DNA of 38,203 nt, taken from IMG/VR virus record IMGVR_UViG_3300023179_004386, positions 1-38,203 of that record; one strand, written 5' to 3'. The translations under genes and the position numbers were made by a program. Of the stretch, positions 1 through 38,203 are shown one piece after another (positions within the stretch are counted from its first letter, which is position 1; every line of letters starts with the position of its first letter). The notes beneath the pieces were generated by a model that saw only the letters and a program-made list of their open reading frames with translations, was not told the DNA's origin and searched no databases. Origin of the DNA: a virus.

Positions 1-342
1 GCAGTCAGCAGCAACTTCCAACTTGGTTACACGGTTGCTTACAGCACCGATTTGTGCCCGAAGAGCAGCAGCCAACTTAGCATCTGCTTCAGTATAGAAT
101 GCAGTGATGTTATCCAGGCAATGATTTGTCAGAGCAAATACTTCATTACGAGTTGCATCAGCACCAGGCTTAAGAGTGCCGTTAGGATAACCAGCAAGAC
201 ATCCATAGCGTGAGTTAAGATTTTGAATTGCCTGATATGCCCAGTCGGTAGGTTGCAAATCCGAATAGGTAGCAGGAGCAGCAAGTACAGGAGCAGAGGT
301 TGCAATAACGGCAACACCGGCAAGAATTGAACGAGTAATCAT
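1..342 (-). CDS. Secreted SLH-domain, cyanobacterial porin-like protein (C-terminus beyond window)
   Basis: The frame is open from an ATG at 342 to the window edge (114 residues seen). Residues 1-22 form a typical signal peptide (MITRS, hydrophobic core, then VLAAPA). An S-layer homology domain follows at about 27-80, with YSDLQPTDWAYQAIQNL, RYGCLAGYPNGT, an ATRNE segment and a Cys-containing end. This is the form found at the N-terminus of cyanobacterial outer-membrane porins, where it binds the peptidoglycan-linked layer. A possible coiled coil starts near residue 88, as in those porins. A consensus sigma70 promoter lies 57 bp upstream, so expression is probably early and separate from the glycan operon. 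Whether a porin barrel follows cannot be seen. Domain assignment is strong; the porin role is inferred. Confidence 0.85.
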   Translation of the reverse strand, partial: MITRSILAGVAVIATSAPVLAAPATYSDLQPTDWAYQAIQNLNSRYGCLAGYPNGTLKPGADATRNEVFALTNHCLDNITAFYTEADAKLAAALRAQIGAVSNRVTKLEVAADC

Positions 343-398
343 AAATTTTATTGAAGTGAAATGTTAAAAGACTTTTTAGGAGTCTCAAGAACCTATTT

Positions 399-427
399 AG
401 TATAACAGAGGATAACCAGATTGTCAA
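399..427 (-). promoter_or_regulatory. Sigma70-type promoter for the SLH gene
   Basis: Minus strand: -35 TTGACA (422-427), exact 17-bp spacer, -10 TATACT (399-404). The -35 box contains the TGA stop of the upstream GT25 gene. A small stem (AGACT/AGTCT, 369-385) followed by a short T run lies in the leader and might act as a weak attenuator. Confidence 0.8.
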
Positions 428-1239
428 CCCTCTTGTTGGGATTGTGTGGCAGAATTTTCGGTTATCCGCCCAAGATAAGGATCATAATCCATATAATCTT
501 TGATGTCAATGTTTGCACCATTCTGAGCCCAGAAATTTGATAGTGCTTCATAATTTGCTTTATGAAAAGCATCAATATGATCCTGATGAATTGAAGAACC
601 AAGATTAATATTATAAAGAAGTAATGGAATTGAATAGGTATTTGCAGTATTATAAATTAAATCATCTGCAACAGGACGAGGTTTAACTCCATTATCAAGT
701 TTGTACTTATCACCTCTAGTATGAAACCTAAGAAGTTTCTCTGCATGATGGCGATTAATTAGATAGCAAGCAGTAGAGAAATCATTCACAAATCTCTTGT
801 GCAACTTAACATGAATATCTCCTGTACAGATAATAGCAATTTGCACCACATCCCAATCATAAGGAATATGTGCATAGAAATCATCCCAAGAAAAGTTCCA
901 GAATCTAATCAGATCTAAATTACAATCATCTTCCATAATGATTGCATAAGGGCTATCGGAGGTTTCCATCCAATGTTTGATTGCCTTTAAGTGAGAAGTA
1001 ACACAACCAATTTCACCAGAAGTCATCATCTCGGGATAACGACCAGTAAGAATATCACTTAAATCATCTTCACGACCGTCATAAGCAGAGATACGAGTAT
1101 AATTTTCAATCTCCCAATATTTAAATTGATCTTCCATATACTGGCGTCTTTCTGGTTGACCATCAAGATTTAAGTAATAGATTGAACCAATACCTTTGAG
1201 TTTATATGCTGCTTTGTTTCTATCAGTTAATTCAAACAT
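424..1239 (-). CDS. GT25-family glycosyltransferase
   Basis: 271 residues with the order of LPS-type family 25 transferases: an N-terminal IYYLNLDGQPERR strand and loop (about 20-32), RISAYDGRE (about 49-57), GEIGCVTSHLKAIKHW (about 76-91), then IIMEDDC (about 100-106) carrying the acidic nucleotide-sugar motif. Family members transfer hexoses to LPS core or glycoproteins; the acceptor here is unknown. It is the last gene of the long glycan operon and its ATG overlaps the end of the GT6 gene by 8 nt. No signal peptide or membrane segment is seen, so it should act in the cytoplasm. Confidence 0.85.
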   Translation of the reverse strand: MFELTDRNKAAYKLKGIGSIYYLNLDGQPERRQYMEDQFKYWEIENYTRISAYDGREDDLSDILTGRYPEMMTSGEIGCVTSHLKAIKHWMETSDSPYAIIMEDDCNLDLIRFWNFSWDDFYAHIPYDWDVVQIAIICTGDIHVKLHKRFVNDFSTACYLINRHHAEKLLRFHTRGDKYKLDNGVKPRPVADDLIYNTANTYSIPLLLYNINLGSSIHQDHIDAFHKANYEALSNFWAQNGANIDIKDYMDYDPYLGRITENSATQSQQEG

Positions 1240-1948
1240 GATATTTTGAGTTGTTCTTTGCTAAGTGTACTATCTTTGGTTCAAATTTGCAATGATCAGA
1301 AAATACTTCTGGATACGCATATTCTGGACCAAGAATATTCACACGTTCTTTTTCTTCAATAAAGAATTTGTTAATATGACTTTCATCGTGCCAGATTGCA
1401 ATCACATTATTCTCAATATCTTTATTCACTCTATCGTCAAGTTCTTCAATCATTTCAAGAACATTAGGAACTTTTCCTCCCCATAAACATCCCTGATAAT
1501 AAACAGACGAATCATCTACCTCGGTTATGTGTGAAAGGGATAGTGGATTGGTTTCAAATGCCCCTGGATATTGATCGTGTGGTTGCATTTGAAGAAAATG
1601 GCAAGGATGATGAACACCAAAAAATGATTTCGTATAATCAAAAAATTCTTCTTCAGTAATTGTATCAACTACTAACGCATCTGCATCAATAAAGACAAAC
1701 CAATCATTCTTTGCAATTTCTTCTTTTGCTTTTTGAATGATTCCAAATCTTGTTAGAGTAACATAAGGCCATTCAAGATGTTCTTGTGGATATACTTTAA
1801 CGTCCTCAGGAAAATCTCCTTCTCCATCCGTAAAAACTAAAATAGTCTTTTCACTATTGGGAAGAAAATACTCTTGAATATTTTCATAATATTTTGGAAG
1901 GAAATTCAAATACTTCCCCGTTCCAATAAAACAAATCGCAACTTTCAT
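1232..1948 (-). CDS. GT6-family (ABO blood-group type) glycosyltransferase
   Basis: 238 residues from the ATG at 1948, whose A is shared with the preceding stop (TAATG). It matches family 6 retaining alpha-1,3-Gal/GalNAc transferases: FIGTGKYLNFLPKYYEN at the N-terminus, VFTDGEG, TRFGII, the metal-binding FIDADALV, a YYQGCLWGGK acceptor loop, and AIWHDESHINKFF. Vertebrate and bacterial members add Gal or GalNAc to the galactose of Fuc-alpha-1,2-Gal. Like bacterial members it lacks a membrane anchor. The coupled gene upstream is a GT11 fucosyltransferase that would make exactly that acceptor. Donor specificity cannot be read from the sequence. I recall a GT6 reported from a marine cyanophage, so the family itself may not be new to phages. 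Confidence 0.87.
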   Translation of the reverse strand: MKVAICFIGTGKYLNFLPKYYENIQEYFLPNSEKTILVFTDGEGDFPEDVKVYPQEHLEWPYVTLTRFGIIQKAKEEIAKNDWFVFIDADALVVDTITEEEFFDYTKSFFGVHHPCHFLQMQPHDQYPGAFETNPLSLSHITEVDDSSVYYQGCLWGGKVPNVLEMIEELDDRVNKDIENNVIAIWHDESHINKFFIEEKERVNILGPEYAYPEVFSDHCKFEPKIVHLAKNNSKYHV

Positions 1949-2739
1949 TATATCACCGTCCAAGTTTCAGGAATAATATCTTTAGTATCTAGATGTTCAT
2001 TATCAGACCCCTTAAACCATCCAGAAGGTGCCACAACTCTATTGTTTGTTGCCAACCAGGCACCCCACCAAGAGAATGAAGAGTTGGCAATAATGTGACC
2101 AGAACACAATGTCATTAAACACATATCAACATAATTACTATTTCCTTCAGCAATAAGAAATCTATCAGAAGAAAATAGTTCTTGTTGATTGCACCATTCT
2201 GAATCATCAGAGAATACAAGAACTGATTCATCATCAAATTGCTCCAATGCTTTTTGATAATAATCCAATCCAAGTGCAGTATGATTTGGATTGGTAATAT
2301 AGTCAGTTCTACGAATATGAAGTGCAATCGGAGAAGAATCCAATTGAGAAATCATTTCTTTACAAGGTTCCAAGATTTCGTCTTTGAACGTAAAGTCAGA
2401 TCTAATTTCATCTTCAATATGTTTGAAATATTTTTCTGATTGGAAAAATCCTTGAATAGAAACCCAATCAGGACATTCGTTAAGAAACTTTTCATTAAAT
2501 GCAAATGTTCCCTCCATAATAGTTGGTCTGTCACCATCAATATATTGAACATTCAATTGCGAAACACTTTCTAACTTAAATGGAACAAGCAATTGATGAT
2601 ATCTCCACTCATCTGTATTTTGGCTTGGAGGAATACAGTATTGGTATCCGTTCTTATTTGCAACTCCTTTGAGTGCAGCAAATTGAAACATTTGATTTCC
2701 AAGTCTACCCAATTGACCAAGAGCATTAAATCCAATCAT
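1948..2739 (-). CDS. GT11-family alpha-1,2-fucosyltransferase
   Basis: 263 residues, the usual bacterial GT11 size. N-terminal GRLGNQMFQFAALKGVA is the family signature. ALHIRRTDYI (about 138-147) is the HxRRxDY motif that binds GDP-fucose. NYVDMCLMTLCSGHIIANSS followed by FSWWGAWLA is the conserved C-terminal block. It transfers L-fucose from GDP-fucose in alpha-1,2 linkage, normally to galactose. Gmd and Fcl in the same operon would supply the donor. Its start overlaps the end of the second GT4 gene (ATGA), and its stop is coupled to GT6. Confidence 0.9.
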   Translation of the reverse strand: MIGFNALGQLGRLGNQMFQFAALKGVANKNGYQYCIPPSQNTDEWRYHQLLVPFKLESVSQLNVQYIDGDRPTIMEGTFAFNEKFLNECPDWVSIQGFFQSEKYFKHIEDEIRSDFTFKDEILEPCKEMISQLDSSPIALHIRRTDYITNPNHTALGLDYYQKALEQFDDESVLVFSDDSEWCNQQELFSSDRFLIAEGNSNYVDMCLMTLCSGHIIANSSFSWWGAWLATNNRVVAPSGWFKGSDNEHLDTKDIIPETWTVI

Positions 2740-3677
2740 AGTCTTTTAATTAATTTTTCAATACTAGGCAGATAATAATTCTCTATTATATTTGACCATC
2801 CAAAGTTTTTAGAATATTCAAAAATTTCTTCACGATGAGAAATAGAATACTGTCGGTTCTTGGTTATGATACTTTCAATATATTCAATATTATTAATTTT
2901 GTTTTCAGGAATCACATCAATAAACTCTTTATCCAAGTCAAGATTTGCTGTTGCAAATTCACTGATTACGATACCAAGTCCAGAAGCAAGAGCTTCCATC
3001 AACACAAGAGAATGTGCTTCCCCATCACTCAATAATACCAGATTACCATAATCTGTCAAGTCATTATGAAGTTGTTCTTTGTTCCATTCGCCAAGATAAT
3101 TTTTATTCGTATCAAATCTATTGTCTGCAATATTACCAGCATACCAAAGACTGTCAATAGACTGAAACAAATGTTGGCGTTTACGATAATCTACCTTTGC
3201 CAGATAGATGCTTCTGTCTGCATATTTTGGTTCATTGGTTTTTATAAATGCAGAGAGATTCACACCGTTCGGAGTAACGAATAGTTTATCTTCAGAGATA
3301 CCAAAGACTTTATAAACTTTTTTAATACTTTCCGACAAACAAAAAATATTTGGTTTATAATTTTGAAATAAATTAAAAATATTTACATACCCACCCATCA
3401 TATTCTGCCGTTCAATATATCCAAAGTGAGAAGTTATTGCACAAGGATATTGAATGTATGGATAAAGAATAATCCAATCATCATAATTGATATGAACAAA
3501 ATCTGGTTTAAATTGATTGACATGCTGGATTATTTCATTTGGATTTGCAATGTTTATAATTTGAATGCTATGTCCCAATTTTTCCAATGAAAGTTTATAG
3601 TCCCAGATTAAACTTTCAACTGCACCCCAACCTACTGGTGGAATTTGGGTTGCAGGGCCAATGATACTAATTCTCAT
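2736..3677 (-). CDS. GT4-family glycosyltransferase (copy 2 of a tandem pair)
   Basis: 313 residues, GT-B fold. N-terminal MRISIIGP with PPVGWGAVESLIWDY is the glycine-rich donor/acceptor cleft motif of family 4. DFVHINYDD, VTPNGVNLSAF and the C-terminal GEAHSLVLMEALASGLGIVISEF (EX7E-type) fit a retaining transferase. The protein aligns by eye along its length with the next gene (WGAVE..IWDY, PDFVHINYD versus FDIVHLHYD, EFIDVIPE versus DFIDVIPE), so the pair arose by tandem duplication. ATGA overlaps join it to both neighbours. The sugar is unknown. Confidence 0.8.
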   Translation of the reverse strand: MRISIIGPATQIPPVGWGAVESLIWDYKLSLEKLGHSIQIINIANPNEIIQHVNQFKPDFVHINYDDWIILYPYIQYPCAITSHFGYIERQNMMGGYVNIFNLFQNYKPNIFCLSESIKKVYKVFGISEDKLFVTPNGVNLSAFIKTNEPKYADRSIYLAKVDYRKRQHLFQSIDSLWYAGNIADNRFDTNKNYLGEWNKEQLHNDLTDYGNLVLLSDGEAHSLVLMEALASGLGIVISEFATANLDLDKEFIDVIPENKINNIEYIESIITKNRQYSISHREEIFEYSKNFGWSNIIENYYLPSIEKLIKRL

Positions 3678-4633
3678 AATAATGATTGCAACTTGGGAGC
3701 ATATTCAAATTCTAAAATATTGGCAAGACCAAAAGTTTTAATTCCATAATCTCTAATCTCATTTCTGTTCTTCACAGAATATTCTTTATTTTTTTCCAGA
3801 ACATTCTGAACATATGAAAGGTCTTCAATTTTATCTTCAGGAATCACATCAATAAAATCTAAACTTGCATCCAATTCCACAGATACTTGTTCAGAAACTA
3901 CTACTCCCAATCCACAGATAAGTGCTTCCTTAACAACCAATGGAGTTGTATTTTCAACAGAACTTAGAAGAGTAAAATTAGAATACTTAGTAATTTCAGT
4001 ATTCAATTTTTCTCTTGGCATTTCTCCTTTGTAGTTTACTCTATTATTAAATCTGCCGGGCTCCATTCTACCAATAAAGTCAACATTATCAAAATCTTGA
4101 ATGAGGTATTGACGTTTTCTATCACAAATTTGAGAGAACGAAAGTGTGCGATCATATGTTGCATTTTCATCAAATTGATAGGAATTATCGTGAACTCCCA
4201 ATCTACTTAACCAACAACGATTTATATCAGCACCAAATCTCACAAAAGTATTAATGTCTTTTTGACTTGAAGAGAAGATATGAAAGTTTTTATTTTTAGT
4301 ATAACTTTGTACTATGGGATTATAGTTATCTCGAGACCACATATCTGGACAATTAATATATGGATAATGACTTGATACAATTAACTTCCCAGAAATTGTA
4401 TTTAAAATTTCTGGAATGATGTCATGAAAAACATCGTAATGAAGATGTACAATATCAAATTCTTCTTCTTTTAGTTCTTCAATGATTTGAACTCTATCTG
4501 AAGTATTAATAATTGTACCAGTGTGTCCAAGTTCTCCAAGAACTGTTGCATAATCCCAAATCAACATTTCAACCGCACCCCATCCATCAGGAGGAATTGG
4601 CATAATGCCAGGACCAATAAATGCAATATTCAT
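3674..4633 (-). CDS. GT4-family glycosyltransferase (copy 1 of a tandem pair)
   Basis: 319 residues, paralogous to the following gene. MNIAFIGPGIMPIPPDGWGA begins the N-terminal Rossmann domain; FDIVHLHYDVFHD follows, and VENTTPLVVKEALICGLGVV is the C-terminal nucleotide-sugar block. SFSQICDRKRQYLIQDF matches YLAKVDYRKRQHLFQSI of the paralogue. The first Glu of the EX7E motif is replaced or shifted, so the two copies may differ in donor. ATGA overlaps on both sides indicate translational coupling. Confidence 0.78.
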   Translation of the reverse strand: MNIAFIGPGIMPIPPDGWGAVEMLIWDYATVLGELGHTGTIINTSDRVQIIEELKEEEFDIVHLHYDVFHDIIPEILNTISGKLIVSSHYPYINCPDMWSRDNYNPIVQSYTKNKNFHIFSSSQKDINTFVRFGADINRCWLSRLGVHDNSYQFDENATYDRTLSFSQICDRKRQYLIQDFDNVDFIGRMEPGRFNNRVNYKGEMPREKLNTEITKYSNFTLLSSVENTTPLVVKEALICGLGVVVSEQVSVELDASLDFIDVIPEDKIEDLSYVQNVLEKNKEYSVKNRNEIRDYGIKTFGLANILEFEYAPKLQSLL

Positions 4634-5352
4634 GAGTAAATTCCAGCCCTCTCTTTTTGTGTTGAAACGTATGATTCTGAATTATCTCCCAAAGTTTTAT
4701 GATATGCCAACCCATTAACATAGGCATTATAACCAAGAATAACCTCAGTATTAAATTCTATTCCTTTATTATAATGGTCTTGAATATTATCAAATGTTGT
4801 AGAATATAAATCCATATTCTTACTATTTGATAGGGCAATATGATCGTTGATTGCATATGCAGTATGCTTACAATCATTTTTTATGTTGAGGTAATTCAAA
4901 TCAAAATCATTAACATTATACACCTTTGTGAACAAGTAGTCAAATCTACATCTAATTACACAATCATATGTAAAATTATTCTCCATTTCATACTGCTGTT
5001 TCAACTCATTACATTTTTTAATTGAATAGAAGAATGATTGAATATTTTGAGAAGGATTTGGAATATTAATGCTACGAATTGGCCAATGAATAGAATCCTG
5101 GTAAAAATTTTCAAAAATTATTTGATTTTGAAATTCATATTTTACTGGAGACAGTTCGCTCAAAACATAGTCATTAATATCACTTGTGTATACATCAGAT
5201 GGAGTATCTATTCTATAAGGACCTTCCTCATCAGGAATCCAAGAATGAAAAAAGAAATCCAATTCTTGATGCGTCCCCCAAGATTTTTTAATATTATCAA
5301 GAGTATTTCTTACATCTCTTGGTTGTCCTGCAAAACAAAATGCTACTTTCAT
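4630..5352 (-). CDS. Putative glycosyltransferase-like protein (member of a three-copy family)
   Basis: 240 residues. It shares a pattern with two other proteins of this operon (9756-10496 and 10506-11243): an N-terminal CFAGQPRDVRNT segment, a FFFHSW segment (about 33-38), and an RCRFDYLF segment after a YDCVI strand, which could serve as a DxD-like metal site. Similar proteins occur in polysaccharide loci and giant or marine phages as presumed sugar transferases; I know no proven activity. It is linked to its neighbours by 4-nt overlaps and has no membrane segment. Confidence 0.6.
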   Translation of the reverse strand: MKVAFCFAGQPRDVRNTLDNIKKSWGTHQELDFFFHSWIPDEEGPYRIDTPSDVYTSDINDYVLSELSPVKYEFQNQIIFENFYQDSIHWPIRSINIPNPSQNIQSFFYSIKKCNELKQQYEMENNFTYDCVIRCRFDYLFTKVYNVNDFDLNYLNIKNDCKHTAYAINDHIALSNSKNMDLYSTTFDNIQDHYNKGIEFNTEVILGYNAYVNGLAYHKTLGDNSESYVSTQKERAGIYS

Positions 5353-6356
5353 AAAATTTTAAGTAAATCTGAGCATCTATTAATATAGGTATGATTTTCT
5401 TTTACATAGTTAAATGACTTTTTAATAAACTCAATATCAGATTTTTTTTCCATTGCATCATAAAACAATTGTGTTATTGATGAATTATAAACACAATGCC
5501 CTTCCATTTCCTTATAAACTTCTTCAGAATTAGTAGTGCTCAATAGACCATAACTTGCATTCTTAAAAACTCTACATGGAATATATCCAGTTTCCCGATT
5601 ATCTTTACCTCTAAGATCTAAACCAAATAACGACCTTTTGTAATTGGCAATATAATCATTTACAGAAATTTGATCTGATCCATATGAATATGGATTTACT
5701 AAGAAGTCTACATTATTTTTCTTGGAAACTTCAGCAAATTCTTCAATTTCTGGAACGTTAGTATATTGATCATAATAAATTGTTCCAAGAAAGACTACAA
5801 GATTTTCTCTATCAAGATAGATATCATCTTCATTCATTTCTTCGGGCAATAAATCAGTTGCCCAATTAATATAAATTTTATCAAAGTCTTCTACATCATA
5901 ATCTACATGCCCATTCTTTAAATGAATAGTTTTATTTGTAGATTCTTGATAGTAGCAGCAAGGGCCAAGTTTTACGTCTTCTTCCTTATTGCGATCAAAG
6001 ATATAATTTGGATTACGCATGAACTTTTGATTATATCTCATATCAACAAACTTCTTCACCTTACCAACATACTTTGTTGGGTCATAGGCACAATGCACAT
6101 AATAGATTGAAGTATTGTTGATTGGAATATTATTACTATCCCATGCTTCAGCAATAAAGATACAGTTAGAATAATCTAAATTTGGATCATAGTCTTCATC
6201 AGGAAACCAATAGGTATCAAATCCTAGTGCCTTGAAACCCCTATAGAATCCATTCCAAACATATCCAACTGTATTTTTATATATTCCTTGCTCGTTTGGT
6301 TTGAATCCCCAAATAATAACTCTATAATTTTGCTTCAGTTCTTGCAAGTTGCTCAT
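5349..6356 (-). CDS. Putative GT-B glycosyltransferase
   Basis: 335 residues. The N-terminal VIIWGFKPNEQGIYKNTVGY, followed by a gene-length alternation of strands and helices, fits a GT-B fold. The C-terminal half has VVFLGTIYYDQ, SLFGLDLRGKDNRETGYIPC and RVFKNASYGLLSTTNSEEVY, resembling the donor-binding half of spore-protein CgeB-like and related transferases (xRxFExxxxG). No close family is named with confidence. ATGA overlaps with both neighbours place it in the glycan operon. Confidence 0.6.
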   Translation of the reverse strand: MSNLQELKQNYRVIIWGFKPNEQGIYKNTVGYVWNGFYRGFKALGFDTYWFPDEDYDPNLDYSNCIFIAEAWDSNNIPINNTSIYYVHCAYDPTKYVGKVKKFVDMRYNQKFMRNPNYIFDRNKEEDVKLGPCCYYQESTNKTIHLKNGHVDYDVEDFDKIYINWATDLLPEEMNEDDIYLDRENLVVFLGTIYYDQYTNVPEIEEFAEVSKKNNVDFLVNPYSYGSDQISVNDYIANYKRSLFGLDLRGKDNRETGYIPCRVFKNASYGLLSTTNSEEVYKEMEGHCVYNSSITQLFYDAMEKKSDIEFIKKSFNYVKENHTYINRCSDLLKIL

Positions 6357-6994
6357 TTTTTAATTGCAAATCCAATCCCATAATCTTGTGGGCAAGCATT
6401 ATCAACAACATCCCAAATATCTCTATTCAGATTTCTCACGAAAAGGTATGGACCAGTATGATGACTTGTATCGTGGAACCCTACAATTCCACCGTCATTT
6501 AAAAGATTAGAATATTCCCAATCACGCAATACTTGATTTACGCTATGATCTCCATCAATAAAAATAAAGTCAAATTTTTCTACTCCCATGGTTTTGAAAA
6601 TTTCTATATTTTCATCGTAATTAGAACTACTTCCTTGGATAGTAAAAATATTTTCGCCATAATCAACTAACCAACTGCGATCTTCGATATCAATGCCAAT
6701 GTATTTGGTATCTTCTTTTTTATTTTTAAAGAATACATGGGCAAAAGAATTTTCACCATTTCTACCAATTCCAATTTCAAGAATTGATTTACAATTATCA
6801 CGAACCTTAAGAAATTGCTGAAGCAATGCTTCTTTATTACATTCGCTACATTCTGTTCCATCAAATGGATTCAATACGCCAGGATCGTTACCAATCTCTG
6901 GCCAGATATGAAGAAAGTGATTTATACCAGCTTCAGTATCATCATGCACAGTATTGCTTCTAATATCTTTAATAAGATCAGTTTCCCATTTCAT
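6353..6994 (-). CDS. Class I SAM-dependent methyltransferase (Methyltransf_24-like)
   Basis: 213 residues. ILEIGIGRNGENS (motif I, about 71-83), YIGIDIEDRSW, then FDFIFIDGDHSVNQVLRDW and GGIVGFHDTSHHTG are the pattern of the Methyltransf_24 / cephalosporin-hydroxylase-like group, common in polysaccharide clusters as O-methyltransferases. It follows the glycerophosphodiesterase-like gene by 3 nt and overlaps the next transferase by 4 nt. Methylation of a terminal sugar is the likely job; the substrate is unknown. Confidence 0.75.
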   Translation of the reverse strand: MKWETDLIKDIRSNTVHDDTEAGINHFLHIWPEIGNDPGVLNPFDGTECSECNKEALLQQFLKVRDNCKSILEIGIGRNGENSFAHVFFKNKKEDTKYIGIDIEDRSWLVDYGENIFTIQGSSSNYDENIEIFKTMGVEKFDFIFIDGDHSVNQVLRDWEYSNLLNDGGIVGFHDTSHHTGPYLFVRNLNRDIWDVVDNACPQDYGIGFAIKK

Positions 6995-6997
6995 TAG

Positions 6998-7477
6998 TCA
7001 ATTCTCCGTTAATTTTTGTTTGTATGTAAGTGGAATATCAGTACAGATTCCATAACTGTTTTTTATATATTCAATGCCATGTGGAAAGTTATAGAGTGAA
7101 ATACTTTCTGGCAAAACAATTACAGATTTTGAATAAGGATATTTACCTACCAATACCCACCCAATACCTTTACTTGTTAAAGTATAACAATCACTTTCGT
7201 GCCAAAAATAATTGAATGCGGTTTTAGAAAATTCAGAAAGTGCTTCTAAATTTTTACAATGAACCCATAGATTTTCTCTATACTTGCTTAACCAATATAA
7301 ACTCACAGGATACTGTGGTTCATCATGTCCCAAGTAAAAACATTTATCCTCATTATTATAACGTACATCAATCTCTACGTCAAATCCTTGGGATAATGCC
7401 TCCTCAATATATTCTGGACTATTTTCTCTCAGTGGATCATGCCCACTGAGATTTCCACGATGAGCAATAATTTTCAT
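6998..7477 (-). CDS. Glycerophosphodiester phosphodiesterase-like protein (GDPD / PI-PLC-like TIM barrel)
   Basis: 159 residues from the ATG at 7477, 1 nt after the RLP stop. A longer frame reaching 7666 is rejected because it runs through the RLP gene. MKIIAHRGN carries the catalytic His6 and Arg7; REN at 17-19, EIDV (Glu35, Asp37) and YLGHD (His51) complete the GDPD metal and acid-base set. At 159 residues it is shorter than the usual 230-250, so part of the barrel is reduced. The family hydrolyses glycerophosphodiesters, and related enzymes act on phosphodiester-linked sugars. Its place directly after the RLP suggests processing of a phosphorylated glycan precursor, which is inference. Confidence 0.75.
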   Translation of the reverse strand: MKIIAHRGNLSGHDPLRENSPEYIEEALSQGFDVEIDVRYNNEDKCFYLGHDEPQYPVSLYWLSKYRENLWVHCKNLEALSEFSKTAFNYFWHESDCYTLTSKGIGWVLVGKYPYSKSVIVLPESISLYNFPHGIEYIKNSYGICTDIPLTYKQKLTEN

Positions 7478-7478
7478 A

Positions 7479-8717
7479 TTAAAAATCCAAAACCCATTCA
7501 GGAAGAGATCCTCCATCAGTTTCATAACCCCACTTATCAATAGCAGCACGAAACTCTGAACCAGGAGTTTTATCAATAGACTGGCGCATTGCCAGAGCAC
7601 CTGATAATGTACCTCCAGGATGCCCGTGAATAGCACCTCCACAGTTAGCAAGGAAATCTGTACCAAACTTCTCTGCAGTGGTATTCACGATGCCTGGATG
7701 CATTCCACAACTTAATGCAGGAAGAACATTTCTACCATGAAGTGTTGCAAGAGTTTGATGAAGTTCAGTTTCATCATCACTCAAATACCCACCCCACATG
7801 CCAGCATGAATTGTATCTACTCCCATCAGTCCAGCAAGATCACAGACTACATTCCAGTCAATACCAAATGCATGTCTCTTATCGGTAAGAATTTTATCTC
7901 CGCTCTTTTGGAAGTGAATAAAGAGTGGTAGATCAAGTTTACGGATAGAGTTATAAACTCCAAGTCCTGCCCAGAAATTAATATGAACTCCGTTGCCGCC
8001 ATTGGCAGCAACAAAACGAGCACGATCTAAAATTGTATGATGATCGCCATTAATGCAGAATGCATATATGACATTTCGACCACAATTATTGACAATGTTT
8101 GAAATTAATTCAACACGATCTTCAAGACGGCAGAACACGGGATTGGCAAGAATTTCATCTTCCTTAATAAAATCCACGCCACCATCAAGAAGTTCCTTCA
8201 CCATTTCGGAAAGAGTTTGTGGAGAAATACCAGTCTTTGGTTTTACAATAGCACCAGACAGTGGCATATCATAACGATTGGTGAATTCACGAACTCCAGT
8301 AATTCCATACTTGGGTCCAAGAAACTGTGCTTCTACATCAGTAGGAAATTCAAGTTTCTTCAGACGACATGCCTTAAACACGTCAATGTCCAATTGACCT
8401 CCCATCAATTGGCAGAGAAGATGCGAAATACCATCACCTTCCCAATCAGTATTTACTTTTGGAAAACCAATCTTTACTTCTCCAGAATAAACCCCAGTCA
8501 GTTCTTCTTCTGTTGCATATATGACGCAGGATGAAAGTTCAAATAATTCATCGTTTTCCCAACGATTACGAACTTTTGGATTGCCAACACTTTGGCCGAT
8601 AGCAAGATTCCAGGCAGCATCTCGCAGATCCCCAATCTCACTATATGATTCAATATGGTATGTTGCAACTACGCAACGATTTCTTTCTACTTGTGTTAGA
8701 TTTCTAAAAAATTTCAT
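7479..8717 (-). CDS. RuBisCO-like protein (form IV-type large-subunit homologue)
   Basis: 412 residues covering the whole large-subunit architecture: N-terminal alpha/beta domain (1-130) and TIM barrel. Conserved: GAIVKPKTG (Lys159, spinach K175), GGVDFIKEDE (Lys185 carbamylation site K201; Asp187 and Glu188 metal ligands D203/E204), His268 (H294), TIHAG (His304, H327), LSCGMH (Ser336, S379), and CGGAIHGHPGG (G403/G404). Changed: R295 to Phe269, H298 to Ser, loop-6 K334 to Tyr311, and the N-terminal E60/T65/W66 segment reads GQSVGNP. RuBisCO needs these for RuBP binding and carboxylation, so enolisation, isomerisation or decarboxylation of another keto-sugar phosphate is more likely. No RbcS or phosphoribulokinase is present. 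ATGA coupling to the cupin gene and a 1-nt gap to the GDPD gene place it inside the sugar operon. Family call firm; function unknown. Confidence 0.92.
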   Translation of the reverse strand: MKFFRNLTQVERNRCVVATYHIESYSEIGDLRDAAWNLAIGQSVGNPKVRNRWENDELFELSSCVIYATEEELTGVYSGEVKIGFPKVNTDWEGDGISHLLCQLMGGQLDIDVFKACRLKKLEFPTDVEAQFLGPKYGITGVREFTNRYDMPLSGAIVKPKTGISPQTLSEMVKELLDGGVDFIKEDEILANPVFCRLEDRVELISNIVNNCGRNVIYAFCINGDHHTILDRARFVAANGGNGVHINFWAGLGVYNSIRKLDLPLFIHFQKSGDKILTDKRHAFGIDWNVVCDLAGLMGVDTIHAGMWGGYLSDDETELHQTLATLHGRNVLPALSCGMHPGIVNTTAEKFGTDFLANCGGAIHGHPGGTLSGALAMRQSIDKTPGSEFRAAIDKWGYETDGGSLPEWVLDF

Positions 8718-9040
8718 TGTTCAATCTCAAATTTATCGTATGGAATAGAAGGGACTTTTACTACAACTAATGTACAATCTTCATGGAAAACTGGATCAGC
8801 AATTTCCCCTTTCTGGAAAATAAATACATCTCCACTATTTAACACTCTTCCTTGAACGGTCATTTTTCCAGAAACAAGGACATTGTATTCAACACTTTCT
8901 TTATGATAATGTGGAGCCCAATACTCACCTTTTTTATGTGTAAGTAATCCTACCTCAAAATCTTTGGTTTTCAATAAGGAAGGTTCAAAGTTTCCAATAA
9001 ACCATCCTCGCACATAATCTTTAATTTGGGTTACGTTCAT
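8714..9040 (-). CDS. Small single-domain cupin
   Basis: 108 residues, one beta-barrel. Cupin motif 1 is HYHKESVEYNVLVSGKMTV (about 43-61), with His43, His45 and Glu49 as likely metal ligands. Motif 2 is GDVFIFQKGEIADPVFHED (about 69-87), with a His as the fourth ligand. Such cupins act as sugar isomerases or epimerases, or as metal-dependent oxygenases. It lies between a sugar nucleotidyltransferase and the RLP with ATGA overlaps on both sides, so it probably acts on the same intermediate. Specific activity cannot be assigned. Confidence 0.78.
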   Translation of the reverse strand: MNVTQIKDYVRGWFIGNFEPSLLKTKDFEVGLLTHKKGEYWAPHYHKESVEYNVLVSGKMTVQGRVLNSGDVFIFQKGEIADPVFHEDCTLVVVKVPSIPYDKFEIEQ

Positions 9041-9750
9041 GACTTTTTCATAAATGAATCTAAATCTTCTGGAACTCCCACAGGATTATGTTGCCAATTA
9101 GGGATATGGTGAATTCCAACTTTTAATCCTCTCTCAATCATATGATTATATGTTGGGCCAACATAGAATTCACCATTAGGTGCTCTATCATTACATTCTA
9201 TCATATCTTCTGTACTTTGTACAAAATATTTTCCCTTTCTCCAATAATGAATTCCATTTAGTGAAATATCACTTATAACTTCCTTTTCTCTTATTTTTTG
9301 CACAAACCCGTTCCTATCAATACTTGCATAACTATTTTTAGGGGTATTGGTACTGTAGGTAACTATCAATCCATCATACTTGTAGTACCTGGCAGTTGTA
9401 AGAAAAAGATCTGCATCCCACCACATAATTTGATCACAGTTTGCAATTACTAACTCTTCTTCATTATTAATAAAATCTCTAAACAAAAGGCAACTGGATG
9501 CTGGCCCTTCAGTTGTTTGATCAACACTGATAATCTTTACACTTGGAAAAATAGAATGTAGTAATGAACATACTTGATCATAGTAACTATCTTTTCTAAT
9601 TACAAAATGATAGGTTCCTACCAATCCCAAAGATTCTATTGCTCTTTGAATCATTGGAACTCCATCAATATTAATCAATGGTTTTGGAACTTTATATGTG
9701 TCTCTGGGGAATCTTGTTCCTTCACCAGCCATTGGGATAAGAATATTCAT
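9037..9750 (-). CDS. Sugar-phosphate nucleotidyltransferase (NTP_transferase family)
   Basis: 237 residues. The N-terminal IPMAGEGTRFP signature binds NTP, KVPKPLINIDGVPMIQRAIE carries the catalytic Lys, and ANCDQIMWW is the metal-binding Asp region. NGEFYVGPTYNHMIERG near the C-terminus resembles glucose-1-phosphate thymidylyl- and uridylyl-transferases in size and order. It would activate a sugar phosphate, or another phosphorylated compound, as an NDP derivative. Coupled by ATGA to the cupin, it appears to head a module with cupin, RLP and GDPD-like genes. Confidence 0.82.
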   Translation of the reverse strand: MNILIPMAGEGTRFPRDTYKVPKPLINIDGVPMIQRAIESLGLVGTYHFVIRKDSYYDQVCSLLHSIFPSVKIISVDQTTEGPASSCLLFRDFINNEEELVIANCDQIMWWDADLFLTTARYYKYDGLIVTYSTNTPKNSYASIDRNGFVQKIREKEVISDISLNGIHYWRKGKYFVQSTEDMIECNDRAPNGEFYVGPTYNHMIERGLKVGIHHIPNWQHNPVGVPEDLDSFMKKS

Positions 9751-9755
9751 AATTA

Positions 9756-10496
9756 TTAGAATCTGGGCAAAGAAACAGAAATTGGATGTGGTTGTTTATC
9801 TATACCAAAAAAATCAATCATTTTTCTATGAACTAATTCTGGACAAAACGCTCCATTATTATCTCCAATACATTTTCCAAGTGGAAAATCATATACAGAA
9901 AAAGCACTCATCAAAACGTCCATAACTTTGGATCCGCCAAAATCAAGCCAATCACAAATCATTCCGTCTGGTTGATTGTTAATTCCAGTGTAGTTAATTA
10001 CGTTTGGATCATATTTTTCAAATTCAATTTTAGATTGTACAATACAATCTGTCCTACATTTGATTACCCAATCATACTTAAATCCATTTTTATATTCATG
10101 ATGTTTTTTAAGTATATTAACTTGATTCAGACTATAAAAATATGAAATTTGATTGCTAATTATAAAATTATAAAATTCTTCGGTTTGTTCTCCCCAACCA
10201 CAGTATCTTGGCCATGATGCAGAATAATCAATTGTGGGGTCTTTGAATTTCATACTGGGTTCCACTTTATGTGAAACTGGTTTGTATATCTCATTGATTT
10301 GATTAACTGCATCAGGAGATATTCTCTGAGACGGCCAATTATTTTCAACTTTATATGGTTTGTTTAGAAGTTCTTCATCAAACCAGGTATGAGCAAATAC
10401 ATCAACATCATATCCATCACAAAGATTTTGAAGGATTGATGGAGCACACTCAGTAACAAATCTTGGTTGCCCAGATAAACACAATGCTATTTTCAT
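9756..10496 (-). CDS. Putative glycosyltransferase-like protein (member of a three-copy family)
   Basis: 246 residues. It starts MKIALCLSGQPRFVTEC, then VDVFAHTWF (about 31-39) and YDWVIKCRTDCIV (possible RxD metal site), followed by an aromatic, Asp-rich C-terminal half (GMICDWLDFGG). It is clearly related to the gene just upstream and to 4630-5352. The family occurs in polysaccharide loci, but I know no characterised member. It is 5 nt from the nucleotidyltransferase and 9 nt from its paralogue. Confidence 0.6.
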   Translation of the reverse strand: MKIALCLSGQPRFVTECAPSILQNLCDGYDVDVFAHTWFDEELLNKPYKVENNWPSQRISPDAVNQINEIYKPVSHKVEPSMKFKDPTIDYSASWPRYCGWGEQTEEFYNFIISNQISYFYSLNQVNILKKHHEYKNGFKYDWVIKCRTDCIVQSKIEFEKYDPNVINYTGINNQPDGMICDWLDFGGSKVMDVLMSAFSVYDFPLGKCIGDNNGAFCPELVHRKMIDFFGIDKQPHPISVSLPRF

Positions 10497-10505
10497 AAAA
10501 TACTC

Positions 10506-11243
10506 TTACTTTCTTTTTTTAAGTAACTCGCCAAGATAATTTGTTGATAGTGGAACTCCAATATTAAATTCTTGATGCTTAATTCCATAGGGGTTTCCAA
10601 TAGATTCAATTAAACTGTGCATAGCAACAATACCATTTTTATGATGTTCTTCTACTTTCGATAGGTCATCATAAAACTGCAATTGATGTCTTGGTGTAAT
10701 AAAGAACCAATCACAAAAAGGCCTGTCCCACCCAGCACAATATCCACTTTGATTAATTATAACATCACTTTCAAAATTTTCAAAATTTAATTTTTTTTCA
10801 AATATCAAATCTGTTCGGACTCTAACAAAATAATCATAATCATTTACGTCATCAATTATTTTTATACAATCAGCAATACCCTGATATTGGGACTTGGTTC
10901 TATAGTAAATGTCCCTACACAATTCTAAATCACACTGAGACAAATGTGGGTCAGTGGATAAAACATTGTAGTTTGAAACATCAAATACAAAGGGATTATT
11001 GACTTGAATTTTTTGAAGATTTAATGGAGTGTAAATATCAATGAAATCTTGTAGTTCATCACCCTCAAATGTATCATTAAATGCATGGTGAATTTGAGTA
11101 GTCTTCCAATCCTTATTCCATTGCAGATTGGCATAGATGTCATAATCACCCAAACCATTCAAAAAATTTTCTTTTATAGTTTCAAAAGTTTTTTTGACAA
11201 ATCTAGGGTATCCTGAAAAACAAACAGCAAACTTTTTTTTCAT
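10506..11243 (-). CDS. Putative glycosyltransferase-like protein (member of a three-copy family)
   Basis: 245 residues. FAVCFSGYPRFVKKTFE at the N-terminus, YDIYANLQW where its paralogues have xxFxHxW, and YDYFVRVRTDLIFEKK as the RxD segment; GYCAGWDRPFCDWFFITP parallels the CDWLDFGG stretch of the neighbour. The loss of the His in the second motif may separate it functionally. Tandem with 9756-10496; its ATG overlaps the stop of the methyltransferase gene (ATGA). Confidence 0.58.
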   Translation of the reverse strand: MKKKFAVCFSGYPRFVKKTFETIKENFLNGLGDYDIYANLQWNKDWKTTQIHHAFNDTFEGDELQDFIDIYTPLNLQKIQVNNPFVFDVSNYNVLSTDPHLSQCDLELCRDIYYRTKSQYQGIADCIKIIDDVNDYDYFVRVRTDLIFEKKLNFENFESDVIINQSGYCAGWDRPFCDWFFITPRHQLQFYDDLSKVEEHHKNGIVAMHSLIESIGNPYGIKHQEFNIGVPLSTNYLGELLKKRK

Positions 11244-11914
11244 TTTTTCTCAAAGGCAAGGCACACTACTGGAAGGATCATACCATTATAAAGAGTATAG
11301 CAATCAGTATCTTCATATTCTTTTTGATAAGGACTGGTTAATTGCAATCCAGAAGATTCTATGATATTAATGAGAGATTCTGGAGAAATAAATTGCCCCC
11401 TTTCATTTGTAACATCGCAATCTGTGGAGACTATAAATCGACCACCCTTCTTCAATACTCTATAAACATCGTCAGATACTTTTTTCCATCCCAAATTATT
11501 AACTGTTTCGGTATAGTTATAATCAAAGTGAGTTACTGCACATACATCAGTAATCACATCTACTGATTCCTCATCCATTTCTTTCAATTCAATGAAGACA
11601 TCTCCAGTAACCATTTTTACTAAGGTATTTTTAGAGACTTGACTAATATACATATCAGTCATATCTATTGCAATCACATCATTGCCCCATTCAGATACAA
11701 TGTGAGGTAATGCACCAGCAGCTGCACCCAGGTCAATTATTTTTAAAGAAGTTTCGCCAATTTCTTTTATCTCATCCAATACTGACATAGTTTTCAGTAT
11801 CGCACAATCTTTATCCCATTGACTTGTGGGCGGAAACTTTTGCACATAGTTTTCTTTTTGAATGGTTTCAATAAAAACTTTTACGTCTTCGCTATTTAAA
11901 ATTCTATTATACAT
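11240..11914 (-). CDS. Class I SAM-dependent methyltransferase
   Basis: 224 residues. IIDLGAAAGALPHIVSEWG is motif I, VIAIDMTDMYIS holds the acidic residue that binds the SAM ribose, and DVITDVCAVTHFD plus DDVYRVLKKGGRFIVSTDCD are motifs II and III of the Methyltransf_11/25 type. It could act on a sugar or a glycan end; the substrate is not evident. It sits 17 nt after fcl in the same operon. Confidence 0.75.
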   Translation of the reverse strand: MYNRILNSEDVKVFIETIQKENYVQKFPPTSQWDKDCAILKTMSVLDEIKEIGETSLKIIDLGAAAGALPHIVSEWGNDVIAIDMTDMYISQVSKNTLVKMVTGDVFIELKEMDEESVDVITDVCAVTHFDYNYTETVNNLGWKKVSDDVYRVLKKGGRFIVSTDCDVTNERGQFISPESLINIIESSGLQLTSPYQKEYEDTDCYTLYNGMILPVVCLAFEKK

Positions 11915-11931
11915 TTGGCATCTCCAAAAAT

Positions 11932-12867
11932 TTATTTACAGGTATCATAATAAGTATTTTCCACAAACCATTTATATGCTTTTATAAGTCCTGATGATAA
12001 ACTATGCTTTGGTTTCCAACCAAGTTCAGTCATTTTAGAATAATCTAATGGACGATTTGGAGTTCCATTTGGACGAGAAGTATCCCAACCAATTTCGCCA
12101 GTATATCCAACAACTGCAGCAACAGTTTCAGCAAGTTCTTTAATACTTACATTACAACCAGAACCAACATTTATAAGTTCGGCATTTTCAAAATGATCCA
12201 TTGCAAATAAACAAGCATCGGCAAGATCATCAGAATAAAGAAACTCCCTCATAGGAGTTCCATCACCCCAGAATTCAATCTTTTTGCCATCAGAATTATT
12301 GAACTTAGTTATCATTGATGGAATGACATGTCCATTTTCTGGATGAAAATTATCTCCTGGTCCATAAATGTTTGATGGCATCAATGAGACACTCTTAAAT
12401 CCATATTGCTTATGATATGCCTGAAGCATTTTAATTCCAGATATCTTAGCAACAGCATAGGCATCGTTAGTAGGTTCAAGATATCCTGTCATAAGAGATT
12501 CTTCTTTTACAGGAACTTCAGCATACTTGGGATAAATGCAGACAGATCCAATGAAGAGGAATTTTTTAACTCCATATTTCCAAGCATAATGAATTAGGTT
12601 AGTCTGAATCTGAATGTTCTCATAAACAAATTCTGCAGAATACTGGTTGTTGGCATGAATACCTCCAACACGAGCAGCAGCATCAAATACATATTCGGGA
12701 GTTTCTTTCTCAAAAAAATTCTCAACCTGAGATTGATTGAGTAGATCAACTTCCTGCCTGGTTGCAGTGACGATATTAGTATATCCTCTTTCAGTAAGAG
12801 TTCTAACAATTGCAGATCCAACAAGTCCTCTATGCCCCGCAACAAAAATTTTAGAATTTTTTTCCAT
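11932..12867 (-). CDS. fcl: GDP-L-fucose synthase (GDP-4-keto-6-deoxymannose 3,5-epimerase/4-reductase)
   Basis: 311 residues, normal for Fcl/WcaG. IFVAGHRGLVGSAIVRTL is the NADP-binding GxxGxxG loop with the characteristic HRG of this family. AARVGGIHANN is the family block. FIGSVCIYPKYAEVPVKEES and NDAYAVAKISGIKM provide the Ser-Tyr-Lys catalytic triad. It converts the product of Gmd, encoded two genes upstream, to GDP-L-fucose in the cytoplasm. That is the donor for the GT11 enzyme at the end of the operon. Confidence 0.93.
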   Translation of the reverse strand: MEKNSKIFVAGHRGLVGSAIVRTLTERGYTNIVTATRQEVDLLNQSQVENFFEKETPEYVFDAAARVGGIHANNQYSAEFVYENIQIQTNLIHYAWKYGVKKFLFIGSVCIYPKYAEVPVKEESLMTGYLEPTNDAYAVAKISGIKMLQAYHKQYGFKSVSLMPSNIYGPGDNFHPENGHVIPSMITKFNNSDGKKIEFWGDGTPMREFLYSDDLADACLFAMDHFENAELINVGSGCNVSIKELAETVAAVVGYTGEIGWDTSRPNGTPNRPLDYSKMTELGWKPKHSLSSGLIKAYKWFVENTYYDTCK

Positions 12868-12869
12868 AA

Positions 12870-14120
12870 TTAAACATCTACAATTTCGGGATTTGGAAGT
12901 GGGAAAAGTAATTTTTTACCTTTAAACTTTGATTTATTAATAAAGAAATTTTTAAAGTGCCAGGGGAAAATAACGAACACGTCGTATTCATTAATTACAC
13001 TATCCTCACTCTTAATGGGAATCCAAGTTCCTGGAGTAAATGATCCATCCTTATCGGGATTTACATCACCAATAACTTCCAAATCATTTGTAGTAATTCC
13101 CCAGGTTTGAAGAGTTACATTCCCTTTCGTACTTGCACCTAAAGCAGCAACCTTCAATCCATTTTCCTTACATGAATTAATTAATTGCCAGAATTTATCT
13201 TTACATTCATCAATTCTAACTTGAAAATCATCCCAAGGTTCAGTGGTATTCAGTTTAAGATCTAATTCTTCCTGAAGAAGATCGTTTAGCATTTGAGTTG
13301 CTTCTTCGTATTTGCTGCCTTTATTTGCAACCATCATGGAAATACTTCCGCCATTTACATCATTAAATTCAAAATTAATAATTTTTAAGCCTGCATGATC
13401 CATGATATATTTTAATTGCCTCATTCCATAATAGGAAAGATGTTCATGGCATACAGTATCAAAAGAATTTGCACGAAGCATCTCTGGCATATAACTTTGC
13501 TCCAGAACCCAGATGCCTTCTTCAGGATCAAGAATTGAATTTATTTCTTTTGCAAATTGACAGGGATATTCCAAGTCATAAAACATTGAAAAGGAAGTAA
13601 TCAACTTAGCAGTATCCGTTCCAAAAAATGTTCTGAAAGTTTTTTCTGTAAAGAAATCTGCGATATAGCTTACATGATCTTTGAAGTATTTGCCAAATTT
13701 TTTAGAAGTTGGATCAATACTTATAAGTCTAAGATTGGTTGGGAAAAATCCTAAGAATGTTCCATCATTTCCAGCAATGTCAATAACAAGATCTTTTTCT
13801 TTCAGTTCAACAAAATCTCTAATTTTTTCAGACTTTTCTTTGAGATGTTGTACCATACTGGAATTAAGTCCAGAACGATATCCATACTCATCACCATACA
13901 TTGTTGGCAGATCAAAAGTATGTTCCAATTGAACATGCCCACATCCACCAGAAACTTCGTTACATTTAACAAGTTTTAATGGACCATTATACATTTCATG
14001 ATCTATTTCTTTTGGAAATATTCCAGAAACATATTGATTTCCAAGATCCAAAACAGTATCTAAGTGAGTATTATTACAAATTCTACATTTTTCTATTTTA
14101 TAGAAAGCATTATTGCCCAT
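12870..14120 (-). CDS. NDP-hexose C-methyltransferase
   Basis: 416 residues from the ATG at 14120; an upstream TTG gives only a few more residues. Three domains are visible: an N-terminal zinc-type module ([20 protein letters not shown], then a second Cys set around [16 protein letters not shown]), a SAM-binding core ([16 protein letters not shown]), and a C-terminal domain with [16 protein letters not shown] and GDVNPDKDG. That is Methyltransf_13 / _25 / _14, the architecture of 3-C-methyltransferases for 4-keto-6-deoxy sugars. Between gmd and fcl it may methylate GDP-4-keto-6-deoxymannose, making a branched deoxyhexose beside fucose. It overlaps the gmd end by 11 nt. Confidence 0.85.
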
Positions 14121-15114
14121 AAACACACATGTCCTCAACTAATTGTTTAAATGAAATCTTAGGTTCCCAACCCAATTTTTCTTTTGCCTTAGAGGCATCA
14201 CCTAATAAAGATTCAACTTCAGCAGGTCGAAAATATTTAGGATCTACTATTACACGTACAAGTCCAGTATTCTTGTCAATTCCAACTTCTGTTCCGCTAT
14301 CAGTAAATTGCCATTCAATATTCATTCCAAAATAAGGTGCAGCTTCTTCAACAAACTCACGAACAGAATATTGAACTCCAGTAGCAATTACATAATCATC
14401 TGGAGTATCTTGCTGTAACATCATCCACATTGCTTCGACATAATCTTTGGCATGTCCCCAATCACGTTTAGCATCAAGATTACCTAATCTAAGAACTGTC
14501 TGCTTACCTTCAGACATTGCCTTGAAACCTCTGGCAATCTTACGGGTTACAAAAGTCTCCCCTCTTCTTGGTGATTCGTGATTGAAAAGAATGCCTGTGC
14601 AGGCATACATTCCATATGCCTCCCGATAGTTCTTTGTGATCCAGTATCCGTAGAGTTTTGCCACACCGTAGGGAGAGCGTGGGTAGAAGGGCGTAGTCTC
14701 CTTCTGTGGGGTTTCCTGAACTAATCCATAGAGTTCGCTTGTAGATGCCTGGTAGATTCTTACACGGTCTTCCATACCCAGAAGACGAACTGCTTCAAGA
14801 ACCCGTAGAGTACCCACAGCATCAACATCAGCAGTGTACTCAGGCATCTCAAAGGATACTTTGACATGGCTCTGAGCACCAAGATTATAAATCTCATCTG
14901 GTTGAACTTTTTGAATGACCCGAACTAAGTTCGTAGAATCAGTAAGATCACCATAGTGAAGAGTAAGACGATTATAAATCCCATCAATTCTGTGAGTATT
15001 GATAAGGGAGGATCTTCTGACGATTCCGTGTACTTCATATCCTTTTTCTAAAAGCAATTCAGCAAGATAAGATCCATCTTGCCCAGTAATTCCAGTAATT
15101 AAAGCAACTTTCAT
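14110..15114 (-). CDS. gmd: GDP-mannose 4,6-dehydratase
   Basis: 334 residues from the ATG at 15114; a TTG two codons earlier is less likely. [20 protein letters not shown] is the NADP-binding loop, [15 protein letters not shown] and [12 protein letters not shown] (Thr-Ser-Glu catalytic set) follow. [16 protein letters not shown] has the YxxxK pair, and [15 protein letters not shown] is the GDP-mannose site. First committed step to GDP-fucose and other 6-deoxyhexoses. It is the first gene of the glycan operon, right after a terminator and a candidate promoter. Confidence 0.95.
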
Positions 15115-15133
15115 AAGCAAAATACTTTTTTAA

Positions 15134-15162
15134 ATTATACCAAAAAAGGAGAGTTTATGCAA
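15134..15162 (-). promoter_or_regulatory. Candidate promoter of the glycan operon
   Basis: -10 TATAAT (15134-15139) with TTGCAT (15157-15162) 17 bp upstream, four of six -35 consensus bases. The -35 lies in the loop region of the preceding terminator and the predicted start is about 13 nt before the gmd ATG. No late-promoter motif is seen anywhere in the glycan operon, so early or middle expression is likely. Confidence 0.55.
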
Positions 15163-15170
15163 CTCTCCTT
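15142..15170 (-). terminator. Rho-independent terminator upstream of the glycan operon
   Basis: Ten-base perfect stem AAGGAGAGTT / AACTCTCCTT with a 5-nt loop, followed on the minus strand by six Ts. It ends the transcript of the small-gene group at 15317-16048. Confidence 0.85.
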
Positions 15171-15316
15171 CTAGGTATTTTAGGCTCGCCACCAATTCTT
15201 TAACTGGAAATTGGAAACCAGGCGGAGAAAGAATTCCCCATCCGCACCACTTGCTCTTGAAAAAAGCAAGAAAACAATAGTGTCATATTTGACTCCACCA
15301 CTTAGTTTTTAGAAAA
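15171..15316. other. Structured intergenic stretch without a gene
   Basis: About 145 bp without a convincing frame. It holds several inverted repeats: CCAATT/AATTGG (15192-15214), GCGGA/TCCGC (15222-15245), CTTGCT/AGCAAG (15250-15270) and, continuing just past the boundary, CTTAGTTTT/AAAACTAAG with a 3-nt loop (15301-15321). On the minus strand the last two stems are each followed by TGGTG. No tRNA fold was found. It may be a structured 3' untranslated region or a small RNA. Confidence 0.4.
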
Positions 15317-15538
15317 CTAAGAAAATAAATGAACTAACTTTGCTATCTCGTTTACGGTAAAAAATCCACATAGAACCAAAACATCATAGAGTTTAAGTTT
15401 CACTGCGAACGGTATTGTTAAAATACCACCAACGCATTTTACAAGTAATCCATATTTGAAATCTCCCCACAACATAGTTTGATAACCAACTATGAGGAGA
15501 ATATTGCCTAAGTAACGAAGTATACTTGTCTTAGACAT
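15317..15538 (-). CDS. Small integral membrane protein, unknown function
   Basis: 73 residues with two or three hydrophobic stretches (about 8-25, 31-48 and 51-67) separated by short charged turns (WGDFKYG, VKLKLYD). No signal peptide cleavage site or known motif. It is the last of three small genes in a probable operon driven from 16071-16099. Phage proteins of this kind can alter host membranes; no specific role can be assigned. Confidence 0.6.
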   Translation of the reverse strand: MSKTSILRYLGNILLIVGYQTMLWGDFKYGLLVKCVGGILTIPFAVKLKLYDVLVLCGFFTVNEIAKLVHLFS

Positions 15539-15584
15539 AAGGGCTTACACTCCCGACCAGGGTGAGTTTAGAGTCTTCCCAAGA

Positions 15585-15836
15585 CTATTTATCCCAATCA
15601 AGAATATCATTGGGATCCATATAACAAGGAACGCCATCAGAATCTAACCATTTGGCATACTCAATATCTTCCATTGCAGTAGAGCACTGCATAGAATTAT
15701 CAAATAGATAAATGTCATTCCAACGTTTGGTATAATAGTCTTGTTTTTGCATACGGTAATCTGGCATACCGTTCAATTCAATGATACCTTTCTCTACGAA
15801 ACGGTATCCTTCACGCTCAAGAAGAACTTTTGACAT
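15585..15836 (-). CDS. Small phage protein of unknown function
   Basis: 83 residues, acidic and aromatic-rich: YRFVEKGIIELNGMPDY near the start, then DYYTKRWNDIYLFDNSMQC and WLDSDGVPCYMDPNDILDW. No family recognised. Its ATG shares bases with the stop of the upstream gene (TAATG), so the two are translationally coupled. Confidence 0.65.
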   Translation of the reverse strand: MSKVLLEREGYRFVEKGIIELNGMPDYRMQKQDYYTKRWNDIYLFDNSMQCSTAMEDIEYAKWLDSDGVPCYMDPNDILDWDK

Positions 15837-16048
15837 TATACTCCAACGGTTTCAAGATCTTGAACTAGGCATTCAATTAGAATATCATAATTATCTAGAG
15901 CATCATCTGAGAATATTACACCTTCGTTTTGATAATACCTAAAAACCTTTTTGTAAAGTTTCGGATTCTTTACATCAAGAAAAATTTCACCGTTCGCAGC
16001 AGAACGAAGAGTACTGACTTCTTTTTTGAACTTTGAAATGAGAGACAT
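15836..16048 (-). CDS. Small phage protein of unknown function
   Basis: 70 residues: a basic start (MSLISKFKKEVSTLRSAANG), then KNPKLYKKVFRYYQNEG and an acidic C-terminus. No recognised domain. First gene after the sigma70-type promoter at 16071-16099; coupled to the next gene by TAATG. Confidence 0.65.
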   Translation of the reverse strand: MSLISKFKKEVSTLRSAANGEIFLDVKNPKLYKKVFRYYQNEGVIFSDDALDNYDILIECLVQDLETVGV

Positions 16049-16070
16049 TGCTTTGACTGATTACCTACTA

Positions 16071-16099
16071 ATTATAGAAGAAATGACATTGAAAGTCAA
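16071..16099 (-). promoter_or_regulatory. Sigma70-type promoter
   Basis: -35 TTGACT (16094-16099), 17-bp spacer, -10 TATAAT (16071-16076). It points at the 15317-16048 gene group. A GACAGTTT/AAACTGTC hairpin (16104-16121) lies between it and the tRNA-like gene, without a strong T run. Confidence 0.75.
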
Positions 16100-16124
16100 G
16101 AGAGACAGTTTTGAAACTGTCCCA

Positions 16125-16198
16125 TGCTCCTTGTCGGGATCGAACCGACATTAGCCGAATTATGAGCAGGGCGCTATCAAACAGATTGCTAAACGAGC
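16125..16198 (-). pseudogene. Degenerate tRNA-Met-like gene (CAT anticodon) next to an HNH gene
   Basis: The 3' half is intact: T arm GTCGG-TTCGATC-CCGAC and acceptor AAGGAGC with discriminator A; CCA is not encoded. The loop CTCATAA would give anticodon CAT. The 5' half is poor: acceptor GCTCGTT has a G-G mismatch, the D loop lacks the GG pair, and the anticodon stem has two mismatches. A better 5' half lies on the far side of the HNH gene (16655-16680). The HNH stop codon falls inside the 5' end. Probably inactive or needing repair. Confidence 0.55.
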
Positions 16199-16608
16199 GT
16201 TTGTAGAAACTCTCCCCAACTGCCACCATAATGAAATATATTGTGGCAATTATGGCAAAGAAGGTCGCATTTATCAACTTCTTCCTTGATTGTTTCCCAT
16301 TTTCTATTAGCAAAAGATCTCCCATCAAGTTTTAATTCTTTTTGAGAAGGATCTCTGTGATGAAAGCATAGAGTTGCAGGTATATCTTCACCACATTGCT
16401 GACACTTACCACCTTTATATTGGAGAGCTTTCCATTTATTAGAATATGCTCTCTCTTTTTGTTCGGTATAAGTGTTTCTATTCATAACACAAGGATCATT
16501 TCTGTAACGCCACTTTTGACGGCAGGTTTCATTACAATAAAGTTTTGCTCTTCCACCTTTTCTTTGGTGTTGTGGAACTTCCTTATTGCACGATTTACAG
16601 TTAATCAT
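16189..16608 (-). CDS. HNH homing endonuclease 1
   Basis: 139 residues from MINCKSC (ATG 16608); an ATG at 16629 would leave almost no leader after the late promoter. N-terminal zinc site CKSCNKEVP and YCNETCRQKW; a second CQQCGE site; HNH core with CFHHRDPSQKE, then CDLLCHNCHNIFH. Such free-standing enzymes nick or cut cognate sites to spread their own gene. Its TAG stop lies in the first bases of the tRNA-like gene at 16125-16198, and a 17-nt near-repeat of the tRNA 5' end lies upstream, so it seems inserted at a tRNA gene. Confidence 0.85.
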   Translation of the reverse strand: MINCKSCNKEVPQHQRKGGRAKLYCNETCRQKWRYRNDPCVMNRNTYTEQKERAYSNKWKALQYKGGKCQQCGEDIPATLCFHHRDPSQKELKLDGRSFANRKWETIKEEVDKCDLLCHNCHNIFHYGGSWGEFLQTLV

Positions 16609-16610
16609 TT

Positions 16611-16642
16611 GTGTTATGAAGATATACATACACCTATTTATA
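16611..16642 (-). promoter_or_regulatory. Late promoter and leader hairpin of HNH gene 1
   Basis: TATAAATA at 16635-16642 (itself part of a TATTTAT/ATAAATA inverted repeat). Immediately downstream is GTGTATG (16627-16633), which can pair with CATAACAC (16611-16618, one bulge), ending 2 nt before the ATG. A late start site would fall inside the 5' arm. Confidence 0.6.
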
Positions 16643-16654
16643 AAATAAATACAT

Positions 16655-16680
16655 GCATTCGCCAGATTGCTAAAGGAGCA
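16655..16680 (-). repeat. Detached 5' fragment of the Met-type tRNA
   Basis: Minus strand begins GCTCCTTTAGCAATCTGG. It repeats the first 17 nt of the damaged tRNA (16182-16198) with one mismatch. It pairs perfectly with that tRNA's AAGGAGC acceptor strand, contains the D-loop GG, and closes a GCA/TGC D stem. The tRNA body is then lost in AT-rich sequence leading to the HNH promoter. Confidence 0.6.
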
Positions 16681-16687
16681 TTAATAA

Positions 16688-16870
16688 TCAACATGCATCG
16701 TCGTGATCTACAAAGAAACGTATATTTTCATACGCTTCTTCATAGGTGTTGTAAGGAACCATAACTGCATTGCCATACTCACTAGTAATCATAAAAGATT
16801 CTCCATTTTCAACTCTATTGATTAGGTTATCAAAGTCTTCTTGAAACTCTTGCACTGTGTAGATTTGCAT
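16688..16870 (-). CDS. Phd/YefM-type antitoxin-like protein
   Basis: 60 residues. The first 45 (TVQEFQEDFDNLINRVENGE, then SFMITSEYGNAVMVPYNTYEE) follow the Phd/YefM fold: helix, helix, and the ENGExxxIT strand that forms the DNA-binding dimer of type II antitoxins. The usual C-terminal toxin-binding tail is short and acidic (FFVDHDDAC). No toxin gene of Doc or YoeB type lies on either side. It may repress host promoters or neutralise a host toxin. An AATAAATA late-like motif (16880-16887) and a TATAAT (16885-16890) lie just upstream. Confidence 0.7.
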   Translation of the reverse strand: MQIYTVQEFQEDFDNLINRVENGESFMITSEYGNAVMVPYNTYEEAYENIRFFVDHDDAC

Positions 16871-16919
16871 AATTAGGTGTATTTATTATAAGTCCGAGAT
16901 GCAGGATTCTAACTGGTAA

Positions 16920-16995
16920 TCCGAATACTTGGATTTGAACCAAGATTATTCCTGCTCCCAAAGCAGGTGCCATGACCAAGTTAGGCGATATTCGG
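16920..16995 (-). tRNA. tRNA-Pro (TGG)
   Basis: Acceptor CCGAATA/TATTCGG, D stem GCC/GGC, anticodon stem CCTGC/GCAGG with loop TTTGGGA (anticodon TGG), T stem CTTGG/CCAAG, discriminator A, no encoded CCA. Its first 15 nt are also the last codons (PNIA) and stop of HNH gene 2. Confidence 0.92.
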
Positions 16996-17337
16996 AAGAA
17001 TTAGTTGATTATCATGAACTGCTGAATGGCAACAAGCACATAATAGCACACATCCTTTTATTTCGTCAAGAATGCGTTTGTGACTCCATCCACGAATTCC
17101 GTGAAATTTAGCATCTTTTTGAGATGGATCCAAATGATGAACCTGAAGTGCTGATGAATATTTATCGTATCCACAAGAAATACACTTACTTCCCATTTGT
17201 TCTAGAATAAAATTTCTTTTTTTCTTCCCCAACTCCAATGTATATTTGTTGTGACATGCACCACATATAGATTTTTTATGTCCATAAAATTTTGACGAAT
17301 CTATTTCACCACAATGACTACATTTATGCGTTTTCAT
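16981..17337 (-). CDS. HNH homing endonuclease 2
   Basis: 118 residues from ATG 17337; a TTG further upstream lies in the leader hairpin and is rejected. Zinc pairs CSHCGE and CGACHNKY at the N-terminus, CISCGYDK, then the HNH core VHHLDPSQKDAKF with LLCACCHSAVH. It shares the HHxDPSQK core with HNH gene 1. The reading frame ends inside tRNA-Pro. Free-standing mobile nuclease; the target is presumably near the tRNA. Confidence 0.86.
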   Translation of the reverse strand: MKTHKCSHCGEIDSSKFYGHKKSICGACHNKYTLELGKKKRNFILEQMGSKCISCGYDKYSSALQVHHLDPSQKDAKFHGIRGWSHKRILDEIKGCVLLCACCHSAVHDNQLILPNIA

Positions 17338-17338
17338 A

Positions 17339-17373
17339 TTTGGTAGAATATTCTTATCTACCAAATATTTATA
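17339..17373 (-). promoter_or_regulatory. Late promoter and leader hairpin of HNH gene 2
   Basis: TATAAATA at 17366-17373 directly abuts TTTGGTAGA (17357-17365), which pairs perfectly over 9 bp with TCTACCAAA (17339-17347). The ATG follows 1 nt after the stem. Read-through transcripts would carry the full hairpin at the start codon; a late transcript starting about 6 nt after the promoter box would lack part of the 5' arm. Confidence 0.7.
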
Positions 17374-17378
17374 TTAGA

Positions 17379-17528
17379 TTATTTTTTACCACCCATCATT
17401 TTTTCCATAGGATCAATACCAGTTCTCATTACTTCACAAGCTCTCTTGTAGAACATGTTTTTAGTGTTTCCTGATGCCTCCATAGTATCCTTAATCTTTT
17501 GCCAGTTCTCCCGAGTTCTGTCGTCCAT
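17379..17528 (-). CDS. Small phage protein of unknown function
   Basis: 49 residues, predominantly helical and charged: MDDRTRENWQKIKDTMEASG, then NMFYKRACEVMRTGIDP and a Met/Gly/Lys tail (MEKMMGGKK). Too short for usual gene cut-offs, but the codons look phage-like and it fills the gap between HNH gene 2 and tRNA-Ser. No family recognised. Confidence 0.6.
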   Translation of the reverse strand: MDDRTRENWQKIKDTMEASGNTKNMFYKRACEVMRTGIDPMEKMMGGKK

Positions 17529-17559
17529 AAAAATTAGAGATTATCCTATTTAGGAAAAG

Positions 17560-17642
17560 CGGAGAGAACAGGAATCGAACCTGCGAAGCTTTTACACCCA
17601 GCCGCTTTCAAGGCGGTGTCCTCGACCAACCGGACTCTCTCC
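17560..17642 (-). tRNA. tRNA-Ser (TGA)
   Basis: Acceptor GGAGAGA/TCTCTCC with discriminator G, anticodon stem CCGC/GCGG with loop CTTGAAA (anticodon TGA), a long class II variable arm, and T arm CAGG-TTCGATT-CCTG. Length 83 nt fits tRNA-Ser. Confidence 0.93.
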
Positions 17643-17652
17643 ATATAGAGAT

Positions 17653-17904
17653 TCAACGAATCTCAAAATCCAAACGTCTTACTTTACGATTTCTTCTTGC
17701 CTCTTGCCAAGCAATGTCTTCATTGGTAAGAACACTGGATTTTTTATTTTCCTTGTTTGATTCTATCATAACAATCTTGGTTAAGTCAAGAGCAGAAACT
17801 TTATCTGCTTTGAGTGTTGCCATATTCGGACATCCACAACACCTGGTTTGAGTTGGGTGTGCTATCAACTCAACATTACATTCTTTACATCTTATCTTTA
17901 ACAT
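17653..17904 (-). CDS. Conserved small Cys-rich phage protein
   Basis: 83 residues. CKECNVEL and RCCGCPN form a probable zinc ribbon (about 7-28), followed by SALDLTKIVMI, a linker, and the basic tail WQEARRNRKVRRLDFEIR. The same layout recurs in marine T4-like phages as a conserved hypothetical protein. A nucleic acid or protein-binding adaptor is possible but untested. It sits 4 nt after the Dps-like gene, so both probably share the late promoter at 18360-18367. Confidence 0.7.
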   Translation of the reverse strand: MLKIRCKECNVELIAHPTQTRCCGCPNMATLKADKVSALDLTKIVMIESNKENKKSSVLTNEDIAWQEARRNRKVRRLDFEIR

Positions 17905-17908
17905 AATT

Positions 17909-18346
17909 CTACTCTTTTAAAAATGATCTCAACATCCAGACAAATTTACCGTGAGTTTCCATAATTCCTTGAACCAAATTTGAAGTTGCATATAACTTCT
18001 GTCCATCTGCGGATTCTGATACTTTGGTTAGCATTTCAATCAATTTTTTATTATCAGAGAGTAATTGACTAATCATTGACTCCGCAGTAGGAGCATTTGT
18101 TGCTTCTGGAAGTTCTGAAGTTTCAACAACTCTACTGATAGGTCCAATTGCTTTCATACGCAGATAACGCATATGTTCAGTAAGTTTATCAATTTCTTCA
18201 AACATCGTATTATATTGTTCACCAAAAACTGTATGAAGTTGATAAAAATCTGAACCCACAACATTCCAATGATATACCCAAGTCTTCTGAAATAAACAAA
18301 AAAGACTTGTCTGTGTATTATGAAGTAATTCGTATAACTCGTCCAT
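17909..18346 (-). CDS. Dps-like ferritin (DNA-protecting / iron-storage protein)
   Basis: 145 residues of a four-helix bundle. KTWVYHWNVVGSDFYQLHTVF carries the Dps signature, with His26 and His38 as ferroxidase ligands; EIDKLTEHMRYLRMKAIG supplies the conserved Asp and Glu. The rest (SQLLSDNKKLIEMLTKV, ETHGKFVWMLRSFL) matches helices C and D. Dps dodecamers oxidise iron with peroxide and can coat DNA. A perfect TATAAATA late promoter 14 nt upstream implies expression with virion genes, so it may protect newly made phage DNA or be packaged. The DNA-binding N-terminal tail of E. coli Dps is absent. Confidence 0.87.
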   Translation of the reverse strand: MDELYELLHNTQTSLFCLFQKTWVYHWNVVGSDFYQLHTVFGEQYNTMFEEIDKLTEHMRYLRMKAIGPISRVVETSELPEATNAPTAESMISQLLSDNKKLIEMLTKVSESADGQKLYATSNLVQGIMETHGKFVWMLRSFLKE

Positions 18347-18359
18347 TATCTTTTTGATT

Positions 18360-18367
18360 TATTTATA
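18360..18367 (-). promoter_or_regulatory. Late promoter for the Dps-like gene
   Basis: TATAAATA on the minus strand, 14 nt before the ATG and 1 nt after the 3' end of tRNA-Gly. Unlike the HNH leaders, no hairpin follows. Confidence 0.75.
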
Positions 18368-18368
18368 A

Positions 18369-18440
18369 AGCGAAATAGGGGACTCGAACCCCTGACATCT
18401 AACTTGGAAGGATAGCGTTCTACCACTGAACTAATTTCGC
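18369..18440 (-). tRNA. tRNA-Gly (TCC)
   Basis: Acceptor GCGAAAT/ATTTCGC, D arm with TTCAGTGGTAGAA, anticodon stem CTATC/GTTAG with loop CTTCCAA (anticodon TCC), T stem AGGGG/CCCCT, discriminator T. Confidence 0.93.
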
Positions 18441-18449
18441 AATGAGACA

Positions 18450-18478
18450 ATTATAAGAGATAAACTCCGAATTGTCAA
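18450..18478 (-). promoter_or_regulatory. Consensus sigma70 promoter before tRNA-Gly
   Basis: -35 TTGACA (18473-18478), 17-bp spacer, -10 TATAAT (18450-18455): a perfect match. The predicted start is just upstream of the mature tRNA 5' end. Confidence 0.9.
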
Positions 18479-18479
18479 G

Positions 18480-18553
18480 CGTCTTGGGAGGGACTCGAAC
18501 CCCCGACCAACTCATTAGAAGTGAGTGGCTCTATCCATCTGAGCTACCAAGAC
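18480..18553 (-). tRNA. tRNA-Arg (TCT)
   Basis: Acceptor GTCTTGG/CCAAGAC, D arm TAGCTCAGATGGATAGAGC, anticodon stem ACTCA/TGAGT with loop CTTCTAA (anticodon TCT, reads AGA), T arm GGGGG-TTCGAGT-CCCTC, discriminator G. Confidence 0.94.
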
Positions 18554-18561
18554 ATAAAACA

Positions 18562-18590
18562 ATCATACCAGTTATGGATTTGATTGTCAA
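18562..18590 (-). promoter_or_regulatory. Sigma70 promoter before tRNA-Arg
   Basis: -35 TTGACA (18585-18590), 17-bp spacer, -10 TATGAT (18562-18567), directly between tRNA-Lys and tRNA-Arg. Confidence 0.85.
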
Positions 18591-18591
18591 G

Positions 18592-18666
18592 TGGGACATC
18601 TGGGATTTGAACCCAGGACTAACCGATTAAAAGTCGGATACTCTGACCAGGCTGAGTTAATGTCCC
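18592..18666 (-). tRNA. tRNA-Lys (TTT)
   Basis: Acceptor GGGACAT/ATGTCCC, anticodon stem CCGA/TCGG with loop CTTTTAA (anticodon TTT), T stem CTGGG/CCCAG, discriminator A. One T-T pair sits at the outer end of the anticodon stem. HNH gene 3 ends 1 nt upstream. Confidence 0.9.
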
Positions 18667-18667
18667 A

Positions 18668-19084
18668 TTAAATGAGTCCAAAATACTTTAACCTTTTTCT
18701 ATTACCATTTCCCTTATTGAGTGCTTTGTAATTAGAAGTTAATGAATGGCAGTTGGGGCAAAGTAATCGTAGATTTTCTTCATTATTGTTGGAGCAATCC
18801 CCATCAATATGATCTACCTCCAAAGGAGGTTTGCCAGTAGATTCATTTACTTTATTCCACCCACAAGAAGAGCACTGATGATTATATTTGTCAAAGATAT
18901 AATTTCGTATTGCCGACTTCAAGCGATAACCTGTCTTAACACCAGTAATAGAATTATTCTTCCATTCTTTAACAACTTTGTTTTTTTGGTATTCTTGCTG
19001 ACATTTGTTGGAGCAATACTTACCAGTTTGTTGAGAAGATTTATAAGAAAATTCTTCACCACAAGTTAAACAATTAGACTTCAT
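18668..19084 (-). CDS. HNH homing endonuclease 3
   Basis: 138 residues. N-terminal zinc site CLTCGEEFSYKSSQQTGKYC with CSNKC; a basic middle (GVKTGYRLKSAIRNYIFDKY); CSSCGW; then the canonical HNH core LEVDHIDGDCSNNNEENLRL followed by LCPNCHSLTSNY. More classical (DHIDG...N...CPNCH) than HNH genes 1 and 2, so of separate origin. Its stop is 1 nt from the tRNA-Lys 5' end. Confidence 0.9.
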   Translation of the reverse strand: MKSNCLTCGEEFSYKSSQQTGKYCSNKCQQEYQKNKVVKEWKNNSITGVKTGYRLKSAIRNYIFDKYNHQCSSCGWNKVNESTGKPPLEVDHIDGDCSNNNEENLRLLCPNCHSLTSNYKALNKGNGNRKRLKYFGLI

Positions 19085-19088
19085 AGTA

Positions 19089-19123
19089 GTTAGAGTAGTT
19101 GTAGTTATTTATAATACTCTAAC
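19089..19123 (-). promoter_or_regulatory. Late promoter inside the leader hairpin of HNH gene 3
   Basis: GTTAGAGTA (19115-19123) pairs perfectly over 9 bp with TACTCTAAC (19089-19097), and TATAAATA (19106-19113) lies in the loop. The ATG is 4 nt after the 3' arm. A transcript from upstream forms the hairpin against the start codon; a transcript from the embedded late promoter lacks the 5' arm and cannot. Confidence 0.8.
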
Positions 19124-19126
19124 ACT

Positions 19127-19525
19127 TCACTCCTTAGGGCAGTCGTCAACCCAAGGAGCACAAAGACGCATTTCACCACCAAGTAGTTCTTGTGCTTTGC
19201 TACCGTCTGGTGGTATCTCAACCAACTTCGGCTTCCTTATCATAGCACTCCCATCGTCGCCCGTCAAGCGTTCATACTCTGCGATTGCTCTGTCAACATC
19301 CCGATGCACTCTACGATCCAAGAGCACTGGATCATTGATAATATAATCATTCAAAGGTTTTCCAGGTATTTTTCTTTGAACTTGATCCACTATATCATAA
19401 ATCTTCTCTTCTGGAATATGAGTGCATTGAGATACTCCGGTCACCAAAGAAGTAAATATTACTCCAATGATTGCATATCTAAAAATAGTCTTTGGTTTCT
19501 TTCCAAATTGAAAATTAAATTCCAT
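19127..19525 (-). CDS. Membrane-anchored cyanophage protein of unknown function
   Basis: 132 residues from ATG 19525; an upstream ATG (19603) would overlap the preceding gene by 50 nt and a terminator, so it is rejected. FRYAIIGVIFTSLVTGVSQC (about 15-34) is a membrane segment ending in a lipobox-like Cys. A soluble part follows: EKIYDIVDQVQRK, LNDYIINDPVLLDRRVHRDV, YERLTGDDGS and a C-terminus with two Cys (RLCAPWVDDCPKE). I recall similar proteins across T4-like cyanophages without known function. An envelope role, even spanin-like, is possible. Confidence 0.7.
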   Translation of the reverse strand: MEFNFQFGKKPKTIFRYAIIGVIFTSLVTGVSQCTHIPEEKIYDIVDQVQRKIPGKPLNDYIINDPVLLDRRVHRDVDRAIAEYERLTGDDGSAMIRKPKLVEIPPDGSKAQELLGGEMRLCAPWVDDCPKE

Positions 19526-19546
19526 AAAAGGGGAGTGTATCTCCCC
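19526..19546 (-). terminator. Terminator-like hairpin
   Basis: GGGGAG/CTCCCC stem with 5-nt loop (19530-19546), followed on the minus strand by TTTT and then at once by the ATG of the next gene. It would end transcription of 19554-19748 or mask the next start. Confidence 0.55.
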
Positions 19547-19553
19547 ATATATA

Positions 19554-19748
19554 TCAACCAGCCGATGCTTCCTTGCGCGAATTCTTTTCCGCAGTAATTT
19601 CATTACGACGTTCTTTTACAAGTTTGGTAATTTCTTGAAGTGCTTTACGAGCACGAGTTCCTGCAGAATTATTTCCTGCAACAAACTTTTCATCCTCAAC
19701 TTGCCACGCTGCAACTGCATCTGTGAGTTGTTGTACTGTTTCTGACAT
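19554..19748 (-). CDS. Small basic protein resembling Hc1-type histone-like proteins
   Basis: 64 residues. FVAGNNSAGTRARKALQEIT followed by KLVKERRNEITAEKNSRK resembles the Hc1/H1-like pattern (GN.AA.TRAR.AL.E..K....R..I). The rest is a short helical N-terminus (QQLTDAVAAWQVEDE). Such proteins compact DNA; small versions are common in phages. An AAAGGA ribosome-binding site lies 6 nt before the ATG. Nucleic-acid binding is plausible but inferred. Confidence 0.65.
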   Translation of the reverse strand: MSETVQQLTDAVAAWQVEDEKFVAGNNSAGTRARKALQEITKLVKERRNEITAEKNSRKEASAG

Positions 19749-19784
19749 AATTTTCCTTTAATATAGGTATGTGTTTATATATAC

Positions 19785-19809
19785 AAAAAAGGGAGGCAAT
19801 AAACCTCCC
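19785..19809 (-). terminator. Rho-independent terminator after the RlpA-like gene
   Basis: GGGAGG/CCTCCC stem with a 7-nt loop and six Ts on the minus strand, 12 nt after the RlpA-like stop. Confidence 0.85.
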
Positions 19810-19820
19810 CTAGTTGTCTG

Positions 19821-20189
19821 TTAGGCAGGAGTATAACAGACGTTAGCAACTCCTTGTCCTGGAGGCGCAATTGCCACAAACGCCCCGTAGGACAGATCAA
19901 GATCTCTTCCTCCAACGAAAGGACCTCTATCATTTACACGCACAACCACTGACTTACCATTTGCCTGATTTGTCACTCTAAGTTTGGTTCCAAATGGCAG
20001 CCAACGATGTGCTACCGAATAACCGTATGCATTGAACCTTTCGCCATTGGCAGTTGTCTGCCCATTATATCCATCCCCCACACCATAGTTAGAAGCAAGA
20101 CTGCATGAACTTGCCGGGGATGCTGCTTTTGCTGTTACGGGTGCTACACCGACAAAACCAAAAGCAAGAAGTAAACTGAATAAACGCAT
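19821..20189 (-). CDS. Secreted RlpA-like double-psi beta-barrel protein
   Basis: 122 residues. Signal peptide 1-23 (MRLFSLLLAFGFVGVAP, then TAKAAS). The mature part is an RlpA barrel: ASNYGVGDGYNGQTTANGE, NAYGYSVAHRWLPFGTKLRV, VVVRVNDRGPFVGGRDLDLS (conserved catalytic Asp in NDRGP) and a final SYGAFVAIA. RlpA homologues are lytic transglycosylases cutting naked glycan strands of peptidoglycan. There is no SPOR domain and no lipobox, so it should be free in the periplasm. It may assist lysis or cell-wall remodelling. Flanked by a terminator downstream and a promoter about 130 nt upstream; probably its own unit. Confidence 0.87.
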   Translation of the reverse strand: MRLFSLLLAFGFVGVAPVTAKAASPASSCSLASNYGVGDGYNGQTTANGERFNAYGYSVAHRWLPFGTKLRVTNQANGKSVVVRVNDRGPFVGGRDLDLSYGAFVAIAPPGQGVANVCYTPA

Positions 20190-20286
20190 TTAAAAAAATA
20201 GAACTCTACATCCGTATAGAAGAGGGGTATACCCAACTCTCGAAGGGCATCTTCCACGGCTCTAATCGCACTCAAAATCTCATACT

Positions 20287-20312
20287 AAAAAAGCAATCTT
20301 TAAAGATTGCTT
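20287..20312 (-). terminator. Terminator-like hairpin overlapping a promoter start site
   Basis: AAGCAATCTT/AAGATTGCTT 10-bp stem with a 2-nt loop, then TTTT on the minus strand. It ends the 20353-20553 transcript, yet the promoter at 20317-20345 would start within its 5' arm. Confidence 0.8.
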
Positions 20313-20316
20313 AAAC

Positions 20317-20345
20317 ATTATAAGTGATTATTTAGGATTTGTCAA
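20317..20345 (-). promoter_or_regulatory. Consensus sigma70 promoter for the RlpA-like gene
   Basis: -35 TTGACA (20340-20345), 17-bp spacer, -10 TATAAT (20317-20322). The leader to the RlpA ATG is about 120 nt and holds no accepted gene. Confidence 0.85.
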
Positions 20346-20352
20346 GGAATCC

Positions 20353-20553
20353 TCATTTTACATCAATTTCCTGATCCCCATAATCTTCCACCATTTCCAA
20401 AGAAAAATACTCCAATTCTTCGGTATCATCCGGATCCAACCACTCTAAAAATTCTTCTGAAATCGCAACCGCAATCTCATAATTTTCCGCAGATTGAATT
20501 CTTTCAATTGCCCAATCACGTACCTGAACTACTGGTTCAATCTTTGTTGCCAT
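20353..20553 (-). CDS. Small acidic phage protein of unknown function
   Basis: 66 residues from MATKIEP (ATG 20553). A longer frame reaches an ATG at 20649, but a good promoter (20582-20610) lies inside that extension and its start site is near 20575, so the inner ATG is preferred. VRDWAIERIQSAENYEIAVA is probably helical; the C-terminal half is strongly acidic (WLDPDDTEELEYF, MVEDYGDQEID). No family recognised. Strong early expression is implied; acidic proteins of this size often act as inhibitors or DNA mimics, but nothing here proves it. Confidence 0.6.
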   Translation of the reverse strand: MATKIEPVVQVRDWAIERIQSAENYEIAVAISEEFLEWLDPDDTEELEYFSLEMVEDYGDQEIDVK

Positions 20554-20581
20554 AATAATATATTTGGGAGTTGCCTCTATT

Positions 20582-20610
20582 ACTATAGGAGCACTTGGTT
20601 TGGTTGTCAA
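20582..20610 (-). promoter_or_regulatory. Sigma70-type promoter
   Basis: -35 TTGACA (20605-20610), 17-bp spacer, -10 TATAGT (20582-20587); decides the start of the 20353-20553 gene. Confidence 0.8.
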
Positions 20611-20654
20611 GAGTTTTACAAGTTTTTTTATCAGTCCCAAAAAATTCATATTAG

Positions 20655-21080
20655 TTACTTATCAAAGTAATCTTTTCTAAAGTATCTTGACAAAATATTC
20701 GAATTATAAAACGCTGGTACTCCGTCGTCAAGTGCTTCCGTAAGGACATTGTTTGCAAAGAGTTGTCGTGTCTCCTCAAAGTTTGTTTTGCCCTTTGTTT
20801 TATGTAATGACAGGATAGTTCTACTAAAATTTTCTCTGCCATATTTTTCAATATCTTCTTTAAGTTCCGGACAAGATCCATAATAATTCTTCCAGTCAGA
20901 TTCTGATTTTACTTTTCTACTTTTTCCTTTCGGCGTTCTAAATTGCCATAGGTACTTTCTACCAATATAACAGCGGTGATTATGGTTATTTCGTATATGA
21001 TATACAAACCCATAGTAATCTTGGATTTGATCCGAGTCAAAAAGTTTTCCATTATATATCCAAGGATTATCGTAACTCAT
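20655..21080 (-). CDS. SegE-like GIY-YIG homing endonuclease
   Basis: 141 residues from ATG 21080. GFVYHIRNNHNHRCYIGRKY is the GIY-YIG core in the variant form of T4 SegE (YxxxxxxxxxYIGRK with the catalytic Arg). SDWKNYYGSCPELKEDIEKY, GRENFSRTILSLH and a Glu-containing FEETRQLFANNVL segment follow in the expected order. A free-standing mobile nuclease. It starts inside the end of a 49-residue gene and sits downstream of the nrd genes, a common location for such elements in T4-like phages. Confidence 0.8.
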   Translation of the reverse strand: MSYDNPWIYNGKLFDSDQIQDYYGFVYHIRNNHNHRCYIGRKYLWQFRTPKGKSRKVKSESDWKNYYGSCPELKEDIEKYGRENFSRTILSLHKTKGKTNFEETRQLFANNVLTEALDDGVPAFYNSNILSRYFRKDYFDK

Positions 21081-21216
21081 CAATATAATCTAACACTTTA
21101 TTCAGATATTTATTGACTACTAATTTATCATTTGAAAAAACAATTTCTTCGTTAACCTTATGTTTAAGTTTATAAATTTTTGCCTTTAAAGCGTAAATAT
21201 CTGTGATGTCGATCAT
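21067..21216 (-). CDS. Small phage protein of unknown function
   Basis: 49 residues: MIDITDIYALKAKIYKLKHK then VNEEIVFSNDKLVVNKY and a C-terminal helix (LNKVLDYIDELR). Helical and charged, no known family. Its ATG comes right after the T run of the nrdB terminator, and its end overlaps the SegE-like start by 14 nt, which argues for a real coupled gene. Confidence 0.6.
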   Translation of the reverse strand: MIDITDIYALKAKIYKLKHKVNEEIVFSNDKLVVNKYLNKVLDYIDELR

Positions 21217-21246
21217 AAAAAAATAGGGAAGATTTCTCTTCCCTAT
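21217..21246 (-). terminator. Strong rho-independent terminator after nrdB
   Basis: ATAGGGAAGA/TCTTCCCTAT 10-bp stem with GAAA tetraloop and seven Ts on the minus strand, 11 nt after the nrdB stop. Confidence 0.93.
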
Positions 21247-21257
21247 CTATAACGGAT

Positions 21258-22460
21258 TCAGAGTTTGAATCCACTGAATGTGTCTTTTTTCACATCTTGT
21301 TTGATTCCACCAACTACATAACTTTCTACTTCGGTTTCCTGAGGAGCCACCTGGAGACCTTTAGAGGAAATCCAGTGCTGTGTCCAAGGAAGGGGGTTGT
21401 TATTTGCGGAAATATCGTATTTTGGTTTGAGTCCAATTGCTTTCAATCTACGATTTGCAATCCATTCAACGTATTGCTGAAGAAGTTTATCGTTTAATCC
21501 AATCATGCTTCCATCTTTGAACAGATAATCTGCCCATTTCTTTTCTTCGTTCACAGCACGATCAAACATTGCATAAGTCCACTCTTCTTCTTCCTTTGCA
21601 ATTTTCTGCATTTCAGGATCGTCACCTTCTCTCCACTTATTCAGAATGTTCTGAGTAAGTGCTAGATGTTGATTTTCGTCTCGTGCGATGAGACTAATAA
21701 TTTTAGCTGATCCTTCCATAAGCTTAAGTTCGCCAAAGGCGAAACTGCAAGCAAAGCTAACGTAAAACCGAATACCTTCAAGAATGTTAACATTTGCAAT
21801 TGCTCTATAGAGTTTTCTTTTAACATCGTTAAGTGTATCTTTGGCTAAGGGAACTCCTTCAAGTTGATGCACCCAGGCATTGGATGATCCATATTCTTGA
21901 GCTGATTGTATAAAATCATTATATGATTCTGTAACACTCTTAGCACGTTCTAGAATGCGCTCATCACCAATAATTGTATCAAACACTTCAGAAGGGTTTG
22001 AATAAATGTTTTTAATAATGTAGGTATAAGAGCGACTATGAATCATCTCCATAAACTCCCACACTGTCATACATGCTTCCAGTTCTGGAAGAGAACAGTA
22101 TGGCAAAAATGCCAATCCTGGACCTCTACCTTGAACACTATCTAGCATAATTTGATACTTCAAATTTGAGGTATAAATGTGCTTTTGCTCACTTCTTAAA
22201 GTTTGATAATCACCCCTATCTTTTTGTAGAGACACCTCTTCGGGTCTCCAAAAATATCCAAGTTGTTGAGTAGTAAGTTTTTCAAATATAGGATACTTGT
22301 AGGAATCGTATCTCTGAACCCCCAAAGGTTTTCCAAAAAACATGGGTTGTTTTTTAGTGTCAACTTCTTCAGTATTAAAGACCGTCATTCCCTTGACTTG
22401 CATCTGATGCTCCTCTGCGGAAGAAATTTTAAACTGCACAGGACTCACATTCTCCTTCAT
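21258..22460 (-). CDS. nrdB: Ribonucleotide reductase class Ia, small (radical) subunit
   Basis: 400 residues. All diiron ligands and the radical site are present: LLDSVQGRG-type Asp107 (MLDSVQGRG), WEFMEMIHSRSY with Glu138, His141 and radical Tyr145, Glu228 in ILEGIRFYVSF, and ARDENQHLALTQ with Glu262 and His265. It provides the tyrosyl radical for NrdA. The start overlaps the nrdA end by 32 nt; a second Met (25) is possible but the longer form keeps the coupling. C-terminal SGFKL could be the NrdA-docking tail. The enzyme makes dNTPs for phage replication. Confidence 0.95.
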   Translation of the reverse strand: MKENVSPVQFKISSAEEHQMQVKGMTVFNTEEVDTKKQPMFFGKPLGVQRYDSYKYPIFEKLTTQQLGYFWRPEEVSLQKDRGDYQTLRSEQKHIYTSNLKYQIMLDSVQGRGPGLAFLPYCSLPELEACMTVWEFMEMIHSRSYTYIIKNIYSNPSEVFDTIIGDERILERAKSVTESYNDFIQSAQEYGSSNAWVHQLEGVPLAKDTLNDVKRKLYRAIANVNILEGIRFYVSFACSFAFGELKLMEGSAKIISLIARDENQHLALTQNILNKWREGDDPEMQKIAKEEEEWTYAMFDRAVNEEKKWADYLFKDGSMIGLNDKLLQQYVEWIANRRLKAIGLKPKYDISANNNPLPWTQHWISSKGLQVAPQETEVESYVVGGIKQDVKKDTFSGFKL

Positions 22461-24728
22461 CTACTTTACTTAACTCATTGAGTAACTCAGTTAAAATGGG
22501 TTTCTTTTCTTCTTCCACTTCATCAGTTTTAATATCATAGGTATTCTGATAATAAGAAGTTTTCCACCCGTACTTGTATGTAGTCAAGAAGTCATTTGCC
22601 ATAATTGAAACTGGAACTTCATTGTCAGGATAGTTCTCTGGATTGTAACTCCAGTTACCAGAAATTGCCTGATCAAAGAACTTCTGCATCATTGCAACAA
22701 CTTTAATATACCCATCATTACTCTTCATATCCCATAATAAAGTATAATTATTCTTAAGAGTTTGATACTGTGGAACGATTTGCTTCAGAGGTCCTTTCTT
22801 GGACTTTTTAATTGAAAGAAATCCTCTGGGTGGTTCGATGCCATTGGTTGCGTTAGAGACGACAGAACTGCTCTCTGATGGCATCTGTGCCGACAGGGTG
22901 GAGTGCCTAAGTCCATGTTCTAGGATAGATGCTCGGAGTGCCTCCCAGTCGTGTTGAAGAGGCACAGAGGAAATCTCATCAACATCTCTCTTATAGGTAT
23001 CAATAGGAAGAATACCATCAGAATACTTGGTGCGTCCAAAATATTTACAATGCCCCTTTTCTTTAGCAATTTGATTGGATGCTTTTAGCAAATAATACTG
23101 AAAAGATTCTGAAAGCCCATGAACCGCATCCCAGGATTCTTGAGAATCATATTTGAATCCCAATTTGGCAAGATAATGAGCCAATCCAATGAACCCTACA
23201 CCAAGAGAACGACGTGCCTTTGTGGCAACTTCTGCAGCAAGCACAGGATACTTTTGATAGTCAATCAACTCCTCCAAACCACGAACAGAAAGTTCACATA
23301 GTTCTTCCAGTTCATCATCAGATTTTACTTTACCAACATTGATAGCAGAAAGAATGCAAAGAGCAATCTCACCTGTTGTTTCATCAATATGTTGAATTGG
23401 ATATGTCGGTAGAGTGATTTCTTGACACAGATTGCTCATCTCAATCTTATCCTTGAAGGATGAGTGAAAATTACAATGATCAATATTCATGATGTAGATA
23501 CGACCCGTCTCAGCACGTTCTTTGAGGAGACTAAGAATGAGTTCCTGTGCCTTGACAGTTTTCTTCGGAATGGACGGATTGTTTTCATATCCAACGTAAA
23601 GAGAGTCAAACTCAATTGTTCCGAAAGAATCATAAAGTCTAGGTACATCATGTGGGGAGAAAAGCGTAATCTCACCATCTTGAATAAACCTTTCATAGAA
23701 TAACTTCGAAATTTGAATAGAGTAATCCAACTTACGAACACGATTATCTTCTGTTCCCTTATTGTTCTTAAGAACTAGAATGTCTTGGATTTCTTGGTGC
23801 CAGATAGGAAAATGAACTGTAGCAGAACCACCTCTGATACCGTTCTGTGTACAGCATCTGACAGTTGCCTCAAACTTCTTAAGGAAGGGGATAACGCCTG
23901 TGTGTTGTACCTCTCCACCTCGGATCCTAGAGTTGATACCACGGATTCTACCTGCGTTGATACCGATACCAGCCCTCTGTGAGACATACCTGCCAATAGC
24001 CATATCACTGCTAAAGATACTATCGAGGGTGTCATCAACATCAACGAGAACACAAGATGCAAATTGACGAAGGGGTGTTCGCACCCCTGCCATGATTGGT
24101 GTTGGAATGTTGATTCTGTGCCTTGAGATTGCGTCATAATACCTCTTGACGTATGAAAGACGGGTTTCTTTAGGATACTCTGCAAATATTGTCAGAGCAA
24201 TCATCATGTACATAAATTGTGGAGTCTCATATACACCACCAGTGCTACGATCTTGTACAAGATACTTATCAACTACCTGACGAAGACCTGCATAGGTAAA
24301 CAAATAGTCTCTATCGTGCCGAATAAAAGCGTTTGCAGACTCAATTTCTTCCTTAGAATACTTATTGTAAATGTCACTATCATAGACTTCTGCAGAAACA
24401 CAATCCATTATATGAGTTTCAAGATGAGGAAGTTCTTGCATCTTCCCATAAAGTTGCTTACGAATTGAAAAAAGAAGTAGACGGGCAGCAACAAACTGAT
24501 AATTTGGATGCTCCAAATCAATCAAATCTGATGCAGAACGAATCAGAATCTCCTGGATTTCTGATGTAGTAATTCCATCATAAAATTGAATACCAGATTG
24601 TATTTCAACTTGTGATGCAGAAACTCCGGAAGATTCTTACATGCCTCATCAACCATCACATGCATTTTATCAAGATCTATTTGCTCAACATGCCCGTTTC
24701 GCTTTTTAACTTTAAGACCGTTACTCAT
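22429..24728 (-). CDS. nrdA: Ribonucleotide reductase class Ia, large subunit, with a frameshift near the N-terminus
   Basis: The first 36 residues (from ATG 24728, sharing ATGA with the primase stop) are an ATP-cone start: LKVKKRNGHVEQIDLDKMHV. Near 24625-24632 the frame breaks after KNLPE. One extra base there would join it to GVSASQVEIQSGIQFYDGIT and the rest of the protein in the other frame. The total length, 2300 nt, is one short of 767 codons. The rest is complete: SCVLVDVDDTLDS (C225 equivalent), SNLCQEI (N437/C439/E441), IALCILSAINVG (C462), and the redox C-terminus CESCAV. Sequencing error, real mutation or programmed shift cannot be separated here. Confidence 0.9.
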
Positions 24729-25693
24729 ATCTTTTTCCAAGTAGTGAATTTTAGTTTTGCTTCTAGTCCAGAATATGTATTTAATTCTATCATTTTCTGA
24801 ACATTTTGTCCAGAAAGAACCATATCATTAATATCCTTTTCTTTTATTGTCGAAGGCCAGATGACAACTTTTTGTCCCATTTCGATAACACGGGAAATTC
24901 TTGATAGGATTTCTGAATTACGTGGTTCGTTATCATATATCCAAACACAATCGTGAATGCCCCACTTACTGACATCACCATCAGCGCCACACAAAGCAAT
25001 AGAGTTTGAAATGAAAGTGGAGTCAAATGGCCCTTCGGTGACATATACAGTTTTGTCTTTTTGAACTTCATCAAGTCCATAGATTTTTGGGGCATCGTCA
25101 TAAAGCATCACAGTAATGTATTTAACCTTGTTTGGACCGATTGCTCTTCCCTGAAATCCTATGAGAGAGTTCTGATAAAAGATGGGAATGATAATCCTCG
25201 GTTCGTCATACTTTGTACTCTCAAAGGTTTGTTTAAGAGAATTAGTCCATTCCTTAAACTTTTCGGCATAATAAAATTTATTTGGATTTAATTTTCTACC
25301 CTGTAAATATCCAGATGCACTTGGATTTTCAGATGCTTTGGGTAAATCAAGTTTTGGTTTAAACTCAGGAACCTTAAATTCAAATTTGGGCTCTTCTACT
25401 GTAAAATTCTTACCAGTATGTCCTTCTTTAAATTTATCAAAAGAATATTGCTTATGAATTTCTATGTCAAGTTGTTTTAGAAAATTATTAAATGATATGT
25501 TTATACCACAGTTATGACACTTAAAATTAGTGTTATTTTTAACCTGATAAAGATATCCTCTCAACTTATTCTTGTTTTTTTGAGAATCTCCACAAATAGG
25601 GCAACGAAAATTATAAAGATTGTTCTTTACCTTTTTAAATTTTTGAAGGCGAGAAGATATCAAATTTATATACTTAACGTCAACAAAATCCAT
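24725..25693 (-). CDS. DNA primase (gp61-like, Toprim)
   Basis: 322 residues. The N-terminal zinc site has CPIC (31-34) and CHNC (59-62). A linker rich in Lys/Pro/Phe follows, then the Toprim domain: VYVTEGPFDSTFI with Glu220, ALCGADGDVS, and WIYDNEPRN (DxD-like). This matches T4-like gp61, which makes RNA primers on the lagging strand with the gp41 helicase. The stop overlaps the nrdA ATG. Confidence 0.88.
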   Translation of the reverse strand: MDFVDVKYINLISSRLQKFKKVKNNLYNFRCPICGDSQKNKNKLRGYLYQVKNNTNFKCHNCGINISFNNFLKQLDIEIHKQYSFDKFKEGHTGKNFTVEEPKFEFKVPEFKPKLDLPKASENPSASGYLQGRKLNPNKFYYAEKFKEWTNSLKQTFESTKYDEPRIIIPIFYQNSLIGFQGRAIGPNKVKYITVMLYDDAPKIYGLDEVQKDKTVYVTEGPFDSTFISNSIALCGADGDVSKWGIHDCVWIYDNEPRNSEILSRISRVIEMGQKVVIWPSTIKEKDINDMVLSGQNVQKMIELNTYSGLEAKLKFTTWKKI

Positions 25694-25727
25694 AAAAACA
25701 AATAATCAATAATACCAGTTTAGCAGG

Positions 25728-25835
25728 TTATCTTATTTTGTCAATACAGAAACTGGTAATTATTCCTGTCCATTTGATGACAGAATTGGTAAGTTTTTGA
25801 AGAGAATAGAGTGTTGTCTTCTTTTGAGTTTTCAT
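25728..25835 (-). CDS. Possible 35-residue leader peptide or small protein
   Basis: MKTQKKTTLYSLQKLTNSVI, then a short hydrophobic tail (KWTGIITSFCIDKIR). Basic start, amphipathic. An AATAAATA late-like box (25859-25866) and a TTGGT/ACCAA hairpin (25835-25850) precede the ATG, a layout like the HNH leaders. No homologue known; it could be chance. Confidence 0.3.
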   Translation of the reverse strand: MKTQKKTTLYSLQKLTNSVIKWTGIITSFCIDKIR

Positions 25836-25856
25836 TGGTGAGAATACCAACACTCT
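25808..25856. repeat. Long inverted repeat with nested hairpin
   Basis: AGAGTGTTG (25808-25816) pairs with CAACACTCT (25848-25856), enclosing TTGGT/ACCAA. On the plus strand a T-rich tail follows; on the minus strand the T run is weak. The two hairpins exclude each other, so it could be a switch or a bidirectional terminator. The rest of the 25694-25867 gap shows only a TTGACA (25739-25744) with poor -10 candidates before the primase gene. Confidence 0.5.
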
Positions 25857-25867
25857 TTTATTTATTT

Positions 25868-26299
25868 TTAACGAAGATTGGGTGATGATGGTTGTTGACG
25901 AAGATCATCTCTTATTTGATGCATTTCACTTGGAGTCCACCATCCGGAGGCAAGTGTTGAAATAGCAGTCGTTAATACTGCCAATAAAATTCCACATCCA
26001 ACAGTCATCCATTTGATTTTTGAAATTTCAGACACTTTATCTTCCAAATCAGACATTCTTTCTCCAGATTTTTGATGCTCCTTTTCATTCTCTTCTTTCA
26101 GATGTTCTATCATTTTAAGAAGTAAGTCATCAGTTCTTTGCTGATACTCAATTTTTTCATCGTGAACTGCAAGCATCTTAATTACATTTGTATTAACTTC
26201 ACTTAATTTTTGAATAGCATCATCCAGTTTGTTGACTATATTTGCAAAGTCAGCAAACTTTTGTTCTAGTACAGCAACTTTTACGATTTCTTCTGACAT
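25868..26299 (-). CDS. Coiled-coil protein with a C-terminal membrane segment
   Basis: 143 residues. Residues 1-90 are heptad-like and charged (LEQKFADFANIVNKLDDAIQ, EKIEYQQRTDDLLLKMIEHL, ERMSDLEDKVSEISK). One membrane helix follows (about 97-117, WMTVGCGILLAVLTTAISTL), with a short polar tail. The layout resembles phage holin-accessory or membrane-anchoring proteins. A GATAAATA late-like box lies at 26361-26368, and the leader has a GCAAAGT/ACTTTGC inverted repeat (26309-26341). Function unknown. Confidence 0.6.
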   Translation of the reverse strand: MSEEIVKVAVLEQKFADFANIVNKLDDAIQKLSEVNTNVIKMLAVHDEKIEYQQRTDDLLLKMIEHLKEENEKEHQKSGERMSDLEDKVSEISKIKWMTVGCGILLAVLTTAISTLASGWWTPSEMHQIRDDLRQQPSSPNLR

Positions 26300-26359
26300 T
26301 GTTCTAGAGCAAAGTATGGGTTTAAGTGAAAAGCACTTTGCAAATATAAGTCGGTAGAA

Positions 26360-26572
26360 TTATTTATCAATCATCCATCTTTTGCGAGAACCAGGTGGTA
26401 ATTTAATCTGAGGTTTCTTTCTTTTAATCATACCCATCACAGGAGATATTCCTGCTCTTGGTCCAGCAGCAGGAGGATCTGCACCAAATCCCCCAGATTG
26501 ACCGGTAGCATTTGCCGTCATCATCTCTTCTCTAACAATATTAATTATCCAATCAAGTTTCTTCTTTTCCAT
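26360..26572 (-). CDS. Small conserved phage protein of unknown function
   Basis: 70 residues from MEKKKLDWIINIVREEMMTA (ATG 26572); a frame reaching further upstream runs inside the previous gene. A Gly/Pro/Ala-rich linker (SGGFGADPPAAGPRAG) leads to a basic tail (MIKRKKPQIKLPPGSRKRWM). Overlaps the preceding gene by 20 nt. The helix-plus-basic-tail form is common among cyanophage virion-associated small proteins; no activity is known. Confidence 0.65.
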   Translation of the reverse strand: MEKKKLDWIINIVREEMMTANATGQSGGFGADPPAAGPRAGISPVMGMIKRKKPQIKLPPGSRKRWMIDK

Positions 26573-26945
26573 TGTAGATTTTGTAGAGTTTGGAAAGACA
26601 ATTGACATCAACTTCAATATCGTGAATTGAAGATTTTGGATACTCTGGAAATCTTCCAAGAAATATAACAAAACTTTTCATTGAAGACCAAAGATCTTTT
26701 TCAATTTTAAAGAAGAGCATAGGTGTAGTTGCTTCACCAAATACATTATAAAGAATAATAAAATGGTTAAGAAGAAGGTGAGTTTTTAGCTCACCATTAT
26801 TCTTATATCTTTTCAAGAGTCTTTTGATATATTTGAAATGATTCAAATCCTTATCAAAATCTTCTCTGGTTACTGCCTGAGGATTTTCATAATGTTTAAT
26901 AGCAAACAAGAGGAAATTGTCCTCATTCAACTCATTAAAAATCAT
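26553..26945 (-). CDS. Conserved T4-like cyanophage protein of unknown function
   Basis: 130 residues: NEDNFLLFAIKHYENPQAVT, DLNHFKYIKRLLKRYKNNGE, LKTHLLLNHFIILYNVFGEA, and KDLWSSMKSFVIFLGRFPEY. The composition is helical and aromatic. I recall this protein as strongly conserved in marine T4-like phages next to structural genes, without assigned function. It follows the virion protein gene by 6 nt and should be expressed from the same late promoter. Confidence 0.72.
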   Translation of the reverse strand: MIFNELNEDNFLLFAIKHYENPQAVTREDFDKDLNHFKYIKRLLKRYKNNGELKTHLLLNHFIILYNVFGEATTPMLFFKIEKDLWSSMKSFVIFLGRFPEYPKSSIHDIEVDVNCLSKLYKIYNGKEET

Positions 26946-26951
26946 TTAGTA

Positions 26952-27989
26952 TCAAGCAACAGTAGTAAGTGTAGATGTTCCGATACCAACTGATCCAGTA
27001 GTTCCTGCACCACCAACATTGCGAAGAAGAACATCACCAAATTGTGAGGTAAATGAACTAATTACACCAACACCATTTGAACCATCGGTGATAACTCCAA
27101 TAAATCCAGATGGAATATCAATAGACAGTTTTGTTGCTCTTGTAAAAGTACTGAATGTAACAGCAAGACCTGCAACAATTGTATAAGGAACAGTGCTTGC
27201 AGTTCCAATCTGAACAGAAGTAGTTCCGACAGCAACAATAGGAACGTTAGTCAGTGCCGAACCAACACGAATTGAACTTCCAATAGCAACACCTGCTACT
27301 GAATCAACAAAGATATTAGTTCCACCAATCGCAACAGTTTGTCCCGATGTGGTTAATGTTGTTGAGATTGCAACGTTTGCAGAAAGGACTGTACTTGGTG
27401 CAGTAAATGCAAATGATACTCTGTTTGTAACTTGACCATTAAAGTTTGTAAACACATCTGGTGATCCGTGCAGAGCAGCCGTTGATGACCAGGCATATTG
27501 AGTGGATCCTGATGATGATGCAGTTGCAACGATTGCTGTGGATTCGTTTGCATTATTTGCATCAAAGGTACGAATTCTCATCGTTGCACCAGCACTTGCA
27601 AAAACAAACTCATTGAATACAACGTGAATATACCCAGTAGTGTTGGTAGCAATACCAGTAGTTGCTCCACCACCGATGGCAATTCTTGAGGATCTATTTG
27701 GATCTTCAAAGAAGACTGCAACAGGACCAGCAGTTCCAATACCAGTTCCACCAACATCACCGATTGCTGTAGTACTATTAAGTCCAGCAACTGGAACTAG
27801 AACCTCATCATAATACGACGATGAAATACCAGAATGTTCGTTAGTACCGTATCTTCTATAAACCCATCCACGCACATCTGCAAAGCAATTCCAAGGAGTA
27901 TTGTTTCTATCATTCTCAGACAGATGTTTGGGAATAGCGTAGTTATTTGCTGCGGTTTCAGATGCTGTGGAAATGCCCCAGAGTGCCAT
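26952..27989 (-). CDS. Virion structural protein (putative)
   Basis: 345 residues, low in charge and rich in Ala, Gly, Ser, Thr and Val. The N-terminus (MALWGISTASETAANNYAIP, then WNCFADVRGWVYRRYGTNEH) resembles structural proteins of cyanophages; the rest is beta-strand repeats such as TTSGQTVAIGGTNIFVDSVA and GTTSVQIGTASTVPYTIV. That composition fits a head decoration, neck or tail-associated protein. A TATAAATA late promoter sits 33 nt upstream behind a terminator. The exact position in the virion is unknown. Confidence 0.75.
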   Translation of the reverse strand: MALWGISTASETAANNYAIPKHLSENDRNNTPWNCFADVRGWVYRRYGTNEHSGISSSYYDEVLVPVAGLNSTTAIGDVGGTGIGTAGPVAVFFEDPNRSSRIAIGGGATTGIATNTTGYIHVVFNEFVFASAGATMRIRTFDANNANESTAIVATASSSGSTQYAWSSTAALHGSPDVFTNFNGQVTNRVSFAFTAPSTVLSANVAISTTLTTSGQTVAIGGTNIFVDSVAGVAIGSSIRVGSALTNVPIVAVGTTSVQIGTASTVPYTIVAGLAVTFSTFTRATKLSIDIPSGFIGVITDGSNGVGVISSFTSQFGDVLLRNVGGAGTTGSVGIGTSTLTTVA

Positions 27990-28021
27990 TCTTTTTACCT
28001 ATAATTCGTTAATCTAAAAAG

Positions 28022-28029
28022 TATTTATA
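28022..28029 (-). promoter_or_regulatory. Late promoter for the virion protein gene
   Basis: TATAAATA on the minus strand, in the T-run end of the terminator just upstream; ATG at 27989. Confidence 0.8.
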
Positions 28030-28060
28030 AAAAAATGAGACCTCGTTAGTTAGAGGTCTC
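28029..28060 (-). terminator. Terminator overlapping the end of a small membrane-protein gene
   Basis: GAGACCTC/GAGGTCTC 8-bp stem, 8-nt loop containing the TAA stop of 28046-28213, and a T run on the minus strand (28029-28035). It insulates the late promoter next to it. Confidence 0.85.
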
Positions 28061-28213
28061 TTTGTTTTTTGAAAGAACCAGTAAAATATTTCTTATGAAC
28101 TGATAGACAGTATTTGCCTTTATTTTTTTATTTTGTCCAAGATATTCAGAAAGGGAAAACAATAATCCAAGGACTACTGTTATTCCCCAATTTGCTACTA
28201 AACAACTAATCAC
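28046..28213 (-). CDS. Small membrane protein, possibly holin-like
   Basis: 55 residues from a GTG that overlaps the previous stop (GTGA). MISCLVANWGITVVLGLLFS is one membrane helix; then LSEYLGQNKKIKANTVYQFI and a basic tail. The short TM with an NWG start and a SLSEYLGxxxxIKANSVxQ-type second half recurs in T4-like cyanophages. The form is compatible with a small holin or another membrane protein, but no lysis gene is adjacent. Its stop lies in the terminator loop. Confidence 0.65.
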   Translation of the reverse strand: MISCLVANWGITVVLGLLFSLSEYLGQNKKIKANTVYQFIRNILLVLSKNKETSN

Positions 28214-28383
28214 TTGCAGTTCTTGAGAAGAGCTACTCTTACTGTTGAGGCAATTACATTATCAATATCGTTGTCGGTTGTTGCGACATAACGATCAATC
28301 AGATCCACAACCAGTTTCTTTACCTGGCAGGAATTCATAAACTGAATCAAGACTGGTTTTAAAAGATTTACTACGTTAGCCAT
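28210..28383 (-). CDS. Small phage protein of unknown function
   Basis: 57 residues: MANVVNLLKPVLIQFMNSCQ, VKKLVVDLIDRYVATTDNDI, and DNVIASTVRVALLKNCK. It looks like a compact helical protein with two Cys. Coupled to the next membrane-protein gene by GTGA. No family known. Together the two fill an otherwise empty 400-bp stretch. Confidence 0.65.
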   Translation of the reverse strand: MANVVNLLKPVLIQFMNSCQVKKLVVDLIDRYVATTDNDIDNVIASTVRVALLKNCK

Positions 28384-28437
28384 TTTGAGAATCCTATTAC
28401 AACAATATTATTTAGGAATTTTACCGAATTTTAACAA

Positions 28438-30099
28438 TCACACAGGATTATTTCTAATATTTTCTGCACGTTTCCTTTGATTCTCTCTATCTACTGCCAT
28501 TTGCTTAAGTGCTCTTTGATATGCTTTTGGATCTCTTTGAATTGCCATTCCAACCAAATCGGATCTTTTAGCACGTTCTGCAGATGCCTTTGCTGCAGGA
28601 GCAACTTCGGTTTCTTCGTGAGTAAGAGAAACTCCCTTATTTAACATTTGAATCTTTTTTAATTCAATTTGTTTTTGAAGAGAGACTTCCTGTTTCTTTT
28701 TTGCTGCCAGAGCAGGATCTGGTTTTTCTTGCTGAGTAGCAGTTGGTGCAGTTTCAGTTGCTTCCTTTGCAACTCTTTTTGCCTGTTTTGTGGCAGTTGC
28801 ATACATTACTTCTTTTGCCCTGTCACCATATCTTGCTCTAAATCCAGGAAGATTTTTCTTCATAGATTTTACAATTTCTTCCTTTTTAGCAGTTTCTGCA
28901 TCAGTCAAAGTTTTTTCATCAAGTTCCATTTCCTCACTTTCTCCAACAACTCTGCGAACATCTCTTGCAACTTTACCTACTGTCTTTACACCCGATACAA
29001 CTCCTTTTCCAAATTCAGCAGCACCCTTTCCAGCAACCCTTAGTGCCTTACCAGCAGTTGCAGTTGCTGCTCTGTGACGTTCCATACCACTTTGATATGC
29101 ACTTAAAGCACCAAGAATACCTTTGGCAATTCTATCCTTTACTGTTCTTTTAGGTTGCGCTTGCGTTGGTTCCGGTTGTTTTTCTACTGCTTTTTTTACA
29201 GATGTTCTTTTAACAGATGATGATGGAGAAAACGATGATAGTCTTCTTGTTGTTCCATGAGATGCAACCTGTTTCTTAGTTGCCGTTGAGGGTGCAGTTC
29301 CTTTTGGAAGTTTTTTTGGACTTTTTTTCTTTCCAACTAAAGTTCTTGCTTCAAACAAATTATAATCCTCAGAAATTTCAAACACAAAATCAACAAAATT
29401 TTCAAGTCCCATATCCTCTATAAGAATATCAAGTCCATACTCATTTAATCCCTGCTCATAAAAATATTCCGTGGAAATATCTACAGTCTCTAAAATAAAT
29501 TCTTCGTCAAGTTCCATCATCTCAATTAATTCACCACCAAGATTTTGAATTGCTTCTGTTATAGATGGATTGATTTTAATTTTATTTTTTACAGATTTTT
29601 CTACAATCTCTTTATCATTATCCTGATGGTCTACAACGTCAATAACTTCACGAAGATCATCTCTCCAATTTGAGAAACCTTCTTTTACTTTCTTTTTCTT
29701 CTTGAACTTGCCAGAAACTTCTCCTTCCTCATATCCTATTCCATCACCATCATCATCCCACCATTTTTTCACTTCCTTTTCTTCTTTCTGAGTTGAAATT
29801 TCTTGCTTGATTACATCTCTACGATGCTTCAAATACTTATCTTTCTTTGTATTTGGAACACCATCATTGTCAATATCCGAATCTTCCTTACCTACTGGAT
29901 CAAGACCTTCTTGAGTGATACCTTTCTTTGCTCTCAATGCTGCTGCTTTTTCAAGTGTTCTTTTTCTTGCTGCTTCACGCTCATCCTGAGGAATAGCACT
30001 TACTGCACCAAGTCTTTCTGCAGGTTGTCCGGGAACTGCCGATTCTGAAATTTGTTCCAGATATACTCTTGAAATATCATTAAGAATATTATTAGACAT
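28438..30099 (-). CDS. Long low-complexity virion-associated protein (putative)
   Basis: 553 residues, very rich in Lys, Glu and Ala. It has two EF-hand-like Asp loops (DSDIDNDGVPNTKKDK at about 74-89 and WWDDDGDGIGYEEGE at about 114-128), an acidic middle (about 180-250), a Pro/Lys/Ala-rich basic part, and a module ETAKKEEIVKSMKKNLPGFR followed by ARYGDRAKEVMYATATKQAK. That module I know as recurrent in long proteins of marine T4-like phages. A late promoter (30133-30140) precedes it. Probably a head-internal or tail-linked protein that may be processed by the prohead protease; this is inference. Confidence 0.7.
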   Translation of the reverse strand: MSNNILNDISRVYLEQISESAVPGQPAERLGAVSAIPQDEREAARKRTLEKAAALRAKKGITQEGLDPVGKEDSDIDNDGVPNTKKDKYLKHRRDVIKQEISTQKEEKEVKKWWDDDGDGIGYEEGEVSGKFKKKKKVKEGFSNWRDDLREVIDVVDHQDNDKEIVEKSVKNKIKINPSITEAIQNLGGELIEMMELDEEFILETVDISTEYFYEQGLNEYGLDILIEDMGLENFVDFVFEISEDYNLFEARTLVGKKKSPKKLPKGTAPSTATKKQVASHGTTRRLSSFSPSSSVKRTSVKKAVEKQPEPTQAQPKRTVKDRIAKGILGALSAYQSGMERHRAATATAGKALRVAGKGAAEFGKGVVSGVKTVGKVARDVRRVVGESEEMELDEKTLTDAETAKKEEIVKSMKKNLPGFRARYGDRAKEVMYATATKQAKRVAKEATETAPTATQQEKPDPALAAKKKQEVSLQKQIELKKIQMLNKGVSLTHEETEVAPAAKASAERAKRSDLVGMAIQRDPKAYQRALKQMAVDRENQRKRAENIRNNPV

Positions 30100-31402
30100 T
30101 TGAATAAACGCTTTCTTTTATTTTCTTATACTTATTTATAAAATTGATTGCATATGCCTTACCACCCGATTGAAGGTTATCTGAACCAGTACCAATTGCA
30201 CCAGGAGTTTGTTTTGCCGCATATTTAAATGCACCAAGAGTTCCAGTTAATGTATTTGGCTTTCCTGGTGTTCTTTGTGCGCTATCCATCTTAACTTCTG
30301 TATATTCCATCACATCTTTAATCCAAGATTTAAACATTCTATTTTCTTCAGTAACACAAATCAAGTGATTGGTTCCTCTACGCACGATATTGCCAACCAA
30401 TCCAGTATTTAAATTCTCTATAATATCGCCAATTTTAAATATTCTTCCTTTTATATAATTTTCACGTAGATTACTTATATCATACTTTGGAGCAATCTCC
30501 CATAATTCATAGGATTCTTTTTTAACTTTTGATTTCTTCACTTGCATTCCTTGACGAACAGCATCAAAGAGAGTCTGAACATCACCATCATCAAGTGTTT
30601 TTGGAGTTCCTTTACGGAAAGCATCAAAATCATTATCCATTACTGCCTTACGCATCTTAGATGCAGACATACCTTCTGCACCTTCTGCATCTGCATCTCT
30701 CATACCAGCAGAAATAACACGAATCAAATCAAACTGATAAAGATCTCCATTGTACTTTTGAGCAAGATTTTCAAATTCTGCTTGGCGATCCGAACCAACA
30801 ACAATATTTACATTTCCATATCCATCCTTATCGGCATTCACAAGAACATCAAAGATAGTTCTCATATCAGGATCATTAATAATCTGTTCCTCATAGTCAG
30901 GGAACATCTTTCTCATATAAGAAATCTTTGTGCTTGCATCCAGTGGATTCTTTTTAGAGTCTTGAGTTCTTGATGGATAGATTTTAAGATTACCACCAAT
31001 TGCTGCCTTATTTGCTGCCTTCAGAAGTTTTTCGTGTCCAATTGTTGGTGGATTAAATCTTCCAAATACAATCGTCAGAGTATCACCATCTGCGGCCGAT
31101 TGTTGTTTAGGTGCAGGTGCTACTGCTCTTGGTGCAGGAACAGGAGCGGCGGCGCCAGGTGCTTTATTTTGAGTTGCTATTACTTGTTGATTTGCAGGAG
31201 TTCTAACTTGATTTGGATCTTGCTCACCTGCTTTCTGTTTTTGATTATAAAAAACCAATTTTCCCTTTTCTGTCTTTGCAACAACCTCTCCACGAGAATC
31301 TACCCATTCACCGTGTCCGTCACTTTTGAGATTGAGTTTTTGTGCTTGCATCGATGCCTGTGATGCACCCGCCTCAGTCAAAAATCGGAAAAAACTTTTC
31401 AT
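30092..31402 (-). CDS. Virion-associated protein with a HIGH-type nucleotidyltransferase domain
   Basis: 436 residues. The N-terminus (LTEAGASQASMQAQKLNLKS, then DGHGEWVDSRGEVVAKTEKG) is a phage module followed by a Pro/Ala linker. At about 105-290 sits a cytidylyl/NMN-adenylyltransferase-like fold: IVFGRFNPPTIGHEKLLKAA (HxGH-type GHEK), YPSRTQDSKKNPL, VVGSDRQAEF and SAGMRDADAEG...MSASKMRKAV (ISxTxxR-like). A C-terminal part with RIFKIGDIIENLNTGLVG and a basic tail follows. Homologues exist in many T4-like marine phages; the substrate is unproven (NAD or phospholipid precursor, or none). An AATAAATA late-like box lies at 31423-31430. Confidence 0.75.
   Translation of the reverse strand: MKSFFRFLTEAGASQASMQAQKLNLKSDGHGEWVDSRGEVVAKTEKGKLVFYNQKQKAGEQDPNQVRTPANQQVIATQNKAPGAAAPVPAPRAVAPAPKQQSAADGDTLTIVFGRFNPPTIGHEKLLKAANKAAIGGNLKIYPSRTQDSKKNPLDASTKISYMRKMFPDYEEQIINDPDMRTIFDVLVNADKDGYGNVNIVVGSDRQAEFENLAQKYNGDLYQFDLIRVISAGMRDADAEGAEGMSASKMRKAVMDNDFDAFRKGTPKTLDDGDVQTLFDAVRQGMQVKKSKVKKESYELWEIAPKYDISNLRENYIKGRIFKIGDIIENLNTGLVGNIVRRGTNHLICVTEENRMFKSWIKDVMEYTEVKMDSAQRTPGKPNTLTGTLGAFKYAAKQTPGAIGTGSDNLQSGGKAYAINFINKYKKIKESVYSNV
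30133..30140 (-). promoter_or_regulatory. Late promoter inside the upstream gene
   Basis: TATAAATA on the minus strand, within the 3' end of the nucleotidyltransferase-type gene and 34 nt before the ATG of 28438-30099. Confidence 0.7.
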
Positions 31403-31422
31403 ATTGTTTGTTACTATACCTT

Positions 31423-31430
31423 TATTTATT
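31423..31430 (-). promoter_or_regulatory. Late-like promoter box
   Basis: AATAAATA on the minus strand, 21 nt before the ATG at 31402; one base from TATAAATA. Confidence 0.5.
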
Positions 31431-31449
31431 TCCCAATATTTTTATAAAT

Positions 31450-32013
31450 TTATGCTCCCGTATAATGTTCTATAGAATGACAGTTCGCACATAACACTTC
31501 ACACTTATCAATTTCTTTCATCAAAGAAGAAAGTTTTCTTTGTCCTATTTTTGAAGAGACATTAAATTCTTTATCAGAATTCATATGATGAAACTGAAGA
31601 ACTCTATAATCATTATTTCCACATTTATTGCAAGATAATGTTTTTTTATAATTTAAAAATTCTTTTTTGTAATCGTCTCTTCTTTTATCCAATACAACCA
31701 TCTCACAAGAGAAGCACATCCATCTATAATAATTTTGCTTTCCTCTATTTGCAATTCTAAAATCTTTTATTTCTTTTCTTTTATTACAACACTTACATAC
31801 TCTATGTGTCCCAAAATCACTTAACTCTTTTGGATTATTTTCATACCTAATTCTAAGTCCTTCACTGATAGTTCTTGATTCTATATCTCCTCTTTTCTTT
31901 GCCTTTGCAATAGCACCAGCACTAATACCATATTTCTTATGCAAATCACGATACGCCAATCCAGAATTATAATCTGCAGATATTATATCCCAATCATAAA
32001 CTTTTTTACCCAT
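31450..32013 (-). CDS. HNH homing endonuclease 4
   Basis: 187 residues. A helix-turn-helix-like start (YDWDIISADYNSGLAYRDLH, KKYGISAGAIAKAKKRG) probably reads DNA. Then zinc pairs CKCCNKRKEIKDF and CFSCE, CNKCGNNDYR, and the core LQFHHMNSDKEFN with CEVLCANCHSIEH. Longer than the other three because of the added N-terminal reader domain. It lies just downstream of tRNA-Ala, and its promoter touches the tRNA 3' end. Confidence 0.87.
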   Translation of the reverse strand: MGKKVYDWDIISADYNSGLAYRDLHKKYGISAGAIAKAKKRGDIESRTISEGLRIRYENNPKELSDFGTHRVCKCCNKRKEIKDFRIANRGKQNYYRWMCFSCEMVVLDKRRDDYKKEFLNYKKTLSCNKCGNNDYRVLQFHHMNSDKEFNVSSKIGQRKLSSLMKEIDKCEVLCANCHSIEHYTGA

Positions 32014-32016
32014 TTT

Positions 32017-32047
32017 AGAATAGCAACTCTACTACTCTCTATTTATA
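32017..32047 (-). promoter_or_regulatory. Late promoter and leader hairpin of HNH gene 4
   Basis: TATAAATA (32040-32047), then AGAGTAG (32032-32038) that can pair with CTATTCT (32017-32023; one G-U), ending 3 nt before the ATG. Same order as HNH genes 1 and 2. Confidence 0.6.
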
Positions 32048-32048
32048 A

Positions 32049-32120
32049 TGGAGTGTAAGGAAATTGAATCCTTATTGCTGGAATGCAAATCCAGAGTAAT
32101 AACCGTTATACGAACACCCC
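32049..32120 (-). tRNA. tRNA-Ala (TGC)
   Basis: Acceptor GGGGTGT/ACACTCC (one G-T pair), D stem GTA/TAC, anticodon stem CTGGA/TCCAG with loop TTTGCAT (anticodon TGC), T stem AAGGA/TCCTT, discriminator A. The G3-T70 pair is the classic alanine identity element. Confidence 0.92.
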
Positions 32121-32133
32121 GATAAAAACATTA

Positions 32134-32153
32134 TAAAACCCCCTTGCGGGGGT
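32134..32153 (-). terminator. Rho-independent terminator
   Basis: ACCCCC/GGGGGT stem with a 4-nt loop and TTTT on the minus strand; ends the transcript of the 32179-33363 gene just before tRNA-Ala. Confidence 0.9.
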
Positions 32154-32178
32154 CAGTGTGCCAGTTTTGGAAGTGGTA

Positions 32179-33363
32179 TCAGCGTCTTTTTGATTGTGCT
32201 TCTTTTTCTACCCTATAACTATCTGGTTCTCCAGTTTTATTTGCTTTCGCAGCAGCAGTTTTTCTCTTTGAAAATTCAGCACCCACTTTTGCCATTTTTC
32301 GGTCTCTATAACCGTGAGGGTCTTCTGGAGTTCCCATTCCCATACCACCTCCCTTGGAGAGTTTTTTAATATAATCTTTTTTTCCAAATCTTGGTTCTTG
32401 ATATGCTTCATCAAGAATATCTTCTCTCCACTCTTCACTCATATTTACCATAATGCTTTCTGCTGCTTCATAACTATCAGCATATCCCTCATCAAGAAGA
32501 TGTGAAAGAATGATGTCGTAAACATCAACTTCTTCTCCAAGTCTTGAGGCAAGATTTCCTGCACTAGAAGAAGCTGCTCTAGCAGTTTTTCCTACAGCAC
32601 TTTTAACATTTCTTGATGTTCTTGCTGCAGCATTCTTTGCCCCTTGCCCCGCTCTATTTGCAGCATCAGAAGCTGTTTGTGCCGCAACACGTCCAGCCGC
32701 ATATCCAGAAACTGCAGCAGATGCTGCCTTTTGTTTAGCTTTACGTGTAACAGATGCTACCTTATCTACTGCAGATGTAATTTTTCCCTTAACTCTAGAT
32801 GCAATATCAGAAACAACCTTTGCTCTTAATCCTCTTCTCTTTTCAGGATCTTTAGATCTTGCTGCCATACCTGGAGCGGGATGAAGATTTCTACTTGCTG
32901 CATATGATGCAACTGGTTTATCAACAACATTGAATTTGGCAGATCTCCCTGCTTCTTTTGCCTTTCCAACAGCAGATTTTGCTGCTCCTTTCAGTCTTCC
33001 AATAGCACCGGTTACTGCATCTTTTACTCTAGCAACGGTTGCTGCTCTTGCCGCAGATCTTTCTGCTGATTTTTTAGTTGAACTTGCCGATTTCTGATAT
33101 TGCTTTGCCGCTGCAGATCCGGCAGGGGCATATGGATTCAACTCTAAAAGAACTCCTTCAAGAAGATCTTCAACTTCACCAAAATTATATCCTTCATCAA
33201 GCATTTCTCCAATTGTTTCATCTACAATATCGTCAAGTTCTTCATCAGAAAGATATTCAACTCCAGCAAAATCATCAGACATTTCTTCTAACTCATTTCT
33301 GATGTCTTCATCATAGACTGCAGAATATGCTTCGTTGAGACCTCTAAAAATGCTTAAATCCAT
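32179..33363 (-). CDS. Long Ala/Lys-rich virion-associated protein (putative)
   Basis: 394 residues. An acidic N-terminus (about 1-75: DEDIRNELEEMSDDFAGVEY, DELDDIVDETIGEMLDEGYN), a highly basic Ala-rich middle (about 80-275) with H1-like stretches (VKDAVTGAIGRLKGAAKSAV, AGKSAKF-type repeats), then a module VDVYDIILSHLLDEGYADSY and SEEWREDILDEAYQEPRFGK known from several long marine-phage proteins. The charge layout suits a DNA-contacting head or core protein. Strong late promoter at 33389-33396. Exact function unknown. Confidence 0.72.
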   Translation of the reverse strand: MDLSIFRGLNEAYSAVYDEDIRNELEEMSDDFAGVEYLSDEELDDIVDETIGEMLDEGYNFGEVEDLLEGVLLELNPYAPAGSAAAKQYQKSASSTKKSAERSAARAATVARVKDAVTGAIGRLKGAAKSAVGKAKEAGRSAKFNVVDKPVASYAASRNLHPAPGMAARSKDPEKRRGLRAKVVSDIASRVKGKITSAVDKVASVTRKAKQKAASAAVSGYAAGRVAAQTASDAANRAGQGAKNAAARTSRNVKSAVGKTARAASSSAGNLASRLGEEVDVYDIILSHLLDEGYADSYEAAESIMVNMSEEWREDILDEAYQEPRFGKKDYIKKLSKGGGMGMGTPEDPHGYRDRKMAKVGAEFSKRKTAAAKANKTGEPDSYRVEKEAQSKRR

Positions 33364-33388
33364 TGTTATAAAAAAATACTTTTGTAGT

Positions 33389-33396
33389 TATTTATA
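33389..33396 (-). promoter_or_regulatory. Late promoter
   Basis: TATAAATA on the minus strand between the mazG stop and the ATG at 33363; marks the switch from replication genes to late genes. Confidence 0.8.
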
Positions 33397-33398
33397 AA

Positions 33399-33806
33399 TT
33401 AAATATCTCCAACTACACGATTTTCACTTCTATGAACATCAAACGTTCCTTCAGGATATCTTGCAGATAGTTTTTGATAGTTGATTTCCATCAATTCTTC
33501 AAAGGTGGTATCAAGAGCAATACAAAGTTGGGACATATACCAGAGAATATCTCCTGCCTCTTTCTTCATATGAATAATATTATCTTCGGTATAAGGTTTT
33601 CCTTGAAGAAACATCTTCTTTACAATTTCAACTAATTCACCTGCTTCGGCAGACACTCCAAATGCCGCAGTAAGAAGACGAGGAACATTAGCATCAGCAA
33701 GTTCCAGTTCTGTTAGACGAGCAAGAAGTGCTGCAAAATCACTACTTGCTTCACTTGTTGTCTGACGGACAAATTCAATATACTTTGCCGGATCAATATT
33801 TGCCAT
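33399..33806 (-). CDS. mazG: MazG-type nucleotide pyrophosphohydrolase
   Basis: 135 residues, one MazG domain. AAFGVSAEAGELVEIVKKMF (about 48-67) and KKEAGDILWYMSQLCIALD (about 81-99) carry the EExxE and ExxD metal-binding residues. The enzyme hydrolyses nucleoside triphosphates; cyanophage MazG is a known auxiliary metabolic gene proposed to act on (p)ppGpp or to favour dGTP/dCTP turnover. Coupled to gp41 by TAATG. Confidence 0.9.
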   Translation of the reverse strand: MANIDPAKYIEFVRQTTSEASSDFAALLARLTELELADANVPRLLTAAFGVSAEAGELVEIVKKMFLQGKPYTEDNIIHMKKEAGDILWYMSQLCIALDTTFEELMEINYQKLSARYPEGTFDVHRSENRVVGDI

Positions 33807-35182
33807 TAGAATTTAAATCCCTCGAATGATTTTTTTGGTTTCTTTTCTTCATCATTATACTTCTCATCCTTACCATTGTCAAGAATATCTTGTTGAGCAT
33901 TTTGTTCAACATCATATAATCTCATTTTAGCTCTATCAATACCAACAACAAATCTTTTATTCATTGTTGGATCATTATATCTATTCTTCAATTGTTTAAC
34001 AAGTATCTGCCCAAGTCCTTCCAATTCTTCAGTTGAAATAAGAGCAAACATAAGATCAGCAGTGGCAGGCAAACCAAAGGATTCAGAAGTATCAGTAAGT
34101 TCAACATCAGAATTGCCATAACCACCACGAGTAGTCTGAGTAGCGGAAACAATTGGAACATTAAACTCAACTGCGAGTCCCCGAAGTTCTTCTGCAATTG
34201 ATTTGATATAAGAATAAGAATTGGCAGCACCATTTGCTTTATGCCTACTGGAAGCACAGATGTTAAGGTAGTCAATGAAAATAATATGAGGTCTAAATGA
34301 TTTCTTAAGTGCAAGTTCACTAAGAAGTGACTTGAAGTGTCCTGCGTGTGCAGAAGCAGTAGGATACTCTTTAATAATTAGAGTTCCTTGTGTCTTCTTT
34401 GCCAGACTATTTACCTTACTCTCAAACATAGATTTTGGCAATTCATTCAATTGTTGAATCGGAATATTCAAAAGATTTGCGTCAATTCTTTCAGCAATTC
34501 TTTCCTCTGCCATTTCAAGAGTGATGTAGAGAACGTTCCTGCCTTGCAATAAGACGGAAGCAGCAACGTGGCACATAAAGAGACTTTTTCCGACACCCGT
34601 ACCAGCAAGAGCGATATTGAGAGTCTTATTAGGTAGACCACCTTTTGTGATCTTGTTAAAAAACTCCAAGTCAAATTCAATTTTTTCTTCCTTTCTATGA
34701 TAGGTTTCATATCTTTTTTCATAGTCTAACAGATAATCGTGTCCGATTGCGGTATCAAAAGATACTCCAAGAGCATCAGATAAGATTGATGGAATGCTAT
34801 CACGATTTTTCTTTTCATCTTTACCATCGGCAATATGAATTGATTCCATCAGAGCCAAATAAATGGCACGATCACGGCACCACTTTTCGGTAGTATCAAC
34901 TAACCAATCAAATTCTGTGGGCACATTATCAAGACATTCAATCAGATTCAAAATTTGTTTGAAACTATCTTCATTAATATCTGTGCGTTTTTCTACCTCA
35001 ATAGAAAGAACTTCTTTTGTGGCAAGTTGATTGTATTTTTGAATAAAATTTAATATTTCCTGAAATACAATTTTTTGATTCGTTTCTTCAAAATATTCTG
35101 GTTTAACAAAAGGAATAACCTTTCTTGTATATTGTTCATTATGTAAAAAATTTCTTAGAATCAAAAATTCAACTTTATCCAT
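33806..35182 (-). CDS. Replicative DNA helicase (gp41-like, DnaB family)
   Basis: 458 residues. N-terminal helical domain 1-120, then the RecA-type core: Walker A ALAGTGVGKSLF (Gly194-Ser200), LEMAEERIAERIDANLL (H1a), Walker B HIIFIDYLNICASS, SATQTTRGGYGNSD (H3 and glutamine switch), and a C-terminal ISTEELEGLGQILVKQLKNR with KNRYND (H4-like Arg finger). It is the 5'-3' hexameric helicase that works with primase gp61. The ATG overlaps the end of the oxygenase-like gene. Confidence 0.92.
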   Translation of the reverse strand: MDKVEFLILRNFLHNEQYTRKVIPFVKPEYFEETNQKIVFQEILNFIQKYNQLATKEVLSIEVEKRTDINEDSFKQILNLIECLDNVPTEFDWLVDTTEKWCRDRAIYLALMESIHIADGKDEKKNRDSIPSILSDALGVSFDTAIGHDYLLDYEKRYETYHRKEEKIEFDLEFFNKITKGGLPNKTLNIALAGTGVGKSLFMCHVAASVLLQGRNVLYITLEMAEERIAERIDANLLNIPIQQLNELPKSMFESKVNSLAKKTQGTLIIKEYPTASAHAGHFKSLLSELALKKSFRPHIIFIDYLNICASSRHKANGAANSYSYIKSIAEELRGLAVEFNVPIVSATQTTRGGYGNSDVELTDTSESFGLPATADLMFALISTEELEGLGQILVKQLKNRYNDPTMNKRFVVGIDRAKMRLYDVEQNAQQDILDNGKDEKYNDEEKKPKKSFEGFKF

Positions 35183-35741
35183 CTATTTTGTGCTGTGGGT
35201 TATCAGGGTAATGTGGAACATCAAAAACAAAAGTAATCCTAACTTCATCTCCAATATTAACTGTACCATGAGGTTGTTTATTATCAAACCAAAAAAGAGT
35301 TCCTGGTTCTACTATTATACTCTCATTTCCAACAAAATATTGATACCTGCCGGAAATTGATAAATGGTAACGATCTCTTGTCAGGTAATAAGTTCCTTCG
35401 TCAATATGGGCACCAACAATTTCATCAACTGGAAGGGAAAGAAATCCACATCTATCAATTTTATTAAAATACTTTTTGAGTATTTTTCTTATTTCACTGT
35501 GATGTTCATATGCCGGTGTCTTAATACAAATCTCAGTATCACCAACAATCTCATCTGGTTTTTCAATACCACCCATTATTAACTGAAGAACATCAACTGT
35601 TGTTATATGAGTATGTGGATCTTTAAGTTCCACATTTTTAAGTTTTTGTTGAGATCCCCAGTCTTTTGGATTTTTTTCTAATTGGTGAATTATTTTTTTT
35701 GTATCAATTTTAGTTTTAATAACTTTAATACAATCACCCAT
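35175..35741 (-). CDS. AspH-type 2-oxoglutarate/Fe(II) oxygenase-like protein
   Basis: 188 residues from ATG 35741 (8-nt overlap with uvsX); a longer TTG form is rejected. Double-stranded beta-helix core: GAHIDEGTYYLTRDRYHLSI (first Fe His), YFVGNESIIVEPGTLFWFDN, KQPHGTVNIGDEVRI (second Fe His and the Arg that binds 2-oxoglutarate). The first ligand set reads HxD, like many oxygenases. Family members hydroxylate Asp/Asn in proteins. Its place between recombinase and helicase recurs in T4-like cyanophages; substrate unknown. Confidence 0.75.
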   Translation of the reverse strand: MGDCIKVIKTKIDTKKIIHQLEKNPKDWGSQQKLKNVELKDPHTHITTVDVLQLIMGGIEKPDEIVGDTEICIKTPAYEHHSEIRKILKKYFNKIDRCGFLSLPVDEIVGAHIDEGTYYLTRDRYHLSISGRYQYFVGNESIIVEPGTLFWFDNKQPHGTVNIGDEVRITFVFDVPHYPDNPQHKIDG

Positions 35742-36735
35742 AACTAAACTCTTTTCGTGCAGTTTCGTCAAGAGCTTGCATTATTTCTGGAGTAAAATAT
35801 TTTTCTGGATCTTTTAGGATTTCTTTGGCATAGATTTTCTTGCCATCCATTTCATATCGTCCTGCAACATTCTTCCAAAGTCCACCAAGTTCTCCCAATT
35901 CAAGAAGTCCATAATAACGATCAAGACCACGTTCATCATAAAATAAACGAATCTCAACATCCTTATTTTCCTTACTCAAACGCGACTTAGCAGTCTTTGC
36001 TTTGATAATGTTTCCAATGACTTCTGTTCCATCTTTTTCTTTTTTCTTGCTGAGATACACAATAGTAGAACTGGCGTACTTAAGACCAGAACCACCACCC
36101 ATCTCTTTAGTAGGAACATAGGAACCGATGACATCGTAGGTATGATTGGTTACAATCATTGGAATTTTTGCTTGACCAAGTTTAAGTGTAAGCATTCGGA
36201 ATGCACCTTTCACAAGTTGAGATTTGGTCATATCTCGGACTTGCTTTTCATTTAGGGCATCAGTAATCTCTTTATCAGTAGAAAGCATACCCAGAGAATC
36301 TAATACAAACATACAAGGTTTGCGATCATCCACTGGTGACTTAAGATATATATCTACTGCTTTCAGTGCCTTATTTCTAAAGTCTTCAATTGTAACTACT
36401 CTGACAACCACAAGACGTTTCGTATCAACACCACGACTTTCTAGAAGTGATTTAGTGATTGCTGCTTCAGTATCAAAATAGAGACAATATCCATCAGGAT
36501 TACTATCAAGAAAATTCTTAACGACAGCCAGACTGAAAAAAGTCTTTCCCGTAGAACTTTCACCTGCGATTGCAGTAATCTTGTTACCAGATACACCACC
36601 AAAGATACTCCCACTGACAAGAGCATTAAAGATGTATGAACCCGTGTCCACATAAGTTTCAGTCTCATCAATGTCTGATGCCAACTCTGTGTAGTCATCG
36701 CCAATTTCTTTTACAATATCTTTAAGAAAATCCAT
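35734..36735 (-). CDS. uvsX: UvsX recombinase (RecA family)
   Basis: 333 residues from ATG 36735. Walker A AIAGESSTGKTFF (about 56-68), CLYFDTEAAITKSLLESRG (Glu of the RecA-type catalytic site), Walker B CMFVLDSLGMLST, TNHTYDVIGSYVPTKEMGG (L1/L2 region), and YASSTIVYLSKKKEKDG. It catalyses strand exchange for recombination-dependent replication. The ATG overlaps the preceding stop (ATGA). Confidence 0.93.
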   Translation of the reverse strand: MDFLKDIVKEIGDDYTELASDIDETETYVDTGSYIFNALVSGSIFGGVSGNKITAIAGESSTGKTFFSLAVVKNFLDSNPDGYCLYFDTEAAITKSLLESRGVDTKRLVVVRVVTIEDFRNKALKAVDIYLKSPVDDRKPCMFVLDSLGMLSTDKEITDALNEKQVRDMTKSQLVKGAFRMLTLKLGQAKIPMIVTNHTYDVIGSYVPTKEMGGGSGLKYASSTIVYLSKKKEKDGTEVIGNIIKAKTAKSRLSKENKDVEIRLFYDERGLDRYYGLLELGELGGLWKNVAGRYEMDGKKIYAKEILKDPEKYFTPEIMQALDETARKEFSYG

Positions 36736-36902
36736 CAAATTACCATCCCGTATTCTTCGCGTAAGATTTTTTTATAATAATCAGGATTTGTATTCCTGAC
36801 TTCTTTTACAGTTTTAAGTTTTTTATAAAGTGCAGCATCACCTCCCACACCAAGAGCACTAATAATTGTATCCAGTTCTTTGTCAGTGATTGGTAATTCC
36901 AT
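36735..36902 (-). CDS. Small protein between DNA polymerase and UvsX
   Basis: 55 residues: MELPITDKELDTIISALGVG, then GDAALYKKLKTVKEVRNTNP and DYYKKILREEYGMVI. Coupled on both sides (TAATG with gp43, ATGA with uvsX), so surely translated. Its helix-Gly-helix form recurs in T4-like cyanophages at this site. Role unknown; an accessory to replication is guesswork. Confidence 0.75.
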   Translation of the reverse strand: MELPITDKELDTIISALGVGGDAALYKKLKTVKEVRNTNPDYYKKILREEYGMVI

Positions 36903-38203
36903 TAAGAGAAAAATAATTCAAGGTTTACTGTTTTTTCTACGTTCCACCCAATAGCATCAAGAATTGATTTGAGTGGTTCTAGAAATGCTTTTTCAAATTG
37001 TAATTCATAGTCAATAAATTTGTCAAGATTAAGTTCTTTAGGAAACTCTTGAATGAATGAGATAATATTCTCATGAATAGTATTCGGTTTTTTCAAGTAG
37101 ACAAACTTAATCTTTTCGCCATTCTGAATAAGTGAATATTTATTTGTTAGTTTTGCTTCCTTAACGTAATGATTAAAGAGAAGTGCTCCACGAACATGAA
37201 TAGGTGTTCCCTTGGTATAAATGGTTGAAGAAGATTGATACTTGTTAACATCAGACACAGAACGAGGAAATGAAATTTGTTCTGGTGAAAGTTTTTTGAA
37301 CTTAGCACGACACTCATCAATAAACTCAATCACCTGCTCTTCTGTTCCACTCATCATCAGTTTCAAACCATCCTTAATCATCTGGCGGCAAGGTGCTGGA
37401 GTAGAAGATTTAACAGCCTCAATACCCATCATCTTGAGTTTGGGTTCTGTATATGCTACTCCTTCACTATTCCAGACGTTCAGAATATAACGCTTCTTGG
37501 CAGTCCAGATTCCACGGTCGGCAATATTCTCCCGCTTCATCTGCATCTTCTGATCGTAAGCATTTACATAGTCTGCCAGTTCTTGGTAAGCACCTTCAAT
37601 ATACTTCTCAAGTTCCAACGAAGCGACCTTATCAAGGAACGAGACAATGCTTTCAGTAGTTTTCTCTCTTCCCTTGAATACAGCCTCAACCACAGGGCCC
37701 ATATTAAGATAAATGGAATCGGTATCAGAAGCAATAACATAATCTACATCCTCAGTCTTAAGAAGTTTATTGATATAGGCATTCATCTTGGTTTCAATCC
37801 AGCGAATAGAAACTTGCCCCGAAAGAGTGATTGCCTCGGCATTTTCTAATTTGTAATAACGGAAGTACTGATTGCCGATAGCACCATAAGCAGAGTTAAG
37901 AGAAATCTTCTTTGCCATTTGAATGTTATTGCATCTGGCAATTTCCTTTTCCAATGCTTTTGTCTTTTTCTTTTCATATTCCTGTTTTGCCACAATCATC
38001 TTCTTCTTAAAGATGACTCGCTCATTATACATCTTCTCCATCAACTCTGGAAGCATACCTTTTACTCTGCGGTAAAGTGCTCCATTTGCAGTCATAGTTA
38101 AGTTTACTTTTTTTAAAGGTTCTAAATTCAATTCTTGATTTAGAAGTTTATCTACATTAACTTTTGCAGAAAGTTCTCTTACCTGTTTAAGTGTTTCCAG
38201 TTC
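36902..38203 (-). CDS. DNA polymerase gp43, C-terminal part (5' end beyond window)
   Basis: The frame stays open to the window edge, giving 433 C-terminal residues of a family B polymerase. KKISLNSAYGAIGNQYFRYY is motif B (KxxxNSxYG), ASDTDSIYLNMGPVV is motif C with the catalytic Asp pair, and IWTAKKRYILNVWNSEGVAY holds the KKRY motif. The thumb follows, ending ...VNLELFFS, the position of the sliding-clamp peptide. It is the replicative polymerase of T4-like phages. The exonuclease and motif A regions are outside the window. Confidence 0.95.
   Translation of the reverse strand, partial: ELETLKQVRELSAKVNVDKLLNQELNLEPLKKVNLTMTANGALYRRVKGMLPELMEKMYNERVIFKKKMIVAKQEYEKKKTKALEKEIARCNNIQMAKKISLNSAYGAIGNQYFRYYKLENAEAITLSGQVSIRWIETKMNAYINKLLKTEDVDYVIASDTDSIYLNMGPVVEAVFKGREKTTESIVSFLDKVASLELEKYIEGAYQELADYVNAYDQKMQMKRENIADRGIWTAKKRYILNVWNSEGVAYTEPKLKMMGIEAVKSSTPAPCRQMIKDGLKLMMSGTEEQVIEFIDECRAKFKKLSPEQISFPRSVSDVNKYQSSSTIYTKGTPIHVRGALLFNHYVKEAKLTNKYSLIQNGEKIKFVYLKKPNTIHENIISFIQEFPKELNLDKFIDYELQFEKAFLEPLKSILDAIGWNVEKTVNLELFFS

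Follow-up and report, generated by a model that had tools for sequence, protein, structure and literature searches.

Does a T4-like cyanophage time the expression of a mobile endonuclease gene with an RNA hairpin that is built around a late promoter? The question is raised by positions 19082-19123 of the window (the whole 38,203-nt stretch analysed), at the start of an HNH gene that we call HNH3. The combination of hairpin and late promoter has been described for I-TevI, I-TevII, I-TevIII, segB and Aeh1 mobE (PMC2988022), and the leaders of T4 e, soc and 49, late genes carried on early transcripts, obey the same logic (PMC3014915). The initial annotation of this DNA proposed that HNH3 is an independent cyanophage example of the trick used by T4 I-TevI, which it described correctly (PMC2988022). 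We infer, with a probability of roughly 0.8, that these positions hold a timing switch which governs a free-standing HNH homing endonuclease.

Results

A late promoter box in a start-region hairpin

The window derives from a T4-like cyanophage whose nearest annotated match is Synechococcus phage S-SRM01. The HNH3 protein matches Pfam HNH_3 (6e-6) and HNH (1e-5) as well as phrog_1271 (4e-21), and its catalytic motif, VDHIDGD...N...CPNCH, is intact. The features of the locus are as follows.

18591..18666, minus strand: tRNA-Lys(UUU), called by ARAGORN; one nt separates it from the HNH3 stop codon
18668..19084, minus strand: HNH gene 3, a free-standing HNH endonuclease of 138 aa (Pfam, PHROG, translation)
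19089..19097, minus strand: hairpin 3' arm TACTCTAAC, covering -13 to -5 of the HNH3 ATG; conserved
19106..19113, minus strand: late promoter box TATAAATA, an exact match, in the 17-nt loop of the hairpin
19115..19123, minus strand: hairpin 5' arm GTTAGAGTA (sequence, fold; conserved in four close relatives)
19127..19603, minus strand: upstream co-directional ORF, phrog_3316 (unknown function), stopping 4 nt short of the hairpin
19239..19267, minus strand: candidate early sigma70-type promoter, TTGACG-17-TATGAT (10/12), weak; it would be a source of read-through RNA

The perfect 9-bp stem claimed by the initial annotation is present on the minus strand (arms 19123-19115 and 19097-19089), its 3' end lying 4 nt from the HNH3 ATG, and the exact late box claimed for its loop is found between the arms, as TATAAATA at 19113-19106. 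Read 5' to 3', the leader runs GTTAGAGTA-TTATAAATAACTACAAC-TACTCTAAC-TACT-ATG, with TACT as the spacer between the 3' arm and the ATG (19084-19082). The cyanophage late promoter has been reported as NATAAATA (PMC2984593); TATAAATA occurs 8 times in the window compared to 4.0 expected, and all eight copies are on the minus strand. T4 spacing would place the late transcription start at ~19100, and the 5' arm is missing from the transcript predicted in this way. No Shine-Dalgarno-like sequence was found upstream of the HNH3 ATG.

The stem alone has a predicted energy of -8.9 kcal/mol (z -3.2; 2 of 200 shuffles were equally good), and three extra pairs to the spacer bring it to -10.8 kcal/mol; a wider 66-nt window is not unusual in its folding (z -0.9). 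With the DNA upstream of the box shuffled, the hairpin is by itself modestly improbable (p = 0.035), and among 47 S-SRM01 late-box leaders of genes other than nucleases, 4 have stems of similar score. It stands above chance because it is conserved in relatives. An intrinsic terminator at the stem was considered and rejected: no T-run follows the stem, and none is predicted there. Upstream of the region lies a gene for a histone H1-like Hc1 protein (19557-19748, minus strand; Pfam 5e-16), whose S-SRM01 counterpart is annotated as histone H1.

Relatives retain both arms and the core of the box

We collected sixteen loci with HNH3 relatives, one of which (L003) is essentially the genome of the window itself, and the conservation comparison rests on four distinct close relatives (L004, L007, L009 and L010; 67-78% aa identity). 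All four keep the block GTTAGAGTA..ATAAATA..T(A/G)CTCTAAC, which comprises both arms and the box core, even though third codon positions of HNH3 show only 48-57% identity and the DNA upstream of the 5' arm differs from that of the window. The sole arm change, U-A to U-G in L007, L008 and L010, retains RNA pairing and breaks the DNA palindrome. A scan for arms plus box returned the same eight contigs and no others; the leader was found only with the HNH3 gene. Distant HNH3 homologs of two isolates (42-45% aa identity) carry a different stem sequence in the same place: a 12-bp stem, ATAGTAGACCTT/AAGGTCTACTAT, that includes the ATG and holds TATAAATA inside in Synechococcus phage DSL-LC03, and a looser, interrupted stem around TATAAATA at the ATG in RN05-S.

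We computed the cost of opening positions -14 to +3 on a long RNA and on a late RNA assumed to begin 6 nt past the box. The predicted costs for the long and late RNAs are 10.5 vs 4.2 kcal/mol in the window, 12.9 vs 1.0 in L007, 9.8 vs 1.8 in L009 and 10.9 vs 0.9 in L010; L004 shows little predicted difference (5.5 vs 4.1 kcal/mol). On this model, the HNH3 start region should be hidden on the long RNA and exposed on the late RNA. In S-SRM01, SD-like 4-mers precede 28% of all genes and 11% of late-box genes, so late starts without a Shine-Dalgarno sequence are normal there.

The number of sigma70-type sites around the candidate early promoter at 19239..19267 is not above that in shuffles, and the window has no strong sigma70 promoter directly upstream of the HNH3 hairpin. 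Such promoters do occur in relatives: L007 has TTGACA-18-TATACT immediately before the hairpin, and sites matching 12/12 precede the hairpin in four relatives of a second HNH gene, HNH2 (L048, L049, L051 and L061). In the window as a whole, TTGACA-17-TANNNT occurs eight times, always on the minus strand, compared to one expected. Consensus or near-consensus sigma70 promoters on that strand (18450-18478, 18562-18590 and 20317-20345) directly precede tRNA-Gly and tRNA-Arg; the one at 20317-20345 is followed immediately by a terminator-like stem.

Two further HNH genes in the same window

HNH2 and a third gene, HNH1, are also located on the minus strand.

16189..16608, minus strand: HNH gene 1, 139 aa, phrog_2255 at 5e-25 (match of the 146-aa form that begins at an ATG further upstream, 16629)
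16635..16642, minus strand: HNH1 late box; the surrounding hairpin is weak
16919..16996, minus strand: tRNA-Pro(UGG), its 5' end overlapped by the end of the HNH2 ORF
16981..17337, minus strand: HNH gene 2, 118 aa, phrog_2255 at 3e-22
17336..17368, minus strand: perfect 12-bp HNH2 hairpin (17368-17357 / 17347-17336), from folding
17366..17373, minus strand: HNH2 late box TATAAATA, an exact match, overlapping the beginning of the hairpin 5' arm

The HNH2 hairpin has a predicted energy of -13.7 kcal/mol (z -7), and its 3' arm takes in the A and U of the AUG. The elements (C/A)TAAATA, GGTAGA and TCTACC are kept in 36/36 close HNH2 relatives. Covariation within this family is not above shuffles; as the six core pairs never vary, we do not count their conservation as covariation and base no claim on it. 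For HNH2, the test that shuffles the DNA upstream of the box says nothing, because the 5' arm of this hairpin follows the box. A distant HNH2 group (L081 and L084) has a 13-bp stem around TATAAATA that ends in the ATG.

HNH1 was rejected as a hairpin-switch case: although its box is conserved, the weak hairpin lies far from the ATG, only 5 of 28 leaders reach p < 0.05 in the shuffle test, and the difference in opening cost is small. Directly upstream of HNH1 is a Phd/YefM-like antitoxin gene (16691-16870, minus strand; Pfam 6e-7, phrog_375) that has no obvious toxin neighbour.

Late-box stems at nuclease genes of S-SRM01

Across the whole S-SRM01 genome, we took the 63 genes with NATAAATA at most 60 nt upstream and gave each the score of its best stem among those whose arms flank the box and which extend to the start region; the nuclease class was assigned by Pfam/PHROG matches or annotation. 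A stem score of at least 22.5 was reached by 7/15 nuclease genes and 0/47 others (Fisher p = 1.3e-5), in a test that covers one genome, in which several leaders are paralogous and one start was corrected (51291 to 51348, on the basis of the leader pattern of the paralogs). Gene 56059, of unknown family and with a 13-bp stem, was excluded from the nuclease test. A rank test of nuclease against other genes gave p = 0.01 (Mann-Whitney), weaker than the threshold test because about one third of the nuclease genes are without such a stem; with a stricter nuclease set it is not significant (p = 0.23), because the distribution is bimodal.

The strongest stem, a perfect 20 bp that encloses two late boxes and extends across the ATG, belongs to the endonuclease VII-like gene 126172; the endonuclease VII homolog 142306 has an 11-bp stem around its late box, 5 nt before the ATG. 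The leaders of 48536, 51291, 56059 and 62515 have a terminator-like stem and the box in common, and their outer arms differ in sequence and retain complementarity. At 48488, 51299, 56011 and 62462 we find GGTG(CTTTC or TCTTC)GGGCACCTTTT, the terminator-like stem, located after the 5' arm and ahead of the late box; in these four leaders of homing endonuclease genes (HEGs) it may additionally halt early read-through. The annotated GTG start of 51291 (L154:1291) falls within a terminator-like hairpin, and the paralogs place the start at 51348. Gene 62515-63273 (L154:12515-13273), annotated as translation initiation factor 2, has six NUMOD3 motifs and homing endonuclease matches; the label is a misannotation.

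HNH cassettes at the 5' ends of tRNA genes

The HNH3 cassette is positioned directly 5' of tRNA-Lys, a placement missing from the initial annotation. In the four close relatives, 0-1 nt separates the HNH3 stop codon from tRNA-Lys(UUU); the junction is the same although these genomes and the window have different tRNA-Lys genes. In 36/36 relatives, the HNH2 ORF runs into the 5' end of tRNA-Pro, with an overlap of 15 nt in 35/36. HNH1 overlaps tRNA-Met by 10 nt in most relatives, and in the window its 3' end is the 5' end of a degenerate tRNA-Met-like sequence. Distant HNH3 kin likewise end at tRNAs, including those of T5-like phage HdH2 and Enterococcus phage iF6, non-cyanophage relatives in which the late-box hairpin is absent even though both genes are at tRNAs.

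HNH1 is flanked by a 20-nt direct repeat (90%; 16182-16201 and 16663-16682) that resembles the 5' half of tRNA-Met. GCTCCTT of the upstream copy would pair perfectly with the downstream 3' acceptor strand AAGGAGC; the copy that overlaps HNH1 has one mismatch. Judged from sequence, a tRNA gene seems to have been invaded by the HNH1 HEG, which supplied a replacement 5' end.

Many contigs carry tRNA-Pro without HNH2, mostly with TTGACA-17-TATWAT directly upstream; these empty sites have sigma70 promoters and lack the late box. Alignment of occupied with empty sites places the insert between the sigma70 promoter and the tRNA, starting at the late box. At the tRNA-Lys site of relatives, both occupied (L020/L022) and empty (L278-L280) alleles are found. 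A search for an empty allele of the window's own tRNA-Lys found none; the only match was a near-identical contig. As read from the alignments, these alleles show that HEG cassettes inserted directly 5' of tRNAs.

Discussion

Our analysis builds on four observed features, namely the anatomy of the leader, its conservation, the empty and occupied alleles in relatives and the adjacency of tRNAs, and suggests a mechanism that presumes a late start, a translation block and homing activity of HNH3. Early transcription of the host sigma70 type, coming from upstream towards tRNA-Lys, would produce an RNA with both arms; the hairpin on this RNA would mask -13 to -5 and keep the ribosome off HNH3. Late in infection, the phage late RNA polymerase would begin at ~19100, within the loop, and the resulting RNA, without the 5' arm and with an open 15-nt leader, would allow HNH3 to be translated. 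The early RNA would thus be a pre-tRNA carrying a silenced HEG and the late RNA the mRNA of the HEG; the late box in its hairpin, together with the HNH ORF, would form a mobile cassette whose insertion site is the 5' end of a tRNA gene.

The timing control that the initial annotation proposed gains support from the conserved arms and box core, the distant kin and the opening costs; it is weakened by there being no Shine-Dalgarno sequence to hide. The layout that it put forward as a cyanophage example is real but does not stand alone, since HNH2 and many nuclease genes of S-SRM01 share it.

Three other explanations have to be weighed. The inverted repeat could be a DNA operator, bound by the endonuclease or some other protein that represses the late promoter, in the way that I-TevI represses its own promoter (PMC2988022); the arms are symmetric about the late box, and identical arms are retained in relatives. 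We consider this improbable: the best match of the HNH3 leader to its insertion site is 12/20 (p = 0.81) and that of the HNH2 leader 13/20 (p = 0.34), compared to 15/20 for I-TevI; the change in L007, L008 and L010 spoils the DNA palindrome and leaves RNA pairing intact; distant kin change the stem sequence and keep its position at the ATG; and the repeat of HNH2 and its kin includes the start codon, which an operator does not need. A chance hairpin in AT-rich DNA beside an ordinary late promoter would agree with the shuffle p of 0.035 and with the 4/47 control leaders of similar score, but both arms are kept in relatives despite diverged flanks and third positions, and hairpins of different sequence recur in kin and in further nuclease families, which makes coincidence the least credible of the three.

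It is also conceivable that the late promoter serves tRNA-Lys and the tRNAs downstream of it, the hairpin being an element of RNA processing or stability and not a block to translation. As tRNA-Lys starts 2 nt past the HNH3 stop, late RNA would read into it too. However, the empty tRNA-Pro sites have sigma70 promoters and no late box, no tRNA lies downstream of many S-SRM01 nuclease genes with the hairpin, and the position of the stem is set by the ATG and not by the tRNA. We regard this explanation as very unlikely, and retain the timing switch as the preferred reading.

The mechanism itself is known from T4 (I-TevI, segB) and Aeh1 mobE. T4 segB is likewise a free-standing HEG in a tRNA array (between tRNA-Arg and tRNA-Ile); its start region forms a hairpin and is preceded by a predicted late promoter (PMC2988022), but it encodes a GIY-YIG rather than an HNH enzyme and belongs to another host group and phage lineage; HNH3, moreover, sits at the exact 5' end of tRNA-Lys and is without a Shine-Dalgarno sequence. 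The HNH3 leader resembles that of I-TevI (PMC2988022, PMC3014915) in the placing of its late promoter: late RNA would lack the 5' arm of a hairpin that, on early RNA, would conceal the start region. I-TevI, in contrast, is an intron-encoded GIY-YIG enzyme whose consensus Shine-Dalgarno sequence is sequestered and whose operator resembles its homing site, a similarity not seen at the HNH3 leader. In mobE of Aeromonas phage Aeh1, also a free-standing HNH HEG, a hairpin covers the site where translation starts, and a late promoter is present (PMC2988022, PMC3014915); mobE, however, lies in a ribonucleotide reductase gene instead of at a tRNA, and its ribosome-binding site is sequestered. T4 e, soc and 49 differ in being phage-serving genes and not mobile endonucleases. 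Sequestration of a Shine-Dalgarno sequence is a defining feature of the T4 cases and is lacking here; therefore, we class the HNH3 leader as a variant rather than a strict member of that group.

What is new is the set of cyanophage HNH cassettes, the lack of a Shine-Dalgarno sequence, and the ORF ends that abut or overlap tRNAs. Cyanophages go unmentioned in the 2010 review of T4 mobile elements (PMC2988022), and the literature that we searched, which covered few subscription papers, yielded no report of the device in these phages. With these leaders, the range of a device known in T4-like phages that infect enterobacteria or Aeromonas grows to include cyanophages; unrelated types of nuclease (HNH, NUMOD3/GIY-like and endonuclease VII-like) use it there, and mobile cassettes carry it. 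Because empty and occupied alleles both exist, how a selfish gene inserts at a tRNA without silencing that tRNA can be tested directly.

A tentative extension, which we think rather doubtful, is that the tRNA benefits from the switch no less than the endonuclease does, early silencing letting the tRNA fold and be processed. Insertion of the HEG at the tRNA's 5' end puts the entire HEG on the early pre-tRNA; as the ORF stops at the tRNA in HNH3 and within it in HNH2 (15 nt) and HNH1 (10 nt), silencing could protect tRNA maturation. There is a parallel in I-TevI, whose silencing protects the splicing of its intron (PMC2988022). Protection of the tRNA is unlikely to be the sole role, because most hairpin-bearing nuclease genes of S-SRM01 have no tRNA following them. 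If the extension is true, the mRNA of the HEG and the pre-tRNA would be one DNA, read at two times.
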